A program made the translations under genes and the position numbers. The notes under the pieces are model-generated. The model ran no database searches. It was not told where the DNA came from and worked only from the letters and a program-made list of their open reading frames with translations. From Terriglobia bacterium (GTDB lineage: Bacteria; Acidobacteriota; Terriglobia; Terriglobales; Acidobacteriaceae), in contig JAVUPY010000094.1 in NCBI GenBank assembly GCA_032252755.1, positions 1 to 64,000 of the forward strand: a stretch of DNA of 64,000 bases. The letters run 5' to 3'. Below, piece by piece: positions 1 to 64,000 of this stretch. Position 1 is the stretch's first letter; each line of letters opens with the position of its first letter.

Positions 1-103
1 GAGCGCTTCGGCTTCAAAATCGGAGAGCAAGAGCGAGAGCAAGTCGGAGTCGAAGGGCGAGAGCAAGAGCGAGGCGAAGAAGAGCGAAAGCAAGAAGGAT
101 TGA
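1..103 (+). CDS. C-terminal fragment of a Ser/Lys/Glu-rich protein (5' end outside window)
   Basis: An open frame enters from the left edge and ends at TGA 101-103. The visible tail of about 33 residues is almost only Ser, Lys and Glu, built from hexamer-like steps that encode Glu-Ser-Lys-Ser units. A strong hairpin with a 10-bp perfect stem follows 33 bp later, which supports a real gene end. Another frame stays open to about 177, but the biased composition, the stop and the terminator favour this one. Such charged low-complexity tails occur on nucleoid-associated and ribosome-associated proteins. The main domain is not visible, so no function is assigned. Confidence 0.5.
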   Translation, partial: SASASKSESKSESKSESKGESKSEAKKSESKKD

Positions 104-136
104 CTGGACGGCTGAAGCCGCGCCCCTTCCAAGAAG

Positions 137-160
137 AAGCCCGCCGTTGCCGGCGGGCTT
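137..160. terminator. Bidirectional intrinsic terminator
   Basis: A perfect 10-bp stem (AAGCCCGCCG with CGGCGGGCTT) closes a 4-nt TTGC loop. It lies between the convergent gene tail ending at 103 and the DUF4382 gene ending at 180. The T-rich side is clearer on the minus strand (TTCTTCTT). It probably ends transcription from both sides. Confidence 0.75.
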
Positions 161-179
161 TCGAGTTGCAGGAGTAAGG

Positions 180-1619
180 CTATTGCACCAGCTGGCAGGC
201 GGTGAAGTCCATGCTGGATGCGGTTGAGGTCGTTCCCGGGGTGACCGTCAGGTCGCCGCCACCTTGGGCGGTGCTGACCAGTACCTCGGAAGGTGTGCAA
301 TCCAGAGTGCTGCCCGAGGATGGCACATAAGCCGTGCCGCCGACGATGTACTTGATCGGGGTGGTCGTTGTGTCCTGGGTGTAGCTGTTACTCTGGGCTG
401 CGCCGATGTTGGGCCACATAGCCGGAACGGCCATGGTGTAGGTAGCGCAATCCTTGTTTGAGCCGCAACTGCCGGTCGCGGTGGTAACCGAAGCGGTCGA
501 GGACGATTGCTGCGCCAGTGGGATGATAACCTTCACGCTCGAGCCGCTCAGGGTCACCTGCTCCATGGCAAAGAGCGTGATGTCGGCAGGAGTGGCAGCG
601 CTACCCGTGGTCGTTGTCACGGAGCCGGTAATAGAAGCGTCGGTTGTATTGGTCCCGGTCTGAGCGACCATTGGTATCTTCCCGAGTGCCATGCCGCGCT
701 GTACGCCCGTGGTAATCGTGGCTGCATAGGCAGTGCCATCAGGTCCGACCATCACGGCTACGACGTCATAGGTCCCGTCGGGGGGAACCGGGCACAGAAC
801 GAAGTTGCCGGTCGTCGGATCTACCGAAGCCTGCATGATGACGCGATCAATTCCGTTCGCATCTTTCTGTTCGAGCGCAACGATTCCGGTCGCGCCAGCG
901 ACTGGATTCAAGGAGGCGCTGTCGACCAGCGTTCCACTGACCGGTGCCGACGTAAGCGACATTTCGCCGGCGTGAAGCACAGGCTTCAGGCGGTAATGTC
1001 CGCTGGACTGCACGATCACAGACGCACACGCGTCAAAGTCGATGTTGAGGTCCTTGGTCTCGCCGGCGGCAATTGTGAATTTACCGCCTGTAAGTTGACC
1101 CGAAGGAATCTTGATGCCGGTCTGGGTTTCGCTGGAGAGATCGAGCGGATGCTGTGATCCGTCGGAGTGCAAGATAACGCAGTTTGCGACATTGCCGCCG
1201 CAGGGATTATTGGCGCCGGGGTTCGGAGCGGTATTGGAGAGAATGACGCGAATCTGCTGGTAGCTTCCGGCCTGGAGATCGGTATTAGATCCCAGCGTCG
1301 CGAGGAAGCACTCGTTGTTGGCAATTCCAAGAAGATCGACCTGCTGTGGCGCGTTCTTAAGGTTCGGTGTCAGATCGACCCATCCAGCATCATTCGGACC
1401 GGCAGACGCGCTCTGATGAATCTGGACGTCCTGAATGGTAACGAAGACGCTATCGAAGGGACCTTTAGGGCTGGCACAGGTGGGCGGGTCGCTCAAAGAA
1501 ACGCTGACCTTGCCCATGGTCGAACCGCCTGAGCTTCCGCCGGTACTGCAGGCGACGAAGGCTCCGATAACTGCAAAAACAACAATAAGAAGCAGGACTG
1601 ATACAGTCCGGGTGTTCAT
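180..1619 (-). CDS. DUF4382 domain lipoprotein
   Basis: Predicted 479-residue exported lipoprotein. The start is taken at ATG 1617-1619, directly after GGAGG; an in-frame upstream ATG would add 19 residues with no signal-peptide character. Residues 1-25 form a hydrophobic signal peptide ending in a lipobox-like GAFVAC. A DUF4382 domain follows (about residues 33-220, with the GKVSVSLSDPP and FVTIQDVQIH pattern), then carboxypeptidase-regulatory-like beta-sandwich repeats and a Thr/Ser-rich C-terminus. DUF4382 proteins are surface or periplasmic lipoproteins of unknown function, common in Acidobacteriota. It is monocistronic and convergent with the left-edge gene. Family call is good; molecular role unknown. 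Confidence 0.85.
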   Translation of the reverse strand: MNTRTVSVLLLIVVFAVIGAFVACSTGGSSGGSTMGKVSVSLSDPPTCASPKGPFDSVFVTIQDVQIHQSASAGPNDAGWVDLTPNLKNAPQQVDLLGIANNECFLATLGSNTDLQAGSYQQIRVILSNTAPNPGANNPCGGNVANCVILHSDGSQHPLDLSSETQTGIKIPSGQLTGGKFTIAAGETKDLNIDFDACASVIVQSSGHYRLKPVLHAGEMSLTSAPVSGTLVDSASLNPVAGATGIVALEQKDANGIDRVIMQASVDPTTGNFVLCPVPPDGTYDVVAVMVGPDGTAYAATITTGVQRGMALGKIPMVAQTGTNTTDASITGSVTTTTGSAATPADITLFAMEQVTLSGSSVKVIIPLAQQSSSTASVTTATGSCGSNKDCATYTMAVPAMWPNIGAAQSNSYTQDTTTTPIKYIVGGTAYVPSSGSTLDCTPSEVLVSTAQGGGDLTVTPGTTSTASSMDFTACQLVQ

Positions 1620-2185
1620 TCCATTCCTCCAAGGGAGAGCACATTGTTGCAATGCAAATGAGGAGCCATTCAGCAACTCTGGTTTTCCGGAGCGAGGGTA
1701 TCGGAAATCGTGCCGTAAGTTACTGGAATGACTATGCCGATTGTCATGCGTGGAGAGACGTCATGCAAGTCCTGAAGGTGGGGTGATGATCCTTTGGTTA
1801 TCGGCAGAAGTTCACAGGATTGGGAAATTGTTTCCCGTTAATTGGGTGGTAAATATTGAACCGTTGTGTAGCCGGTCACGGCCGTAAGTGATTCCCCTCA
1901 CAGCATAAAGTTATGCCCGCGAACGACAATCGCCGCGTACATGCGTGCAGGTTGAGCCGCCCGACTCGTCTTTTCTCCAACTTCATATCCCGGGCGGTTG
2001 GTGCCTTTCGCCTGTTGTGGTGTTCTCGTGGTGCGATCCCGCGTAATCGCAATTGGTAAGGTTGCATTTATATTAAAGGGGCGGGCCGCACCTATCGGGG
2101 CATTGGATACAATCGTGTGTTTGGGTAAGCACGGAATCATTGGTCCCGACAGTACTCATATCGCCTCTCAACCAGGAGGATAGTA
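1620..2185. other. Intergenic region between divergent lipoprotein and citrate synthase genes
   Basis: About 560 bp without a convincing gene. Open frames here have no Shine-Dalgarno sequence and no coding character. It must carry two divergent promoters. I see a short hairpin GGGAAA-TTG-TTTCCC at 1822-1836 and an AT-richer patch near 2065-2080 (TTTATATTAAAG) that could hold the gltA -10 region, but no convincing paired -35. The gltA ribosome site GGAGG ends 6 bp before its ATG. Confidence 0.5.
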
Positions 2186-3499
2186 ATGAAAGAAGGAACC
2201 CTGACGGTCGTCGATAACCGGACGAACGTCACGTACACGCTTCCCATCCAGGACAATACGATTCGGGCCATCGATCTGCGGCAGATCAAGACTGACGCGG
2301 ACGATTTTGGCCTGATGACCTATGACCCCGCATTCATGAATACGGCATCTTGCCGCAGTGCGATCACTTATATCGACGGTGACAAGGGTATCCTTCGCTA
2401 CCGCGGGTACAACATCGAGGAACTCGCGGAGAAGTGCTCCTTCCTGGAAGTCGCGTACCTGCTCATCTTCGGCGAACTGCCGGATGAGAAGCAGAAGCAG
2501 GACTGGACCTACAACATCACCCACCACACCATGATCCATGAGAACACGCGGGCCTTCATCGAGCGCTTCCGCTATAACGCGCACCCGATGAACATCCTGT
2601 GTTCGACGGTCGCCGCCCTTAGCATCGTTTATCCGGACTCGCGCGATATCTTCGATCCGGAGAAGCGGATGCTGAACATCATGCGACTGATCGCCAAGAT
2701 GCCGACGCTGGCGGCAGCCAGCTACCGGCATAGCACCGGCTTCCCGTACGTTTATCCCGACAATGACCTGAGCTACACCGAGAACTTCATGAACATGCTG
2801 TGGAAGATGGTGGAGCCCAAGTACGTTGCGAACCCGGTGCTGGCGCGGGCACTCGATGTGCTGTTTATTCTGCATGCGGACCACGAGCAAAACGCGAGCG
2901 CGAACGTGATGCGCGCCGTAGGCAGCGCTCAGACGGATCCGTTCCTCTGCACGGCAGCAGCGGCAGCGGCGCTGGCAGGACCACTGCACGGCGGCGCCAA
3001 TGAAGCCGTACTGAAGATGCTCCAGGTGATCGGGAAGAAAGAGAACATTCCCGGCTTCGTCGAGTCGGTTAAGGCAGGCCATGGCAAACTGATGGGCTTC
3101 GGGCACCGCGTCTATAAGAACTATGATCCGCGCGCGAGAATAATCAAGCAGGTTGCGAATGAAGTTTTGGGCGTCACCGGCACGACGGCGAAGCTTGAAA
3201 TGGCGCTGGAACTGGAGCGGATCGCTCTCAGCGACGAGTACTTTATCAAGCGCAAACTGTATCCGAACGTCGACTTCTACTCCGGGTTGATTTACGAAGC
3301 GATGGGGTTCAGGCCGGAGATGTTCACGGTACTGTTCGCGATTCCTCGCACCGCCGGCTGGCTGGCGCAGTGGCTCGAATTGATCACGGATCCGGAACAG
3401 AAGATTTCGCGTCCGCGACAGATATTCGTTGGGCACACGCTACGCAAGATCGGCGAATCAATGACGAAAGAGAACAAAGAGACAGTAGGCGCGCGGTAA
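2186..3499 (+). CDS. gltA: Citrate synthase (type II)
   Basis: Condenses oxaloacetate and acetyl-CoA to citrate, the first step of the TCA cycle; cytoplasmic. The 437-residue length fits hexameric bacterial type II enzymes. Visible motifs are LHGGANEAV near residue 267 (substrate-binding His), GFGHRVYKNYDPRAR near 303-317 (catalytic His and citrate-binding Arg) and FYSGLIYEAMGF near 364 with the catalytic Asp region just before it. The ATG follows GGAGG with good spacing. A strong terminator comes 13 bp after the stop, so the gene is monocistronic. Nothing unusual is seen in active-site residues. Confidence 0.97.
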   Translation: MKEGTLTVVDNRTNVTYTLPIQDNTIRAIDLRQIKTDADDFGLMTYDPAFMNTASCRSAITYIDGDKGILRYRGYNIEELAEKCSFLEVAYLLIFGELPDEKQKQDWTYNITHHTMIHENTRAFIERFRYNAHPMNILCSTVAALSIVYPDSRDIFDPEKRMLNIMRLIAKMPTLAAASYRHSTGFPYVYPDNDLSYTENFMNMLWKMVEPKYVANPVLARALDVLFILHADHEQNASANVMRAVGSAQTDPFLCTAAAAAALAGPLHGGANEAVLKMLQVIGKKENIPGFVESVKAGHGKLMGFGHRVYKNYDPRARIIKQVANEVLGVTGTTAKLEMALELERIALSDEYFIKRKLYPNVDFYSGLIYEAMGFRPEMFTVLFAIPRTAGWLAQWLELITDPEQKISRPRQIFVGHTLRKIGESMTKENKETVGAR

Positions 3500-3511
3500 T
3501 TTCGTGGAGGT

Positions 3512-3546
3512 AAGAAGGGCGGCCGGATGCGGCCGCCCTTCTTTTT
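3512..3546 (+). terminator. Intrinsic terminator of citrate synthase gene
   Basis: A perfect 10-bp stem AAGGGCGGCC / GGCCGCCCTT with a 6-nt loop, followed by CTTTTT on the plus strand. It lies just after the gltA stop. Confidence 0.9.
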
Positions 3547-3558
3547 GCGCAAAGTGAA

Positions 3559-3586
3559 AACTCCTCGCCGGACTAGGCGAGGAGTT
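3559..3586 (-). terminator. Second downstream hairpin of the micropeptide unit
   Basis: An 11-bp perfect stem (AACTCCTCGCC with GGCGAGGAGTT), loop GGACTA, followed on the minus strand by TTTTCAC. It sits distal to a first terminator at 3608-3629 and would act as a backup stop for leftward transcription towards gltA. Confidence 0.55.
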
Positions 3587-3607
3587 GCAAGCTTATGGGT
3601 CCCAAAC

Positions 3608-3629
3608 TTAAAAGCGGGCTCTCGCCCGC
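3608..3629 (-). terminator. Intrinsic terminator of the lysine micropeptide unit
   Basis: On the minus strand, six nucleotides after the TAG of the 16-residue ORF, GCGGGC-GAGA-GCCCGC is followed by TTTTAAG. The compact GC stem and U-run are typical of Rho-independent termination. Confidence 0.8.
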
Positions 3630-3635
3630 GCGTAA

Positions 3636-3686
3636 CTACTTTTTCTTCTTGGCGGTCTTCTTAGCAGCTTTCTTCTTTGCCGGCAT
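3636..3686 (-). CDS. 16-residue Lys/Ala micropeptide
   Basis: ATG 3684-3686 to TAG 3636-3638 encodes MPAKKKAAKKTAKKKK. It has an excellent Shine-Dalgarno sequence (AGGAGG, 3692-3697, about 5 nt from the ATG), an upstream promoter-like pair (TTGACA, 17 bp, CAAAAT at 3784-3812) and an intrinsic terminator just after the stop. The sequence resembles the lysine/alanine tails of histone H1-like and HU-like bacterial proteins but has no folded domain. Nucleic-acid binding is a fair guess from charge alone. Function is unknown. The complete set of expression signals is the main support that the peptide is real. Confidence 0.65.
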   Translation of the reverse strand: MPAKKKAAKKTAKKKK

Positions 3687-3699
3687 GGATGCCTCCTAG

Positions 3700-3719
3700 A
3701 ACCTTCTCCCTCGAAGGTT
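3700..3719 (-). promoter_or_regulatory. Hairpin next to micropeptide ribosome-binding site
   Basis: AACCTTC-TCCCTC-GAAGGTT forms a 7-bp stem with a 6-nt loop in the 5' untranslated leader, ending only 2-3 nt from the AGGAGG site. Its position suggests it could set ribosome access or transcript stability. Confidence 0.4.
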
Positions 3720-3783
3720 AGATTTGGGTCCCTAAATCGAACCGTCATACAACTGGTTGCCTAATAACGGTTCCTATCGCAAG

Positions 3784-3812
3784 ATTTTGTGGCGACTCGA
3801 TGTTGCTGTCAA
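3784..3812 (-). promoter_or_regulatory. Promoter of the micropeptide unit
   Basis: On the minus strand TTGACA (3807-3812) is followed after 17 bp by CAAAAT (3784-3789), matching sigma-70-type spacing. The predicted leader to the ATG at 3686 is about 90 nt. No other minus-strand gene lies between it and gltA. Confidence 0.55.
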
Positions 3813-4023
3813 TACTTTTTTTCATTTCGGTGAATGAGCAACTGGAGTCCTCTTCGTTCTCGCGCGCTCTTTCAATTTCTTCATGGATGAGTTTGCGCGC
3901 CGACTCGTGTCGTGCAAAGCCGCATTATCAGCGGTTCCACAAGAATTCCACTCACTCGCGAACTCTCGGACTGAGCACAACGCAGTGACCGTTGAACTTT
4001 AATTCTGTACGCAAAAAAAAAAT
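3813..4023. other. Gene-free stretch between micropeptide promoter and PilZ terminator
   Basis: About 210 bp with no supported gene. It is fairly AT-rich, with a run of ten A residues near 4013-4022. Open frames lack ribosome sites. It probably contains only upstream promoter context. Confidence 0.4.
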
Positions 4024-4058
4024 GCAAAAAAAAGGAGCCGCCCTGCTCGGGCGGCTTT
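4024..4058 (-). terminator. Intrinsic terminator of the PilZ gene
   Basis: On the minus strand GCCGCCC-GAGCA-GGGCGGC is followed by TCC and eight T residues, 20 bp after the PilZ stop. Confidence 0.85.
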
Positions 4059-4075
4059 GCAAGGAGGAGTAATGC

Positions 4076-4486
4076 TCAAGAGTAGGTTGCTTCGATGCGG
4101 CACGCTTCCGTGAGCAAACTGTGAAGCTCGGCCTCATCTCGTACCGTGAACTCGAATCCATAGCGGTGAGAAACGGAATTCCGTACGATTGCGGGAATGA
4201 TTGTTTCCTGCTCGCTGCCCAGGGAGCGAAATGCCAGACAAACTTCTTCGCCGACTTCTAATTCCCCCCAGATGATGGCCGCTGTTCCCTCGCGGCTCAG
4301 ATTGCGGCAGTAACCCTGAAAACGAGATCCGCTCTTCGTGACCGCGGCTACCAGAGTTTCAACTTCGCTACGCTGGCTGCGGCGCCGCTCTCTTACATAG
4401 GTGGATGTGAGTTCCGGTAGGACTGTTTCGTCGGTGCTGTTCGAGAACTGCTGTCGAACCCGGGCCCTGATGCTCAGAAAATTCAT
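4076..4486 (-). CDS. PilZ domain protein
   Basis: A 136-residue single-domain protein. The middle has the basic RRRSQR segment (about residues 34-39), matching the RxxxR c-di-GMP-binding signature of PilZ, followed by a beta-rich part (LVAAVTKSGSRFQGYCRNLS, GEEVCLAFRS, HRYGFEFT). The D/NxSxxG part appears as NLSREG, which fits the second motif. Start ATG 4484-4486 is preceded by GAGGGAGA. It stands alone, with its own terminator and a perfect CRP-type palindrome about 190 bp upstream. The likely role is a c-di-GMP effector. Partner unknown. Confidence 0.75.
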   Translation of the reverse strand: MNFLSIRARVRQQFSNSTDETVLPELTSTYVRERRRSQRSEVETLVAAVTKSGSRFQGYCRNLSREGTAAIIWGELEVGEEVCLAFRSLGSEQETIIPAIVRNSVSHRYGFEFTVRDEAELHSLLTEACRIEATYS

Positions 4487-4535
4487 ACTTCGGGGTCTCC
4501 CTCGGTACGACCGATCTTCCTTTCCAACACGAAGA

Positions 4536-4558
4536 GCGCCGACTGTGAAAATCGGCGC
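4536..4558 (-). promoter_or_regulatory. Leader hairpin upstream of PilZ gene
   Basis: GCGCCGA and TCGGCGC form a perfect 7-bp stem around a 9-nt loop, 50 bp upstream of the PilZ start and without a U-run on the minus strand. It lies between the CRP-type site and the gene. It may be a leader structure rather than a terminator. Confidence 0.35.
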
Positions 4559-4675
4559 CCGTGACAGCTTCGGGGGAAGGCTGTAGTTGTCGCGGTATTG
4601 ATGCTAAAAGGTGGCGGCGAGTGTCGACAATAGCCCGAACTATGCAGCAGCTCTACATCGTTAGTTGCAGTCCTG

Positions 4676-4691
4676 TGTGACCTACATCACA
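4676..4691 (-). promoter_or_regulatory. Perfect CRP/FNR-type operator (TGTGA-N6-TCACA)
   Basis: TGTGACCTACATCACA matches the TGTGA-N6-TCACA consensus of cAMP-receptor-type regulators at all ten fixed positions, and the flanks extend the symmetry partly. It lies in the 259-bp spacer between the phosphoesterase stop (4746) and the PilZ start (4486). The target is most likely the leftward PilZ gene. A class III cyclase at 55.7-57.3 kb shows that a cAMP-type signal is plausible in this organism. Confidence 0.6.
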
Positions 4692-4745
4692 TGTTGAAGT
4701 TCACGCGGTGCGAACTCCAGGTTTCGTTACTCGGGGACTTTATCT

Positions 4746-5501
4746 TCATCTTCCCTCTCGCAACCGGGTAGCGAGTCGCTCGGGTAATCCGGCGCTGACA
4801 ATTCGGTGCTGCGCGGATTCGACGTCGTAGGGAACGCGATGAAAGGTGATGGACGAGTCGTCAGAATCGTACATGGCGAATGCCGCCCGCCAATCGGTAT
4901 CGCGCGGCTGACCCACGGAACCTGGGTTCACGAGGTAACGGGCCTGCGGCTGCAACTCCAGCCGAAACGTGGCAACGTCCTTGCGATCGGTATAGACCGG
5001 CCGGAGGACCTGTACGACGCCGTTGCGCAACGCCACTGCACCCTGCAGATGCGTGTGGCCGAAGAAGGTCAGGTCTTCGGGGCTACGCTCCAGTGAATTC
5101 CGTGCCACCCCTTCGCTAAGGATGTATTCGTCTTCATCCAGCGGCGAACCGTGCGAGAAGATCACGCCCGGTATGCCTTCGTCCTTGATTGGCCCGACAG
5201 GCAGTTGCGCCACCCAGCGACGATTCTCCACGGTCAACTCATTCCGCGTCCACATTGCCGCGTAGCCAGCGACGGGATTGAAATCATTCACATCGCTCAG
5301 GCCTGCGCACGCACGATCGTGGTTACCACGAACGAGAAGACCTCCGAGTTCGCGAGAATGCTCCACCACGTCATTGGGACTCGCGCCATATCCGACCACA
5401 TCTCCAAGATTCGCAATACGATCGTACGCCGGGAAGGCTGCTTTGCAGGCTTCCAGCGCTTCGAGGTTCGCATGGATGTCACTGATTACGAGAACGCGCA
5501 T
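4746..5501 (-). CDS. Calcineurin-like metallophosphoesterase (YfcE/MJ0936-type)
   Basis: A 251-residue cytoplasmic phosphoesterase. The five metal-binding motifs are visible in order: DIHAN (residues 8-12), GDVVGYG (33-39), GNHD (58-61), SHGSP (about 118) and FGHTH (about 146-150). They would bind a two-metal centre that hydrolyses phosphomonoesters or phosphodiesters. Substrate cannot be read from the sequence. Length and motif spacing fit small YfcE-like phosphodiesterases. It is monocistronic between DUF2071 and PilZ. A c-di-nucleotide or cAMP substrate is possible given the neighbours, but this is speculation. Confidence 0.85.
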   Translation of the reverse strand: MRVLVISDIHANLEALEACKAAFPAYDRIANLGDVVGYGASPNDVVEHSRELGGLLVRGNHDRACAGLSDVNDFNPVAGYAAMWTRNELTVENRRWVAQLPVGPIKDEGIPGVIFSHGSPLDEDEYILSEGVARNSLERSPEDLTFFGHTHLQGAVALRNGVVQVLRPVYTDRKDVATFRLELQPQARYLVNPGSVGQPRDTDWRAAFAMYDSDDSSITFHRVPYDVESAQHRIVSAGLPERLATRLREGR

Positions 5502-5613
5502 GAGGGGTACGGCGTTGGATTATATGCGTTGGAACGGAAAGCGTCATCCATCGCGTTTACAACGAAACATTTGGTGCGCAATGTCCGCCTCGTCAGCGGA
5601 CGTGGCTTCGTGA

Positions 5614-6411
5614 TTACAGTAGCCTCTCCGGCGGCCACACCAGCACTTTCAACCTGCGGCAAACCTGCGCAAGATCCGGTTTTGCCGGTAACTCCAAGTC
5701 CAACGGCTCGCACATGGTGTTCACTTCAATTTCGCATTCCGCCATCTGCAGCGGCCAAGGCAGATGGTGGATTTCGGCGCAATACAACTTCTTCCGATTC
5801 CAGGCGTAAAGGCAATATCGCTCGGCCAGGAACTCGGGCAGGCTCCCTGGTTTAGCGCGGCGCGCCGGACCGACCGCCCAGTATCGCACTCGAAACTCCG
5901 GCATGCCGTCCTTTGCTTTCGGTCCGTGGATTCGCTTGGAACGGTACGTGATCTCGTCCTTGCCTTCGATCTTCATCGACGCATGCCAGTACGGCAGACG
6001 AAAGAAGATCCGGGCACCCCACACTGCCGAGAGATTTCCGACATCCAGCGAAAAGAAATACACGCCCGGCCGCTCGCGGCCGCCCTTGTCGCGATAGGTG
6101 ACATAGGTCCGGACGTTGAGTTCAGGGAACTGTGAGAAGCCGGGTACGGAGGGAACACCCGGGGGCCGCATGTTGCTGAGCCAGAACGGCGTCACCGAGA
6201 TCCAGGCGGCGCCATTGTACAGGTGAAGGGTCAATACTTCGGGAACGAGCTTCCGGACCACTTCAGGATCGACGGCGTAGTGCGCGAACAGGAGGTCGTT
6301 CCAGGTCTGCGTCATGAGCCAGTGTCCGCTCGGCGGCGGCCATGGCCGGTGCGCCGTCGCATACAGAATGCTGTCGGCGCCCAGAAAACGTGTCTGAACT
6401 TCGCTGTCCAC
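5614..6411 (-). CDS. DUF2071 family protein (YqjF-like)
   Basis: 265 residues from a GTG start (6409-6411). The N-terminal part has the family pattern WNDLLFAHY (about 37-45), the AWISVTPFWLSNMRP segment and YFFSLDVGN near 118. DUF2071 proteins adopt an acetoacetate-decarboxylase-like beta fold and are uncharacterised. The C-terminus is rich in charged residues and ends in PPERLL. No operon partner is evident; the next upstream gene begins 100 bp away and has a different function. Family assignment is firm, biochemical role unknown. Confidence 0.8.
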   Translation of the reverse strand: MDSEVQTRFLGADSILYATAHRPWPPPSGHWLMTQTWNDLLFAHYAVDPEVVRKLVPEVLTLHLYNGAAWISVTPFWLSNMRPPGVPSVPGFSQFPELNVRTYVTYRDKGGRERPGVYFFSLDVGNLSAVWGARIFFRLPYWHASMKIEGKDEITYRSKRIHGPKAKDGMPEFRVRYWAVGPARRAKPGSLPEFLAERYCLYAWNRKKLYCAEIHHLPWPLQMAECEIEVNTMCEPLDLELPAKPDLAQVCRRLKVLVWPPERLL

Positions 6412-6512
6412 GTCGGAAACTTAGCTTATCGCAAGTGTCGGGGGAACGTATGCGCACGAAGATGGCGTTCCGTTTTCATCGGAACGCCTTGGAAACCTGA
6501 ACTCAAGACCGC

Positions 6513-7343
6513 TCAGTAGATGTCCTGCATCAGGGATTTCGCCACATCCTGCATCATTGCGCTACTGGGCACAGGGGCCGGCTTCAGCATATATGCCCTG
6601 TGGAACACGCTAACGATCGCGCGGCCAATAATCCGGGCTTTTGTCGTGGAGCGCATTGCCACCGGAACCGTGAAACCGTTGATATCCTCGAAATCCTGCA
6701 CGAAGTCGATCTTCCGGATAAAGAAGGACGGGGACTTGCTCACGGTACCTTCGGCGCGCCGAAGGCTACCAGTGTAGGCATCCACGAAGATCTTGCCCTT
6801 GAAGAGGTTGGGGCTCTTGTGCCGAGGCTTGAGCTGGAACACATGCATCAGGCGCCCGTTCAAGCGTTCGGTACCCTTGTAGGCGAATTTATAGTTGTTA
6901 TCGTTGATTGCGCTCGCCGCGGGGTTGCCCTTCTGCACGTGGTCCACTTCCGACTGCAGGAAGCGCGTGATCACGTTCGTCTTTACGAAGGCATCACCGG
7001 TGTATTTCACGCTCTGAAAGCTCAGCTGCCGTGGCCGTGCGCTGTAACTGCGCACCAATTCGTACGCGCCCTTTTGCGACGTGTCCGGCAATACTGCTTC
7101 CACCACCATCTGGTCTGAGTATTCGGCGAGCTTGGAATCCTGCTCGGCCGCACGCTGTTCGTACATCTGCAGCGCCAGCTCCGGCGCCATCAATGGCATA
7201 GGCGGACCGGGCAGATCGATATCGGCGGGCCGGTCGTTGGAGACGAATGCGTTTCCCATAAACGCGTAAGGCCCACTGGGAACTTGCGCAAACGCACTAA
7301 TCGTCGAAACAAAAAAGGCCGTATATAGGAGTGCTTTAAACAT
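6513..7343 (-). CDS. Exported LolA-like hypothetical protein
   Basis: 276 residues with a clear signal peptide (first 19 residues, cleavage after AFA). The mature part contains a beta-rich segment around residues 140-240 (FAYKGTERLNGR, KGKIFVDAYTGSLRRAEG, FVQDFEDINGFTVP) that resembles the LolA/LolB-type barrel of outer-membrane lipoprotein-sorting proteins. A conserved lipid or lipoprotein-carrier role is possible but unproven. The ATG lacks a clear Shine-Dalgarno sequence. It is downstream of the BamD-like gene with a 243-bp gap, so it is probably a separate unit. Confidence 0.6.
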   Translation of the reverse strand: MFKALLYTAFFVSTISAFAQVPSGPYAFMGNAFVSNDRPADIDLPGPPMPLMAPELALQMYEQRAAEQDSKLAEYSDQMVVEAVLPDTSQKGAYELVRSYSARPRQLSFQSVKYTGDAFVKTNVITRFLQSEVDHVQKGNPAASAINDNNYKFAYKGTERLNGRLMHVFQLKPRHKSPNLFKGKIFVDAYTGSLRRAEGTVSKSPSFFIRKIDFVQDFEDINGFTVPVAMRSTTKARIIGRAIVSVFHRAYMLKPAPVPSSAMMQDVAKSLMQDIY

Positions 7344-7586
7344 TTTGCAGTAGTTATAGATAGGAAAACCTTACCGCCTGAATCCTACTGATCTTAATAA
7401 TGTAACTGATTGTACATGGCCTGAGAAGTTACAAAAAAGAAACAACCGATGCGTCTCTGGTTACCCCCGTAATGGGTATTGACGCGAACTGCGGCAATTG
7501 ACGGATGTTTGGGATCTTGGAGATAACAGGCGGATTCCTTAGAATTTCAAAGAATCCGCGCAAATCCGCAGCCAGTTTTCGGTCGT

Positions 7587-8984
7587 CTAGAATGGGATAA
7601 GCTTTCGCAAGCCCTTTTTCTTCTTTGGCTTGGAAGAACTCACCTGCTGATCGTCCTTGTTGTCGGAGCTCTTCGCGTCCGCCGACGTGGTGTTGTCGCC
7701 CTGCTTGGTCGCAGCCGACGACTTCGGGTTCGAATCGCTGCTCGACGCAGTTGAGCCCGTATCGGCCTGGTTTAGCTGCGCCGGCATCTCTTTAGGAACG
7801 TCGCTGCTGTCCGTTGCCGGTGTCCCACCAGAATCGGAGCGTGGTACCGGCTGGCTCTCCGGAATTTTGCCGCCCGAGGGGAGCGTCTCCGCCGAGACCT
7901 TTCCGGTGCCGCCACTCGAAGGTTCGGTTATGATCGCGTTGGCTTCCTTGATCAGCTCGGGAGCCGACGTCTCTTTCGGGTCTACGAGTACCGGCTCGCC
8001 TGTGGTTGCGGCAGGCGCAAAGTCCGGGCCCTTGTGGAACGTCAGCATGATGCGACTCATGCGGCCCATCTCACCTCGGCTTGCTTCCAGCTTCTTGTTC
8101 CAGTCAATGGCTTCCTGAGTTGGCGTAGGTACCGCCAGGTCCAGCGCTTTCAATCGTGCCTTGGCATCTTCGGCCCGCGGCATGATCGGGTATTTCGTAA
8201 TGATCTTCGAATACGCTTCGCCGGCGCCATCCGTATACATCTTGATCAGCTGGGCCTTCTTTTGTTCTGTGAAGGCCTTGTTGGTCTGCAATGTCCGGAT
8301 CCGATCCAACTCCTGCTCATATGACTGGCCGAGCATGAACAGCGCATCGTCCGCCTTGCTGTATAGCGGATAGGTATCCGTGAGCGTCTTAAGTCGCGCA
8401 ATTGCCGCCGGCCACGACTGCCGCAGGTAGTAGAACCGTCCGATGCGGTATTCGCGTTCCGCGAGGATCTCCTGCACTCGCAGCAGACGCTTTTTCGCCG
8501 TCTCAGCCAGTTTGCTATCCGGATATTGCAGCAGCATCTGCCGGTACTCGTCCTCCGCGCGTTTTGCGTGCGTGTAATCGCGATCCGGCTTCTCGATCTG
8601 CCTGTAGTGGATGTCGCCGATTTTCATCTGCGCTTCCGCCGCTTCCGGCATGTTCGGGAAGAAGGTGATGAAGTCGCGGTATTCGTTTTCCGCCTGCGCC
8701 AGGGCGGCTGAGCCACCCTCGGCATACCACGAGTCACCGATTGCCAGTTTGGCTCGCGCAATGTATTCGGAGTCGGGGTAGGTGTTGATCAGGGTCTGCA
8801 GGCTCAGACGGGCGACGTCGTACTTTCGATGCTGCATCGCGTCCATAGCGCGATCGAACAACACCTTGTCCGGCTGCTTGGAATTTACATTTGCCAGCGG
8901 GTTCTTAACGTTCTTATTCCTGCATCCGACTACCGCCAGCAGACAGGAAGCCAGCAAGAAAGCAATGACGAATCGACGAAACAT
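7587..8984 (-). CDS. bamD: BamD-like outer-membrane assembly lipoprotein
   Basis: About 465 residues. ATG 8982-8984 follows GAGGTGG with good spacing; a GTG nine bases further upstream is the alternative. It has a signal peptide and lipobox (LLAVVGC), then TPR-like helices typical of BamD/YfiO: LSLQTLINTYPDSEY, YRDFITFFPNMPEAAEAQMKIG and LQYPDSKLAETAKKRL. BamD anchors the BAM complex that inserts beta-barrel proteins in the outer membrane. The protein is much longer than the E. coli form (about 245). The extra C-terminal part, from about residue 300, is Ser/Pro/Asp-rich, ends in a KPKKKKG basic segment and looks disordered. It lies just downstream of rpe. Confidence 0.8.
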   Translation of the reverse strand: MFRRFVIAFLLASCLLAVVGCRNKNVKNPLANVNSKQPDKVLFDRAMDAMQHRKYDVARLSLQTLINTYPDSEYIARAKLAIGDSWYAEGGSAALAQAENEYRDFITFFPNMPEAAEAQMKIGDIHYRQIEKPDRDYTHAKRAEDEYRQMLLQYPDSKLAETAKKRLLRVQEILAEREYRIGRFYYLRQSWPAAIARLKTLTDTYPLYSKADDALFMLGQSYEQELDRIRTLQTNKAFTEQKKAQLIKMYTDGAGEAYSKIITKYPIMPRAEDAKARLKALDLAVPTPTQEAIDWNKKLEASRGEMGRMSRIMLTFHKGPDFAPAATTGEPVLVDPKETSAPELIKEANAIITEPSSGGTGKVSAETLPSGGKIPESQPVPRSDSGGTPATDSSDVPKEMPAQLNQADTGSTASSSDSNPKSSAATKQGDNTTSADAKSSDNKDDQQVSSSKPKKKKGLRKLIPF

Positions 8985-9046
8985 CCCTACCACCTCGAGG
9001 GTCTTACAAAGTCTGATTGTTCTGCACTGGCTTGGGCTGCTCCGTG

Positions 9047-9721
9047 TTAGACCTTTTGCAGAGTAGCCTCATGCGCGATCCTCAGGAGATCGCGCACATT
9101 CGTGCCGATATTGCCATGGCCGAAGACGGCGTTTCCGGCCACCAGCAACTCCGCGCCCGCGCGAACTACATCGGCGACGGTGTCATGCGCTACCCCGCCA
9201 TCCACCTCAATCCTGTAGTGGTGGCCATTGGCGTTGCGCATTGTGACCAGCTTGCGAATCTTCTCCAGTGAGCGCGGAATGAATTTTTGTCCGCCAAAAC
9301 CCGGGTTGACCGACATTACCAGAACATAATCGACGATCCCGAGTATATCCCCCAGCGTATGTACTGGCGTCGCCGGGTTGATCACCACACCCGCCTTCGC
9401 TCCGAGGGTCCGGATGTACTCAAGCGTGCGATGCAGATGGACACAGGCTTCCTGATGCACACTGACCCAGTTCGCTCCCGCATCGATAAAGGCTGGAATG
9501 AAGTCGTCCGGCCGCTCGATCATCAGGTGAACATCCAGGGGCACATCGACAACCTTGCGGACCGACTTCACCACCGGCGGTCCGATCGTCAGGTTGGGGA
9601 CAAAATGCCCATCCATTACGTCGAGATGCAGCACGGTGGCCCCCGCCGAAACAGCCTCGCGGACCTGTTCGCCCAAGCGCGCAAAATCGGCGGAAAGGAT
9701 GGACGGAGCCAGTTCGATCAA
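9047..9721 (-). CDS. rpe: Ribulose-phosphate 3-epimerase
   Basis: 224 residues, a TIM-barrel enzyme interconverting ribulose-5-phosphate and xylulose-5-phosphate in the pentose phosphate pathway. Signature motifs are APSILSADFARLGEQ at the N-terminus, HLDVMDGHFVPNLTIGPPVV (residues 33-52, metal His and Asp), LMSVNPGFGGQKFIP (about 135-149) and EVDGGV with catalytic Asp (about 173). The BamD-like gene starts 62 bp downstream on the same strand; the two may be cotranscribed. No anomalies. Confidence 0.96.
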   Translation of the reverse strand: MIELAPSILSADFARLGEQVREAVSAGATVLHLDVMDGHFVPNLTIGPPVVKSVRKVVDVPLDVHLMIERPDDFIPAFIDAGANWVSVHQEACVHLHRTLEYIRTLGAKAGVVINPATPVHTLGDILGIVDYVLVMSVNPGFGGQKFIPRSLEKIRKLVTMRNANGHHYRIEVDGGVAHDTVADVVRAGAELLVAGNAVFGHGNIGTNVRDLLRIAHEATLQKV

Positions 9722-9922
9722 AACCGAGCCTCTCGCAATAGTGACTGTGGAAATTCTAGCATTGTAGCCGTCGCCGCACCCTTCAATATGGACTTAATCC
9801 CAGAAAGTGGGATTACTGTCCTCACCGGAGCTCAGGTTCAACAGCGCAGGTGGAAGATCGAGGTTGTGGCCGAGAGTCTTCTCACCTCTACAACTCCCCA
9901 CCCACACCGGCATCCAACAGAG

Positions 9923-10297
9923 GTGCTTCGCTTTCGCCCAATCATTTTGTTGTTGCTGGCATTCGCGGTCCCCGCGGCGGCTACGCCGAAGCGTCCAGAC
10001 CTGAAGGAAATGCTGGCGCAACCGCAGGCGAAACCCGATCCTTATATCCCGGCCCGCGCGGGCTGGGACGGTCCCGAGCAGAACCCAGAAACGACAGTTT
10101 ATTTTCAAGAGCTTGCCGCGATCAACTCGCCGCAGGCCAATCGCGCAGCCCTGCTGGACCTTCTCGTTCCTGACTGGCGGACCGTAGTAGCTCTGATGGC
10201 GGCTATTTTTCTGCTCCGCTATTTTCGAAGGACAACTCCAGCGGCCTCTGTGGCTTCTCACAAACAGCCCCCGGGAGACGTTCCCCGCGCCGCATGA
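9923..10297 (+). CDS. Small exported protein with C-terminal membrane segment
   Basis: About 124 residues from GTG 9923-9925, chosen because it opens directly into a signal-peptide-like hydrophobic stretch (PIILLLLAFAVPAAA). An upstream in-frame ATG at 9788 would put about 45 unlikely residues before it. The mature region is Pro-rich (KPDPYIPARAGWDGPEQNPE), and one hydrophobic segment near residues 85-100 (TVVALMAAIFLLRYF) may anchor it to the membrane. I do not recognise the family. It lies between divergent rpe and the downstream ABC ATPase. Confidence 0.5.
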   Translation: MLRFRPIILLLLAFAVPAAATPKRPDLKEMLAQPQAKPDPYIPARAGWDGPEQNPETTVYFQELAAINSPQANRAALLDLLVPDWRTVVALMAAIFLLRYFRRTTPAASVASHKQPPGDVPRAA

Positions 10298-10380
10298 GCG
10301 AGTGCGACCGGCGGGCGCGAATTTACCGCGCGGAAGAGAGGTCTTCGCAATAGTCGGCGAGGGCCTTTTCCTTTTGCCGC

Positions 10381-10404
10381 TACTCAGGTACTCAGCTCCT
10401 CAGC
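10381..10404. repeat. Octamer tandem array, (T)ACTCAG type
   Basis: TACTCAGG, TACTCAGC and TCCTCAGC, three degenerate 8-bp units in the spacer before the ABC ATPase. The same octamer core (CTACTCAG/CTGCTCAG) recurs at 25721-25744. See the finding on spacer arrays. Confidence 0.6.
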
Positions 10405-10471
10405 AAATCACTTCTAGCCGGAAGCTTTCTTACCTGGCGCGGCTGAGAAACTGAGCAACCTCTTGAACGTC

Positions 10472-10492
10472 GCACCTCGCACCTAGTACCTT
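10472..10492. repeat. Heptamer tandem array, GCACCTA type
   Basis: GCACCTC, GCACCTA and GTACCTT in direct tandem, ending 6 bp before the GTG start of the ABC ATPase. It takes the place where a ribosome site would be expected, and no Shine-Dalgarno sequence is visible there. Confidence 0.6.
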
Positions 10493-10498
10493 CTTTCC

Positions 10499-11290
10499 GT
10501 GCCTCTTCTCTCCATCCGCTCTCTGACGAAGATCTACCCTCATCGGCAGGATGCCTTCGGAACCGCACACGGTGGAGAGCTTCGTGCTGTCGATGATGTG
10601 GCCCTCGACATCGAGTCCGGCGAAACGCTGGGTCTGGTCGGGGAATCCGGTTCCGGCAAAAGCACGCTCGGCCGACTGATTCTGCGGCTGATCGAACCGA
10701 CCTCGGGAAGCATCAGTTACGAGGGCCGCGACCTGCTCGCGATGCGAGGATCTGAACTCCGTCACGCCCGCCGTGAACTCCAGATCATCTTCCAGGACCC
10801 GTTCGGCTCGCTCGATCCGCGCTTCCGCGTTCTCGACGTCGTCACCGAGCCGCTCATTATTCACGAGAAACTTTCCGCCGAAGAACGGCGCCGCCGCGCG
10901 GCCGAACTGATGCGCGCCGTCGGCCTTGATGAATCCGCACTGGCGCGATACCCGCACGAATTCAGCGGAGGCCAGCGCCAGCGCATCGGCATCGCACGCG
11001 CAATCGCCTTGCGGCCGCGCTTCCTCGTCGCCGACGAACCCGTTTCCGCCCTCGACGTTTCCGTCGGCGCGCAGATCGTGAATCTCATGCAGCGCCTTCA
11101 GCGCGAGTTTGGGCTGACGTACCTGTTCATCTCGCACTCCATGCCCGTGGTGCGCTATCTCGCGAATCGGATCGCGGTGATGAAGCGCGGAAGACTGGTG
11201 GAGATCGGAACGACGGAGCAGATCACGACCGCGCCACAGGAGCAATACACGCGCTCGCTGCTCGCGGCTACGCCCGAACTCAGCGCTTAG
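10499..11290 (+). CDS. Oligopeptide/dipeptide-type ABC transporter ATP-binding protein
   Basis: 263 residues from GTG. Walker [10 protein letters not shown] (about residues 51-59), Q-loop [13 protein letters not shown] (100-112), signature [14 protein letters not shown] (about 157-170), Walker [14 protein letters not shown] and the switch His in FISHSM are all intact. The FQDPxxSLxPR variant and the C-terminal [14 protein letters not shown] are hallmarks of the OppF/DppF/GsiA branch. No permease, binding protein or partner OppD is within the window, so it is an orphan ATPase here. A heptamer array lies directly upstream of the start. Substrate unknown. Confidence 0.85.
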
Positions 11291-11319
11291 CCAAGCCGCG
11301 TCCCTTAATTCTGTTGCGG

Positions 11320-11616
11320 TTATCCCCCGGCAATCGCACCAATGATGAAGAAGGGCTCCGCCCCCGAAGCGATGGCGTCGGGAAGCGGAGCATCTGGGGA
11401 TTCATGCGAAATGTCTTCATTGCAGGCGAAGAAGCGCAGGAAGGCGCGGCGCTTCAGAGTGCCGTGATCGCGAATGGTTCCCGTCAGCACCGGATACTGC
11501 TTCTCTAGCGCGTCGAGAATGGTGCGCGTCGTCACCGGGCCTTCCAGCGCGAGCTGTACTTCGCCGCTGACCTTTGCCAGCGTCTTCAAGTGCGTAGGCA
11601 GGACAACGCGAATCAT
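11320..11616 (-). CDS. MoaD/ThiS family ubiquitin-like sulfur carrier
   Basis: 98 residues ending in the diagnostic Gly-Gly ([10 protein letters not shown]). These carriers are activated by adenylation of the C-terminal glycine and carry sulfur as a thiocarboxylate, for molybdopterin, thiamine or cysteine synthesis. The [15 protein letters not shown] opening and the [15 protein letters not shown] helix fit the beta-grasp fold. The ATG overlaps the stop of the BNR-repeat gene (ATGA), so the two are translationally coupled. No moaE, thiG or cysM is nearby, so the pathway cannot be fixed. Confidence 0.8.
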
Positions 11617-12791
11617 GGCAATGTCTGCGCCTCAACGGAAAGCACGGCCGGGAGATCGTGGACGATGGGGAACCAGGAGTCACCGGCATCGCGAGTGCCG
11701 TACACCTGACCACCCGTGGTGCCGAAGTACACGCCGCACTTGTCCAGTTTGTCGACTGACATGGCGTCACGCAGCACGTTGACGTAGCAATCCTTCTCCG
11801 GCAATCCCTTGCTCAACTCTTCCCATTCGTTGCCGCCGGAACGGCTGCGATAGACGCGCAGCTTGCCGTCGAGCGGGAAATGCTCTCCGTCGCTCTTGAT
11901 GGGAACGACGTAGATCGTCTCGGGTTCGTGGGCGTGCACGTCAATCACGAAGCCGAAGTCAGTGGGAAGGTTGCCGCTGACTTCTTTCCAGTTATCGCCA
12001 GCATCGTCGCTGCGCATTACGTCCCAGTGCTTCTGCATGAAGAGCGTGTCAGGCCGCGAACCGTGCATGGCGATGTGGTGCACGCAGTGGCCGATCTCGG
12101 CGTTCGGATCGGGAATGAACTCCGAACGCAGGCCGCGGTTAATGGGCTTCCAACTCTTGCCGCCGTCATCCGTGCGAAAAGCACCCGCGGCCGAGATGGC
12201 TATGTACATTCGGTTCTGGTTCTTCGGATCGAGGATGATGGTGTGCAGGCACATGCCACCCGCGCCCGGCTGCCACTTCGGCCCGGTGCCATGGCCGCGT
12301 AGTCCGGCCAGTTCCTTCCAACTAGTGCCACCGTCGGTGGAACGGAAGATCGCAGCGTCCTCGATACCGGCGTAAACCGTATCCGGATCGCTCAACGATG
12401 GCTCAAGGTGCCAAACGCGCTTAAACTCCCACGGATGCTGCGTGCCGTCGTACCACTGATGCGTCGTCAGCGGTTTCCCTGTCTCGGCTGACGTGTCGTA
12501 AGCGAATTTATTACTCTGGCCCATCGGTTGCCCAAAGGGGCCCTTCTCAGGTTCGCCGCCCGGGACCTCCCAGGTTTTGCCGCCGTCGCTGGATCGCTGG
12601 ATCAACTGTCCAAACCAGCCACTCGTCTGCGAGACGTAGATCCGGTTGGTATCCACGGGCGATCCCTTCATGTGGTATATCTCCCAGCCGGCGAAGTGCG
12701 GCCCGCTGATATCCCACTTTTCCCGTTTGCCATCCGAGGTCAGCACGAACGCGCCTTTGCGCGTCCCAACTAAAAGTCGTACCCCACTCAT
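11613..12791 (-). CDS. BNR/sortilin-type beta-propeller protein
   Basis: About 392 residues from ATG 12789-12791, which follows AAGGAG. It contains repeated Asp-box motifs: [10 protein letters not shown] (about 80), [13 protein letters not shown] (about 150), [12 protein letters not shown] (about 205), [12 protein letters not shown] (about 260) and [12 protein letters not shown] near the C-terminus. These define a six- or seven-bladed propeller of the exo-alpha-sialidase/WD40-like glycosidase superfamily. No signal peptide is seen, so it is probably cytoplasmic. It is coupled by a 4-bp overlap to a MoaD-like gene. Enzyme activity is uncertain. Confidence 0.75.
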
Positions 12792-12877
12792 AGACGTTCT
12801 TCTCCTTACCCTATTGACGATTGGACTGTTCAAAAATCGACACTGCTATCGAACGCCCCACGCGTTCTAATGCAGTC

Positions 12878-13279
12878 TTACTCGCAGCTGACCATCCACG
12901 GTATGCCGAACCGGTCGACCAGCATACCAAAACGGCGCGCCCAGAATGTCTGCTGGATCGGCATCATGATCTTCGAGCCCTTACTGAGTGCTTCAAACTT
13001 GCTCTCGGCTTCGGCGGGTTCCTTGAAGCTGATTGAAACCGAGAATCCCGCAGGCTGGCTGAAATACGGCGGCGGAGCATCGGCGCCCATGAGAACGCCG
13101 TCAGCTACCTTCAGCGTCGTGTGCATCACTTTCTGGCGATACTCGGCAGGCACGCGATCCTGCATTGGACTTCCCTCATACCGAAATATCGACTGCAGCT
13201 CTCCGCCGAGGGTCTGCTCGTAGAACTTAAACGCCTCTTCGCAATTGCCATTGAAGCTGAGATAAGGAACGAATTGCAT
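12878..13279 (-). CDS. VOC family protein (PhnB/glyoxalase-like)
   Basis: 133 residues. MQFVPYLSFNGNCEEAFKFY (1-20), the LGGELQSIFRYEG part, HTTLKVADGVLMGAD, and the FG-LVDRFGIPWMV end are the classical PhnB-type vicinal-oxygen-chelate pattern. These are dimeric metalloenzymes or binding proteins with varied substrates. The gene sits 63 bp downstream of an HxlR regulator on the same strand; such pairs are frequent, and the regulator probably controls it. Confidence 0.85.
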   Translation of the reverse strand: MQFVPYLSFNGNCEEAFKFYEQTLGGELQSIFRYEGSPMQDRVPAEYRQKVMHTTLKVADGVLMGADAPPPYFSQPAGFSVSISFKEPAEAESKFEALSKGSKIMMPIQQTFWARRFGMLVDRFGIPWMVSCE

Positions 13280-13342
13280 GGCTTACTCCTTGCAAATTTC
13301 ACGTCATAAATAACGACGTTTTGAGGGGCCAAATCGAGCCAA

Positions 13343-13825
13343 TCAAGATTGAGGTTTGGTATTCCTGGTCCTGCCGTCTGGCTGAAAGGGCGGCAGGAAT
13401 GGAGTTGACTCCCGTTCCCGCCACCGCCGCCGAACTTCGGCGAGCACCTCCTCGCGATGGCTCGCCATGTGGTCGATCACTGCGCAAGGCGCGCCCGTAT
13501 TCTCGTGACGCGCCCCCCACACCAGCAATTCCAGCATCACTGGAGCGAGATCAATGCCCTTCTCGGTCAAGCGGTAATTCACGCGGCGTCCGTCCGCCGG
13601 ATCAGTCTCGTGGGAAATGATCCCAGCGTCTTCCAACCGGCACAGTCGATCCGCCAGAATGTTAGTCGCGATTCCCTCACCCGATTGCTGGAACTCTTTG
13701 AACGTCCGGTAACCACGAACCATCAGGTCGCGAATGATCAGCAATGACCACCGGTCCCCGAACCGCTCCAGGCCGATACTGACCGGACACCCGGAACGCG
13801 GTCTCGATTTCGGCTTTCCGGCCAC
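13343..13825 (-). CDS. HxlR family winged-helix transcriptional regulator
   Basis: About 160 residues. The HxlR domain runs from SGCPVSIGLERFGDRWSLLI (about 12-31) through RTFKEFQQSGEGIATNILADRL to the wing (VNYRLTEKGIDLAPVM). HxlR regulators are dimeric, single-domain DNA-binding proteins responding to reactive carbonyl or quinone compounds. The start is uncertain: GTG 13823-13825 is preferred because it opens into a soluble N-terminus; a TTG at 13841-13843 would add six residues, and neither has a good ribosome site. Downstream is a VOC-family gene, its likely target. Confidence 0.85.
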   Translation of the reverse strand: MAGKPKSRPRSGCPVSIGLERFGDRWSLLIIRDLMVRGYRTFKEFQQSGEGIATNILADRLCRLEDAGIISHETDPADGRRVNYRLTEKGIDLAPVMLELLVWGARHENTGAPCAVIDHMASHREEVLAEVRRRWRERESTPFLPPFQPDGRTRNTKPQS

Positions 13826-13891
13826 GGCGGAGAACAATAGCAAATATTACTTGTTAAATGCAAGTGACTGGACCACGTAATTTTCGCGGTG

Positions 13892-13926
13892 CCCATATCT
13901 GCGCACCGCGGGCAGATGCGGGGCAC
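13892..13926. repeat. REP-like palindrome (GCAGATG/GGGGCAC family), copy 1
   Basis: CCCATATCTGC and GCAGATGCGGG flank a 9-nt loop, followed by GCAC. It lies between HxlR and folC. It is a slightly diverged member of the family also seen at 34110, 35972 and 44813. Confidence 0.6.
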
Positions 13927-13951
13927 GGGACTGGATCCAGGCAGAGGGCGA

Positions 13952-15316
13952 TTAGGGGACTATCCCGAGCGATTCCATGGCTTCGCCGACGATGTAGATC
14001 GATCCGGTCACGACGATCACCGGCGCGGCGAGATGCTTACGTTGGGTGGCCGCCTCGCTGGCCTTTGCGATTGCGTCCTTGACGACCGGCACCTCGATGA
14101 TCTCAGCGCCACTGCGCTCGCCGGCGGCGCGAATCTCGGCGGTGGTTGCGGACCGCGGATTGTGTTCCGTGTGGGTCGCCACAACCACATCGGCAGTCGG
14201 GAAAAGAATCCCGGCAATTTCGTCGATGGCCTTATCGCGCATGGCGCCAAAGACCAGATACAGAGGCCGGTCGAGGAAACGCTCGGAGAGTGCACCGCGC
14301 AGGGCCCACGCACCGGCGGGGTTGTGGGCGACGTCGAGAATGATTTCCGGCCGATTCCCCTGCCCGGGCACATATTGAAACCGGCCGGGCCAACGGGTCT
14401 GGCTGATGCCTTCGGCGATCTGCGCCGGAGTGATGGAGAAACCGAGCCCTGTCAGTTCTTCCGCGGCAGTGATGGCGAGCGCGAGATTGCGCAACTGGTG
14501 TCGCCCGACGAGCGCAGTGTCGATGAGGATCTCTTCTCCGAGCACGCTGAGCATGTAGCGCGTGCGACCGGGTTCCGAGGTGTCGAAAAGAGCCTGCGAG
14601 CCCGGAGACACCGGTGGCACGTTGCGCGTTGCGTTCACCGGGACCGCGCCGGTCTCGATCATTTTCTCGCCAAGAACCTGGTTCGCCTGCGGATGCTGCG
14701 GCAAAGTAATGGCCGGCTTCCCTGCCCGCATGATGCCCGCTTTTTCGGCAGCGATGGCGGCAATGGTGTCCCCGAGGAATTTCTGGTGATCGAGACCGAC
14801 GTCAGTGACGACGGATAGCAACGGTTCGGTGATATTCGTCGCGTCCAACCGGCCGCCCATCCCGACCTCGAGCACCGCAATATCAACCTTGAGCCGCATG
14901 AAGCACTCGAAGGCAATCGCGGTGACTGTCTCAAAGAAGCTTGGATGCCAAGGCAACTTCTTTTCCGCGACGAGTCGGTCCGCTACATGGTGCACGTGGT
15001 CGTAGGTAGCGGCGAATAGTTCGTCGTCGATCGGTTCACCATTGATGCGGATGCGCTCATTGATCCGCACGAGATGCGGCGAGGTATAGAGTCCGACGTT
15101 ATACCCCGCAGCGTGAAGGATGGATGCCAGCGTGGCAGCGGTTGAGCCCTTACCGTTGGTTCCCGCAATGAGGACCGATGGAACTGCGTGCTCCGGATGC
15201 CCCAGCGCCTCGGTGAGCACGCGCATGTGCGCGAGGTCGAACTTGTGCGACGGCATCTGGTGCAGCTCGTGGCCAAGTTCGAGAAGGCGTTCTACGGCTT
15301 GAGGGTAGGACAACAT
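13952..15316 (-). CDS. folC: Bifunctional folylpolyglutamate synthase / dihydrofolate synthase
   Basis: 454 residues. It adds glutamate to dihydropteroate and folates using ATP. The Mur-ligase-type P-loop GTNGKGSTAA lies near residues 51-60, with the FolC motif YTSPHLVRINERIRING (about 77-93) and LEVGMGGRLDATN (about 148-160). Length and order (ATP-binding domain, then C-terminal ligase domain with HNPAGAWAL near 325) are standard. Downstream of accD and rubrerythrin on the same strand, with gaps of about 127-152 bp that hold repeat arrays. Confidence 0.95.
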   Translation of the reverse strand: MLSYPQAVERLLELGHELHQMPSHKFDLAHMRVLTEALGHPEHAVPSVLIAGTNGKGSTAATLASILHAAGYNVGLYTSPHLVRINERIRINGEPIDDELFAATYDHVHHVADRLVAEKKLPWHPSFFETVTAIAFECFMRLKVDIAVLEVGMGGRLDATNITEPLLSVVTDVGLDHQKFLGDTIAAIAAEKAGIMRAGKPAITLPQHPQANQVLGEKMIETGAVPVNATRNVPPVSPGSQALFDTSEPGRTRYMLSVLGEEILIDTALVGRHQLRNLALAITAAEELTGLGFSITPAQIAEGISQTRWPGRFQYVPGQGNRPEIILDVAHNPAGAWALRGALSERFLDRPLYLVFGAMRDKAIDEIAGILFPTADVVVATHTEHNPRSATTAEIRAAGERSGAEIIEVPVVKDAIAKASEAATQRKHLAAPVIVVTGSIYIVGEAMESLGIVP

Positions 15317-15362
15317 CGGTGGATAGGATTATGACAGCCTTTATCTCGATGCGACAATTCAC

Positions 15363-15434
15363 CACGAAGACACGAAGGAAGTGGGGCGGTAAGAGCACTA
15401 GTCATTCATCCACTAGTTCTTTGTGCCTTTGTGG
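15363..15434. repeat. Inverted octamer arrays, CACGAAGG type
   Basis: CACGAAGA and CACGAAGG (15363-15378) are followed by the inverse-complement type CTTTGTGC, CTTTGTGG (15419-15434). The two halves could pair as a long imperfect stem between folC and rubrerythrin. The same octamer recurs at 48401-48444. Confidence 0.6.
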
Positions 15435-15442
15435 CTGGTAAT

Positions 15443-16003
15443 CTACTCGATCTTCTCGAATTTTTCTCGCGGTGTGTTGCAGACCGGGCACCGCATCATG
15501 CCCTGGTCGTCGGTGGTGTAGCCGCAGACGATGCACACGTAGAAGACTGTTTTCGTGCGCTGCTTGTCCAGGTGCTTCAGGGCATCGGTGTACATGCGGG
15601 CATGCTCGGCTTCCGCCTCGAGCGCCCACTGGAAGGTCCGGATCGCAAGGGTGTTGGCTTGCGCTTCGGCTTCCTTGACGAAGCCCGGGTACATCACGTC
15701 GCGCTCGTACTCTTCACCGGCGATGGCGACTTTCAGGTTCTCGGCGGTGTTGCCGATGTGGACGGGTTCGATCTTGGCGACCGTCTTGCCACCCATCTTC
15801 TCGATCACGCGGAGATGATTCGCGGCGTGAATCTGCTCGGCGCGAGATGCCGCACGGAAGAGGCTCGCCACCCGCCCATAACCCTCCTCGTCAGCTTTCT
15901 TCGCAAATGCTGCATATTTGGCCGAGGCGTTGCTTTCACCCTGAAACGCAGTGATCAGGTTCTTGAGCGTGGTCTCACTGGAAATGGCGGTAGAGCTGGA
16001 CAT
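15443..16003 (-). CDS. Rubrerythrin
   Basis: 186 residues. The N-terminal ferritin-like four-helix domain carries the di-iron ligand pattern (FQGESNASAKYAAFA, EQIHAANH, EEYERDVMYPGF, EAEHARMY). The C-terminal rubredoxin-like domain has the two Cys pairs FYVCIVCGY and MRCPVCNTP for an Fe(SCys)4 site. Rubrerythrins reduce peroxide in microaerobic or anaerobic metabolism, taking electrons through the rubredoxin centre. Start ATG follows GGAGG-like AGGCACTCCTATG. It lies between folC and accD, an unusual insertion into a common accD-folC neighbourhood. Confidence 0.93.
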   Translation of the reverse strand: MSSSTAISSETTLKNLITAFQGESNASAKYAAFAKKADEEGYGRVASLFRAASRAEQIHAANHLRVIEKMGGKTVAKIEPVHIGNTAENLKVAIAGEEYERDVMYPGFVKEAEAQANTLAIRTFQWALEAEAEHARMYTDALKHLDKQRTKTVFYVCIVCGYTTDDQGMMRCPVCNTPREKFEKIE

Positions 16004-16096
16004 AGGAGTGCCTCCTACTTGCCGAGAATTGTAGGAAGGAGCCGCAGTAGCTGGATGTGATGACGGATGCGGGAGAATGTGATCGAAGTCGAAAGT

Positions 16097-16147
16097 GGGT
16101 ACTGGGTACTGGGTGATGAAAGTGTCGTGCTGTTACCCAGTACCTAG
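16097..16147. repeat. Inverted heptamer arrays, GGGTACT type
   Basis: GGGTACT, GGGTACT, GGGTGAT (16097-16117) are followed by TACCCAG, TACCTAG (16134-16147), the inverse complement. The set lies between rubrerythrin and accD and forms a potential imperfect stem-loop. Confidence 0.65.
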
Positions 16148-16155
16148 TGCCGTTT

Positions 16156-17001
16156 CTATCTCGGGGCCATAAAAGCGAACGCCCGCGCCACGTAATCCTT
16201 CAGATCACGGCGGTGTACGACGGCATCCAGCATTCCGTGCTGGAGCAGGAATTCACTGCGCTGGAATCCTTCGGGCAGTTTCTGGCGGATGGTCTGCTCG
16301 ATGACGCGGGGTCCGGCGAAACCGATGAGTGCCCCGGGTTCGGCGATATTCAGGTCACCCAGCATGGCGAAGGAAGCAGTCGTGCCGCCGGTCGTTGGAT
16401 CAGTCAGGACGGAGATGTACGGAACACCTGCATCGTCCATGCGCGCCAGGGCCGCCGAGATTTTGGCCAGCGTCATCAGGCTGATAACGCCCTCCATCAT
16501 GCGAGCGCCCCCCGACGCCGAGACGATGATCAGAGGAATGCGCTCCCGGGTGGCCTTTTCAACCGCGCGGGTAATGACCTCTCCAACCACAGCACCCATC
16601 GAACCACCGATGAACGGATATTCCATCGCTGTAATGATGGCAGGCTGGCCATTGATCTTCCCGCGCCCGGTAACAATGGCGTCTTTGAGGCCGGTAGCGG
16701 CCTGGGCGGCTTTCAGGCGTGAGGCGTAAGGTTTTAGATCCGTGAACTTCAGGGGGTCGGTCGAGGAGAGGTTGGTGTCTTCGGTGGTGTACTCTCCGTT
16801 ATCGAACAGTTGTGCGAGGCGGGTGCGGGCGTCAACCCGGAAGTGCTTGTCGCACTTCGGGCAGACGTTAAAATTCTCTTCCAGGTCCTTCTTCCAGATG
16901 ATCTGGCGGCACCCGTCGCATTTCACCCACAGGCCTTCGGTTTTAACCTTCTTCTCACCTGAGGTGTCTAACTCTTGGGATTGCCGCTTGAACCAGGTCA
17001 T
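16156..17001 (-). CDS. accD: Acetyl-CoA carboxylase carboxyltransferase subunit beta
   Basis: 281 residues. It catalyses transfer of the carboxyl group from biotin to acetyl-CoA, giving malonyl-CoA with AccA. A four-cysteine zinc ribbon lies at the N-terminus (CDGCRQIIW and CPKCDKHF). Crotonase-fold motifs follow, including GSMGAVVGEVITRA, SASGGARMMEG (oxyanion Gly-Gly) and TDPTTGGTTASFAM. The partner accA is outside the window. birA at 46.5 kb encodes the biotin ligase needed by this complex. Start ATG 16999-17001. Confidence 0.96.
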   Translation of the reverse strand: MTWFKRQSQELDTSGEKKVKTEGLWVKCDGCRQIIWKKDLEENFNVCPKCDKHFRVDARTRLAQLFDNGEYTTEDTNLSSTDPLKFTDLKPYASRLKAAQAATGLKDAIVTGRGKINGQPAIITAMEYPFIGGSMGAVVGEVITRAVEKATRERIPLIIVSASGGARMMEGVISLMTLAKISAALARMDDAGVPYISVLTDPTTGGTTASFAMLGDLNIAEPGALIGFAGPRVIEQTIRQKLPEGFQRSEFLLQHGMLDAVVHRRDLKDYVARAFAFMAPR

Positions 17002-17006
17002 AAATG

Positions 17007-17027
17007 CAGTTCTCAGTTCTCAGTCCC
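17007..17027. repeat. Heptamer tandem array, CAGTTCT type
   Basis: CAGTTCT, CAGTTCT and CAGTCCC, three 7-bp units just upstream of the accD start. The complementary heptamer AGAACTG also occurs at 44873-44897. Confidence 0.6.
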
Positions 17028-17062
17028 TATACGGCTGGGGATCTGCGGAGGATGTAGCAGTA

Positions 17063-17599
17063 TCAGTACTCAATGCCGCGTTGCGCAAGAATTCCCTTCT
17101 GGTACGCGTGCTTCACCTCGCGCATTTCGGTGACGGTGTCCGCCAAATCAACAATTGTCGGGTGCGCGTTGCGTCCCGTCAAGATAACGTGCACCATATC
17201 GGGCTTACGGCGCAAAACCTCGGCAACCCGCTCCGGGTCGAGCATCTTGTAGCTGATGGCATAGTTAATCTCGTCCAGGATCACCAGATCCCATTGGCCC
17301 GACAGGATCGCCTGCTCGGCCTCGGCCCAAGCTTCCTCAACCAGGCGGATGTCCTCGGGGTCAGTCTCAGCGCCGCCTACCTTCACAAAACCCCGGCCCA
17401 TCTGCTTCATGACGAACTTATCGCCGAACGCCGCCACGGCATCGAGTTCGCCATAATGCCAGGAGCCCTTGAGGAATTGCAGCATCAGGACTCGCATGCC
17501 ATTACCCACCGCGCGCAGAGCCGTCCCCATGGCAGCCGTGGTCTTTCCCTTCCCCGGACCCGTGTTAACGATGATCAAGCCTTTGCGAACGTCGTTCAT
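17063..17599 (-). CDS. cobO: Cob(I)yrinic acid a,c-diamide adenosyltransferase
   Basis: About 178 residues. It adenosylates corrinoids to form adenosylcobalamin intermediates. It is the CobO/BtuR/CobA type by the P-loop NTGPGKGKTTAAMG (about 11-24), LMLQFLKGSW (38-47), DLVILDEINYA (about 105-115) and VILTGRNAHP (about 138). Start ATG 17597-17599 gives the usual length; the frame is open 12 codons further upstream without support. No other cobalamin gene is in the window, so it may serve salvage. Confidence 0.93.
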   Translation of the reverse strand: MNDVRKGLIIVNTGPGKGKTTAAMGTALRAVGNGMRVLMLQFLKGSWHYGELDAVAAFGDKFVMKQMGRGFVKVGGAETDPEDIRLVEEAWAEAEQAILSGQWDLVILDEINYAISYKMLDPERVAEVLRRKPDMVHVILTGRNAHPTIVDLADTVTEMREVKHAYQKGILAQRGIEY

Positions 17600-17676
17600 A
17601 GGCGAACTAAGTATTGTAAATGGAATCGCGAGCAAATCGCGCGAATCGAGTCATCGTGCCGACGGGCCAATCGAAA

Positions 17677-17716
17677 AATGGCACAATGGCTCGATCGCCC
17701 GATCGCCCAATGGCAG
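17677..17716. repeat. Octamer tandem array, AATGGCAC / GATCGCCC type
   Basis: Five consecutive 8-bp units: AATGGCAC, AATGGCTC, GATCGCCC, GATCGCCC, AATGGCAG. It is the longest regular array in the window and lies between rlmH and cobO. Confidence 0.7.
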
Positions 17717-17721
17717 GATTC

Positions 17722-18162
17722 CTAGTGTCCCCCGTGGTAGGGGTGTCCTGCCAGGATGGTGAACGCGCGGTACAACTGCTCGACCAGAACCACGCGAGCG
17801 AGTTCGTGCGGCAGGGTCATTTTCCCCAATGAAAGCAGGACATCGGCTTGCTTGCGACCGTTCTCGCTCCAGCCATCTGCCGGACCCACGGCGAAGATCA
17901 GGTCTTGCGAACCGCGGTCCCGATGATCGCGGACAAACTGAGCCAGTTCCTCCGACCTTAATTGTTTCCCTCGCGAATCCAGCAGAACCAGTACCGGCGC
18001 GGTCCGTCCCGGACGAGAGGTGAGCTTCGGGAGTGCAGTTTCGTCGGCCAGTTCCTTCCCTTCGACCGAAACGTAGCGTTGCAGGCGTTTCAGGTATTCG
18101 GCCGTCAGCGTGCCGATTGCTGCGTCCTTCGATTTCCCTATCCATGCCACCGTCAGTTTCAA
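17722..18162 (-). CDS. rlmH: 23S rRNA (pseudouridine1915-N3)-methyltransferase
   Basis: 146 residues, a SPOUT-fold methyltransferase that acts on pseudouridine 1915 in helix 69 of 23S rRNA in 70S ribosomes. Conserved parts are the LLDSRGKQLRSEELA segment, IFAVGPADGWS (cofactor loop) and the C-terminal LSLGKMTLPHELARVVLVEQ and YRAFTILAGHPYH, with the YH end needed for catalysis. Its start is 53 bp from the divergent 18216 gene, so promoters overlap. Confidence 0.95.
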   Translation of the reverse strand: MKLTVAWIGKSKDAAIGTLTAEYLKRLQRYVSVEGKELADETALPKLTSRPGRTAPVLVLLDSRGKQLRSEELAQFVRDHRDRGSQDLIFAVGPADGWSENGRKQADVLLSLGKMTLPHELARVVLVEQLYRAFTILAGHPYHGGH

Positions 18163-18215
18163 CTTACGCTCCGTCCCGAATGGCGTTATATTACGCGCGA
18201 GAAGGGGCCGAAACC

Positions 18216-18674
18216 ATGAAATGGCTGGTAATGCTGGGGACGATCCTGGCGATCGTCATCGTGGCGATCGTTCGACGCATGATGATGGAAAAACAGTCGC
18301 CACCACCCCCGCCGGTCTGGGACTCACGCGAACGGATGCCGTTCGAGAGCTTTTATGAGCAGTTTTACAAAGATTCCGGCCTCTCCGAAGCCGTCGTCTT
18401 CAAACTTTTGGAATTCGTTTCCCTCTCCAGTGGCGTCGAGTACAAGCTGATCCGGCCCGAGGATTCCCTCGAAAGTTTCCCGAGAGGCTCCTTGAAGAAA
18501 CATGTCCTCGAGTTCGCCGAGATCATGGTGAAGGCCACGCGCACCGCGCAGATTACCAATCAAGGCCAGTATTTCGACCCGAATATTCAGACCGTCGACG
18601 ATTTCATTCGCAAGCTCGGCCCACTGGCAATGCGCGTCGAGGAACATCATCGCCAGCTTCATCAGACGCAATAA
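18216..18674 (+). CDS. Membrane-anchored small protein, paralog A
   Basis: 152 residues from ATG 18216-18218, preceded by GAAGGGG. One N-terminal transmembrane segment (MKWLVMLGTILAIVIVAIV), then a basic stop-transfer (RRMMMEK), a Pro run, and a soluble domain of about 110 residues. The soluble part shares spaced motifs with the next gene: FExFYxxFY, VxKLLEFVS, GVxxKLIRPEDSL and SFPRGSL. I do not recognise the family. The two genes lie 15 bp apart and are surely cotranscribed. Probably an inner-membrane protein facing the cytoplasm. Confidence 0.6.
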   Translation: MKWLVMLGTILAIVIVAIVRRMMMEKQSPPPPPVWDSRERMPFESFYEQFYKDSGLSEAVVFKLLEFVSLSSGVEYKLIRPEDSLESFPRGSLKKHVLEFAEIMVKATRTAQITNQGQYFDPNIQTVDDFIRKLGPLAMRVEEHHRQLHQTQ

Positions 18675-18689
18675 CTTCGGAGAAAATAC

Positions 18690-19172
18690 ATGAAATGGCT
18701 GCTACTGGCGCTTTGCGCAGTGATCCTCTTTTGGCTTCTTCGCCGCCTCGGCCAGCAACAGTCGACGATCGTTCTTTCGGCGAACGCGCCACTTAAAACC
18801 GCGGCTTCGGGCACCATCGATCCGACGTTCGCCGGCAGGATCCCGATGTCCTTTGACGAGTTCTACAACCGTTACTACGCCGGAGCTAACATCGACCGCG
18901 ACTTTGTCTCCCAAGTATTGCAATTCGTTTCCAAGGCCGGCGGAGTTCCCGCGGAGTTGCTCCGGCCCGAGGATCGCCTCGACTCACTTCCCAGACACAC
19001 GGTCTCGCTTCAGTTCGCAAAAAAAATGTTGGAAACGGCGATGCAGCGGCAGGCGGCCGCACAGGGAATTCAAGTCCCGGAATTCCAACTTGAAACGCTC
19101 GACGACGTCATTCTGCAACTGGAACCGCATCAGCTCGAAGCCTTCAAGACGCATGGGTTTGGCGGTTCGTAG
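18690..19172 (+). CDS. Membrane-anchored small protein, paralog B
   Basis: 160 residues with one N-terminal membrane segment (MKWLLLALCAVILFWLL) and a soluble domain that matches paralog A: FDEFYNRYY, VLQFVSKAGGVP, LLRPEDRLDSLPR. The tandem order, the shared MKWL start and the shared motif spacing indicate a local gene duplication followed by divergence. Function unknown. ATG follows GGAGAAAATAC. Its stop is 8 bp from the end of the convergent small membrane-peptide ORF. Confidence 0.6.
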   Translation: MKWLLLALCAVILFWLLRRLGQQQSTIVLSANAPLKTAASGTIDPTFAGRIPMSFDEFYNRYYAGANIDRDFVSQVLQFVSKAGGVPAELLRPEDRLDSLPRHTVSLQFAKKMLETAMQRQAAAQGIQVPEFQLETLDDVILQLEPHQLEAFKTHGFGGS

Positions 19173-19179
19173 CCCCAAT

Positions 19180-19314
19180 CTACAGCAGTGCAAAGGCGGC
19201 TTCCGCCGATTCTCGCTGCGACTGCACCACAACCGGGAAGAGAACTATCAGGGCCGCAATCAGCAGGCCCATCAGCAAATAACGCAGTGCTCCGCGGGGA
19301 AGATGAGGATGCAT
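19180..19314 (-). CDS. 44-residue single-pass membrane peptide
   Basis: ATG 19312-19314 to TAG 19180-19182 encodes 44 residues. The ATG follows GGAGG with a 6-nt spacer, an ideal ribosome site. A hydrophobic segment (LLMGLLIAALIVLFPVVV, about residues 13-30) predicts one transmembrane helix, with a basic N-terminus (HLPRGALRY) and an acidic Gln/Glu-rich end. Small membrane peptides like this often modulate larger membrane proteins. It has no near relative I recognise. Convergent with paralog B. Confidence 0.55.
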   Translation of the reverse strand: MHPHLPRGALRYLLMGLLIAALIVLFPVVVQSQRESAEAAFALL

Positions 19315-19485
19315 AACGACCTCCGCGCATCCGGATGGACACCTATATTGTAGCGCCGGGCATCAAGCCAACATAAGGAACAAGTCCACACTACCCATCC
19401 GACCCGCTCCAATTTAGGAATTTGGGCGTCAATCTGAAGCTGCAGATCAAGTCTAAGCTATTGTTAATAAAAGTAATAATTGTGC

Positions 19486-19514
19486 TTGACAGTACTACAC
19501 TCATATTTTATGCT
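19486..19514 (+). promoter_or_regulatory. Promoter of hsp20
   Basis: Perfect TTGACA (19486-19491), 17-bp spacer, then TATGCT (19509-19514) in an AT-rich stretch about 70 bp before the hsp20 start. No CIRCE inverted repeat is present, so control by HrcA is not supported. Confidence 0.6.
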
Positions 19515-19581
19515 CCTATTGTACTGAATGCAGCATCTCATCTTGTGAGGCTTTAGAAATACCCTCTATTGGAGGTTAGTT

Positions 19582-20055
19582 ATGACGATGATTACCCGTT
19601 GGGAACCGTTCCGCGAAATGGCCACCCTGCAGGACCGGATGAACCGGTTGTTCAACGATCAGTTCGGTGCAATCACCCATGACGAGGCGCTAACCGGCGC
19701 ATTCGTTCCCCCGGTTGATGTGTACGAGGACGAGAACAGCATCCAGGTACGTCTGGAAGTGCCGGGAATCGACGAGAAGGATATTGACATTCGCCTTGAG
19801 AACAACCTGCTGACGGTTGGCGGCGAGCGCAAGTTCGAAAAGGACGAGAAGGAAGAGAACTTCCACCGCGTGGAGCGCCGCTATGGCAGCTTCACCCGTT
19901 CGTTCACGCTCCCGGCGACAGTCAACCCCGAGGATGTTCAGGCCGATTACGATAAAGGCGTCCTGAAGATCAGGCTGGCCAAGCGAGCCGAAGCGAAGCC
20001 GAAGCAAATCAAGGTGAACGTCAACGCCGGCAAGACTCTGGAAGCGAAGAAATAA
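19582..20055 (+). CDS. hsp20: Small heat shock protein, Hsp20/alpha-crystallin family
   Basis: 157 residues, an ATP-independent holdase chaperone that forms large oligomers. The alpha-crystallin domain spans about residues 45-145: PPVDVYEDENSIQVRLEVPG, LENNLLTVGGERK, the VERRYGSFTRSFTLP core and VKADYDKGVLKIRLAKR-like GVL motif (DKGVLKIRLAKR). ATG follows GGAGG. It is upstream of clpB, and the two form a classic holdase-disaggregase pair. A terminator-like hairpin separates them, so clpB may have its own promoter or receive readthrough. Confidence 0.93.
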   Translation: MTMITRWEPFREMATLQDRMNRLFNDQFGAITHDEALTGAFVPPVDVYEDENSIQVRLEVPGIDEKDIDIRLENNLLTVGGERKFEKDEKEENFHRVERRYGSFTRSFTLPATVNPEDVQADYDKGVLKIRLAKRAEAKPKQIKVNVNAGKTLEAKK

Positions 20056-20091
20056 CAGCTAGCGAAACATCCATTTACGGAATCGAAATAG

Positions 20092-20125
20092 GGGAGACGG
20101 ATGATTCGGGTCTCCCTGAATTTTT
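20092..20125 (+). terminator. Intrinsic terminator after hsp20
   Basis: GGGAGAC and GTCTCCC form a 7-bp stem with an 11-nt loop, followed by TGAATTTTTGG. Confidence 0.6.
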
Positions 20126-20130
20126 GGTCC

Positions 20131-20194
20131 AAGATTCAAGACACAAGATGAAATCTCAGTTCTCTTGCACATTGAATCCTGCATCTTGCACCTA
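20131..20194. repeat. Heptamer arrays, direct AAGATTC type and inverse GCATCTT type
   Basis: AAGATTC, AAGACAC, AAGATGA (20131-20151) are followed by GAATCCT, GCATCTT, GCACCTA (20174-20194), which are largely inverse complementary. The array ends 10 bp before the clpB start. Confidence 0.65.
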
Positions 20195-20204
20195 GGAGTT
20201 CTAC

Positions 20205-22829
20205 ATGCCCATTCGTTGGGACAAATTAACGGTTAAAGCGCAGGAGGCTGTCCAGCGCGCAGGCGAAATCGCGTCCGAGCACGCCAATCCCGAGCTGATG
20301 CCGGTGCACGTGCTCGTTGCGCTTGTGGAAGATCTCGAAGGCATTGTCGCGCCACTGCTGGAGAAGATCGGCATTCAGCCGCAGGCATTGCAGTCGGTCG
20401 CCATGCGCGAGATTGAACGCCTGCCCAAGCTGTCGAATGCCGCGGCGCAGCCAGCCATGTCGGACCAGACCTCACGCCTGTTGGACAGCGCCTTCAAGGT
20501 CGCGTCCAATTTCAAGGACGAGTACGTCTCGACCGAGCATTTGCTGCTTGGCATCGCCGCCTTGAAGAACGATGCTGCGCAAACGATTCTCGCCGGCATG
20601 GGCGCCGACTCTGATGCGATCCTCAAGGCGCTCACCGCCATTCGCGGGAACCAGACTGTCACCGACCAGAATCCGGAAGCGAAGTACCAGGCCCTGCAGC
20701 GCTACGCGCGCGACCTTACGGAACTGGCGCGTCGCAGCAAACTCGATCCTGTCATCGGTCGCGACGACGAAGTCCGTCGCGTCATGCAGGTTTTGTCGCG
20801 CCGTACGAAGAACAACCCCGTGCTGATCGGCGAGCCGGGTGTCGGTAAAACCGCCATTGTCGAAGGTCTCGCGCAGCGCATCGTCTCCGGCGACGTCCCG
20901 GAGCAGCTCAAAAACAAGCGACTGATCTCGCTCGACCTGGGCGCAATGCTCGCAGGCGCAAAGTACCGCGGCGAATTCGAAGACCGCCTCAAGGCCGTCC
21001 TCAAGGAGATTGAAGAATCCGAAGGACAGATCATCCTGTTCATCGACGAACTGCATACGCTGGTAGGCGCTGGAGCCGCCGAAGGCGCCATCGACGCCAG
21101 CAACATGCTGAAGCCGGCGCTCGCGCGCGGTGAACTGCGTGCTATCGGCGCCACCACGCTGAACGAATATCGCAAGTACATCGAGAAAGACGCGGCCCTC
21201 GAACGCCGTTTCCAGATCGTCTACGTCGGCGAGCCCAGTGTGGAGGATACGATCGCGATTCTCCGCGGCCTGAAAGAGAAGTACGAGGTCCATCACGGTG
21301 TCCGCATCAAGGACTCGGCAATCGTGGCAGCCGCTACACTGTCGCACCGCTACATCAGCGACCGATTTCTTCCCGACAAGGCGATCGACCTGGTCGATGA
21401 AGCCGCCGCATCGCTGCGCATCCAGATCGACTCAATGCCGACCGAAATCGACGAACTCGAACGCCGCGCGACGCAGCTCGAGATCGAGCGCCAGGCGCTG
21501 AAAAAAGAGGACGATCCGAACTCGAAGGAACGTTTGGCTATTGTCGACAGGGAACTGGCCGGCATTCGCGAGCGCTCCAACGCTCTCAAAGCGCGTTGGA
21601 AGCAGGAGAAGGAATCCATCTCCCGCGTTCGCGAGTTGAAAGAGAAGATCGAGCAGCTCAAGCTCGAGGCGCAGAAAGCGGCCCGCCAGGGTGAGTACGA
21701 GCGAGCCTCTCGGATTGAGTACGACGAGTTGCGCAAGACGCAGGCTGAGCTTGACAAGCTCAGTGCTCAAGCCGACACCAAGCAGGCGCGCATGTTGAAA
21801 GAGGAGGTCGACGAAGAAGACATCGCGCGAATCATCTCCAAGTGGACCGGCATCCCGGTCTCGAAGATGCTCGAAGGCGAGGTCAAAAAGCTCATCGAGA
21901 TGGAATCGCGCCTGCGCCAGCGCGTGGTTGGGCAGGACACCGCGATCGAACGCGTGTCCAACGCGATTCGCCGCTCGCGTGCGGGTCTCAGTGATCCGCG
22001 CCGCCCGATCGGCTCCTTCATTTTCCTCGGACCCACCGGAGTCGGAAAAACCGAGCTGGCGCGCGCGCTTGCCGAGTTCCTGTTCGACGACGAGCACGCC
22101 ATGGTACGCATTGACATGTCCGAGTACATGGAGAAACACGCCGTATCTAGGTTGATCGGCGCGCCTCCGGGATACGTTGGCTACGAAGAAGGTGGGCAGT
22201 TGACCGAGGCGGTGCGCCGTCGCCCGTATTCCGTCGTGCTCTTCGACGAGATCGAGAAGGCCCATCCCGACGTCTTCAACGTCTTCCTGCAGATCATGGA
22301 TGACGGCCGTTTGACCGACGGCAAGGGCCGGACCGTCGACTTCAAGAACACGGTCATCATCATGACGTCGAACATCGGATCGGCGTACCTGCAAGCGGAC
22401 GCACTGCGCACACCCGAAGGTTTCGAGCAGGCTCGCACGCAAGTCATGGAGGCGCTCCAGGCGCACTTCAAACCGGAGTTCCTGAACCGTGTGGACGACA
22501 TCGTGCTCTTCAACCCACTCGGAATGGAGCAGCTCTCGAAGATTGTCGAGTTGCGGCTGGAAGACCTGCGCCGCTTGCTTGCGGATCGCAAGATTTCCAT
22601 CGAGTTGACCGACGCGGCCAAGCGCCTGCTCTTCACGCAGGGATACGACATGAACTATGGAGCGCGTCCGCTGAAGCGGGCAATACAGCGGCTCATCCAG
22701 GACCCGCTGGCGCTGAAGATCCTCGACGGGGAAGTGCTGCACGGCGATCACGTGGTGGTCGATGCAGGGAAGTCCGGCACGATGGAGTTCCGCGTCGAGC
22801 GACACGAAGTCGCCGAAGTGAAGAAGTAA
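20205..22829 (+). CDS. clpB: ATP-dependent disaggregase ClpB
   Basis: 874 residues, hexameric AAA+ chaperone that extracts polypeptides from aggregates with DnaK. Order: N-domain (1-150, double Clp repeat), NBD1 with Walker A GEPGVGKT near residue 209 and Walker [16 protein letters not shown], middle coiled-coil region (about 400-530, Lys/Glu/Arg-rich, the DnaK-docking element), then NBD2 with Walker A GPTGVGKT near 608 and [16 protein letters not shown]. The M-domain distinguishes it from ClpA and ClpC. C-terminal AAA lid with [15 protein letters not shown]. No truncation seen. Confidence 0.97.
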
Positions 22830-22866
22830 CCCTGGCCCCGGACTGGGCCAATGGCGTCGATGTCAG

Positions 22867-22896
22867 CCCATCCTGGCCTCTGCCAGGGTGGGCCAC
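22867..22896. repeat. REP-like palindrome, variant core
   Basis: CCCATCCTGGC-CTCT-GCCAGGGTGGG followed by CCAC. The outer CCCA...TGGG(G/C)CAC frame is shared with the GCAGATG family at 34110 and elsewhere, but the inner core is different (CCTGGC/GCCAGG). It lies between clpB and the minus-strand membrane protein. Confidence 0.5.
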
Positions 22897-22915
22897 TTTA
22901 TTGGAATCGCGGGCC

Positions 22916-23359
22916 TCACGAGGATCGCCCCGGCTGAAACGCTTCGCGCGTCGGTTGCGACCATAAATAGCGTAGCGCCATCACCCGCCACACAATCTGG
23001 AGCCCCTCCCGAGCAATCGCATACAGTCGTGAATCGGCGACCGCCGAGGAAATTGCGGGTGTCACCTGCAGCAGTTCCCACAACAGCAACAACGACGCCA
23101 ATCGCAGAGCCCACTTCTCCAGTCGCCACAGGCCGAGGGCGCAGCCGGCATAAAGCGCGGCGTAAATGGCGAAGATCCACGGCCCCATGATTTCGAGTCC
23201 GCCGCCGATGAGCCACGCTCCGCTCGACATGGCCACGCGCCCCGATCCAAGGAGGAGTCCATAACCGGCGGCGACCGTAGCGTACGCGAGAAGAACCAGA
23301 GCAATCGCCGCGATACCCGCAGGCCGACCGTCTACACGCTTTTCAATTTCGCCGAACAT
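22916..23359 (-). CDS. Hypothetical multi-pass membrane protein
   Basis: About 147 residues from ATG 23357-23359, with three or four predicted transmembrane helices (AIALVLLAYATVAAGYGLLL, IMGPWIFAIYAALYAGCALG, LRLASLLLLWELLQV). The C-terminus is Arg-rich. Convergent with clpB and divergent from the Ser/Arg-rich gene. The family is not recognised; helix count and length are all I can support. Confidence 0.55.
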   Translation of the reverse strand: MFGEIEKRVDGRPAGIAAIALVLLAYATVAAGYGLLLGSGRVAMSSGAWLIGGGLEIMGPWIFAIYAALYAGCALGLWRLEKWALRLASLLLLWELLQVTPAISSAVADSRLYAIAREGLQIVWRVMALRYLWSQPTREAFQPGRSS

Positions 23360-23504
23360 GAAAAGTCCGCTCTTTTGATCCGCGATTTTCCCATCAGGGG
23401 ATACTTCATTCGATGTTCCACGTTCTTGTTCGATACAACCTCCTGCATCTGGAACGCAACCCGCATGCGCACTCTGTCGTCTGATGTGTAGGAGGCTAGA
23501 CACT

Positions 23505-23924
23505 ATGGCTACTCGCAGATCCACATCGAGGTCGCGCGGTAAAAGTTCGTCGTCTTCACGCTCGTCCTCTTCGCGTTCGCGATCGAGTCGTAGCTCGAAA
23601 TCGCGCCGCAGCACAAGTTCCGGCCGACGCAGCAAGTCGCATCGCGAAACAAAGTCGGCAACCGCTCGTCCCAGTTCTTCGCGGTCGCGTCGCAGTTCCT
23701 CGCGAAGCGGCAGTTCGAGCCGCGGACGCCGCAACTCGGGGAGAAAGTATGGGCGTAAGGCTCAGCAGAAGGTCGGGGAGGAGATGCACGAGTTCAAACG
23801 TGGCAAGCTTCGCTCGGGCCGAAGCGGCAAAAAGGTGAAGAGCCGCAAGCAGGCCATCGCGATCGGCCTCAGCGAAGCCCGGCGCGAAGGTGACAAGGTT
23901 CCGCCACGTAAGCGCGCGGCCTAA
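23505..23924 (+). CDS. Ser/Arg-rich basic protein with DUF6496-like C-terminus
   Basis: About 139 residues from ATG 23505-23507, preceded by AGGAGG. Residues 1-80 are almost only Ser, Arg and Lys in SR/RS dipeptides, a composition seen in histone-like and protamine-like proteins. Residues 80-139 carry a compact basic domain: KYGRKAQQKVGEEMHEFKRG, SGKKVKSRKQAIAIGLSEAR, which matches a small DUF6496-type family found in many bacteria. Nucleic-acid binding is likely from composition; the exact role is unknown. A clear terminator follows. Confidence 0.7.
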   Translation: MATRRSTSRSRGKSSSSSRSSSSRSRSSRSSKSRRSTSSGRRSKSHRETKSATARPSSSRSRRSSSRSGSSSRGRRNSGRKYGRKAQQKVGEEMHEFKRGKLRSGRSGKKVKSRKQAIAIGLSEARREGDKVPPRKRAA

Positions 23925-23941
23925 GCAACGTTTGTCAGTTC

Positions 23942-23968
23942 ACGCCACGGCTGCGGTCGTGGCGTTTG
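23942..23968 (+). terminator. Intrinsic terminator of the Ser/Arg-rich gene
   Basis: ACGCCACG-GCTGCGGT-CGTGGCGT, an 8-bp perfect stem followed by TTGCATTTG. It is shared by convergent transcription from the DNA ligase gene ending at 23998. Confidence 0.55.
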
Positions 23969-23997
23969 CATTTGACCATTAATTTGTTTGCAGGAAC

Positions 23998-25716
23998 TCA
24001 GCTTGCTGCGGATCCCCGACGTTTCTGGCGCTCGAAGATTTCGCGCACGCGATCAATGGTATCGATTTCGTCAGCAGACTTGTCATCCCGAAGGCGGACT
24101 ATGCGTGGGAAGCGAAGCGCATAACCGCTGTCGTGACGGTCGGATTCCATCACGGCATTGAACGCCACTTCGAGAACAATCTTCGGCTCCACCTCGCGCA
24201 CCCATCCGTGATCGGTAAGGGTGTGAGCGAGGAACCACTGGGTCATTTTGGCGATCTCGACGTCGGTGAGTCCCGTGTAAGCCTTGCCGACGTTGCGGAG
24301 ACGATGTCCGTCGCGCACTGCGAAGGTGTAGTCGCTGAGAACCTTGGCGCGCTTCCCATGACCGTACTCGACGGCCGTAACAATGACGTCGAGAGTGGCG
24401 AGTTCCCGCTTGAGCTTGAGCCACGAGCGTCCGCGCCGGCCGGGGAGATACGGCGAGTTCAGGTCCTTGATCATCAGCCCTTCGTTGCCACGGGCCTGGG
24501 CTTGTTCAAAGAGGCGGTCGAGTTCTGCAGGAGAATTTGCTTCCCATGCCGGCGCCCGCAGGACACGAGGAGAGTCGTGCGGGTTCTCTTCCGCGAAAAG
24601 CGGGCTCTGACGATCGCCGGCGTGCTCGCCAGTTGCGGGGACGAGTGGCGTTGCGAAGAGCAAGTTCAGGCGTTCGTTGCGTACGCGTAGAGTTTCGTCG
24701 ATGATGAGTTCTCCACCGAGATGCAGGACGTCGAAGACAACGTAGGCGACAGGGATATCGCGCAGGAGCGTACGACTGACGCGTTTGCGTCCCAGGCGTT
24801 TTTGCAGTGACGAGAACGGGAGAGCGCGGCCGCCGGGTTCGTCGAAGTCCCAGGCTAGAATTTCGCCATCGAGAACGGCACTTCGGGGAAGTGCCGCGAG
24901 CCATGGAACGAGTTCCGGGAACGACTCGGTGATATCGTCACGCGTCCGCGAGAAGATTCGGACGCGCTGATCGACGGTGTGTGCCTGGGCGCGAATACCA
25001 TCGTACTTGTCTTCGACACGTGCGTGCTCGAAATACTCGAAAGCCTCTGCGGAGTCTGCGGCGGGGCTGGCGAGCATGAAGCCGATGGGGTGAAAGAGGC
25101 GCAGGCGTGCTTCGGACAGGCGGTTCTCAATTGCAAGGCGCGTAGTTTCCGCAAGATCGCCGAGCAGCATGTTAGCGCGCTGCACTTGCTCAATGGAGCG
25201 CCCCCACGCCTTCGCAACGGCTTCTTCAACGAGGCTCTCCTTGAGTCCGATGCGCATATCGCCGGTGATGAGCTTGACGAAGTACTTGGCGCCGAGCGGA
25301 CTGAGACGAGAGAGTATCTCCTGAAGTTCAGCCATCCGGGCCACCGTGTCGCGAGCAGACGCAAGGTTGTCAAAAACGGCTTCCAGATCGGCGATCGAGA
25401 GTTCGCTTAACTTTGGGGCGATGCCCCGGAGGACATCTGCTGCGGCTGATCCGAGATCGCCGTAACGGCGGTAGGTCGCGGAGAGTTCGCGCTCGCTCTT
25501 GCCGGTGATGGCCGCAATAGCGCGCCAGAGTTGCGCACCCCCAAGTTGCAGCGTGCGCTCCTCCCAGACGGGGAAGACCTGGCCAGCGAGAAATTGTGCC
25601 GCGCGGGGAGCGGTCGTGGGACCAAGCGAACGGAGATAGTCCGCGACGATGCGCGTCTTCTCCGTCTTCTTCGTGGTGGCGGCTGCGGCCTCGCAGGTTG
25701 CGGCGAAGGTGTCCAT
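23998..25716 (-). CDS. lig: ATP-dependent DNA ligase
   Basis: 572 residues. Nick-sealing ligase of the archaeal-type LigB/Lig1 architecture. N-terminal helical DNA-binding domain (1-200), then adenylation domain with motif I EDKYDGIRAQAH (catalytic Lys near 238), motif IIIa VAYVVFDVLHL, motif IV EGLMIKDLNSPYLPGRRG and motif V WLKLKRE, and a C-terminal OB fold. Bacterial ATP-dependent ligases are accessory to the NAD-dependent LigA and act in repair. It is downstream of the M13 peptidase with a 203-bp spacer holding a terminator and an octamer array, so it is probably its own unit. Confidence 0.93.
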   Translation of the reverse strand: MDTFAATCEAAAATTKKTEKTRIVADYLRSLGPTTAPRAAQFLAGQVFPVWEERTLQLGGAQLWRAIAAITGKSERELSATYRRYGDLGSAAADVLRGIAPKLSELSIADLEAVFDNLASARDTVARMAELQEILSRLSPLGAKYFVKLITGDMRIGLKESLVEEAVAKAWGRSIEQVQRANMLLGDLAETTRLAIENRLSEARLRLFHPIGFMLASPAADSAEAFEYFEHARVEDKYDGIRAQAHTVDQRVRIFSRTRDDITESFPELVPWLAALPRSAVLDGEILAWDFDEPGGRALPFSSLQKRLGRKRVSRTLLRDIPVAYVVFDVLHLGGELIIDETLRVRNERLNLLFATPLVPATGEHAGDRQSPLFAEENPHDSPRVLRAPAWEANSPAELDRLFEQAQARGNEGLMIKDLNSPYLPGRRGRSWLKLKRELATLDVIVTAVEYGHGKRAKVLSDYTFAVRDGHRLRNVGKAYTGLTDVEIAKMTQWFLAHTLTDHGWVREVEPKIVLEVAFNAVMESDRHDSGYALRFPRIVRLRDDKSADEIDTIDRVREIFERQKRRGSAAS

Positions 25717-25720
25717 AAAG

Positions 25721-25744
25721 CTGCTCAGCTACTCAGCTGCTCAG
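25721..25744. repeat. Octamer tandem array, CTGCTCAG type
   Basis: CTGCTCAG, CTACTCAG and CTGCTCAG, directly upstream of the DNA ligase start at 25716. Same core as the array at 10381-10404. Confidence 0.6.
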
Positions 25745-25863
25745 CCAAGCGAAACCCTATTCTCGGCTGAGAAGCTTAACAGAAGCACTGGTTTGATGCC
25801 GGGGAAGACCAAGAGAAGCGGGGAGCATCGTGCCTAGAGGGATCCTTCGCTGCGTTCAGGACG

Positions 25864-25898
25864 AGAAAAATGGGAGGCCGGGTAGGCCTCCCATAAAA
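25864..25898 (-). terminator. Intrinsic terminator of the M13 peptidase gene
   Basis: A 10-bp perfect stem ATGGGAGGCC / GGCCTCCCAT, 5-nt loop, then TTTTTC on the minus strand, 22 bp after the peptidase stop. Confidence 0.85.
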
Positions 25899-25919
25899 AC
25901 AGCAACTCGTTGAGTTCTC

Positions 25920-27959
25920 TTACCAGACGCGGCAGGGCTTCCCCGAGACCATGGGGTCGCCGGCCTTACAGCTGAAGGCCTTCTCGAACTCCGGAGAGTT
26001 CTGGACGACGCCGTTCACGCGGTACTTGCCGGGTGAGTGTGGATCGACGATGGCCAACTGGCGTGCGATCTGGTCGGTCTGGTTCTGGCACCAGATCTGG
26101 GCGTAGCCGATGAAGAATCGCTGCGCGGGCGTGTAGCCGTCGATCGGAATATTCATCTTGTCGCCCATGATTTCCTGCAGAGCCAGGTAGGCCAGGTGCA
26201 GTCCGCCGTTATCCGCGGTGTTTTCGCCCAGCGTTAGCTTGCCGTTGAGCTTTACTTCGCCCTTGTCGTCCTTCACGGCCACGAAGTTGCTGTACTCATC
26301 GGCGATGCACTGCGAACGCTCGTCATAGGCCTTGGCGTCTGCAGCGGTCCACCAATCAGTGAGATTGCCCTGGGCGTCGAACTTGCGGCCCTGATCGTCG
26401 AAACCGTGAGTCAGTTCGTGGCCGATCACGACGCCGATGCCGCCAAGGTTCACGGCGTCATCAGTCAATTTGCTGAAGAAGGGAGGCTGCAGAATACCAG
26501 CCGGGAAGTTGATGTTGTTCTGGCTGGGACTGTAGTAGGCGTTAACGGTCGGAGGCGTCATGCCCCATTCGGTGCGATCGACCGGCTTGTTGAGCTTGTT
26601 GTGATTGCGGTCGATTTCAAACTTGCTTGCACGGCGAATGTTTCCGAGAAGATCGGTTCGCGTGACGTTAACGCTGCTGTAGTCCTTCCAGTGATCGGGA
26701 TAGCCTATCTTGTTCATCACGGCCTGGAGTTTCTCGAGAGCTTTTTTCTTCGTCTCAGGGCCCATCCAGTCGATGTTGTGAATGTCGTTGTTCATCTGGT
26801 GCTCGATGGCGTTCACCATCTTCAGAGTGCGTGCCTTGCCCTCGGGACCAAAGGTCTGATCGACGTAGATGCGACCGAGTGCTTCGCCGAGGCTGCGATC
26901 GGTGAGGCGAGTGCAGCGCTTCCAGCGGACTTCTGGTTCCTTCGCGCCGCTCATGTACCGGCCACCAAATTCGAAGCTCTCGTCGAAGAATGGCTTGGAG
27001 AGCCAGGACGCGGAGGCGTTGAGAACCTTCCAGCGCAGATAGGTCTTCCAGTCGTTCAGTGGGATGCTGGTTATGAGCGGGTTTACGGCCTTGAAGAACT
27101 CGGGGTTGCTGATGTTGACGCGATCGAATTTTGCGACACCAGTGGCCGGGAAGTACTCGGCGAAGTCGAAGTTCGGTGCGGTACTCAACAATTCAGAGAC
27201 GGGAACGATGTGATCGCTGTTCTTGGGGTCGCGACGCATCACGCGATCCATGGCAGCCTTGGCGAGCTGGGTCTCTATATCCATCACCGTCTTTGAATCT
27301 TTGGATGCCTGATCGGCGCTTTCGCCGAGCAGTTCGAACATCTTCTGAACGTGCGCCAGATACTTTTCGCGGGTCTCGACCGACTTCGGATCTTCTTTGA
27401 GGTAGTAGTCGCGATCGGGAAGCGTCAGCCCGCCCTGGTCGACATCGGCGAGGTGCTTGGTCGCGTTGTGCTGATCGACGCCGACACCGAACCGGAATAG
27501 CGCCGAAACAGATTGGTTTTGCAGGCTGGCGATCGTCAGCATGAGTTGCTTGGTGTTGGAGATTTTCGCGACCTCGTCCAACTGGGGCTGGATGGGCTTG
27601 GCACCGAGTTCGTCCGCTCGCTTCTCATCCATGCAGGCGGCGTAGAAGTCGCCGACCTTGCTTTCAATGGCATCATGCTTTCCGGGAGCGGCCGCCTTTT
27701 CTAGAATGCCGTGCAAGACGCTCTGGTTGTACTCGTCGAGTTCGTTGAAACGGCCCCAACGGGACTTATCCGCGGGAATAGGATTGGCTTTGCGCCATCC
27801 GCCACAGGCGAACTGGTAGAAATCCTGACAGGGATTGACGCTGGTATCAAATGCCGACTTGTCGAAGCTGACCGGAGCCTTCGGGGTTTCATTCGCGGTC
27901 TGCGCGAAAAGCACGGTCGATAAAAGCAGAACTGCTGGAAGAACAAACCAAGAGCGCAT
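25920..27959 (-). CDS. pepO: M13 family (neprilysin-type) metallopeptidase
   Basis: About 679 residues from ATG 27957-27959 (after GAGGAA). Signal peptide (about 1-20, SWFVLPAVLLLSTVLFAQ). The zinc site is GHELTHGF near residue 514 with the downstream GENTADNGG glutamate near 573; NAYYSPSQNNINFPAGILQPP is the conserved substrate-binding part. The last residues CRVW, with Cys four from the end, fit the family consensus. Neprilysin-type enzymes cleave short peptides in the periplasm or outside the cell. Such genes are multicopy in Acidobacteriota. Monocistronic, with its own terminator. Confidence 0.93.
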   Translation of the reverse strand: MRSWFVLPAVLLLSTVLFAQTANETPKAPVSFDKSAFDTSVNPCQDFYQFACGGWRKANPIPADKSRWGRFNELDEYNQSVLHGILEKAAAPGKHDAIESKVGDFYAACMDEKRADELGAKPIQPQLDEVAKISNTKQLMLTIASLQNQSVSALFRFGVGVDQHNATKHLADVDQGGLTLPDRDYYLKEDPKSVETREKYLAHVQKMFELLGESADQASKDSKTVMDIETQLAKAAMDRVMRRDPKNSDHIVPVSELLSTAPNFDFAEYFPATGVAKFDRVNISNPEFFKAVNPLITSIPLNDWKTYLRWKVLNASASWLSKPFFDESFEFGGRYMSGAKEPEVRWKRCTRLTDRSLGEALGRIYVDQTFGPEGKARTLKMVNAIEHQMNNDIHNIDWMGPETKKKALEKLQAVMNKIGYPDHWKDYSSVNVTRTDLLGNIRRASKFEIDRNHNKLNKPVDRTEWGMTPPTVNAYYSPSQNNINFPAGILQPPFFSKLTDDAVNLGGIGVVIGHELTHGFDDQGRKFDAQGNLTDWWTAADAKAYDERSQCIADEYSNFVAVKDDKGEVKLNGKLTLGENTADNGGLHLAYLALQEIMGDKMNIPIDGYTPAQRFFIGYAQIWCQNQTDQIARQLAIVDPHSPGKYRVNGVVQNSPEFEKAFSCKAGDPMVSGKPCRVW

Positions 27960-28129
27960 AGTTTCCTCTAAAAGCTGACTTGGATTTTGCGTGCAATGCG
28001 GACTCCACATCGGGACAGCCGACCAGCCCGGCGTAAAGGTTGGAGACCTGTGTAGACGTACTCGCGGGGAAAAGGTTAGCAGCTTCGGAAAAGAACGCGC
28101 AATAATTTAGGGGCGGTCGGGAGCACAAA

Positions 28130-29203
28130 TCAGAACACGCGCAGGCGAATGGTGAGGTATTTCTTAGGATTCTCTCGAATGGCCTTGATCAGGTTGCGGG
28201 ACTCAAGCAACATCTGGTCGGCGTTGTTGTAGAGTGAGGGATTCTTGAGGAGTGCGCCTGCGCTACCTTCGCCGGCATTCAGACGCGCGACGATGTTGTT
28301 GAGATTCGTAATGGTCGTATCCAGCTTCCTGGCGAACTCTTCGTCGTGCGCAAACTTACCGAGAGCACCCTTGCCTTCGTTGATGTTGGTCATCAGTTCG
28401 TTGGCTTTTGCGAGGGTCTGGTTTGCGTTGTTGTAAAGCGTTGGATCCTTCACCAGTTTGCCGAGCGTGCCCTGGCCCGAGTTAATGCTATCCATCGTGC
28501 TGTTCAACCTATCGATTGAGCTGTTCAGCTTCGTGTACATCGTCTCGTCTTTGAGGAGCTTACCAATGGTGCCCTTGCCGTTGTTGATATCAGCGAGGAT
28601 AACCTGCACCTGGCGAACGGCGTCGTTGAGGTTCGCGTAGAGCTGCTTGTCGTAGATCAGCTTGCCAACGGAACCTTGCCCGCTTTCCACGGCGCTCATG
28701 ATGCGATCGGCGCGCTTCAGGAGAGTATCTACATTCTGGAGAGTTCCCTGGCTGGCGCGCACGACATCCTGAAGGTCGGGCACAGCCTCCGCCTGCAACA
28801 CCGCTCCGTTCTTGACTTCGCCACCAGCGGCAGCACGACTGTCGATGTCGACGAAAGTTTCACCGAGGACACCTGCGGTGCTGAGTTCCACGCGAGAATC
28901 GGCGCGCAGGAAGCTCTGGTACTTGGTGTTCACGCTCATCTGGATCTGGACTGGCGTCGGCGATTTCTCGGGAACGACCTGGATACCGGCCACGTTCCCA
29001 ATATCAACGCCCTGCAACCGGACGGGAGCTCCTTTCCGCAACCCGTTGGCATTGTCCACATAGGAGTAGATGGTGATCTTGGGGCTGAATAGTCCGGTAG
29101 TGCCGGTCATGAGGAAGATAAGAATACCCAGCACAATGGACGCAACAATCACGGTCAAGCCGACCTTTAGCTGCGACCATCTAAGTTCTTTTTCGCTCGG
29201 CAC
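28130..29203 (-). CDS. MCE/MlaD family lipid-transport protein
   Basis: 357 residues from GTG 29201-29203. A single N-terminal membrane helix (VGLTVIVASIVLGILIFL) is followed by the MCE domain (TIYSYVDNANGLRKGAPV, VRLQGVDIGNVAGIQ, about 45-125), then a long helical region made of about four 35-38-residue repeats of the GxGTIGKLxxDxxxYxxLN pattern. Such proteins form hexameric periplasmic tunnels that move phospholipids between membranes with an MlaE/MlaF ABC transporter, which is not in the window. The repeats probably extend the needle. It is 52 bp from the spermidine-synthase-like gene, so likely cotranscribed. Confidence 0.85.
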   Translation of the reverse strand: MPSEKELRWSQLKVGLTVIVASIVLGILIFLMTGTTGLFSPKITIYSYVDNANGLRKGAPVRLQGVDIGNVAGIQVVPEKSPTPVQIQMSVNTKYQSFLRADSRVELSTAGVLGETFVDIDSRAAAGGEVKNGAVLQAEAVPDLQDVVRASQGTLQNVDTLLKRADRIMSAVESGQGSVGKLIYDKQLYANLNDAVRQVQVILADINNGKGTIGKLLKDETMYTKLNSSIDRLNSTMDSINSGQGTLGKLVKDPTLYNNANQTLAKANELMTNINEGKGALGKFAHDEEFARKLDTTITNLNNIVARLNAGEGSAGALLKNPSLYNNADQMLLESRNLIKAIRENPKKYLTIRLRVF

Positions 29204-29255
29204 CTTCCCCCCGCTGCAAGCACCGAATCATAACAGATGCTTAGCCGACAGTCAC

Positions 29256-31685
29256 TTAGCTGCCCCGGCGGGCCAGCGGTGCAGCACGGAATGCCCGGCT
29301 GAGGAGTCCCGCCAGCGCATAGCAAACCGCTGCCAAGATCAACGTGGCATGAAGGCCCCACTGAATGGCAATGAACATCGCGAGGACAGAGCCGAGCACA
29401 CTGGATGAAGCATTCAGCGCCCATGCCCATTCGACGCGGCTGCCGTCAGCGGCAGAACCCAGTTCCGCGTCGGAGATGCCTTTCGCCTCGGGCGCCATAG
29501 CGCGGAGGCCAGTTGGAAACGGCATTCCCATAAGGAATCCCAAGGGAATAAGCAATGCGCCGCTGATGAACAATTTGAGTGCGAATGGGAATCCAATGGC
29601 GCCGTGGAAAATAGTCGGGAGCAGAGCCACGTAACCGAGAGCCAGTGCGGCAATCACCAGTGCGACCCACCACACACGATACGGGTTGGGAACCCAGCGG
29701 CGCGAAACCAGGCTGCCGATTCCAGACGACAGCAGCATCAGGAAGACTACGACCGTGAGCGCATACACTGGGTGGCCGAGGAACAGGACGAAGCGCTGGA
29801 TCAGCGTGATCTCGACAAGGATGTAGCCGAGCCCGATGGCGATGAAGTAGAGCAGGCGCCATGGGCTCTCGCCTTTGGCCGGCGCGTGCAGCGCGAGCGG
29901 GAGCAATAGGAAAGCAAGGACGGCGACTACCGAGAGCGCGAGAAGAATCAGCAGAACGAGGACGCCAAGGTTGACTTTCCAGTCGATCCCCTTCTGCAGT
30001 GGAGAATGTGTGAAGAGTTGTTTCAGCTTGAGAGTGAAAAAGAAGAAGGGCGCGTCATCTGTCACCGGGCTCACGTTGTACTGGTATTTCTGCGCGAACC
30101 CGACCGGATCGCGGCTCACAATCATGGCCGTAAAAGGATTCCAGCGCAGGTGAGGATCAACCGGATTAACACCGGCCGGACGCGACCGATCGGAGGGCGA
30201 GTAGATGAGGTGCAGGTTCTTGTTGTTCTGGATGTGCACGAACACGCGGCGTTCTTCCTCCTGCGTGAATGCGGATTTCTTAGCCAGCACCAACACTGGC
30301 CGTCCGTCCTCGTTCAATTCACCATCGCTGACGATGATGAAGTGCTTCGTGATGTCCCGAACCCCGAGATCCTGCAGGACGGCCATGGCGTTGGCGACCA
30401 CGCGCAGCGCTTCGCGTGGGCTCTTGAACTCCCAGCGCGTGATGGCAATCATTCCGTCCGGTTTGAGATGGTCAAAGTACTCTCGGAACGCTTCTTCCGT
30501 GTAGAGATTGTTCTCGCTGAGGGCGAAGGCGCCGGCGGCGGTCGAGGCCCAGGTATCGACTAGCGTCATCTGGATGACGTCAAACTTGTCGTGGCTCTGG
30601 CGAATGAAAGTCCGGCCATCGCTGACGTGGATGTGCACCTGCGGCCGGGTGTAAAGGTTGTACGAATAGGCCGCGAAGCGATCCCGCATGATGTTGTTGG
30701 CGATGGCAGGATTGATTTCAGCGCCGACAACCTTCTGGCTGCCGTTGGTGAGGGCACGCAAGATGTCCTCGCCGCCCCCCGGACCGATAATGGCGAAGTC
30801 CCCCGTGGGCCGCACGACGTTGACTACGCCGGGAACAGCGGCCATCAGACCCGGTTTCCACCTCTCAACGTTGGCGGGATCCGGATGCGGGATGTAGGTA
30901 GTCGCGTCGGCGTCAATGACGATAACCGGAGAGCCGCCCTGGTTATCGACCTCGACGCGCGAGATGGCGTTCCACTTGGAATATTCGACGTACTTCGGAT
31001 CGCGGTACATGCCCTTGGCGTAAATGATGTCGAAGAGACGACCGTGAAGGTTGATCGCAGTGAGCGCGACAAAAATGGCAGCGAGAGCAAGGCCGGCATT
31101 ACGCAGGCGCGGAGTGTCGCTCCAGAGCGAGGCGGCGACGGCCAGAGCCCAGGCGGAGCAGAGAATCGCATTCGGACCGCCGAGCCAGTTCAGGGCCGGA
31201 ACAGTAAACAGGCACGCCAGAGCTCCGCCAGTCAGGTCGGCACCGTAGAGGCGTGGGATCGAAGACGACATCCTCGCGAAAATGACCGAAAGCAGCACAC
31301 CACAGCAGAAGAACGGACACGCCGAGGCCAGATAGACAATCGTCAGCCGAAAGAAATTGCCCGTTGAAATGTCGAGACTGACGCTGCTGTGCAGCACGAT
31401 TTCGAGAACGACCAAAGTCAGCAACGAACCGGCAAGACAGCAGACGGCGGCAATGTGGCGGCTCTCGAAGCGCGTGAGCCATGCGCGACGCACGAAGGCG
31501 AAGACTCCGCCGGCGCCGAGACCAAGCAGAGCGATCGAGATCGCGAGAAATGCGAAATGGTAGAAGAGCACGACGGAGAACAGACGCGTCAGTGATAGTT
31601 CAAGAAGAAGAGCGGAGAAGCTTACGAGCGCGACTCCGGCCAGCAGGCGTACGCTTCCTTGTCGCAGCGTGGATTGTTGATTCAT
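29256..31685 (-). CDS. Polytopic membrane protein with spermidine-synthase-like domain
   Basis: 809 residues. About seven transmembrane helices form the N-terminal third (LVSFSALLLELSLTRLFSVV onward), then a soluble Rossmann domain with the SAM-type loop FAIIGPGGGEDILRA (near residue 300) and the VVGAEINPAI acidic strand, then five or six more C-terminal helices. This resembles the MFS-fused spermidine-synthase-like proteins common in environmental bacteria. The enzymatic product is unknown: aminopropyl transfer is the family's usual reaction, but membrane-fused forms have not been characterised here. acpS starts 7 bp upstream, so they form an operon with selA and DUF488. Confidence 0.8.
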   Translation of the reverse strand: MNQQSTLRQGSVRLLAGVALVSFSALLLELSLTRLFSVVLFYHFAFLAISIALLGLGAGGVFAFVRRAWLTRFESRHIAAVCCLAGSLLTLVVLEIVLHSSVSLDISTGNFFRLTIVYLASACPFFCCGVLLSVIFARMSSSIPRLYGADLTGGALACLFTVPALNWLGGPNAILCSAWALAVAASLWSDTPRLRNAGLALAAIFVALTAINLHGRLFDIIYAKGMYRDPKYVEYSKWNAISRVEVDNQGGSPVIVIDADATTYIPHPDPANVERWKPGLMAAVPGVVNVVRPTGDFAIIGPGGGEDILRALTNGSQKVVGAEINPAIANNIMRDRFAAYSYNLYTRPQVHIHVSDGRTFIRQSHDKFDVIQMTLVDTWASTAAGAFALSENNLYTEEAFREYFDHLKPDGMIAITRWEFKSPREALRVVANAMAVLQDLGVRDITKHFIIVSDGELNEDGRPVLVLAKKSAFTQEEERRVFVHIQNNKNLHLIYSPSDRSRPAGVNPVDPHLRWNPFTAMIVSRDPVGFAQKYQYNVSPVTDDAPFFFFTLKLKQLFTHSPLQKGIDWKVNLGVLVLLILLALSVVAVLAFLLLPLALHAPAKGESPWRLLYFIAIGLGYILVEITLIQRFVLFLGHPVYALTVVVFLMLLSSGIGSLVSRRWVPNPYRVWWVALVIAALALGYVALLPTIFHGAIGFPFALKLFISGALLIPLGFLMGMPFPTGLRAMAPEAKGISDAELGSAADGSRVEWAWALNASSSVLGSVLAMFIAIQWGLHATLILAAVCYALAGLLSRAFRAAPLARRGS

Positions 31686-31692
31686 GTGGGAC

Positions 31693-32070
31693 CTAATTCT
31701 CGAGAATGACTTGTGCGATGGCGATCTGCTCCGTGTGCGAAAGGGAGACGGATGCGGACTTCATACCGAGCCGTTTTGCAAACTCCGCGGCCTTGCCGTG
31801 AAAATCCATCGTGGGCTTGCCCGAAGGCAGACGAACAACCTCGACATCTTGCCACGTTACCCCGCGCTTCCAGCCCGTGCCTATGGCTTTCAAGGCCGCT
31901 TCCTTGGCAGCAAAGCGCGCGGCGAAGCGTTCGTACTTGTTAGCCTTGGACTCGCAGTAACGGATCTCAGCAGGGGTAAAGACGCGGTTGAGAAAGCGCG
32001 CGCCGTAACGCTCGATGGCGGCCTGCACGCGCGGAACTTCGGCGATGTCTACTCCCATGCCGACGATCAT
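31693..32070 (-). CDS. acpS: Holo-[acyl-carrier-protein] synthase
   Basis: 125 residues from ATG 32068-32070; upstream in-frame codons do not fit the family. It transfers 4'-phosphopantetheine from CoA to apo-ACP. The motifs are GVDIAEVPRVQAAIERYG (metal-binding Asp), ARFAAKEAALKAIGTGWKRG (Glu and Lys of the active site) and SVSLSHTEQIAIA at the end. Standard length for the AcpS group. It lies 28 bp downstream of DUF488 and 7 bp upstream of the spermidine-synthase-like gene. Confidence 0.95.
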   Translation of the reverse strand: MIVGMGVDIAEVPRVQAAIERYGARFLNRVFTPAEIRYCESKANKYERFAARFAAKEAALKAIGTGWKRGVTWQDVEVVRLPSGKPTMDFHGKAAEFAKRLGMKSASVSLSHTEQIAIAQVILEN

Positions 32071-32098
32071 CGACGGTAAGACTAAATGACGAAGGGCC

Positions 32099-32629
32099 TC
32101 AGAACAACTGTCCTGCATTGTAGAGAAGCTTGCCGTCGACGACATGCGCTTCCTTCATGAGCGTGTGGCGGCGCGTCGGGCCAGTGGCGTCGATGTGCTC
32201 GACCGTGTCGCCGTGGGCGGTGTAGTAATCGGAAACCATCATGCGATGGCAGTGGAACCACACGCGCTCGGCACACATAATGGCGGTAGGCTGGCCCTCG
32301 GCGAGTTGACGAACCTCGGCAGCAGCGGCCTGGAACTGCGGCGTGAGCATGTAGTCGGCGTAGTTGCGGAAGGAGTCGTTGCGCAGGGCCGTGTTGGGGG
32401 AGTTCTCCAACTGCTTCTTTCGGTGTCCGCCGAGGTCTTTCTTCCAAACGTACTCGATGCCGGCTTTCGGCAACTCCTGTTCGAGGTTCTCGCGATTGAA
32501 ATGCGGATGGCGGCGCGACATGGGGAACGCGCGGATATCGACGAGAGTCTTGATGCCGTGCGCCTGGAGAGCTTCGATGAGCTCGGCGAGAGAGCGGGTG
32601 GAGTGTCCGATGGTGTAGATGGTGGCCAC
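32099..32629 (-). CDS. DUF488 family protein
   Basis: 176 residues from GTG 32627-32629. The family pattern is clear: YTIGHSTRSLAELIEALQAH, LVDIRAFPMSRRHPHFN, the Tyr-rich middle and the C-terminal MCAERVWFHCHR. DUF488 proteins have a Rossmann-like fold with a proposed nucleotide or nucleic-acid-related enzyme function that is still undefined. The CxxxxxxxCHR cysteines are typical of this family. The GTG overlaps the selA stop by one base (TAGTG), indicating translational coupling. Confidence 0.85.
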   Translation of the reverse strand: MATIYTIGHSTRSLAELIEALQAHGIKTLVDIRAFPMSRRHPHFNRENLEQELPKAGIEYVWKKDLGGHRKKQLENSPNTALRNDSFRNYADYMLTPQFQAAAAEVRQLAEGQPTAIMCAERVWFHCHRMMVSDYYTAHGDTVEHIDATGPTRRHTLMKEAHVVDGKLLYNAGQLF

Positions 32630-34059
32630 TAACGGGAGATGCGCTCAAGCGCCGATGCGACGGTATTCTCCTGCTCGGGAAATACGGTGCGCAAGTCGAT
32701 GAGGACGCGTCCTTCTTCCACGCGGGCGATGATGGGCGGCTGGTTGGCGCGAAGAGCATCGTTCAATTGGGCGGCACTGCTGCCGGTGCAAGTGAGGGCG
32801 AGCAGGGTTGTCGGGAGCTTGGAGCCGGGGGCAGCGCCCCCACCAATGACGGATTCGCCGGAGATCAGTTCGACCTGAAGCTTCGGCTGTAAACGCAGGC
32901 GGTCGTACATGGCTCCGGCGCGGACGGTAATGTCCTCGCGCGATTGGCGCATCATGCGGAGCGCGGGAATGGCGTCGAGATTCTGCTTGACGTAGGCAAC
33001 GAGGGTGGCTTCGAGCGCGGCGTAGATGAGTTTGTCGACGCGCAGGGCGCGGAACATGGGGTTGGAGCGGATGCGCGCGATCGTCTCGGGAGTGCCGGTG
33101 AGGATGCCGGATTGAGGGCCGCCGAGCATCTTGTCGCCGCTGTAGGTAACGACGTCGACGCCGTCGCGCAGGCTTTCATAGACGGTGGGCTCGCCGGCGA
33201 TGCCGACCGCCCGCATATCCATGAGGGCGCCGCTGCCGAGGTCTTCCATGACGGGCAGGTTGTGCTTGCGGCCGAGCGCGACCAGTTCTTCGAGCGTGGG
33301 CTCCTCGGCGAAGCCGACGATCTGGAAATTGGAGCGGTGGACTTTGAGGAGCAGACGGGTGTGGTCGGTAATGGCGCGCTCGTAGTCGGCGATGCGGGTG
33401 CGGTTCGTTGTTCCGACTTCGCGCAGGGTAGCCTGCGACTTCGCCATGACGTCGGGGATGCGGAAGGATCCGCCAATCTCGACCAGTTCGCCGCGCGAGA
33501 CGATGACTTCTCCCCCCTCGGCAAGCGTGTTGAGGCCGAGCATGACGGCGGCGGCGTTGTTGTTGACGACGATGGTCGAGAGCGGCCGATCGACATGTGC
33601 GGCGAAGAGTCGCTCGAAAAGCTTGCCAGTGTGCGCGTCCCGCTTCCCGCGCTCGCCCTGCTCGAGATCGAACTCGAGGTTGGAGTAGGTGGTCGAGACT
33701 TCGCGGGCATGGTCGAGAGCGGTGGGCGTCAAAGGCGCACGGCCGAGGTTCGTGTGCAGGATGACGCCCGTGGCGTTGATTACCGGACGCAAGGAGTAGG
33801 CCAACGCGGAGTGAAGTTGGCGCTCGACGGCGTCGGCGAGACCGGCAAGCGCGTAATCGAGCGCGTGGGCATCCAGGTGGCTGGCGGCGATTTCCGAGCG
33901 GATGTGGTCGAGCACTTCGCGCGCTGCCTGCGTAGTCGCCGAGCGGCCCTCCCGCTCAACAAGGCTCGCGAGAGATTCCCAGCGGAGAAGCTCGTCTACG
34001 GACGGGAGCTTGCGGAAGAGGTCGGCTTTGGACGCGGATGGCACCGGGAAATGATACAT
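32629..34059 (-). CDS. selA: L-seryl-tRNA(Sec) selenium transferase
   Basis: 476 residues from ATG 34057-34059; an in-frame ATG 19 codons upstream would run into the REP-like repeat. PLP enzyme that turns seryl-tRNA(Sec) into selenocysteinyl-tRNA(Sec). N-terminal tRNA-binding domain (RKLPSVDELLR), INATGVILHTNLGRAPL (about 110-126), VVNNNAAAVMLGLNTLA, SRGELVEIGGSFRIPDVM, and YSGDKMLGGPQSGIL with the PLP lysine near 307. Its presence implies selenoprotein synthesis in this organism. selB, selD and selC are not in the window. It heads the selA-DUF488-acpS-spermidine-synthase-like run. Confidence 0.95.
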   Translation of the reverse strand: MYHFPVPSASKADLFRKLPSVDELLRWESLASLVEREGRSATTQAAREVLDHIRSEIAASHLDAHALDYALAGLADAVERQLHSALAYSLRPVINATGVILHTNLGRAPLTPTALDHAREVSTTYSNLEFDLEQGERGKRDAHTGKLFERLFAAHVDRPLSTIVVNNNAAAVMLGLNTLAEGGEVIVSRGELVEIGGSFRIPDVMAKSQATLREVGTTNRTRIADYERAITDHTRLLLKVHRSNFQIVGFAEEPTLEELVALGRKHNLPVMEDLGSGALMDMRAVGIAGEPTVYESLRDGVDVVTYSGDKMLGGPQSGILTGTPETIARIRSNPMFRALRVDKLIYAALEATLVAYVKQNLDAIPALRMMRQSREDITVRAGAMYDRLRLQPKLQVELISGESVIGGGAAPGSKLPTTLLALTCTGSSAAQLNDALRANQPPIIARVEEGRVLIDLRTVFPEQENTVASALERISR

Positions 34060-34109
34060 CTGAGGACGGAATTGGGTTGAAGTCTGTGTTGGTCGAGCCC
34101 AGAAACAGA

Positions 34110-34143
34110 CCCACATCTGCTAACTGCGGCAGATGTGGGGCAC
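34110..34143. repeat. REP-like palindrome (GCAGATG/GGGGCAC family), copy 2
   Basis: CCCACATCTGC and GCAGATGTGGG form a perfect 11-bp stem around TAACTGCG, followed by GCAC. It lies between divergent selA and thyX. Confidence 0.75.
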
Positions 34144-34205
34144 GGAAAATTCCGTTTCTTCTATCCTTTCCTTTCCACAGCCTATGGCAGTACGATTCGT
34201 ATCCC

Positions 34206-35792
34206 ATGTCTTCCGCGAATTCCACTCTGCCTCCGCCCGCTGTTTCTGAAAACGCCAGCATTGGAACGGATGTTTTCGTCGTGCACGGGGTCGACCCCGA
34301 GGTGCAGGCGTATGCCATGGCGAAGTACTCGCGTTCGTCGTTGTCGATGAAGGAGTCTCTGCGCGAGCTGAACGAGCAGAAGGCCGAGAAGTTCCTCAAC
34401 ACGTTCTACTTCCAGTATGGCCACCGTTCGATCGCCGACCTGGCGCACATTGCGATGGCCATCGAGAGGCTTTCGCTGCTGGCCGCGACGATCGTGGTGG
34501 ACGAGCAGCGCTGGGATGGGCAGGAACGCTCGACGCGGTACCAGGATTTCAAGAAGAGCGGGTACCACGTGCCGAAGTTCGGTGACGATGCGGCGCTGGT
34601 AAGGCGATACAGAGAGACGATTGAGTTCCTGTTTTCGGAGTACCGGGAATTTTCCGAGCTGATGTTTCAGCATCTGGTATCGCGCACGCCAAAGCCAGAA
34701 GACATGAAGCAGGAGTCGTACGAGCGGACGCTGCGGGCGCGGGCGTTCGATATTACGCGTTACATGCTGCCGCTGGCGACGAATACGTCACTGGGCCAGA
34801 TCGTGAACGCGCGCACGCTGGAGACGCAGGTGGCGCGGTTGCTGTCGCACACGCACGCCGAGGTTCGTGAACTGGGCGCCAAGATGAAAGAAGCGGCACG
34901 GGCGCCGAGCTACAACGTTAACCAGGAGGCGTTTCGGACGCTGGTGGAGGCAATTCGCGCGAAGGATGAGTCGCTGGGGATGCTGGCGGAGTCGCAATTG
35001 ATGCGGGAAGTAAAGGCTTCGCCTACGCTTGTGAAGTACGCGGAGGCGAACCAGTACGAGATCGCGACGCGGAAGGAACTGCGACAGGCGGCGCAGGAGT
35101 TGATGGGCGGGGTGGAGATAGAGGCTGCGCCCTCGGTTGACCTGCTCGAAGATGATCCCCTGGTGGTCGAGATCGCGACGACGCTGCTGTACGAGCACTC
35201 GCACTATCCCTACCGGCAGATTCGGCGGGTGGTGGAGGGACTGACCGAGGCTCGGCGGGCGGAAATCATCGATCTCGGAATGCGGCATCGCGGGAAGCAT
35301 GACGAGTTGCTGCGCGATTTCGCGGCGGGGCAGAAATTCCGCTTCGACATCCTGATGGATATAGGCGGGTATAGGGATATGCATCGGCACCGGCGTTGCG
35401 TGCAGATTGGGCAGGCGTACTGCTTCGCGCATGGCTTTGATACGCCGCAGGAGATTGCGGATGCCGGGCACGGGGCGAGGTATGCGGCGACAATGCGCCG
35501 GGCGAGCGATGTCGCTCATGAGCTGGCGTTGGCGTTGCAGGGACGCGAAGGCACGGAGATCGAAGACACGCAGTACCTCATTCCGCTCGCATACCGGAAA
35601 CGCACTCTGTTTAAGATGGATTTTGCCGAGGTGGTTTACATCAGCGAATTGCGGACGACGCCGGCGGGGCACTGGTCCTACAGGAAAGTCGCCTGGGAGA
35701 TGTACGAGGCGGCGGCGAAGCGGTATCCAGGGTTGGCGAAATACTTCCGGGTACATGACATTCACGCGCCTGTGGACTTGCTACAGAGATAG
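34206..35792 (+). CDS. thyX: Long ThyX-like protein (double domain)
   Basis: About 528 residues from ATG 34206-34208, roughly twice the length of canonical flavin-dependent thymidylate synthase (about 220-250). The first half has YGHRSIADLAHIAM and RSTRYQDF, like the ThyX Q/E-S-x-R-Y element. The second half has HSHYPYRQIRRVVE, and DMHRHRRCVQIGQAY carries the RHR signature. Motifs normally found together are therefore split over two repeats. The usual catalytic Ser after RHRxx is not visible (RHRRCV). dTMP synthesis is the family role but is not proven for this long form. No thyA seen nearby. Confidence 0.7.
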   Translation: MSSANSTLPPPAVSENASIGTDVFVVHGVDPEVQAYAMAKYSRSSLSMKESLRELNEQKAEKFLNTFYFQYGHRSIADLAHIAMAIERLSLLAATIVVDEQRWDGQERSTRYQDFKKSGYHVPKFGDDAALVRRYRETIEFLFSEYREFSELMFQHLVSRTPKPEDMKQESYERTLRARAFDITRYMLPLATNTSLGQIVNARTLETQVARLLSHTHAEVRELGAKMKEAARAPSYNVNQEAFRTLVEAIRAKDESLGMLAESQLMREVKASPTLVKYAEANQYEIATRKELRQAAQELMGGVEIEAAPSVDLLEDDPLVVEIATTLLYEHSHYPYRQIRRVVEGLTEARRAEIIDLGMRHRGKHDELLRDFAAGQKFRFDILMDIGGYRDMHRHRRCVQIGQAYCFAHGFDTPQEIADAGHGARYAATMRRASDVAHELALALQGREGTEIEDTQYLIPLAYRKRTLFKMDFAEVVYISELRTTPAGHWSYRKVAWEMYEAAAKRYPGLAKYFRVHDIHAPVDLLQR

Positions 35793-35843
35793 GCAAACCA
35801 CTAAGGGCACGAACACGAACGATCAACATAGATTCGCTTTTTA

Positions 35844-35872
35844 TTCGCCTAACCAAAGAATCAATGTATACT
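35844..35872 (+). promoter_or_regulatory. Candidate recA promoter
   Basis: A strong -10 TATACT (35867-35872) with TTCGCC at -35 after a 17-bp spacer. It lies in the 242-bp thyX-recA gap, about 160 bp before recA. No E. coli-type or Bacillus-type LexA box is evident. Confidence 0.45.
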
Positions 35873-35971
35873 GAGCGAAGCCGATCACTCCCGAAGTGGG
35901 AAATTGAGGACGAATTCCCTTGCGCCGCATTGCAGCGGGGTGTTTCGCTTAATGAGACGGTTGAGAAAAGA

Positions 35972-36003
35972 TCCACATCTGCCAAAAGCGGCAGATATGG
36001 GGT
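35972..36003. repeat. REP-like palindrome (GCAGATG/GGGGCAC family), copy 3
   Basis: TCCACATCTGCC and GGCAGATATGGGG around AAAAGC, 32 bp before the recA ATG. One end has drifted (TATG for TGTG, GGTA for GCAC). Confidence 0.65.
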
Positions 36004-36034
36004 ATCCGATTGGCAATATTAAGGAGCAGGACTC

Positions 36035-37132
36035 ATGGCGGACGAGCGTTCTCGCGCGATAGATCTCGCACTCTCACAGATTGAAAAGCAGTTCGGCAAG
36101 GGCTCCATCATGCGCCTGGGGAACAAAGAAGCCATTGTTCCCATTTCAGTCATCTCGACGGGCGCGATTTCGTTCGACGCGGCGCTGGGCGTCGGCGGCG
36201 TACCGCGCGGGCGCGTGGTTGAGATTTTCGGGCCGGAGTCGTCGGGCAAGACGACCATCGCCCTGCAAGTGATCGCCGAGGCGCAGAAGGCGGGCGGCAT
36301 GGCGGCCTTCATCGACGCCGAGCATGCGCTTGATCCGGGATACGCGAAGAAGCTGGGCGTCGATGTTGACAACCTGTTGGTATCGCAGCCGGACTATGGC
36401 GAGCAAGCACTGGAAATCACCGAGGCGCTGGTGCGCTCGGGTGCGATTGATGTTCTGGTTGTCGACTCCGTGGCAGCATTAGTGCCAAAAGCGGAACTTG
36501 ACGGCGAGATGGGAGACAGCCACGTCGGTTTGCAGGCGCGATTGATGTCGCAAGCACTGCGCAAGTTGACAGGCACGGTTTCGAAATCACGCACCTGCCT
36601 CATCTTCATCAACCAGATTCGCGAAAAAATTGGCGTAATGTTCGGTAACCCGGAGACAACGACCGGTGGACGCGCTCTGAAGTTCTACTCGTCGGTGCGC
36701 ATTGATATCCGCCGCATTGCAGCAATTAAGGATGGCGATAACGTGATTGGCTCGCGTACGAAGGTGAAGGTCGTGAAGAACAAGACGGCCGCGCCCTTCC
36801 GCGAAGCCGAGTTTGACATCCTTTATGGAGAAGGAATTTCGCGCGAGGGCGACCTGATCGATCTCGCGGTAGAGCACAACATCATCGAGAAGTCGGGCTC
36901 GTGGTTCAGCTATAAGAGCGAGCGCATCGGCCAAGGTCGTGAGAACGCGCGCCAGTTCCTGAAGGACAATCGCGATATCTACGCCAAGATTGAGGCCGAG
37001 TTGAAGAAAGAGCTTGGGCTCACGAAACAGGAGCCCGCGCCTGCACCGGCAGCACCGGAGCAGAAGGCGGCAGCGACGGCGACGGTTGGGAAAGCGCCGG
37101 AGCGTGGGCCGGTGCCAGTGGGAAGAAAATGA
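36035..37132 (+). CDS. recA: Recombinase A
   Basis: 365 residues. Central recombination and SOS co-protease. Walker [12 protein letters not shown] near residues 66-76, Walker [13 protein letters not shown] near 138-149, L1 and L2 DNA-binding loops ([31 protein letters not shown]), and an Ala/Pro-rich C-terminal tail in place of the usual acidic tail. ATG follows AGGAG. The stop TGA overlaps the first unit of a heptamer array, and a terminator follows 85 bp later. The leader between thyX and recA may be structured. Confidence 0.97.
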
Positions 37133-37164
37133 CGAATGTCGAATTTCGGAATGACGAATGAAAA
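37129..37164. repeat. Heptamer tandem array, ATGACGA type
   Basis: ATGACGA, ATGTCGA, ATTTCGGA, ATGACGA, ATGAAAA beginning inside the recA stop codon. An almost identical 36-bp sequence occurs at 54303-54338, and a related one at 41923-41958. Confidence 0.7.
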
Positions 37165-37215
37165 ACCTCACTCCGAGTTCCGACTGGCGATTTAACCGCT
37201 GATGGAAGAAGATAG

Positions 37216-37239
37216 AAGGCCGCGCTAAGCGCGGCCTTT
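37216..37239. terminator. Bidirectional terminator between recA and STAS gene
   Basis: AAGGCCGCGC-TAA-GCGCGGCCTT, a perfect 10-bp stem with TTTG on the plus side and TTC on the minus side. It serves recA and the convergent STAS gene. Confidence 0.75.
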
Positions 37240-37259
37240 GTGATTGCCGAAACCTCTCA

Positions 37260-37628
37260 CTATGCGGCGCAGGCGTTCAGCGCTGCGGCCACCGCTTCAT
37301 CCTCGGTGTTGTAGAACCTCAGGAACGGAGAGAGCCGGGTTACGTCGAGCAACTGGCGAACCTCTTTATTCACACCAAAGCAGCGGAGCGTTGTGTGGTG
37401 ATCGAGGGCATCGCGTATGCAGCCGGCAATCGCGCCGAGCGCGGCAGCATCCATCTTCTCCAGGCACGCGAGATCGAGCACTACATTCCGGTGCTTTTCG
37501 AGTAATTCTTCCACGGCTTCGCAGAATAAATACTTCGAGAACATGTCCGTGAGACGGCCTTTGCAAGCCAGCACGGCGCTCTCGCCATGAGTCCGAATTT
37601 CCAACGACAGTTCCACGATCGACCTCAT
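37260..37628 (-). CDS. STAS domain protein (anti-sigma factor antagonist-like)
   Basis: About 122 residues from ATG 37626-37628; a TTG at 37655 would add nine residues. The beta-alpha pattern of a STAS domain is clear: GESAVLACKGRLTDMFSKYL, NVVLDLACLEKMDAAALGAI, and the Leu-rich C-terminal helix LRCFGVNKEVRQLLDVTRL. The Ser phosphorylation site of classical anti-anti-sigma factors (MDSSG) is replaced by MDAAA, so control by a cognate anti-sigma kinase is not expected. No RsbW-like kinase is adjacent. Confidence 0.75.
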   Translation of the reverse strand: MRSIVELSLEIRTHGESAVLACKGRLTDMFSKYLFCEAVEELLEKHRNVVLDLACLEKMDAAALGAIAGCIRDALDHHTTLRCFGVNKEVRQLLDVTRLSPFLRFYNTEDEAVAAALNACAA

Positions 37629-37856
37629 ATCTTCTAATACGTTGCTATTGTTCAAGACGTTCCATCCAATTGAATGTTAGCCTACAAAATTTTGATGACA
37701 GCAATATGAAAAACCTTGCTGACGCCACCATGCAGAATCAGCGGGTTACAACCGTTTCATGTGTTCTATACGTACTATTAGACGAAAAGGGCGCAGGAAT
37801 TATTCGGTCAATTTACAATTCTTGAGCATTCCTATTTTCATTCTTGAGGCCGCCGC

Positions 37857-39260
37857 ATGAAGAAGCACCACTTCAGCGCGTTTGCTCTCCTCCTGCTCAC
37901 TCTCATTTCTGTCGGTCGTGCGCAAAACACAGTTGATGTGTCGAAGATGACGGCTCGTCCCACGGTGGACTGGGCGCGGGATGGCGTGATCTACGAGATC
38001 TACCCGCGCGCGTTCTCAGCAGCCGGCGGCCTGAACGGTGTAACGGCACGGCTCGACGATTTGAAGAAGCTCGGCGTGAACATTCTCTGGCTGATGCCGA
38101 TCAATCCGATCGGCGTGAAGAACAAGAAGGGCTCGATCGGAAGTCCATATGCCGTTCGCGACTACTATGCGATCAACCCTGCATACGGTACCAAGGCGGA
38201 TTTGAAACGCTTGGTTCACGAGGCACACGCGCGCGGGATGAAGGTGATCCTCGATGAGGTGCTGAATCACACTGCTTGGGACAACAAGCTGATCACGGAA
38301 CATCCCGAGTTCTACAAGCACGATGCGAATGGAAAGATCATGTACCCGGAAGACTGGACGGATGTAGCGTGGCTCGATTATTCGAATCCGAAGCTGCGAA
38401 CGTACATGATCAAGATGCTCACGTACTGGATGAAAGAATTCGATCTCGATGGATTCCGGTTCGACGTGGCGCACAAGCCGCCGACAGATTTCTGGGAGCA
38501 GGCGCGTGTGGCCTTGGAGAAGGTGAAGCCGGATGTTTTCTGGCTCGAAGAGGGTGACCGTCCGGATGAAGAACTGAAGGCGATGGACGCGGATTACTCC
38601 TGGGATCTGCACAACGCGCTTTCGGCGGTGTGGCAGGGCAAGAAGCCGGCGACAGCGATTCGCGAGTCGTGGCAGAAGCAGCACGACACCTAGCCAAAAG
38701 GTGCGCTGCACATGCGTTTCAGCGACAACCACGACGAATGGAGAGCAATCGCCCGATTTGGAGAGCCGGGAGCACTGGCGGCGCAGGCGCTGATGTTTAC
38801 GCTCGACGGAATTCCGCTGGTCTACAACGGAATGGAAGTTGGCGACGCGACGGAATCGGGTGCGCCGGCCTTGTTCGAGAACCTGAAGATCTTCTGGCCA
38901 ATCGCGGAACGGCGTCCTGAGTTTCCGCGCTTTTATCGCGGGATGATCGCCTTGCGGAAGTCGAGCGAGGCGTTGCGGCGAGGCGACGTCGAGTGGGTTT
39001 CAAATACGAACGACGTTTGCATCATCAGCTTCGAGCGTCACACGACAACGGAAGACGCGCTGGTCGTGATCAACTCCTGCAATCGGCCGGAGAAGGCTCA
39101 TCTGGATGCCGCAGTGAACGGATTCACTGAGGTCACCCCAAACATCACGGGCGCCAACCCGGCGCCGACGGGTGATGCAGCTACCGCGGATGTCACCCTC
39201 GCGGCGTGGGGGTTCCATGTCTACCAACGGACGCCAAACGCGCAGGTCGAAATTCACTGA
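37857..39260 (+). pseudogene. Alpha-amylase family (GH13) gene broken by an in-frame amber codon
   Basis: One reading frame runs from ATG 37857 to TAA-type stop at 39260, 468 codons, but TAG at 38691-38693 interrupts it after residue 278. N-terminal signal peptide, then GH13 motifs VIYEIYPRAFSAAGG, LWLMPINPIG, KVILDEVLNHT, GFRFDVAH (nucleophile Asp) and VFWLEEGD (acid/base Glu). The third catalytic acid, RFSDNHDEW, and domain C lie after the stop in the same frame. So the first product cannot be a complete enzyme. Restart at ATG 38712 would give a 182-residue fragment. A sequencing error cannot be excluded. Confidence 0.85.
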
Positions 39261-39414
39261 AGGATCGAGTTCCTCATCGGTGGGTTGGGGTAGTTCTGGT
39301 TGACGAGTTCCTGTGCCGAGCAGGTAAGTACCTGAAACCACCTAGGTGTGATTACAATCCGCAACTCTGGATGCTAAAGTCCGTGCTCGCGCCCCGCACA
39401 GGAGAGAGGCCTTT

Positions 39415-39582
39415 ATGAAGAAGCTGTTCACCTTTTTGTTCGCGGTCGTAATGGCATTGGCAATGTCCATGCCTGTTATGGCGCTGAACAAAGCCCACGA
39501 CAAAGACGCCCATAAGACGGCGAAGCACCACAAGCATCGCCACAAGAAGTCAGAAAAGAAGGAAGACAAGGATCGGCACTAA
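39415..39582 (+). CDS. 55-residue secreted His/Lys-rich peptide
   Basis: ATG 39415-39417 to TAA 39580-39582. A classic signal peptide (MKKLFTFLFAVVMALAMSMP, cleavage after VMA) precedes a mature part of about 32 residues that is nearly all His, Lys, Asp and Glu, including HHKHRHKK and KEDKDRH. The ribosome site is GAGAGAGG. His clusters of this kind bind Zn, Cu or Ni in periplasmic chaperone-like peptides. A stem-loop follows the stop. Too short for standard ORF callers. Metal binding is inferred from composition. Confidence 0.65.
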   Translation: MKKLFTFLFAVVMALAMSMPVMALNKAHDKDAHKTAKHHKHRHKKSEKKEDKDRH

Positions 39583-39609
39583 ACCGCCGGCCCGGCGGAG
39601 CATATCCCG

Positions 39610-39637
39610 GAATGCCCTCGCGCGAGCGGGGGCATTC
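39610..39637 (+). terminator. Hairpin after the His-rich peptide gene
   Basis: GAATGCCCTCGC-GCGA-GCGGGGGCATTC, a 12-bp stem with one G-T pair, 27 bp after the stop. No T-run follows (TGCTGC), so termination efficiency is uncertain. Confidence 0.4.
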
Positions 39638-39841
39638 TGCTGCTTGCGTCGCCGACCCTGGGCGCGCCTTTCTTTGATAGCGATCGCCAAATCAGTCGAT
39701 TCGGCGATTCCCGTTTCTATTTTGGTACACAGAAGTACATGGCGGGAAGTTGTACCGAAGTGGTGCCAGCAGGCGGGTTCAGATTGACCCAAGACATTGA
39801 AAGCAGTACTGTTGGACCCGAATTGCCAGAAGAGGGCACCC

Positions 39842-41869
39842 GTGTCACTCAAAGTACTACTCGCTGACGACAGCATGACCGCCCAGAACATGGGCAAGAA
39901 GATTCTCTCCGAATCGGGCTACGACGTCACTACGGTGAGCAATGGCGCCGCAGCCGTGAAGAAGATTGCCGAGGTCAAACCAGACGTCGTGATTCTCGAC
40001 ATCTACATGCCTGGATACACGGGACTCGAAGTATGCGAACGCGTACGCGCCAACATGGACACCGCGAACCTGCCGGTGCTGCTGACTGTCGGCAAGATGG
40101 AGCCGTATCGTGCGGAAGATGGCGCGAAGGTTCGTGCGGATGGCGTGATTGTGAAACCGTTCGAAGCGACCGACCTGCTTGCGGTGGTAAAGAAAATGGC
40201 GGAAAAAGCGACTCCAGCCGCCCGCCACCTCGTACCCGAACCGGAGCCTGAACCGGTGGAGGAAATCGGGCAGCCCGAGCCAACTATGCCGGCAGCAGTT
40301 GACGTTCCATCGGAGATGGCGTCCGCGCCGGCACTGACGATGGAAGAGTTCAACCCCGTACCTGAGTCCAGGCCGACGATTGAGTGGACAGCTGCTCCAG
40401 GATTGCCGGTGGAACACGCGGCTGAGCCGGAGCCGTACATGGCCGAGATTCCGTGGACTTTTGATCAGGCGGCAGTCCCATCCGGGCCGCTGGAGGAGCC
40501 CGCAACCGTTCAGGAAGCCGCGCGTGCCAGCGACGTCGAGTTCACCTCCGCGCCACAGGCAGGAGATGTGGAAGTTCAGCAAGTAGAGGGTCTGGAAGCT
40601 GGCCTGGAAGCGCCGCCCACCGGGGAAATTCAGATCACGACGGATCCGGCGCTGACGAGTGCGCAGGAGATGACCGACTTCGTTACTTCGTTTGGAGAGA
40701 CAAATGCGGCCGCGAGCGAAGAGGTGATTGCCGAGCCGCCGACGATCGAAGCTCCGGCGGAGAGTGCCTGGGATGGTTGGGCCCACGCGGAACCCGTTCA
40801 GAAGCCTACGGTTGAGGCCACCCCGGGTACGACCGAACCGACGATCGAGGCGTCGCCGGCCGAAGAAAATCATGTCGCGGAAGAACCGGTACCCCAAGCG
40901 AAGCCGATGATCGACGATTTCGAAGCCAAGGTCGCGGCAGCCATGGCGGGATTCGGAGTGGAGCCAGAGATCGAGCACCAGGTCGAACCAACGGGTGAGC
41001 ACCATGAGCCGGCGTCAGCGGAAGGGCGAGCGAATTTCGGTGTGGACGATTTCGAGGCGCGTGTAGTGGCGGCCATGTCGGGATTCGCGACGGAACCAAT
41101 GACTGCAGCTGTCGAAGAGACCCACACCCAGCCGGAGATCGAAGCTGTCGCCGACGATTTCGAGACGCGAGTAGCAGCGGCGATGTCGGGATTTGCGACC
41201 GAGCCAGTTGAGGAAGAGCCGGCGGTGGAAGCCCACGTCGAGCCCACGGCGGAAGCACACGTTGAGCCGGCGGTGGAAGAGTCACACGCTGAAGCAGCAC
41301 CGGCACAAGTGGTTCACGACGACTTCGATGCGCGACTGGCACAGGCACTTTCGGCGTTTGATACCCCGCCCGCTTTGCACGACGAACTTTCGGCGGCTGA
41401 AGGAACGGAGCCGCCAGTCGAAATGCATGCCGAAGCCCCTTCAGTTCAGCTGAACGAGACCACGGTGCTAACGCACGAGGCGGTACTCTCACTGGAAGAA
41501 GAGATGAAGCAGGCGCTCGAGCAATACGCGGTGCAGGCTGAGCAGGAAACTGTGACACAGCCGGCCTCTGAGACCGTCGCTCAATCGGCGCCTACGGAAT
41601 CGGAACCCGAGGTTGCACCAGTTGAGATTCCCGTTACGGAGCCGGAACCCCTCGGCGAGTTTGATCCAGCCCATGTCGCAGAGCCTGCTCCCCCCAAGCT
41701 TCCGGAAGTTGCGGTAGCAGCTTTTGCAGCCGCCGCGGCAACATCGACAGTACATGCGGAATCGTCCGCACCGGGTCCCGAGAAGTTTGCCGATGCTGTC
41801 CAGCGCGCGATCGAACGGCTGAAGCCGCAGCTGATCGCCGAGATCGTGAAGGAGTTGAAGGGAGAGTAG
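39842..41869 (+). CDS. Response regulator with long Pro/Glu/Ala-rich repeat tail
   Basis: About 675 residues from GTG 39842-39844 (AGAGGG upstream). Receiver domain 1-125 with acidic pocket D9 D10, phosphoacceptor D53 (VVILDIYMPG), T82 and K105 (KPFE), all intact. From about residue 130 to 600 it is a Pro/Glu/Ala/Val-rich low-complexity region with four copies of DDFEARVAAAMSGFATEP-like segments, beginning at 40913, 41045, 41153 and 41318. The C-terminus ends in a short amphipathic helix (AVQRAIERLKPQLIAEIV). No DNA-binding domain is seen, so the output is probably protein-protein. Neighbours give no partner kinase. Confidence 0.75.
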   Translation: MSLKVLLADDSMTAQNMGKKILSESGYDVTTVSNGAAAVKKIAEVKPDVVILDIYMPGYTGLEVCERVRANMDTANLPVLLTVGKMEPYRAEDGAKVRADGVIVKPFEATDLLAVVKKMAEKATPAARHLVPEPEPEPVEEIGQPEPTMPAAVDVPSEMASAPALTMEEFNPVPESRPTIEWTAAPGLPVEHAAEPEPYMAEIPWTFDQAAVPSGPLEEPATVQEAARASDVEFTSAPQAGDVEVQQVEGLEAGLEAPPTGEIQITTDPALTSAQEMTDFVTSFGETNAAASEEVIAEPPTIEAPAESAWDGWAHAEPVQKPTVEATPGTTEPTIEASPAEENHVAEEPVPQAKPMIDDFEAKVAAAMAGFGVEPEIEHQVEPTGEHHEPASAEGRANFGVDDFEARVVAAMSGFATEPMTAAVEETHTQPEIEAVADDFETRVAAAMSGFATEPVEEEPAVEAHVEPTAEAHVEPAVEESHAEAAPAQVVHDDFDARLAQALSAFDTPPALHDELSAAEGTEPPVEMHAEAPSVQLNETTVLTHEAVLSLEEEMKQALEQYAVQAEQETVTQPASETVAQSAPTESEPEVAPVEIPVTEPEPLGEFDPAHVAEPAPPKLPEVAVAAFAAAAATSTVHAESSAPGPEKFADAVQRAIERLKPQLIAEIVKELKGE

Positions 41870-41895
41870 CTCAAGGTAATCACAAGCACCATGTT

Positions 41896-41924
41896 GAAGC
41901 CGCCTTTCGGGGCGGCTTCTTTAT
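41896..41924 (+). terminator. Intrinsic terminator of the response regulator gene
   Basis: GAAGCCGCC-TTTCGG-GGCGGCTTC, a perfect 9-bp stem followed by TTTATT. Confidence 0.85.
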
Positions 41925-41958
41925 TGACGATTGACGAATGTCGGATTGACGAATAAAC
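41923..41958. repeat. Heptamer tandem array, ATTGACG type
   Basis: ATTGACG, ATTGACG, AATGTCGG, ATTGACG, AATAAAC just after the terminator and before valS. Related to the arrays at 37129 and 54303. Confidence 0.65.
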
Positions 41959-42034
41959 AGGGTGCCGGCAGTTTCCTTTCTTCTGCGGGTTCGATTAACA
42001 TCAAGAATTACCCTAAGTTAGCTGAACGGATCCG

Positions 42035-44809
42035 ATGCCTCACGAACTTCCCAAAGCCTATGAGCCGGGCGCGATTGAAGCGCGCTGGGCCGAGTACTGG
42101 GTGAAGGAAAGACTCTTCGCCGCCGACACTTCCGCCGACCGCCCGGTTTTCACTCTGCTGTTGCCGCCACCGAATGTGACCGGGCGACTGCACATGGGCC
42201 ATATGTTGAACCAGACGGAGATGGACATCGTGGTGCGCTGGCACCGCATGCGCGGCTTCACCACGCTTTGGCTGCCAGGGACGGATCATGCAGGAATCGC
42301 CACCCAGATGATGGTGGAGCGCCAGTTAGCGAGCGAAGGAAAAACCCGACTCCAACTGGGACGCGAGGCCTTCCTCGCCCGAGTTTGGGAGTGGAAGCGC
42401 CAGTACGGCGGCGCTATTACGGAGCAGATGCGGCGGCTCGGCGCGTCGGTGGATTGGGATCGCGAGTTCTTCACGATGAGCGAGCAGCTTTCCCGTGCGG
42501 TGAAGGAAGCATTCATTCACCTGTACGAGGAAGGGCTGATCTATCGCGGCAAGTACATCGTCAATTGGTGCCCGCGATGCTCGACGGCGATCTCTGATCT
42601 CGAGGTAGTGCACGAGGAAACGCAGGGTAAGCTCTACGAGATTCGATACCCGGTGATCGGAAGCGATGAATACATCGTGGTCGCTACGACGCGGCCAGAG
42701 ACGATGCTGGGTGATACGGCCGTGGCGGTGAACCCCGCAGATGAACGCTACAAGCATCTGCACGGGAAGAAAGTTCGTCTGCCGCTGATGGATCGCGAGA
42801 TTCCGATCATTCTGGATGAGTTGGCGAATCCGGAGTTTGGAACCGGCGCGGTGAAGGTCACCCCGGCGCACGATCCGAACGATTTCCAGGCGGGATTGCG
42901 CCACCTCCTACCGCAGATTTCCGTCATGGACGAGCATGCGCGCATGAATGAGGAGGCTGGGATGTACGCCGGGCTCGATCGTTTCGAGGCGCGCGAAAAG
43001 GTTTTGCACGATCTGCGCGAGCAGGGATACCTGGTCGGGATCAAGGACCACGTACTTGCGATCGGGCATTGCCAGCGCTGCAAGACCATTGTCGAGCCAC
43101 GGCTGTCGACGCAGTGGTTCGTCGCCGTCAACAAGGAACCGAAGAGCGGCGGTTGGTCTATCGCGAAGATGGCGCAGGAGGTTGTCACGCGCGGGTACAT
43201 CCGGTTCTCGCCGGATATGTACAAGACCATCTATTTGAACTGGATGGAGAACCTGCACGACTGGTGCATCTCGCGCCAGTTGTGGTGGGGACACCGGATT
43301 CCAGCTTGGCACTGCCCAGCATGCAAATCGATCGTTGTCAGCTCAAAGCCGCTGGATAAGTGTCCGAAATGCGGAAATCCGACCATTGAGCAGGACCCAG
43401 ATGTACTGGATACGTGGTTCTCGTCGGGGCTGCTCCCGGCAACCCCGCTAGGCTGGCCGGATGAGACCAACGACCTGAGACGGTTCTATCCGACGTCGCT
43501 GCTCATCACCGGGTTCGACATCCTGTTCTTCTGGGTGGCGCGCATGGTGATGATGAATACCTATTTCATGTGGCGCGACCGGAACGATACAGGCGAGGCC
43601 CTGAAGAACGCCGTGCCTTTCCGCGAGGTCTACATACACTCGCTTGTGCGCGATGCCGAGCGCCAGAAGATGTCGAAGACCAAGGGTAACGTTCTCGACC
43701 CGATTGATGTGGTGGAGAAGTACGGCACGGACGCTACGCGCTTCACCCTGGCGGCAATGGCAGCACCCGGGACAGATATCGCTTTCAGCGAGAGCCGTAC
43801 GGAAGGCTACCGTGCATTCGCCAACAAGATCTGGAACGCGGCACGACTGGTCTTCATGAATGTCGACAAGCTATCGGAATCGGGGATTCCGGTTCTGATG
43901 CTGTTCGCCGAAAAGAGCCGCACGGCTGCGAATAAGCCAGGACTGGCGTCATTTGAAGCGGCGACTCTGGAAGACCGGTGGATCCTGTCGCGTTTCAATC
44001 ATGTTGCGGGCGAGATCAATGACGCACTGAAGGAGTATCGATTCCACGAGGCTGCGAATTCGATCTACAGCTTCTTCTGGGGCGAGTTCTGCGATTGGTA
44101 CCTGGAGCTAATAAAGCCTCGGCTGGCGGCGGCTGGAAACGAAGCCGAGCGGAATTCCGCGCGAACGGCAGCGCTGAACCTGGTAACGATTTTCGAAGGC
44201 GCCCTGCGCCTGCTGTCGCCATTCATGCCGTTCCTCACCGAGGAATTGTGGCACGCGGTGTACGATGGCAGGCCGCCGAAGAAATCGATCTCTCTCTCCA
44301 CCTATCCGCAGGCACAACCCAAACAGATCGACACGCAGGCAGAAACCGAAATGGCGATCCTGCAGGACCTGATCGTCAGCGTGAGGAACCTGCGCGCGGA
44401 ATTGAAGATCGAGCCGAAGCAGAAGCTGGAAATCGAGGTCTTCGCGGATGCCGAGGTGAAGGGCCTGATTGAGCGGAATAGCGGCGCGCTGGAGCGGTTG
44501 GCCAGCGTAGAGAACGTCAACTTCGTAGGCGAGTCGCTGGCGAAGAAGACGCAGTCACGCCACACGACACGGTTCGACGTCCGGGTTGTGTACGAGCAGA
44601 AGATCGATGTAGCGGCCGAGCGTGCGAGGCTGAACAAAGAAATCGAGAAGTACGAGAAGGGAATCGCCAACGCAGAACGGCAGCTCGGAAACGAGGGTTT
44701 CCTTGCGAAGGCTCCAGAGAAAGTGGTTGAAGGTCTTCGCAAGAATACGGCGGAGTTGAATGTGTTGCTGGAGAAAGCCCGGGAGTCGTTGAACCAGTTG
44801 GAACAGTAA
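42035..44809 (+). CDS. valS: Valyl-tRNA synthetase
   Basis: 924 residues, class I. Charges tRNA-Val. HIGH-type motif PPPNVTGRLHMGHM (about 47-60), editing domain (CP1) in the middle third with TTRPETMLGDTAVAVNP, WFVAVNKEPKSGGW, the KMSKTKGN motif near 545 and the C-terminal anticodon-binding and coiled-coil arm (ERARLNKEIEKYEKGIAN). Both the N- and C-terminal parts are of normal length. ATG follows no strong Shine-Dalgarno sequence. No T-box or other riboswitch is seen upstream. A REP-like palindrome starts 4 bp after the stop. Confidence 0.97.
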   Translation: MPHELPKAYEPGAIEARWAEYWVKERLFAADTSADRPVFTLLLPPPNVTGRLHMGHMLNQTEMDIVVRWHRMRGFTTLWLPGTDHAGIATQMMVERQLASEGKTRLQLGREAFLARVWEWKRQYGGAITEQMRRLGASVDWDREFFTMSEQLSRAVKEAFIHLYEEGLIYRGKYIVNWCPRCSTAISDLEVVHEETQGKLYEIRYPVIGSDEYIVVATTRPETMLGDTAVAVNPADERYKHLHGKKVRLPLMDREIPIILDELANPEFGTGAVKVTPAHDPNDFQAGLRHLLPQISVMDEHARMNEEAGMYAGLDRFEAREKVLHDLREQGYLVGIKDHVLAIGHCQRCKTIVEPRLSTQWFVAVNKEPKSGGWSIAKMAQEVVTRGYIRFSPDMYKTIYLNWMENLHDWCISRQLWWGHRIPAWHCPACKSIVVSSKPLDKCPKCGNPTIEQDPDVLDTWFSSGLLPATPLGWPDETNDLRRFYPTSLLITGFDILFFWVARMVMMNTYFMWRDRNDTGEALKNAVPFREVYIHSLVRDAERQKMSKTKGNVLDPIDVVEKYGTDATRFTLAAMAAPGTDIAFSESRTEGYRAFANKIWNAARLVFMNVDKLSESGIPVLMLFAEKSRTAANKPGLASFEAATLEDRWILSRFNHVAGEINDALKEYRFHEAANSIYSFFWGEFCDWYLELIKPRLAAAGNEAERNSARTAALNLVTIFEGALRLLSPFMPFLTEELWHAVYDGRPPKKSISLSTYPQAQPKQIDTQAETEMAILQDLIVSVRNLRAELKIEPKQKLEIEVFADAEVKGLIERNSGALERLASVENVNFVGESLAKKTQSRHTTRFDVRVVYEQKIDVAAERARLNKEIEKYEKGIANAERQLGNEGFLAKAPEKVVEGLRKNTAELNVLLEKARESLNQLEQ

Positions 44810-44812
44810 AGG

Positions 44813-44846
44813 CCCACATCTGCTAAAAACGGCAGATGTGGGACAC
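44813..44846. repeat. REP-like palindrome (GCAGATG/GGGGCAC family), copy 4
   Basis: CCCACATCTGC and GCAGATGTGGG, perfect 11-bp stem with loop TAAAAACG, then ACAC. It starts 4 bp after the valS stop and may also act as a terminator. Confidence 0.75.
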
Positions 44847-44864
44847 GATCAAGTTCGTGGTCGT

Positions 44865-44897
44865 TAACTGAAAACCGAGAACCGAGAACTGAGAACC
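44865..44897. repeat. Heptamer tandem array, AACCGAG type
   Basis: TAACTGAA, AACCGAG, AACCGAG, AACTGAG, AACCG between valS and nadC, ending 7 bp before the nadC start. The unit is the complement of the accD-side heptamer (CAGTTCT). Confidence 0.65.
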
Positions 44898-44903
44898 GCT
44901 TTT

Positions 44904-45782
44904 ATGGACTGGATGAGTCGCCGCATTACGGCCATTCTGGAGAACGCGTTGACGGAGGATCGCGCGACGCGCGACGCCACTAGCTACGCCTGTATTGATC
45001 CCAACCAGCAGGCAGTCGGGACGATTCTCGCCAAGCAGGATTGCGTACTGTCCGGCATCGGCTGCGTGCAACGCATCCTGCAGGTCTTTGCGGCACTGGA
45101 TGGTACCGTCCGCTCGCATCCGGAAGTGGTGACACACCAGGAGATTTTCGATGGTGTTCGGCTTCGACCAGGGCTCACGGTGGCCGTGGTTCGCCATAAT
45201 GCGCGCGTAATGCTCAGTTGCGAGCGCGTAATTCTGAACATTCTGCAGCGTATGAGCGGGGTTGCTACGTTGACCCGCCAGTACGTGGAGGCAGTTGCAG
45301 GAACGAAGTGCACGATTCTGGATACGCGGAAGACGGTTCCCGGCCTGCGGGTTCTCGACAAATATGCTGTCCGTTGCGGTGGCGCGAAAAATCACCGGCT
45401 CGATCTTTCCGATGGCGTGCTCATCAAGAACAATCACATTCACCTTTGCGGCGGGATCAAGAATGCCCTGCAAAGGGCCATCCAGAATCGACGTGGCGAG
45501 CAGGTCATCGAGGTCGAGGTGCGTTCCACGGCCGAACTCGAAGAGGCTTTACAAAATGGCGCGGAAGCTATCCTGCTGGACAATATGACTCCGGAGCAGG
45601 TACGGGCCTGCGTGGAACGCGTTCAAACCCACTCGCGCCGGGTGCCGTTGGAGGCCTCCGGCGGCATGAACCTGGAGACGGTGCGCGCCTACGCCGAGAC
45701 GGGCGTCGATTACATCTCCATCGGGGCGCTCACCCACTCAGCAAAGGCTGTCGATATGAGCATGAGGATCATCCCCGCATAG
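44904..45782 (+). CDS. nadC: Nicotinate-nucleotide pyrophosphorylase (carboxylating)
   Basis: 292 residues, a type II PRTase that converts quinolinate and PRPP to nicotinate mononucleotide in NAD synthesis. Conserved parts are the N-terminal ALTEDRATRDATSYA, RNILQRMSG-like RVILNILQRMSGVATLT, ILDTRKTVPGLRVLDKYAVR, HLGGxxNH-like GAKNHRLDLSDGVLIKNNHI and SGGMNLETVRAYAETGVDYI. All residues of the quinolinate site region look present. It is followed by yceI after about 110 bp. Confidence 0.95.
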   Translation: MDWMSRRITAILENALTEDRATRDATSYACIDPNQQAVGTILAKQDCVLSGIGCVQRILQVFAALDGTVRSHPEVVTHQEIFDGVRLRPGLTVAVVRHNARVMLSCERVILNILQRMSGVATLTRQYVEAVAGTKCTILDTRKTVPGLRVLDKYAVRCGGAKNHRLDLSDGVLIKNNHIHLCGGIKNALQRAIQNRRGEQVIEVEVRSTAELEEALQNGAEAILLDNMTPEQVRACVERVQTHSRRVPLEASGGMNLETVRAYAETGVDYISIGALTHSAKAVDMSMRIIPA

Positions 45783-45890
45783 TCGGTTGCGCAAAGGCTT
45801 ACCAAATCTTTACAATCCAGCACCTGTTGCTCCGCGACTTCAGGGTGGGTCGCGCGTCTCTTCCGCATCTCCGACCGAAAGGGAGTAACT

Positions 45891-46451
45891 ATGCGTCGAA
45901 TACTCTTTGGTTTCATTATCGCATTCATCGCGATTCCGGTACTCGCGCAGGATTTCCGAATCGATCCCAACCACTCTTCCGCGAACTTCGCCGTGAAGCA
46001 CCTGCTGGTATCCACCGTGCGGGGCCGATTCGCCGGCGGAGTCACGGGAATAATCCACCTGGACCCGCAGGACGTCACAAAGTCGAGTGTGACCGCCGAC
46101 ATCAAGACAGATACCGTCGACACGGATAACGCGACGCGCGATAAGGACCTGCACAGCGAACGGTTCTTCGATGTCCAGAAGTATCCTGACATCAAGTTCC
46201 AAAGCACTAGCATCGAGCACCGCGGCGATGACTACGTCGCAATCGGGAACCTGACGATCAAGGACGTAACGAAGCAGGTAGAATTGCCGTTTACCCTGGC
46301 CCAGGCTGAGGTGAAGGGTAAGAAGAAGCTCGGAGTGGTAGCAAACCTGGAGATCAACCGAATGGATTACCACATCGACTACGACCCGACCGGCACAACG
46401 GTTAGCAAGGACGTGAAGATAGAGCTCGACCTTGAGGCTACGGAACAGTAG
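45891..46451 (+). CDS. YceI family periplasmic protein
   Basis: 186 residues with a signal peptide (residues 1-19, FGFIIAFIAIPVLAQ). The mature part is the lipocalin-like YceI fold: DFRIDPNHSSANFAVKHLL, VRGRFAGGVTG, DLHSERFFDVQKYPDIKFQS, and NLTIKDVTKQVELPFTL. These proteins bind isoprenoid-like or other hydrophobic ligands in the periplasm, often in acid or solvent stress. ATG follows AGGGAG. It is 55 bp before the birA start, with no obvious functional link. Confidence 0.9.
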   Translation: MRRILFGFIIAFIAIPVLAQDFRIDPNHSSANFAVKHLLVSTVRGRFAGGVTGIIHLDPQDVTKSSVTADIKTDTVDTDNATRDKDLHSERFFDVQKYPDIKFQSTSIEHRGDDYVAIGNLTIKDVTKQVELPFTLAQAEVKGKKKLGVVANLEINRMDYHIDYDPTGTTVSKDVKIELDLEATEQ

Positions 46452-46506
46452 TGCGAGTTTTGCTTGTCGCGACCCTCTCCGGGCTCGATAATTCTCTCCA
46501 GCCCTC

Positions 46507-47556
46507 ATGAATCCTCGCAACCAGGCCGGTCCGGATCACTGCCGGACAGAGTTGGACCCCGGAGCGCGCACCGACGCGCGGCTCGGGCACATCGTCCGCC
46601 TGCTCGCTGACAATTCCATGCTGGTTGTGAGCGGCACCAAGATCGCCGACGAGATCGGAACGAGCCGCTCGGAAGTGTGGAGACTCGTGCAACAGTTGCG
46701 TGAGCTGGGGGTGGAAATCGCGGGGCACCCGGCGACCGGATATCGGCTGGAAGCTGTGCCGGACCTACTTCTTCCCGACATCCTGGATCCGCTCCTGCGC
46801 GGAACGATGTTCGCCGGGCGCTTGCATCATTTTTTCCGCGTTGGATCGACCAATGTCGTTGGGATGGCTGCCGCCGCGCAGGGTGAAGCCGAAGGTGCGG
46901 TCTTCCTGGCTGAAGAGCAGACAGCGGGGCGCGGTCGCGGAGGGCATACGTGGGAGTCGCAGGCCACGGTTGGGGTGTATGCCTCGATCATATTGCGTCC
47001 CCTATTGGCACCTGCAGACGTGCTTCTGCTCTCGCTCATGGCGGGTGTGGCGGCGAGCAATGCGATTGAGAGTGTGACCTCAATCCGCCCCGATCTTCGC
47101 TGGCCCAACGACGTGATGCTCAACCACCGTAAGTTCTGTGGAATCCTGACCGAGTTGAATGCCGAGGTCAGCCGGGTACGCTACGCGGTCGTGGGGATCG
47201 GCATCAACGTGAACCAGGAGACATTTCCGGCGGATTTGCAGGCCATTGCCACTTCTTTGCGCGTGGAGACCGGTCGCGAGTGGTCGCGCGTCGATGTCGC
47301 GACGGCTCTGTTAAAATCGCTGGACCGCGAATATCGTGCGCTGCTCGATAATCCGAGGGGCGCGCGCGAGTCGATCCACAAGCGTTTTGAAGAACGCTCG
47401 TCCTATGCGCGGCGCCGCGAAGTGCACGTCGATGAAGACGGCGGTTATGACGGCATCACCGAAGGTCTGGACGAGCGCGGATTCCTCAGGGTGCGCACCG
47501 AGCAGGGTCTGCGAACGGTGATCTCCGGCGGGGTCCGGGCGCGGCGCAACGGATAA
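46507..47556 (+). CDS. birA: Biotin--[acetyl-CoA-carboxylase] ligase with N-terminal HTH
   Basis: 349 residues. The N-terminal winged HTH (LGHIVRLLADNSMLVVSGTK, IGTSRSEVWRLVQQLRELGV) is BirA-type, so the protein could be a biotin operon repressor as well as the ligase. The catalytic part shows the adenylation motif AEEQTAGRGRGGHTW (about 135-149), the WPNDVM motif near 200 and the SH3-like C-terminal domain. It biotinylates the AccB subunit of acetyl-CoA carboxylase, whose partner AccD is at 16.2-17.0 kb. coaX begins 5 bp downstream, so the two are cotranscribed. Confidence 0.95.
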   Translation: MNPRNQAGPDHCRTELDPGARTDARLGHIVRLLADNSMLVVSGTKIADEIGTSRSEVWRLVQQLRELGVEIAGHPATGYRLEAVPDLLLPDILDPLLRGTMFAGRLHHFFRVGSTNVVGMAAAAQGEAEGAVFLAEEQTAGRGRGGHTWESQATVGVYASIILRPLLAPADVLLLSLMAGVAASNAIESVTSIRPDLRWPNDVMLNHRKFCGILTELNAEVSRVRYAVVGIGINVNQETFPADLQAIATSLRVETGREWSRVDVATALLKSLDREYRALLDNPRGARESIHKRFEERSSYARRREVHVDEDGGYDGITEGLDERGFLRVRTEQGLRTVISGGVRARRNG

Positions 47557-47561
47557 CCTCC

Positions 47562-48389
47562 ATGCTGCTGGTTCTCGATGTAGGCAATAGCAACACCGTG
47601 CTCGGCGTGTACGCGACCGACGAAAACGGGCTCGCCGGGCAAACTGATCTCCAGGCCGACTGGCGCATCACCTCCACCCGAACGCAGACTGTTGACGAAT
47701 ACGGAGTCCTCTTCCGTAACCTGTTCGCGATGAAGTCCATCGATCCGGCGGCCATCCGCGGCATCATCATTTCGTCAGTTGTGCCGCCGATGGACACCAC
47801 GCTTCGAACCGTGTGCGAGCGCTACTTTGGCGTGAAACCCATGTTCATTGAGCCGGGCGTCAAAACCGGCATGCCGGTGCACTATGACAATCCGGCCGAA
47901 GTCGGCGCAGACCGCATCGTGAACAGCGTGGCGGCATTTGAGAAATACGGTGGGCCGTGTATCGTGGTGGATTTTGGTACGGCGACAACGTTTGACGCGG
48001 TGTCGGCAAAGGGCGAGTACCTCGGCGGCGTCATCGCGCCGGGAATCGGCATCTCCGCCGAGGCGCTGTTCATGCGCACGGCGAGACTGCCGCGCGTTGA
48101 TATTCGCAAGACTTCAAAAGTCATCGGGACGAATACCGTCGGCAGCATGCAGTCGGGGCTGTATCACGGCTATGTCGGGCTGGTGGACGGCATCCTGGAA
48201 CGAATGCTGGAAGAACTTGGCAAAGCCAAAGTTGTCGCGACAGGTGGGTTGGCATCGCTGATCGGCAAAGGGTCAAAGTACATCAGCGAGATTGACGAGA
48301 TGCTCACGCTAGACGGGCTGCGGATCATCTGGGATCGCAACGTGGCCCATGGAAAAAAGGGACACAACAGCGCCAGTCACCGCGAATAA
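47562..48389 (+). CDS. coaX: Type III pantothenate kinase
   Basis: 275 residues. First committed step of CoA synthesis, phosphorylation of pantothenate by ATP. The CoaX signature is present: LLVLDVGNSNTVLGVY (phosphate loop with the first Asp), GADRIVNSVAAFEKYG, VVDFGTATTFDAVSAKGEYL, GGVIAPGIGIS and VATGGLASLIG. It lies 5 bp after birA, an arrangement seen widely in bacteria and linking biotin and CoA metabolism. Confidence 0.95.
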   Translation: MLLVLDVGNSNTVLGVYATDENGLAGQTDLQADWRITSTRTQTVDEYGVLFRNLFAMKSIDPAAIRGIIISSVVPPMDTTLRTVCERYFGVKPMFIEPGVKTGMPVHYDNPAEVGADRIVNSVAAFEKYGGPCIVVDFGTATTFDAVSAKGEYLGGVIAPGIGISAEALFMRTARLPRVDIRKTSKVIGTNTVGSMQSGLYHGYVGLVDGILERMLEELGKAKVVATGGLASLIGKGSKYISEIDEMLTLDGLRIIWDRNVAHGKKGHNSASHRE

Positions 48390-48400
48390 CAGAGAGAAAC

Positions 48401-48444
48401 CACGAAGGCACGAAGGGATGATTTCTTCAGGGCTTCGTGCCTTA
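48401..48444. repeat. Inverted octamer arrays, CACGAAGG type
   Basis: CACGAAGG twice (48401-48416), then CTTCGTGC and CTTA (48433-48444), the inverse complement. Same octamer family as 15363-15434. Confidence 0.6.
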
Positions 48445-48480
48445 TCATCGTCCATGTAAATTTCTGAGGTAGTCTGGGGT

Positions 48481-49167
48481 GTGGCCGAACCTTATTTCAA
48501 CTACTTTACCGAAATCGAAGAGCACTTCTGTCGAAGGCGCGGCACTCTTCTGACGGTCTCTACACTTGATTGGTCTTTGATGGAGATCTGGAAGGATGCC
48601 GGAATTCCGGTAGAGGCGGTGCTGCGCGGAATCGACGCGACGTTTGATAAGTACGATCGGCGGCCAGTGAAGACGCGCAAAATCAATGGACTCGGGTATT
48701 GCTCGCAGGAGGTGCTGGCTGCCGCAGAGGATATGAAAGAAGCTGCTGTCGGCACGGAGCGCGCTCCGGAGAAGCAGGAAGCGCTGCAGACATCGGAGAT
48801 TGCCGCGTATCTGCGGACCAATGCCGGCCTGTTCAGTAAGGCGACGGTGCCGGAGGGCGCCACGCCGCTCATTCGCGAGCAGGTGCAAACACTCGGGCAA
48901 TTGGCAGTGGCTTCGGAAAACGGCCCGCTGAACCTGGAAGAGTTGGAGTGTCGGTTGACGGTAATGGAAGAGAAACTCTTTGCGGCGCTGCTGGCGGGAA
49001 CGCCTGATGATGCACTGGTTGATATTCGGGCGCAGGCCGACCGAGAGATGGCACCGTATCGTTCGAAGATGAGCGCTGCACAGATCGATCAGTTGCTGAA
49101 ACAGTATGTGAACAAGAAGCTGCTGGAGCGATACAAGCTGCCGCGACTGAGCTTGTTCTACTTGTAG
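48481..49167 (+). CDS. Conserved hypothetical protein
   Basis: 228 residues from GTG 48481-48483. Soluble, mixed alpha-helical and charged. The N-terminal half contains FCRRRGTLLTVSTLDWSLME, GIPVEAVLRGIDATFDKYDR and the RKINGLGYCSQEVLAA patch, the rest being mostly helical with Lys/Glu-rich ends. It sits 6 bp before rlmD, so it is cotranscribed with it. I do not recognise the family, and no catalytic motif stands out. Confidence 0.6.
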   Translation: MAEPYFNYFTEIEEHFCRRRGTLLTVSTLDWSLMEIWKDAGIPVEAVLRGIDATFDKYDRRPVKTRKINGLGYCSQEVLAAAEDMKEAAVGTERAPEKQEALQTSEIAAYLRTNAGLFSKATVPEGATPLIREQVQTLGQLAVASENGPLNLEELECRLTVMEEKLFAALLAGTPDDALVDIRAQADREMAPYRSKMSAAQIDQLLKQYVNKKLLERYKLPRLSLFYL

Positions 49168-49173
49168 GTTTCC

Positions 49174-50490
49174 GTGGAACTCAAGATCGAAAAGTGGATA
49201 TACGGCGGCGATGGACTCGCCCGCATGGCTCCTGACGAGACCGGGCGGGGCAAGGCGGTCTTCGTGCCATTTGTCGTGCCGGGAGAGACGGTCCAGGCCG
49301 AGATCACGGAAGAACGTTCGGGATTTGCGCGCGCGAAGCTGACCGAGATGAACAAGGCGTCAGCGGGGCGCGTGGAACCGCAGTGCCCCTATTTTTACCG
49401 GTGTGGTGGCTGCCAGTATCAGCACGCCGATTATGCGCGCCAGTTGGAATGGAAGCGCGACATCCTGGTTGAGACGCTGCAGCGCACGGCGAAGATCAAG
49501 CTAGAACATGTGGAGATTCACTCGGCCGAACCTTATCAGTACCGCAACCGCACACGGCTCAAGACGCGTAACGAACCGGGATTCGCTATTGGTTATCACC
49601 GGCTGGGTACGAACGAGCTTCTCCCTGTTTCCGATTGCCCCATCAGCTCTCCACTGATCCGAAGGGCGATCGCCGCAACCTGGAAAGTTGGTGACACTCA
49701 CAACTCCGGCGGGCTACGCGAGATACAGTTTTTCGCCAATCACGCAGATTCGAAGCTGCTCGTCGAGTTCTACACCGATCGCGACACCAGCCCTCAGGTT
49801 CTGCAGGCTTTTGGAGACGCGCTTCGAGCAGAACTGCCGGCCATCCTCGGTATCGTCATTTTCCCTTCGACGGCGTTGATAGAAGACGAGGATCGCGTTC
49901 TCTCGGCCAGTTCAAAGCGAGCAGCTACAGGAGTGGCTTTCGGAGAGAGCTCGCTGCAGTACGTCACCGCAGGCGGCAGCTTTCGCGTCAGTGCGGGATC
50001 GTTTTTCCAGACCAATCGATTCCTGATTGACGAACTGGTGAAGACTGCCCTCGGCGATTCGCGAGGTGCGACGGCACTGGATTTGTACGCTGGAACCGGA
50101 CTGTTTTCCGTGCCTGTGGCGAGGAGATTCGATCGCGTAATCGCGGTCGAGGCATCACCATTCTCGTTTGCAGATCTCGTGAATAACGTTTCCGCGAACG
50201 TTAAACCAGTGCAGGCGACGACGGAAAAGTACCTGGAAAATACTGGGCGAAGGTCCGGGCTCCACCTCGTGCTGGTCGATCCGCCGCGTTCCGGAATGGG
50301 AGAGCACACGGCACAAATGCTGGGCCGGACGGGGGTTCCGCACATAACATATGTATCGTGCGATCCGGCGACACTGGCACGCGATCTCCGTGTGCTGAGC
50401 GGCGCTGGATATCGCATTGAGTCCGCACACTTGGTTGACCTGTTTCCGCAGACGTTTCATATGGAAACGGTTGTCCAGTTGGTGCGGTGA
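49174..50490 (+). CDS. rlmD: TrmA/RlmD-type RNA (uracil-C5) methyltransferase
   Basis: 438 residues from GTG 49174. TRAM-like N-terminal domain (1-60), iron-sulfur cysteines CPYFYRCGGC near 70-79 plus a further Cys in the SDCPIS segment, SAM-binding DLYAGTGLFSVPVARRFDRV (about 300) and the catalytic VSCDPATLARDL near 396. Methylates C5 of a uracil in 23S rRNA or tRNA. The Fe-S pattern favours the RlmD/RumA branch. An inverted heptamer array follows the stop. Confidence 0.9.
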   Translation: MELKIEKWIYGGDGLARMAPDETGRGKAVFVPFVVPGETVQAEITEERSGFARAKLTEMNKASAGRVEPQCPYFYRCGGCQYQHADYARQLEWKRDILVETLQRTAKIKLEHVEIHSAEPYQYRNRTRLKTRNEPGFAIGYHRLGTNELLPVSDCPISSPLIRRAIAATWKVGDTHNSGGLREIQFFANHADSKLLVEFYTDRDTSPQVLQAFGDALRAELPAILGIVIFPSTALIEDEDRVLSASSKRAATGVAFGESSLQYVTAGGSFRVSAGSFFQTNRFLIDELVKTALGDSRGATALDLYAGTGLFSVPVARRFDRVIAVEASPFSFADLVNNVSANVKPVQATTEKYLENTGRRSGLHLVLVDPPRSGMGEHTAQMLGRTGVPHITYVSCDPATLARDLRVLSGAGYRIESAHLVDLFPQTFHMETVVQLVR

Positions 50491-50495
50491 GTCAA

Positions 50496-50568
50496 AAGTC
50501 TGAAGTCGAAAGTTGAAAGAAATGCGTTGGCGACTCACACGGAATCAGCTTTAGACTTTCGACTGCTT
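50496..50568. repeat. Inverted heptamer arrays, AAGTCGA type
   Basis: AAGTCTG, AAGTCGA, AAGTTGA (50496-50516) are followed by CTTTAGA, CTTTCGA, CTGCTTT (50549-50568), their inverse complement. The set lies between rlmD and the YciI gene and could fold as an imperfect stem. Confidence 0.65.
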
Positions 50569-50581
50569 TCGGGAGTTTCCT

Positions 50582-50875
50582 ATGTACGCTCTTGCCATCA
50601 TTAGCTACCGGCGGCCGCTGGAAGAGATTGCCGCGGTCACCGAGAGTCATCGCGCATATGTTCGTCAACTGAAGCAGCACGGCATCCTGCTTGCGTCGGG
50701 CCCATTTGATCCGCGATTCGGTGGTGCGCTCCTGCTGCGCGTGAAAGATGACGATGTGATTGGCGGGCTGGATCGCGTTCGCGATGACGATCCCTTCGTG
50801 AAGGAAAACCTGGTGCAGTACGAACTACTCCCCTGGAATGTGATGGGCGGCCGCGAAGGTCTCGACAAGCTCTGA
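50582..50875 (+). CDS. YciI-like protein
   Basis: 97 residues, a ferredoxin-like dimeric alpha-beta protein. Features: N-terminal YALAIISYRRPLEEI, HRAYVRQLKQHGILLASGPFDPR (the YciI His and Gly-Pro-Phe region) and DDDPFVKENLVQYELLPWN. YciI-like proteins may be dehydrochlorinase-like enzymes or auxiliary factors; the substrate is unknown. Its TGA overlaps the comEC ATG by one base (TGATG), so comEC translation may depend on it. Confidence 0.8.
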   Translation: MYALAIISYRRPLEEIAAVTESHRAYVRQLKQHGILLASGPFDPRFGGALLLRVKDDDVIGGLDRVRDDDPFVKENLVQYELLPWNVMGGREGLDKL

Positions 50876-53514
50876 TGGCGGACGGGCCCCAAAACCTGTC
50901 CTCGGTCCGCAGTTTCGGCCACATGGGAACCGCTCCCATGCTGATGGCTTGTTGTGCCTTTTCCGCCGGAATTTTGTGGGCGCGCTTTGAATTTTGTCCG
51001 CCTCTCTGGATTCTTACTGCAATCATTCTGTGCGCTGTGGCTGGGTGCGTCACGCTGTATCGACGTGCGTGGCGAGCTGCGACTCTAGCTGTCGCGTCAA
51101 CCTTTGCCATGGCGGGCGCGCTCACGTGGGAGGCTGTCAGCGCTCAACCGACGCAGATGCATCTTCGCGATTGTGCGACCCGTGAGGATGTTGAACTCAC
51201 CGGTGTCGTACAGAGCGATGGAATCATTGCGCCGGGAATGTACGGCGCCATGAAGGAGACGATCGATCTCGCGGTCGAATCCGTCACGGCTGAACAGGCC
51301 GCCGAAGTGGTTAGTGGTGGAGCGCGACTTTCGCTCTATACAAAATCGACCCCCAAGCATGATGAAGACGACGAAGAACAGGAGATGCCCACCGTCTCTC
51401 CCATCCTGCGCAGTGGCGAGCGGGTTCGCCTGCGAGCGAAGCTTGGCGTCCCTGAGAACTATCGCAATCCCGGAGCGTTCGACTACAGGCATTACCTGGA
51501 GCGCCAGGGAATCTTCGTAACCGGCGGCGGCAAGCTTGAGAATGTCGAGATACTGAACGAGGACGTCAACCCTCGCTGGGAGCGTTGGCGAGCCACGACG
51601 CGCAGGGCGATCCTGGGCAGGATTCATGCGATCTGGCCAGCGGATCGCGCCGCGATACTCGACGCCATGCTGATCGGCGATGCCTCGAGTATCGGGCGCG
51701 ACGTTCGCAACGATTTCCAGCGCAGCGGCACATATCACATCCTCGTGGTGTCCGGGTTCAACGTGGGCATTCTCGCGTTCGTCGTGTTCTGGATTTTGCG
51801 GCGGCTCCCAATGGGAGAGGTCGCGGCGACCATCATTACCCTGGTCCTCGCTGGTGCGTACACATACCTGACGAACGTTGGCGCGCCGGTCATTCGAGCG
51901 ACCGTGATGCTGGCGATTTATCTCATTACCCGGCTGCTCTATCGCGACCGTGCAGCACTGAATGCCGTCTCTACGGCCGCGCTGGGACTGCTCGTTTACG
52001 ACCCCGAATCACTCTTCGATCCGAGCTTCCAATTGACGTTTCTCTCAGTGGTGGCGATTGCCGGGATCGTGCTGCCGATCGTCGAGATCACTTCCGGCCC
52101 CTACCATCGGGCACTCGCGCAGTTGCCGGTCGTTGGGTTCGACTCTTCGCTAGCGGCGCGACAGGCGCAGTTCCGCCTGGATCTTCGGCTTATCGCTGGT
52201 CGTATCGGAAGGTTGATCGGCCGAAGGTTCGCCTATCGGCTGGTGAGCGGGGCGGCCGGACTGGTATTCGGCGTATTTGAAACGCTGCTGGTCTCGGGCG
52301 TAATGCAGTTCGCGCTGGCGCTGCCGATGGCATGGTACTTTCATCGCGCGACGCTGACCGCGCTGGCCGCCAACGCACTCGTCGTGCCGGTAACGGGGCT
52401 CATGCTGCCGATCGCCATTGGGACAATCTGCCTGCGCCTGATCTCCGCAAAAATGGCTCTTCCACTGAAACTCGTGACCGACTGGATGATCGCGTTTATC
52501 AGCGGGACCGTCCGTCTGTTCGGCAGCATGAGGGTGAGCGATGTCCGAATCGCAACCCCGGGTGTGGTCGCGGCAGTTATTGCTGCGGTTGGGCTCGGCG
52601 TGGCGATTTGGTTGCTGCGCCGCGGGAACTCATGGTTTCGTTGGGCCGGATTGGCCACCCTGATCGTCACCTCCGCGTGGCTCTTCACGGACAAATCGTC
52701 TGCACGGCCCGCACCCGGAGATTTGCAAATTGTTTCGATTGATGTCGGGCAAGGGGACTCGTTCCTGATCGTCTCGCCGGACGGACACACTTTGTTGATC
52801 GACTCCGGAGGAACCCTCAACGGCGAGCACGCGAGCTTCGACGTTGGCGAAGACGTGGTTTCGCCCTTGCTATGGAACCTCGGCATCGGCCACCTGGACG
52901 CCGTTGCCGTCAGCCATGCGCATGCCGACCACGTGGGCGGGATGAGTGCCGTGATCCACAACTTTCGCCCACGAGAGCTGTGGCTGGCGCCGGGGGCGCC
53001 GGTGCACGAACGCCAGCGCCTGATCGAGAGCGCAGCGCGGGAGAAGGTGACGGTCATCGAACGCACCATGGGACAGGAGTTCGACTTCGGGGGCGCCCGG
53101 GTCGAGGTGCTTGCCCCACCCAAAATCATCGATCTTGGGCCGAAGGCCATTGACAACAACTCACTGGCACTTCGAATCAGCTACCAGGGGCATTCGGCGC
53201 TTTTCATCGGAGATATGGCAAAAGGAGGTGAGGACCGCCTCTACGCTGAGAACCCCCACTCGGATCTTCTCAAAATAGCGCACCACGGCAGCGCGAATGC
53301 TACCTCGGAAGAATTCCTCGCCGCAGTACATCCAAGTTTCGCGATGATCTCGGTGGGTCGTCATAATTCATTCAAGCATCCCCGCCCGCAGACGCTGGCG
53401 AAGCTGGCTGCCGCACACGTGCGCACGTATCGTACGGACCTGTTTGGGGCGACGCGGTTCGACTTGGATGGTAGAGGGATTCGGGTTACGTCGTTGGCTC
53501 TGAATCCTCGGTAA
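50875..53514 (+). CDS. comEC: ComEC/Rec2 DNA-uptake channel protein
   Basis: 879 residues. Polytopic inner-membrane protein that forms the channel for DNA entry in natural transformation. The N-terminal DUF4131-like soluble part, the competence domain (about 255-520, ILDAMLIGDASSIGRDVRND, HILVVSGFNVGILAF), several transmembrane helices, and the C-terminal metallo-beta-lactamase domain from about 610, with SHAHADHVGG near 679 (zinc motif intact) and AHHGSANATS near the end. Starts inside the yciI stop (TGATG). Its last 29 bp overlap the convergent DUF2007 gene. Confidence 0.9.
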   Translation: MADGPQNLSSVRSFGHMGTAPMLMACCAFSAGILWARFEFCPPLWILTAIILCAVAGCVTLYRRAWRAATLAVASTFAMAGALTWEAVSAQPTQMHLRDCATREDVELTGVVQSDGIIAPGMYGAMKETIDLAVESVTAEQAAEVVSGGARLSLYTKSTPKHDEDDEEQEMPTVSPILRSGERVRLRAKLGVPENYRNPGAFDYRHYLERQGIFVTGGGKLENVEILNEDVNPRWERWRATTRRAILGRIHAIWPADRAAILDAMLIGDASSIGRDVRNDFQRSGTYHILVVSGFNVGILAFVVFWILRRLPMGEVAATIITLVLAGAYTYLTNVGAPVIRATVMLAIYLITRLLYRDRAALNAVSTAALGLLVYDPESLFDPSFQLTFLSVVAIAGIVLPIVEITSGPYHRALAQLPVVGFDSSLAARQAQFRLDLRLIAGRIGRLIGRRFAYRLVSGAAGLVFGVFETLLVSGVMQFALALPMAWYFHRATLTALAANALVVPVTGLMLPIAIGTICLRLISAKMALPLKLVTDWMIAFISGTVRLFGSMRVSDVRIATPGVVAAVIAAVGLGVAIWLLRRGNSWFRWAGLATLIVTSAWLFTDKSSARPAPGDLQIVSIDVGQGDSFLIVSPDGHTLLIDSGGTLNGEHASFDVGEDVVSPLLWNLGIGHLDAVAVSHAHADHVGGMSAVIHNFRPRELWLAPGAPVHERQRLIESAAREKVTVIERTMGQEFDFGGARVEVLAPPKIIDLGPKAIDNNSLALRISYQGHSALFIGDMAKGGEDRLYAENPHSDLLKIAHHGSANATSEEFLAAVHPSFAMISVGRHNSFKHPRPQTLAKLAAAHVRTYRTDLFGATRFDLDGRGIRVTSLALNPR

Positions 53515-53764
53515 GATCTTCTTCCGCGGGAACGTCGGTGCGATAGGCTTCCATGATCTGCCGGGCTTCTTCGGCCTGTTCCTCGCGAACCTGCACAATG
53601 ATTCCGCCCACGCCGGGGAGGACATCCTGCGGAGCATCCAGGTAGGAGATGAGGGATTCGATCCCTTCCGACTCGAGCAGTCCTCGGACGACCAGTGCTT
53701 CGGACTCTTGTTCCGTGTCGAATACCTTCACGAGTCGCTCGTTTGGTTGCGGAATAGCGGCCAT
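53486..53764 (-). CDS. DUF2007 family protein
   Basis: 92 residues. Small acidic protein with the DUF2007 pattern: VKVFDTEQESEALVVRGLLE, GIESLISYLDAP, VPGVGGIIVQVREEQAEEAR-like GGIIVQVREEQAEEARQI. Such proteins are often named signal-transducing but the function is undefined. The last 29 bp overlap the 3' end of comEC on the opposite strand; antisense effects on comEC mRNA are possible. ATG follows GGGAGGG. Confidence 0.8.
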   Translation of the reverse strand: MAAIPQPNERLVKVFDTEQESEALVVRGLLESEGIESLISYLDAPQDVLPGVGGIIVQVREEQAEEARQIMEAYRTDVPAEEDLTEDSEPTT

Positions 53765-53901
53765 GGTTCCCTCCCAAATGGTTGGATGGTGTCGCGAGTC
53801 CCCGCGTCGGACCTAAGTGAAAGGCCCGGCCTCAAGAGAATCATAGTCCTATGTCCCTTCGGATGGCACTCCGGGGCCCAAAATCGTGCTAGGATGCGCA
53901 A

Positions 53902-54002
53902 ATTCGGGCAGGGTGCTGCCGCAACGAGAGGACCCTTTGGCTCATCCAACTATGTAGTCAAGATTCCGTAGAGCCAGCTTCCCGGTGGGAGCTGGCGTTT
54001 TT
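53902..54002 (+). ncRNA. Candidate leader RNA or small RNA ending in a terminator
   Basis: An extended -10 element (TGCTAGGAT, ending 53895) predicts a start near 53902. The transcript would contain a GGCAG-GGTG-CTGCC hairpin (53907-53920) and end at a strong terminator (GCCAGCTTCCC-GGT-GGGAGCTGGC then GTTTTTG, 53973-54002). The terminator is only about 17 bp before the ATG of the next gene, the typical layout of an attenuator or riboswitch expression platform. I do not recognise the aptamer. A clear -35 is missing. Confidence 0.4.
53973..54002 (+). terminator. Intrinsic terminator in the leader of the 54019 gene
   Basis: A 10-bp stem with one bulged T, 3-nt GGT loop, then GTTTTT. It comes before, not after, an open reading frame on the same strand. 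Confidence 0.75.
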
Positions 54003-54018
54003 GCCGTTTGGGGGTGTC

Positions 54019-54291
54019 ATGGGATTGTCGGAACAGGTTCCCGAGGGGAGGATGAATGAGGCCGAACTGGAGCAGGAGGCAAAGAACATTCGCCGTCTGC
54101 AAATCATGGTGGGCATGGTAATTTCCGTGATCTACCAGGACCCGAGTCTTACCATCGAGCAGGCATCCGAGATGGTGACCAACGCCAGGACTGCGGCGCT
54201 TTCCATGTTCCCCGACAAAGAGCTTGCCTGGAATATTCTTTATCGCCCGCGGTTGTACCGGGCTATCGAGGAGAGATTCCGGGTGCAGTAA
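54019..54291 (+). CDS. Small conserved hypothetical protein
   Basis: 90 residues from ATG 54019-54021 (GGGGGTG upstream); an inner ATG at 54052 is the alternative. Soluble, helical, acidic N-terminus (NEAELEQEAKNIRRLQ), then VGMVISVIYQDPSLTIEQAS and a Trp/Pro/Arg motif AWNILYRPRLYRAIEERF. It sits directly after a leader with an intrinsic terminator, so its expression may be attenuated. No family recognised. A 36-bp heptamer array lies 12 bp after the stop. Confidence 0.6.
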   Translation: MGLSEQVPEGRMNEAELEQEAKNIRRLQIMVGMVISVIYQDPSLTIEQASEMVTNARTAALSMFPDKELAWNILYRPRLYRAIEERFRVQ

Positions 54292-54302
54292 TTTAACCCA
54301 GT

Positions 54303-54338
54303 AATGACGAGAGACGAATTTCGAAATGACGAATGAAA
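54303..54338. repeat. Heptamer tandem array, AATGACG type
   Basis: AATGACG, AGAGACG, AATTTCGA, AATGACG, AATGAAA. It matches the array after recA (37129-37164), including the 8-bp irregular unit in the same place. Confidence 0.7.
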
Positions 54339-54470
54339 GGCTTTATCGAATTGACGAGTGTCTCATTTGCGATGAAAGGCAATAGCCGCACGTTCTTGTC
54401 GTCAATGAGGACCTTTCCGTAAGTCGCTGAAACAGGAGAGAACAGAACAGGGGTGGGTTCGCTAAGTTCG

Positions 54471-55523
54471 CTACTTCACCCCATTCGGATAAAGCAGGAT
54501 CTTGCTCGCAGTCCCTGCGTTGAGCATTTCCATGCCCCTGCCGAAGTCCGACATCGCGAGCCGGTCGGTGATCACCGGATGCAGGTCGAGCATCCCGGCC
54601 TTGAGCAGCGCCGTCATCTGGTACCAGGTCTGGTACATGCGACGCCCGTTGATGCCGAGCACCGTCGCTCCCTTGAAGATGATGTCGTTGGCAAAATTGA
54701 GTTCCACCGGACGCGATGGAATCCCGAGCAGCGACACGCGACCGCCTAGTCGAAGGATCTCGAACCCCAGCCGAATCGCATCTTTGTGTCCTGCCATCTC
54801 CAGCAGCACGTCGACGCCGATTCCTTCCGTCGCGTCCATGATCATCGACTTCACATCCTGCGTCGTCGGATCGAGGACTAGATCAGCCTTCATCTTCTCG
54901 GCAACGCGACGTCGATTCTCATTCACCTCGATCGCGAACACCTTCGTCGCGCCGCAAGCCTTCGCCACCGCGATGGCAAACAACCCGATCGGTCCGCATC
55001 CAGTGATAGCCACCGTCTTCGCCGCTATATCGCCGGAGAGCACCGTGTGCACGGCGTTGCCCAGCGGATCGAGGATGGACGCGTACTCCGTCGGGATCGC
55101 CGGATCGAGCTTCCAGATGTTGGATTCAGGAATCGTAACGTACTCGGCGAACGCGCCGTTTGCGTCGACGCCGATGATCTTCACGTGCTGGCAGATATGA
55201 GCTTCGCCAGTGCGGCACTGGTAGCACTTGCCGCAGTTGACGTGCATTTCGGCTGAGACGAAGTCGCCTTCCTTTACCGTCGTGACTTCATCACCAACGG
55301 CAGCCACTTCACCGCAGAACTCGTGTCCCGGAATGAGCGGCGGATGAATGCGTGACTGCGCCCACTGATCCCAGTTGTAAATGTGCACGTCAGTGCCGCA
55401 AACGGAAGCAACTTTGACCCTCACGAGGACTTCGTTCGGACCGAACTTGGGAATTTTGACAGTGCGTATTTCGGCGCCCGCCTTCGGTTCGGGCTTAACG
55501 ACGGCGAGCATTGTGTCTGCCAT
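54471..55523 (-). CDS. tdh: L-threonine 3-dehydrogenase
   Basis: 350 residues. Zinc-dependent medium-chain dehydrogenase that oxidises threonine to 2-amino-3-ketobutyrate, with NAD. Catalytic zinc ligands in SVCGTDVHIYNWDQW (about 41-55) and GHEFCGEV (about 67-74); structural zinc set NCGKCYQCRTGEAHIC; DPLGNAVHTVLSG near 150; nucleotide-binding AITGCGPIGLFAIAVAKACG near 170. It fits Tdh rather than a general alcohol dehydrogenase by the INWDQW-like and DPLGNAVH signatures. No adjacent kbl (the usual partner). Confidence 0.92.
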   Translation of the reverse strand: MADTMLAVVKPEPKAGAEIRTVKIPKFGPNEVLVRVKVASVCGTDVHIYNWDQWAQSRIHPPLIPGHEFCGEVAAVGDEVTTVKEGDFVSAEMHVNCGKCYQCRTGEAHICQHVKIIGVDANGAFAEYVTIPESNIWKLDPAIPTEYASILDPLGNAVHTVLSGDIAAKTVAITGCGPIGLFAIAVAKACGATKVFAIEVNENRRRVAEKMKADLVLDPTTQDVKSMIMDATEGIGVDVLLEMAGHKDAIRLGFEILRLGGRVSLLGIPSRPVELNFANDIIFKGATVLGINGRRMYQTWYQMTALLKAGMLDLHPVITDRLAMSDFGRGMEMLNAGTASKILLYPNGVK

Positions 55524-55671
55524 GAAGTGGCCGCTTTCTCGCCTCGCCGCAGGGCGGGCGGAAGTAAGAAGCTAAATTCTAGCATTCTGAGCGGTAAGGA
55601 CTGGGCCAGCGGACAGCCACTCAGGGCCGCGTGGCACGCTTCTTGAGGTGGTCTGTTTAGCTCCTGGCCTG

Positions 55672-57339
55672 CTACTTCTTGGCCGCCGCCTGCTCTCCCA
55701 GCACGCTGAATACCGGTAACGGCCGGCTCTTGCCTTTGACCTGAAGCGGATCGAGCGGTTTGAGTTGGAACAGGCCGTTGACTTCGGCGACGGTGGATTC
55801 GGAGATGAGAATTTGTCCGGCCGGAGCATTTGCGCAAAGGCGCGAGCTGACGTTCACGGCGTCGCCAACCACTGTGTAGTCAATCCGTTTCGGTGAGCCA
55901 ATATTGCCAGCCGTGACCACGCCCGTGGTGACGCCGATACCGACGCGGAGGTCGGGCCAGCCGCGCGTGGTGCCTTCGTGGTTGAGTTCGCTCATCAGGT
56001 GCTGGATGCCGAGCGCTGCCCGGACGGCATTCGCGGCATCGTTGCCCTTGGAAACCGGTGCCCCGAACAGAGCCATCAAGCCATCGCCCAAGTATTTGTC
56101 AAGCGTCCCGCCGTGCTCGAAGATGACCTCCGTTGCGCGGGTAAAGTACTCGTTCAGCATCTCGACTATCTTCTCCGGCGGCAGGGACTCCGACAAAGTC
56201 GTAAATCCGCGGATGTCGGCGAAGAGAATACTGACTTTCGCGTTGGTGCCGCCGAGGCGGACTTCTTCGGGATTAGCGGAGACGAGTTCGACAACTTCCG
56301 GCGCGAGAAAGCGTTCCAAGGCTGAGCGCTCGATGGCTTGGCGCGCCAGCTTGTCGTGCGTGATCGCGCCATCAATGGCCACCGCAGCCTGCGAGGCGAT
56401 GACGGCGAAGATGTTTAGTTCTTCCTGGGTGAAGGCCGCGGCCTTTTCCAGGTTGTCGACGTAGAGAATTCCCGCCAGCCGCTGCTGTGCAACCAACGGC
56501 GCGACCATTGCCGAGCGCAGGCCGCTGACCTTCATGCTCTCACTGCCGGAGAAGCGCTCGTCCTCGGTGAGGTCCGTGATGAGGATAGGCTCGCGCTCGG
56601 AGCGCACGCGCTCCATGACGGCCCGGCTGAGAATGATGCGCGGCTGCTCGACTCGCGATGAGATCGGCTGGTTGCGATACCAGACGTCGGTCTGGTGCGA
56701 CACTTGCCCCTTGTCGTCGAAAAGCATCATGAAGCCGCGCTCGACGCCCTCGATGCGGAACGCCAATTGAGACACTTCGGCGACGATTTCATCGATCGAC
56801 AGCTTCGAGTGCAGCGCCTTGCCGGCGTCATAGAGCACGCTGAGCAGGTAGTTCTCGCGCTCCAGCTTGCGTAATTGCTTGCGAAGTTCGGTTGTGTCGT
56901 CGAGACGAACGCCGGTGGTGTTGCGGCCGAGGCCGAGCGGCTGGATGGTCGATTGTCCGCCGGGAAGCACCTGCGCGCGGCGTCCCTGGAGCATCTCGTT
57001 GAGCGTAGATGGAATCTCGGCCTTTGCGACGTGCAGCGAAGCGTCCTCAATGGACTCGAAGCGGATCTCGTAATCGCCGATGGAGATGTTGTCTTCATTG
57101 CGGAGCAGAGTTTCGCCGCTGATGCGCTCCCCGTTAATCAGCACGCCATTCGTGGAACCACGGTCCGCGATAAGGACGTCCCCGGTCGATGCGACCTTCA
57201 CGACCGCGTGGAAGCGGGAGACGCGGCTGTTGTTGAGAACGAGGTCGTTGGCGTTGCCACGGCCGAGGGTGACGACCGGCTTGGTCAACTCGAGGATGCC
57301 GCGCTTGCCTTCCGGGGACGAAATAATGAGCCGCGCCAT
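55672..57339 (-). CDS. FHA-GAF adenylate/guanylate cyclase
   Basis: 555 residues. Domain order: FHA (about 20-95, VTLGRGNANDLVLNNSRVSR and RGSTNGVLINGERIS, a phosphothreonine-binding fold), GAF (about 165-320) and class III nucleotide cyclase (about 360-545, VSILFADIRGFTTLSES, DKYLGDGLMALFGAP metal Asp pair, IGVTTGVVTAGNIG). It should make cAMP (or cGMP) under control of a ligand sensed by GAF and of a phosphorylated partner recognised by FHA. Upstream is a Ser/Thr kinase on the same strand, 59 bp away, so kinase and cyclase form a plausible signalling unit. Confidence 0.9.
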   Translation of the reverse strand: MARLIISSPEGKRGILELTKPVVTLGRGNANDLVLNNSRVSRFHAVVKVASTGDVLIADRGSTNGVLINGERISGETLLRNEDNISIGDYEIRFESIEDASLHVAKAEIPSTLNEMLQGRRAQVLPGGQSTIQPLGLGRNTTGVRLDDTTELRKQLRKLERENYLLSVLYDAGKALHSKLSIDEIVAEVSQLAFRIEGVERGFMMLFDDKGQVSHQTDVWYRNQPISSRVEQPRIILSRAVMERVRSEREPILITDLTEDERFSGSESMKVSGLRSAMVAPLVAQQRLAGILYVDNLEKAAAFTQEELNIFAVIASQAAVAIDGAITHDKLARQAIERSALERFLAPEVVELVSANPEEVRLGGTNAKVSILFADIRGFTTLSESLPPEKIVEMLNEYFTRATEVIFEHGGTLDKYLGDGLMALFGAPVSKGNDAANAVRAALGIQHLMSELNHEGTTRGWPDLRVGIGVTTGVVTAGNIGSPKRIDYTVVGDAVNVSSRLCANAPAGQILISESTVAEVNGLFQLKPLDPLQVKGKSRPLPVFSVLGEQAAAKK

Positions 57340-57366
57340 GGTTCGGGATTCGTAGCTTTCGATTTA

Positions 57367-57388
57367 CCCACATCTCGTTGTGGGGCAC
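57367..57388. repeat. REP-like short palindrome, CCCACA/TGTGGGGCAC variant
   Basis: CCCACA-TCTCGT-TGTGGG followed by GCAC. It has the outer frame of the family without the inner GCAGATG. It lies in the cyclase-kinase gap. Confidence 0.5.
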
Positions 57389-57397
57389 GGCGAGTGT

Positions 57398-59638
57398 TTA
57401 CTTGTGCACCAGCACTTCGGCGATTCCTGTCTGCTTGCCTTTTTCCACCTTAACTTCGCGCTCGACCGTTTGATAGCCGTCGAGTTCGAGCTGCACCTTA
57501 TATTTGCCAGCCTTCGTCTCGATTGTCGCCGGAGTGACGCTCGACGATGCCTCTCCGTTCAGAATGATCTTTGCACCTGCAGGCGTAGTCTTGATGCTGA
57601 GTTTTCCCCGCTCATTGTTTCCGCCTTTGAAAAACCGGCCAATCTTCGCGAACGGATTCGACTCCTTGGCCGGCTGCGTCGGCTTTGCCGATGCAGGAGC
57701 AGCAGCCGTGGTGGCCGGAACGGCCTGCAATTTGCCAGTGATGTTCTGCGTCTGCCCAAGCGCTACAGTTATGTTTTCTGTGGCTTCCTGGAAACCATCT
57801 TTGTGCAACTTGATCACATGGTTGCCAGGGGGCAGGCTCAGGGTGGCTGGAGTCTTCTGGCCCGTGGCCTTGCCGTTGAGCGTGATGTCGGCGCCCGCCG
57901 GTGTACTGGCAATCTTCACCGTACCGACAGTAGTAGTGAGCTTCGCGTCGACGGTACCTTTCTTTCCTGCAGCGACATCAACCGTGCGCTTCTCGGTGCC
58001 GAAGTTCGGCATTGCATAGGTGACGGTGTGCTTGCCTGCCGGCAGCTTGTCCGCGAGGAAGGGTGTCACCCATTCTGGGCGCGTCTGCCCGTCGATATCG
58101 ACGTGAGCCCCGGCCGGTTCGCTGATGACCTGAAGGTCGCCAGTGGTCAGTTTCGGTTTAATGGGGCGCTTGGGAGCCGCAGCAGCATTTCCTGTCTCAG
58201 GTGGGATAGGCGTTGCATTGGCGTCGGTCGGCGGCGGTTCCGGTGTAACATCGGCAGAAGTCGGCGGGGTCGCGTCTGCACTCGTTGACGGAGTCGCGCC
58301 CGGCGACAACTGCTCCGCTTGCTTGGCCATGTCAATTGCCTGCTGCGCCTGTTGCATGGCCTGCTGGAACTGCTGCTGTTGGTTCGCTGCGGCGCGTTTG
58401 CGCGCATTGTGTCTCGTAATGCCGACAACACCGGCGACGAGTACAAGAAAGGCAAGCGCGCCGATGAGCAGCTTGCCCGGGCCGCGCGATCCGGCGGCCG
58501 CGATCTTTGCGGAGGTGGTGGTCGGCTGTTTGGCCGGAGCGGCCGGAGGCACGGGAAGCGGCGCAACGGCTGGCGTTTTGACCGTGCTGCTCGCTGCGGC
58601 TGAGCCCGTCGCTTGCGGAACTGGCGTGGGGTGCATCGCGGACCGCTGTCCGGTGGCCTGGGCTTGGGCTGGCGCAGGCGCCGGCGCCCTGGCAATTGTT
58701 GGCGAGGGGCCAATCAACGTAGCGTCGCCTTGTTCGATAGCCTCACGATTGAATGCGCCGGTCGCTGCCACAATCGTCGAGTTCGCATCCGTTCCGTAAG
58801 ATTTGTAATTCTCGAGGTCGCGAATCAGTTCTGCGCCGCTCTGGTAGCGCTCGTAGGGGTCTTTCGCCAGCGTGCGGGTGACAACGGCGCTGAGTCCGGG
58901 ATGAATCGTGAGATCGAGATCGCGCGGCGGAATCGGGTTCTCGTTAACGATTTTATAGATGATCGTGGTGACGCCCTGGCCCATGAACGGCTTCTCGCCG
59001 GTGAGCATTTCGTAAAGCATTACGCCGAGCGAGAACAGGTCGGAGCGGCCATCCAACTGACGGCCCTTGACCTGTTCGGGCGACATGTAATTCGGCGTCC
59101 CGAGGACCTGTCCGGTAGAGGTCAGGCTGCCGCTGACCTTGGCAATGCCGAAGTCCATGATCTTCGCCATGCCCTCGGGCGTGATCATGATGTTAGCGGG
59201 CTTGATATCGCGATGGACGATGCCTTTATTGTGGGCGAAGTCGAGTCCTGCGCAGATGTTGCGCGTGATGCCTATCACCTGATCGACCGGCAGGACGCGG
59301 TGTTCCTGTAGAACCTCAGCGAGGGTTTTGCCCTCGATGAACTCCATCGCAATGTAGAAGAGCCCCTGGTCTTCGCCGGCGTCATAGATAGTGACGATGT
59401 TGGGATGATTGAGGACGCCGGCCGAGCGTGCTTCGTTCTTGAAGCGCCGCAGCATTTCTTCCTGCTCAATGCCATGCACATCGAGCCGCATGGTCTTCAA
59501 GGCAACGGACCGGCCGATGTTGGGGTCTGTGGCCTTATAGACGAGGCCCATCGCCCCTTTACCTAGTTCGGATTCGACTTGATAGCGCCCGATGTTCTGC
59601 AACAGGGACCTCCCGGCGTCCGCTCCCACGGCAGACAC
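57398..59638 (-). CDS. Ser/Thr protein kinase with PEGA repeats
   Basis: 746 residues. The N-terminal Hanks-type kinase domain (about 17-285) is complete: GKGAMGLVY (P-loop), VALKTM (Lys), VHRDIKPANIM (catalytic loop), DFGIAKV and GTPNYMSPEQVKG. A Pro/Ala-rich linker follows, a single transmembrane helix (LLIGALAFLVLVAGVVG, about 385-401), then a Gln-rich stretch and three PEGA domains (from GDLQVISEPAGAHVDIDG, GTVKIASTPAGADITLNG and GKLSIKTTPAGAKIILNG) in the periplasm. PEGA domains bind surface or cell-wall components. Same strand as the FHA cyclase and just upstream of it. Confidence 0.93.
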   Translation of the reverse strand: MSAVGADAGRSLLQNIGRYQVESELGKGAMGLVYKATDPNIGRSVALKTMRLDVHGIEQEEMLRRFKNEARSAGVLNHPNIVTIYDAGEDQGLFYIAMEFIEGKTLAEVLQEHRVLPVDQVIGITRNICAGLDFAHNKGIVHRDIKPANIMITPEGMAKIMDFGIAKVSGSLTSTGQVLGTPNYMSPEQVKGRQLDGRSDLFSLGVMLYEMLTGEKPFMGQGVTTIIYKIVNENPIPPRDLDLTIHPGLSAVVTRTLAKDPYERYQSGAELIRDLENYKSYGTDANSTIVAATGAFNREAIEQGDATLIGPSPTIARAPAPAPAQAQATGQRSAMHPTPVPQATGSAAASSTVKTPAVAPLPVPPAAPAKQPTTTSAKIAAAGSRGPGKLLIGALAFLVLVAGVVGITRHNARKRAAANQQQQFQQAMQQAQQAIDMAKQAEQLSPGATPSTSADATPPTSADVTPEPPPTDANATPIPPETGNAAAAPKRPIKPKLTTGDLQVISEPAGAHVDIDGQTRPEWVTPFLADKLPAGKHTVTYAMPNFGTEKRTVDVAAGKKGTVDAKLTTTVGTVKIASTPAGADITLNGKATGQKTPATLSLPPGNHVIKLHKDGFQEATENITVALGQTQNITGKLQAVPATTAAAPASAKPTQPAKESNPFAKIGRFFKGGNNERGKLSIKTTPAGAKIILNGEASSSVTPATIETKAGKYKVQLELDGYQTVEREVKVEKGKQTGIAEVLVHK

Positions 59639-59732
59639 TGGTTATTACCGAATGGAATTGCTGGCGCTTGGAGCGGGTTCGCAGAACTATGCTCTCCGCC
59701 CAATTGGCGCTGTAGCAAAGTTGTTAGCAGCC

Positions 59733-59756
59733 CGGAGTGCACTCCGGAGTGTACTC
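59733..59756. promoter_or_regulatory. Tandem palindromic operator candidate
   Basis: Two adjacent 12-bp direct repeats, CGGAGTGCACTC and CGGAGTGTACTC. Each contains a perfect 10-bp palindrome (GAGTGCACTC, GAGTGTACTC differing at one central step). They lie in the divergent spacer between the kinase (start 59638, minus) and the exported protein (start 59869, plus), so could regulate either or both. The binding protein is unknown. Confidence 0.5.
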
Positions 59757-59868
59757 GGCAAAGTACCTTATTGAGACAGGCGAGTCAACGGAACAAGGGC
59801 TAGTCGGTAATCCGAAAATTTGCAAAACGGTAACAGGGAAGTAACCGAACCTCAACCTCAGTGATAGT

Positions 59869-60345
59869 ATGCCGACCATGCGAAAGCTGGCTCTTGCACT
59901 CATCCTAACCTTCAGTCTCCTTGCCTTTGCGCAGCAGAACCCCGCCGAAAGCTCAGCCTCGGATGCCCAGGACGGTGCTGCAGTCAAGGCCGTCCTCAAT
60001 GCCCAGATGGAAGCCTGGAACCGCGGCGACCTGGAAGGCTACATGGCCGCCGGATACTGGAAATCGCCGGACCTGACCTTCATCGGCGGCGCCACGGAGA
60101 TCCGCGGATACGAGGCAGCACTGGAGCGGTATCGTAAGGCCTACCAGGCACCCGGGAAGGAAATGGGTCACCTCGACTTCCCAGAGATACGTGTGGTCAT
60201 GCTGGGCACTGATGCAGCCCTTGCAACCGGGAAATTCCACCTGAAGATGAAGGACGGGCGCGAGCCCGCAGGGCGCTTCACCGTGATCTTCAGGAAATTT
60301 CCTGAAGGATGGCGGATCATCCACGACCACTCGTGCGCACAGTGA
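59869..60345 (+). CDS. Exported SnoaL/DUF4440-like (NTF2-fold) protein
   Basis: 158 residues. Signal peptide 1-22 (MRKLALALILTFSLLAFAQ). The mature part has the DUF4440/SnoaL pattern: VKAVLNAQMEAWNRGDLEGY, GATEIRGYEAALERYRKAYQ, TDAALATGKFHLKMKDGR, GRFTVIFRKFPEGWRIIHDH. NTF2-fold proteins of this type include small secreted enzymes and binding proteins, with diverse substrates. Lies opposite the PEGA kinase across a spacer with a palindromic operator. Confidence 0.85.
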   Translation: MPTMRKLALALILTFSLLAFAQQNPAESSASDAQDGAAVKAVLNAQMEAWNRGDLEGYMAAGYWKSPDLTFIGGATEIRGYEAALERYRKAYQAPGKEMGHLDFPEIRVVMLGTDAALATGKFHLKMKDGREPAGRFTVIFRKFPEGWRIIHDHSCAQ

Positions 60346-62379
60346 TTATCGCAACGTCAGCGACACCACGGTCGAACTGTTCAGGTTCCCGCTCACTCCC
60401 GTAACTGTGAGCTTGTAAGTGCCTCTGGGTGCCGATGGTGTTGTCGCCACGGTCATCTTCGTCGTGCCCGATGTCGTGATCGATGTCGGCGAGAAACTCG
60501 CGCTTGTACCGGAAGGCAGCCCGGAAACACCGAACGTGACTGTGCCCGTGAACCCGCCCTGCGGCGTGACGGCGATCGAGTAAGACGTACTGTTTCCTCG
60601 CTTGGTGTTCCTCGACGTCGGGGAGGCCGTTAACGTGAACGACGGTGCGGTGTAGGTGAACGCGCCGCTTGCAGTTGCTCTGGTGCCGTCCGGATTGGCA
60701 ACTGCGACATCGACGGTTCCGGCCGCGTGCGCCGGCGTTATTGCCGACATGGAAGTCGCGGAAACAGCACTTACGGTTGCGGTGACACCGCCGAATGTTA
60801 CGGTCGCGCCAGCCTCAAAGCCGCTACCCGAGATTGTGCCTGAGGTTCCCCCTGCGGTGGTTCCTGATGAGGGCGAGACGCCGGTGATGCTTACCGTCGG
60901 AGTGGGGGGATAAGCTACGCCATTCGATACCTTATTCAGAATGCCAGCCTTACCGATTGCCTCAACGTAGAACGTCTGTGAACCCGATGCCAGATTCATC
61001 GACGACAAGGGAATTGCGTGCGTGCCCGGCGGCACCGTGGCCAGCAATGTGAGGTTCTGGCCGTCCGTAGTGTCGAACACTACGTAATGGTCAATCGTAT
61101 TCTCGCTGCCGGAACTCGCCGAGAATGTTGGGCTCCAACTAAGGGTCGTGCTGTCGACGGTTGCCGAGAGGCTTAGGCAATTGTCGATGCCCGTTTCCAC
61201 CTCAGTACCCTCCTCGTAATCGTTCCACGTCACCACCTGCAGGAACGGAAGCTGGTTCACAATGCCGTAGTCGTTGTTGTGCGTCATCTCGGCGAAAGTT
61301 TGCAGCCACGTGTTTCCGCACTGCTGCGGCGTGATGCTGACGTTCGGCTTCCAAGGTGCGTTGGTGTTGTCGAATCCTTTCCAGGAAGCTCCCCAGGGTT
61401 GCAGTGTCGGATACTTGAGGGCGGTGTCGTAGAAATTATCAAGATAGACAAGGCCGTAGGGATCGTTGCTCCCGTAGTGATTGATCCAGGCGAACGATCC
61501 GTCGCTCTGCATATGACTAAAACCACCAGCATTCCGGAAGATGAACCACATGAGCGGACTGCCGCTTGTATAAGACTGGACGTGTGCGCGCAACTGGTTC
61601 CAGATGTATGGCCAGTTCGGCGACGGATTGGTGAAGCACTCTTCGCAGATGAAGAAGAACACCACAGGGCGTCCGCCCTGGGAAACCGACATGTTGGTTG
61701 CATCCACGCGCAGGTAGGCCGAACTTGGGAAGAAATTGGCATTCATGTAATCGAGGTCGCTATCCAGAACGCCAAGAATGCAGTTGGTCTGGTCGGTGCC
61801 GCCGCCATTCATTGGACACGAATGCGTAATGGAGCCCTGGTCTTCGGTGATAGCAAATGACAGTGGGCACGAGGTCCCGATGCAGCGGCTCTCCAAATCG
61901 CTTTTTACCAACAAAGTGGTTCCGTTCTCGATCTGCTTATTGGGACCGTACCAGTCGATGATCGGCCCCCGCAGGCCACGCGCCTGCATGTCGCTCATCT
62001 GGGCTTTCACCGTCGCCGCGTCGTCGGAGTTGTAGCCGACCTGGATGTGGCCATTGCAACTGGTGCCCGGGCCGGTTGCGGTCGATCCCGGCTGCATACA
62101 AAACCAAGGCATGAAGTGCACGTAGAGCGCTGTCGTCGCACTGCTGTATTCGAGAGTGTGCATATCGGCATGACTTACAGGGCCCGGAACAGCGTTATAG
62201 GTGCCGCTGGTCGAATCTGACATCCCGGTGAATGCTCCCTGGCAGTAACCGGAAGCGGCGGAGCACGCGGAAGTGTTATTCGAGGTTTCCCCAGTGAGAG
62301 TGGTTTGTGCCTGGGTGAGCGAAGAGAGGCAAATGGCGGCGAGAAACATCACTGTGAAACGAAAACGAGCGGACTGCAT
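60346..62379 (-). CDS. Large secreted protein with GH71/99-like barrel and IPT/TIG domains
   Basis: 677 residues. Signal peptide about 1-25. Residues 70-400 look like a glycoside-hydrolase TIM barrel of the GH71/GH99 type: YVHFMPWFCMQPG, GPIIDWYGPNKQIE (putative acidic active-site region), DSDLDYMNANFF, FIFRNAGGFSHMQSDG, VVTWNDYEEGTEVE. A fibronectin-like domain follows (about 400-490), then an IPT/TIG domain (ITGVSPSSGTTAGGTSGTIS) and a C-terminal Ig-like repeat. It is probably an extracellular polysaccharide-active enzyme or binder. Substrate unknown; barrel match is by pattern, not search. Confidence 0.6.
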   Translation of the reverse strand: MQSARFRFTVMFLAAICLSSLTQAQTTLTGETSNNTSACSAASGYCQGAFTGMSDSTSGTYNAVPGPVSHADMHTLEYSSATTALYVHFMPWFCMQPGSTATGPGTSCNGHIQVGYNSDDAATVKAQMSDMQARGLRGPIIDWYGPNKQIENGTTLLVKSDLESRCIGTSCPLSFAITEDQGSITHSCPMNGGGTDQTNCILGVLDSDLDYMNANFFPSSAYLRVDATNMSVSQGGRPVVFFFICEECFTNPSPNWPYIWNQLRAHVQSYTSGSPLMWFIFRNAGGFSHMQSDGSFAWINHYGSNDPYGLVYLDNFYDTALKYPTLQPWGASWKGFDNTNAPWKPNVSITPQQCGNTWLQTFAEMTHNNDYGIVNQLPFLQVVTWNDYEEGTEVETGIDNCLSLSATVDSTTLSWSPTFSASSGSENTIDHYVVFDTTDGQNLTLLATVPPGTHAIPLSSMNLASGSQTFYVEAIGKAGILNKVSNGVAYPPTPTVSITGVSPSSGTTAGGTSGTISGSGFEAGATVTFGGVTATVSAVSATSMSAITPAHAAGTVDVAVANPDGTRATASGAFTYTAPSFTLTASPTSRNTKRGNSTSYSIAVTPQGGFTGTVTFGVSGLPSGTSASFSPTSITTSGTTKMTVATTPSAPRGTYKLTVTGVSGNLNSSTVVSLTLR

Positions 62380-62533
62380 GGCGAGGGCTTTCTGGTGAGA
62401 GTTGCTGCGAGAGTAGTACGCATTGGTCCACGCAGCAACTTGGAGCCCTAGGGAAAATACACGTAGTACAGGTTAGGGCCCAGTTCGTGGAGCGGGCTTC
62501 TTTGGTAAAGCCGGGTGCTACCCTCAAATTGTT
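62380..62533. other. Spacer between GH-like gene and dsrC
   Basis: About 150 bp with no gene or array. Nothing conspicuous, apart from a GAAAGCCCTCGCCATGCAG stretch that belongs to the GH-like gene's upstream region. Confidence 0.4.
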
Positions 62534-62845
62534 CTAGACGCAGCCTGACGGGTTGGGCAATCCAGCCACCTTGCAGGCACCCTTGGCGGGACCCGAGGGA
62601 AACATGTCGTAAATGTCGCTCAATTTGTAGCCGGTTTCTTTGCAGATGTGGCGAACCATCGGGGCAATTTCGTTTTCTTTCCAGTAGCCACGAATGTAGT
62701 CGATGATCTTCCAGTGGCCTTCGCTCAATTCCGTCAGCCCTTGCGCGTTCGCGAGATCGAGCGCAACAGCGCGATCCCAGATCTCCGGGCTCTGCAAAAA
62801 TCCGTCCTTATCGACTTCGTACTTCCGATTGTTCACTTCGAACAC
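62534..62845 (-). CDS. dsrC: DsrC-type sulfur carrier
   Basis: 103 residues from GTG 62843-62845. DsrC/TusE fold, MFEVNNRKYEVDKDGFLQSP, WDRAVALDLANAQGL and HWKIIDYIRGYWKENE. The C-terminal arm keeps both cysteines, as GACKVAGLPNPSGCV (C-x10-C, the last Cys penultimate), which defines functional DsrC that forms a trisulfide in dissimilatory sulfite reduction. TusE-like members lack the first Cys. No dsrAB is visible, but a cysteine desulfurase lies just upstream. It may serve sulfur relay. Confidence 0.9.
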   Translation of the reverse strand: MFEVNNRKYEVDKDGFLQSPEIWDRAVALDLANAQGLTELSEGHWKIIDYIRGYWKENEIAPMVRHICKETGYKLSDIYDMFPSGPAKGACKVAGLPNPSGCV

Positions 62846-62927
62846 CAGTAAGTCCTTTCTTCAGTTGATGACTGTCCTTCTCAGTCGATCGTTCCCCCCC
62901 GGACATGAGCACGGCGATCGTCTGAGT

Positions 62928-64000
62928 TTACGCGTGTACGGGGGTCGTTGCACGCTTCGCGTTGCGCTGCTTCGCCCACGCCGCAATCTGCCGCATGCCT
63001 TCTATCGCGGCGTCGATATCGGCATCGGTGTTGAATGCACCGATCGAGAATCGCACGGAACCGTGGACATCCAGGGTTCCGTGCTGCTGGTGAACCAGTG
63101 GTGCGCAGTGCAGGCCGGTGCGCGTCGCGACTTCATGATCGACGTCGAGCATGGTGCCGACGTCGCCTGCTTCGAGCCCCTCGACGTTGATGCTGATGGT
63201 CGAGAGGTGGTTTTCGAGGTTGTCGCAGCAGTAGAGCCTCACACCTTCGATTGTCTTGAGGTTCTCTACCAGTTTCCGCGCGAGTTTGATCTCGCGGGCA
63301 TGAATGTTTTCGACGCCGTTCTGGTCGAGCCAGTCCTGCCCAGCCCAAAGAGCGGCGACGCCCACCATGTTCGGAGTCCCAAACTCCATGCGCCATGGAT
63401 ACTCTTCGAGGTGATATGGGTAAGCCGAGCGCACGCCCGTACCGCCGGCCCGCGTCTGGCCGATGTCGACGTGCTTGCGCACGCACATACCACCGATGCC
63501 TGTACAGCCCATCAGCGCCTTGTGCCCGGTGAACGACAGCACGTCGATGTTCATCGCCTGCATATCGATCGGAATCACGCCTGCTGTCTGCGCGGTATCG
63601 ACAGCAAACGTGATGCCGCGCTCGCGGCAGATCTTACCGATCTCGGCGACCGGTTGCACGGTGCCGAGGACGTTTGACCCATGATTTACAACGACCAATT
63701 TCGTGTTTGGACGAATCGCTTTGGCTATTGCATCGGGCTCGACGAAGCCCGCGCCGTTGAACGGAACGAATGTCGCCTCGATCCCGCGGTCGCGGACAAG
63801 GTGGTTTACCGGGCGAATGACCGCATTGTGCTCCAAGTTCGTGGTGACAACGTGATCGCCTTCCGCAAGCGACCCGAAGATGATCAGATTCAGCGCGTCG
63901 GTGCCGTTGTAGCCGAAGCAAAGACGCTCGGGACAATCCTGATCGCCGTTGAAGAACTTTGTCAGCCGCTTGCGAAGCCGATCAAGCAGGGAGCCGGCTT
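62928..64000 (-). CDS. Cysteine desulfurase / class V aminotransferase (partial, 5' end outside window)
   Basis: The frame is open to the right edge. The visible 357 codons start within CPERLCFGYNGTDALNLIIF and hold the class V fold: GDHVVTTNLEHNAVIRPVNH, FAVDTAQTAGVIPIDMQAMN, FTGHKALMGCTGIGG (PLP lysine in GHK), and a C-terminal TRTGLHCAPLVHQQHGTLD containing the Cys near the active-site loop (RTGLHCAPL). It is closest to the NifS/SufS/Csd-like family that releases sulfur from cysteine. dsrC lies 82 bp downstream, so sulfur might pass to DsrC. N-terminus unavailable. Confidence 0.85.
   Translation of the reverse strand, partial: AGSLLDRLRKRLTKFFNGDQDCPERLCFGYNGTDALNLIIFGSLAEGDHVVTTNLEHNAVIRPVNHLVRDRGIEATFVPFNGAGFVEPDAIAKAIRPNTKLVVVNHGSNVLGTVQPVAEIGKICRERGITFAVDTAQTAGVIPIDMQAMNIDVLSFTGHKALMGCTGIGGMCVRKHVDIGQTRAGGTGVRSAYPYHLEEYPWRMEFGTPNMVGVAALWAGQDWLDQNGVENIHAREIKLARKLVENLKTIEGVRLYCCDNLENHLSTISINVEGLEAGDVGTMLDVDHEVATRTGLHCAPLVHQQHGTLDVHGSVRFSIGAFNTDADIDAAIEGMRQIAAWAKQRNAKRATTPVHA

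Follow-up and report, generated by a model that had tools for sequence, protein, structure and literature searches.

We report a free-standing gene of 16 codons, on the minus strand of a stretch of 64,000 nucleotides of DNA (the window), for a strongly basic peptide that resembles, in composition, the tail of an H1-like protein. That the Lys/Ala open reading frame (ORF) is a real gene is near certain. We consider it probable, though not settled, that the peptide binds DNA or another polyanion; this function is inferred, and neither expression nor peptide data are at hand.

A complete minus-strand expression unit had been placed at 3559-3812 by the preliminary description, and each of its elements was found there. 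A promoter scan located a -35 element TTGACA (3807-3812) and, 17 bases from it, a -10 element CAAAAT (3784-3789), the sole site given by the scan in 3450-4100 (shuffle mean 0.2). The leader contains the 5' stem-loop of the transcript (3739-3773; fold z -5.2), which covaries at the equivalent position in 86 sequences, and a short hairpin AACCUUC..GAAGGUU (3700-3719) with a fold z of only -1.5; the latter encloses a AAGGGAGAA-type element, present in the window as GAGGGAGAA. The ribosome-binding site AGGAGG (3692-3697) is followed by the ORF MPAKKKAAKKTAKKKK (3636-3686, ATG at 3686, stop TAG), the product of which is composed of Met, Pro, Ala, Lys and Thr only, with nine Lys and four Ala among 16 residues. 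Behind it lie hairpin 1, resembling an intrinsic terminator (3629-3614, then TTTT to 3610; fold z -3.3), and the terminator-like hairpin 2 (3586-3559, then a short TT tail to 3557; fold z -5.6), all on the minus strand. Over both strands of 3450-4100 there are six terminator-like sites (shuffle mean 1.1). Chance is properly tested not by local shuffles but by conservation of the arrangement.

The convergent neighbour on the plus strand (2186-3499) was recognized from its sequence as gltA (citrate synthase). As gltA runs towards the unit, no same-strand gene was seen nearby downstream of it in the window. The ORF upstream of the unit on the same strand (4076-4486) is followed by a terminator-like hairpin of its own (4056-4036), and the unit looks monocistronic. 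Its transcript would be an RNA of about 200 nt with no other gene on it, ending at the terminator of the unit; expression and the transcript ends are inferred. The upstream ORF (minus strand, 136 codons) is PilZ-like by eye.

A DNA search of 61 genomes gave matches in 23 at E ≤ 0.01, the best of which span leader and ORF. Two kinds of locus were present among them: class 1, with a promoter and leader of the window type, and class 2, in which promoter and leader differ, AAGGGAGAAT stands directly before the ATG and the peptides have 12-34 residues. A sequence-only model of class 1 from the -35 element to the stop codon (R1, six sequences) had matches at E ≤ 0.01 in 281 of 300 genomes from the same family; this is an upper bound that includes partial ORF matches, possibly to class 2 or to longer Lys-rich proteins. 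Ninety R1 loci were viewed (L148-L237), including the window (L151), a class 2 locus of the same genome (L236) and a locus without such an ORF (L237). An intact Lys/Ala ORF was present at all 87 further class 1 loci from this Terriglobia-type Acidobacteriota family, mostly of 12-18 codons and once of 27. The peptides drift in length and order but not in composition. The unit of one relative of the same family (L162) is identical letter for letter in L066.

The class 1 promoter, for which TTGAC plus a -10 of the form C(A/T)NNAT was demanded, was located in 85 of the 87 relatives; the other two (L179 and L222) have TTGACA with a -10 of CAAACT. In the 85, the sixth base of the -35 element is A in 76 and T in nine, and the -10 is CAATAT in 78, CAAAAT in four, CTATAT in two and CAAGAT in one. 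A terminator-like hairpin stands behind the ORF in 75 of 86 relatives tested (one was dropped for Ns), against 13 of 172 shuffles. The usual -10 of class 1, CAATAT or CAAAAT, is non-consensus and usually has CTTG behind it. Retention of such a weak element suggests a special sigma factor or regulator, and the regulation behind it is left unexplained by the reading as a free-standing peptide gene. An inverted repeat around the -10 was rejected as a structure, no consistent covariation being found in one register (isolated z up to 4.2); the sequence conservation at the -10 stands despite this.

The spread of such genes was surveyed with a pattern consisting of the ribosome-site element and the start of the peptide, in one genome for each of 84,980 species. 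At least 117 stretches were found, with about one expected (hand estimate, uniform composition). Among the matches listed, 80 were titled: 71 are acidobacterial, of which 68 encode peptides of 12-30 residues and three longer proteins, and nine are from other phyla. The named carriers among those listed include Edaphobacter, Granulicella, Terracidiphilus and Candidatus Sulfotelmatobacter; the listed matches from elsewhere include a Gemmatimonadota locus (L083) with a 20-residue Lys/Ala peptide and a locus of another phylum (L048) with a short, unrelated-looking ORF. The micropeptide ORF is present in 102 of the 116 parsable loci among the matches listed (the pattern set). A TTGAC with a TATA- or CATA-type -10 precedes it in 92 of the 102, at a spacing of 16-19 (17 in 89), and four of the 102 are class 1 in type (L064, L066, L084 and L103).

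Selection on the peptide was assessed from codon changes. Within 40 disjoint nearest equal-length pairs from 85 class 1 loci, 96 changes were synonymous and 40 nonsynonymous, the synonymous share expected under random substitution being about 22% for this set. Over the 517 codons of the class 1 pairs, 121 changes fell at third positions versus 37 at first and 19 at second positions. When all same-length class 1 pairs were taken, which are more distant and overlap, the counts were 2382 synonymous and 1692 nonsynonymous; the 85 class 1 loci with a located promoter encode 35 distinct peptides. The pattern set, which is mostly class 2, gave 163 synonymous versus 83 nonsynonymous changes in 44 disjoint pairs (no expectation was computed). 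The codon changes are thus mostly synonymous, and the peptide is therefore selected; conservation of the codons with a synonymous-site bias is what had been named beforehand as support for it.

As R1 contains the ORF, its matches are biased towards the ORF, and a second model was therefore built from the promoter and 5' hairpin only (R2; 75 columns, 20 sequences). In 373 genomes of at least 80% completeness it gave 106 matches, distributed over 105 genomes, 104 of which have exactly one; class 1, as R2 sees it, is therefore not shown to be universal within the family. The window itself scores no better than E 0.004 with R2. Of the 106 matches, 105 contain the ORF; in the last, L331, Ns fall within it. 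For the leader-only test 56 of the loci were read, and in 55 the ORF is present, its start lying 35-68 nt beyond the R2 match (33 of 34 for loci not read before); the remaining 50 comprise the window and 49 loci of the R1 set with listed ORFs. Background windows from merR loci contained such an ORF in four of 2126 cases, three of the four being real genes of the same kind. Loss of the start codon or Lys pattern with the RNA structure kept would have refuted the micropeptide gene according to the preliminary description; the opposite was seen, and its claim of a real gene is supported by the ORF kept at leader-only loci and by the mostly synonymous changes.

The leader RNA was analysed separately. 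RNAalifold returned no consensus structure (0.0 kcal/mol) for the leaders of 85 sequences, which align too poorly beyond the first hairpin; the 5' hairpin was therefore tested alone in a fixed register. The register was picked by eye from the same 86 sequences, which favours it. Pairing was found in 58.3% of cells against a shuffle mean of 53.4%, the value being no higher because some relatives shift or bulge the stem; cells changed on both sides numbered 140 against 100.2, and the covariation score was 0.290 against 0.226. None of 500 shuffles reached any of these three values. The other two of the five measures were not above shuffles, namely pairs with both-side change (reached by 466 of 500) and further pair types (116 of 500). 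Relatedness inflates covariation counts; it is kept when the register is slid by 1-3 bases, whereupon pairing falls to 34.6-48.0%. Compared with mononucleotide shuffles, the region behind the promoter is more structured both in class 1 (mean z -1.74, 85 sequences) and in the pattern set (mean z -2.95, 92 sequences). Since the 5' hairpin covaries, the leader is selected too, and leader and peptide both appear to be maintained.

Several identities for the leader were tried and rejected. In several sequences the eye suggests a long-range helix between a GGGCCC-type element of the leader and the 3' UTR, yet swapped pairs did almost as well as own ones (mean rank 0.463 with 0.5 expected, KS p 0.13, 85 sequences; window rank 0.19). 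Binding of CsrA to AGGGA/ACGGA motifs was discarded, PF02599 being found in none of 25 family genomes searched and in one of 41 overall. An identity with 6S RNA was excluded by the sole RF00013 match of the window genome, which is a separate locus (C88:8636-8823); this match lies about 2.4 kb from the class 2 gene of the same contig (L236 in G000:C88, 11252-11340, 20 residues). Rfam gave no match in the window at gathering thresholds and none in eight loci at E up to 1. In L190, L224 and L231, and also in L214 and L232, the CAAGGGA-type element is absent from the leader and present 3' of the ORF in the 3' UTR; no ATG stands close behind it there in L224 and L231, which does not hold for L190. 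It may be that the element serves as a binding motif in addition to being a ribosome site.

The class 1 neighbourhood was compiled in 90 rows (one for each of the 87 relatives, two for the window and one for the class 2 locus L236), with gene names from sequence recognition and not from a family search. merR lies downstream on the same strand in 65 rows, at least 148 nt beyond the stop codon, and is upstream and divergent in three (L206, L221 and L235). A divergent hyuB-like gene precedes in 51 rows and a divergent tdh-like gene in nine. Absences are weak here, the loci ending about 0.4-2 kb from the ORF (3.5 kb in the WIN row of the window). The place beside merR is thus the usual one, to which the window is an exception: gltA converges on the unit, and the only merR match of the genome is on another contig.

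Of 149 genomes from the phylum, 118 were found to encode the MerR protein; 17 of the 118 belong to the family. Of the 101 out-of-family merR loci 53 were read; 22 of them (for example L283-L287) have IHF/HU immediately upstream in the same orientation, and 31 have no such neighbour. One of the 22 also has a Lys-rich ORF, which looks spurious. At the 17 in-family merR loci no IHF/HU gene was found there; the micropeptide lies upstream on the same strand in two and is divergent in two more (L257 and L258). The micropeptide thus often occupies the place where others keep IHF/HU, but a position next to merR is only circumstantial evidence for what the peptide does. HU/IHF genes were present in all 21 relatives searched (one to five each) and the peptide is therefore not replacing HU in the cell; the difference beside merR is a change of neighbour, not proof of replacement.

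These results were weighed against other explanations of the unit. An unlikely one, although it is the most serious of them, is that a regulatory RNA, structured, about 200 nt long and acting in trans, is the main product or shares that role with the peptide, which would then be a second function; such a length, a conserved structure and a short ORF are also features of dual-function small RNAs. The covarying 5' hairpin, its pairing peak at the proper register and the conserved CAAGGGA-type element, found in a few relatives in the 3' UTR and in two of three without a close ATG, agree with it. They are opposed by the retention of the ORF, changing mostly synonymously, at 55 of 56 leader-only loci read and by class 2, in which the same kind of peptide stands behind another promoter and leader. 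Unlike in dual-function small RNAs, every leader-only match that can be read has the ORF along with the leader, and no RNA function in trans has been shown; the lack of an Rfam match, the separate 6S RNA locus and the failed control of the leader-3' UTR helix also count against this explanation. The RNA had been put forward from the start as the possible functional product with the ORF as a by-product. The first half of that alternative keeps some force, the 5' hairpin itself being conserved by covariation, and leader and peptide are both selected.

A short Lys-rich ORF followed by an intrinsic terminator, often with merR downstream (65 of the 90 class 1 rows), also resembles a leader-peptide attenuator, in which translation of the ORF would set terminator readthrough into merR. 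We regard this as improbable. The whole unit is kept with merR upstream and divergent, as in three relatives, and with a convergent gltA and no nearby same-strand gene downstream, as in the window, unlike in attenuators; a regulated gene downstream in the same transcript is not met with in the window. Furthermore, merR stands behind only four of the 102 pattern-set loci, all class 1 in type, and the synonymous bias extends across the ORF as a whole. There is very little to recommend a cationic toxin or bacteriocin-like peptide beyond the short, basic and self-contained character of the gene: where the class 1 leader occurs it is almost always present just once (in 104 of the 105 matched genomes), the neighbourhood is usually conserved, and no hydrophobic stretch or signal peptide was seen by eye in the peptides of the window and its relatives, which on this reading do not qualify as the hydrophobic, membrane-spanning products of type I toxin genes.

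The reading as a free-standing gene for a basic peptide is preferred. Stability and efficient translation of so small an mRNA would most likely be secured by the 5' stem-loop and the strong ribosome site, mRNA stabilization and translation both being inferred. The peptide is probably disordered and would most likely act as an isolated Lys/Ala tail of H1-like or HU proteins, binding DNA, or RNA or polyphosphate, by its charge and helping to organize the polyanion; this is inferred from composition alone. The Lys/Ala-rich composition of such tails is met in the window peptide and its relatives. The H1-like tail proposed in the preliminary description holds to that extent only, as no family model matched and there are no binding data. 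In Pfam and NCBIfam no family was found at E up to 10 for three relatives of 20-30 residues; the window peptide, being below the 20-residue limit, was not among these queries, and searches with such short queries have little power.

Mycobacterial HupB has a basic Lys-rich tail of a composition akin to that of the micropeptide. That tail belongs to an HU protein (PMC5676037, in the part available), whereas no HU fold is encoded by the micropeptide gene; the likeness to HU-type proteins extends to position, some of the other Acidobacteriota having IHF/HU genes next to merR. Lys/Ala-rich repeats are also common to the micropeptide and to AlgP and the H1-like Hc2 of Chlamydia. The AlgP tail consists of KPAA repeats over 154 residues, and Hc2 has 165-237 residues, varying by the number of lysine-rich pentamers, according to the accessible portions of the two reports (PMC9239181; PMC2848022). 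Both proteins are much longer than the micropeptide, which corresponds to the tail-like part alone, of about 12-30 residues and with its own gene. AlgP is a DNA-binding protein with a KPAA-rich tail that is needed for normal spacing of polyphosphate granules (PMC9239181, same portion), and polyphosphate is, by analogy only, a possible target of the micropeptide.

No report of such a peptide family in Acidobacteriota was found in the literature covered, most subscription papers being outside the search. The Lys/Ala composition is of a known kind; what is new is a gene of only 12-18 codons that stands on its own behind a conserved, structured leader. Genes of 12-16 codons are below the usual annotation limits, so that annotation may lack a gene family that is conserved over a large group of soil bacteria. 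To our knowledge, genes of 12 codons rank among the smallest conserved free-standing protein genes. The family offers a clean test of the lower size limit of a protein gene that is conserved and transcribed on its own, and of whether a basic tail with no folded domain attached suffices to organize DNA or another polyanion. With two promoter classes and a structured leader, its regulation lends itself to direct tests in cultured relatives.

A wider proposal is put forward only tentatively: that Acidobacteriota make a structural polycation from genes of 12 codons upwards, under two promoter classes probably serving different conditions, as a detached nucleoid-protein tail acting in trans on DNA, RNA or polyphosphate and often encoded beside merR, in the position that IHF/HU occupies in part of the phylum. 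Five out-of-family R1 loci from a sample of 297 phylum genomes were read (L243, L245, L246, L248 and L249; weaker matches were left out), and all five have a Lys/Ala ORF, of 17-40 codons. The recurrence of the same kind of peptide at these loci and under two promoter classes was counted in favour of the preferred reading as a free-standing peptide gene. Paired Lys/Ala micropeptide ORFs, with differing promoters and leaders, were observed in other families at L245 (1621-1919) and L248 (1564-2002).
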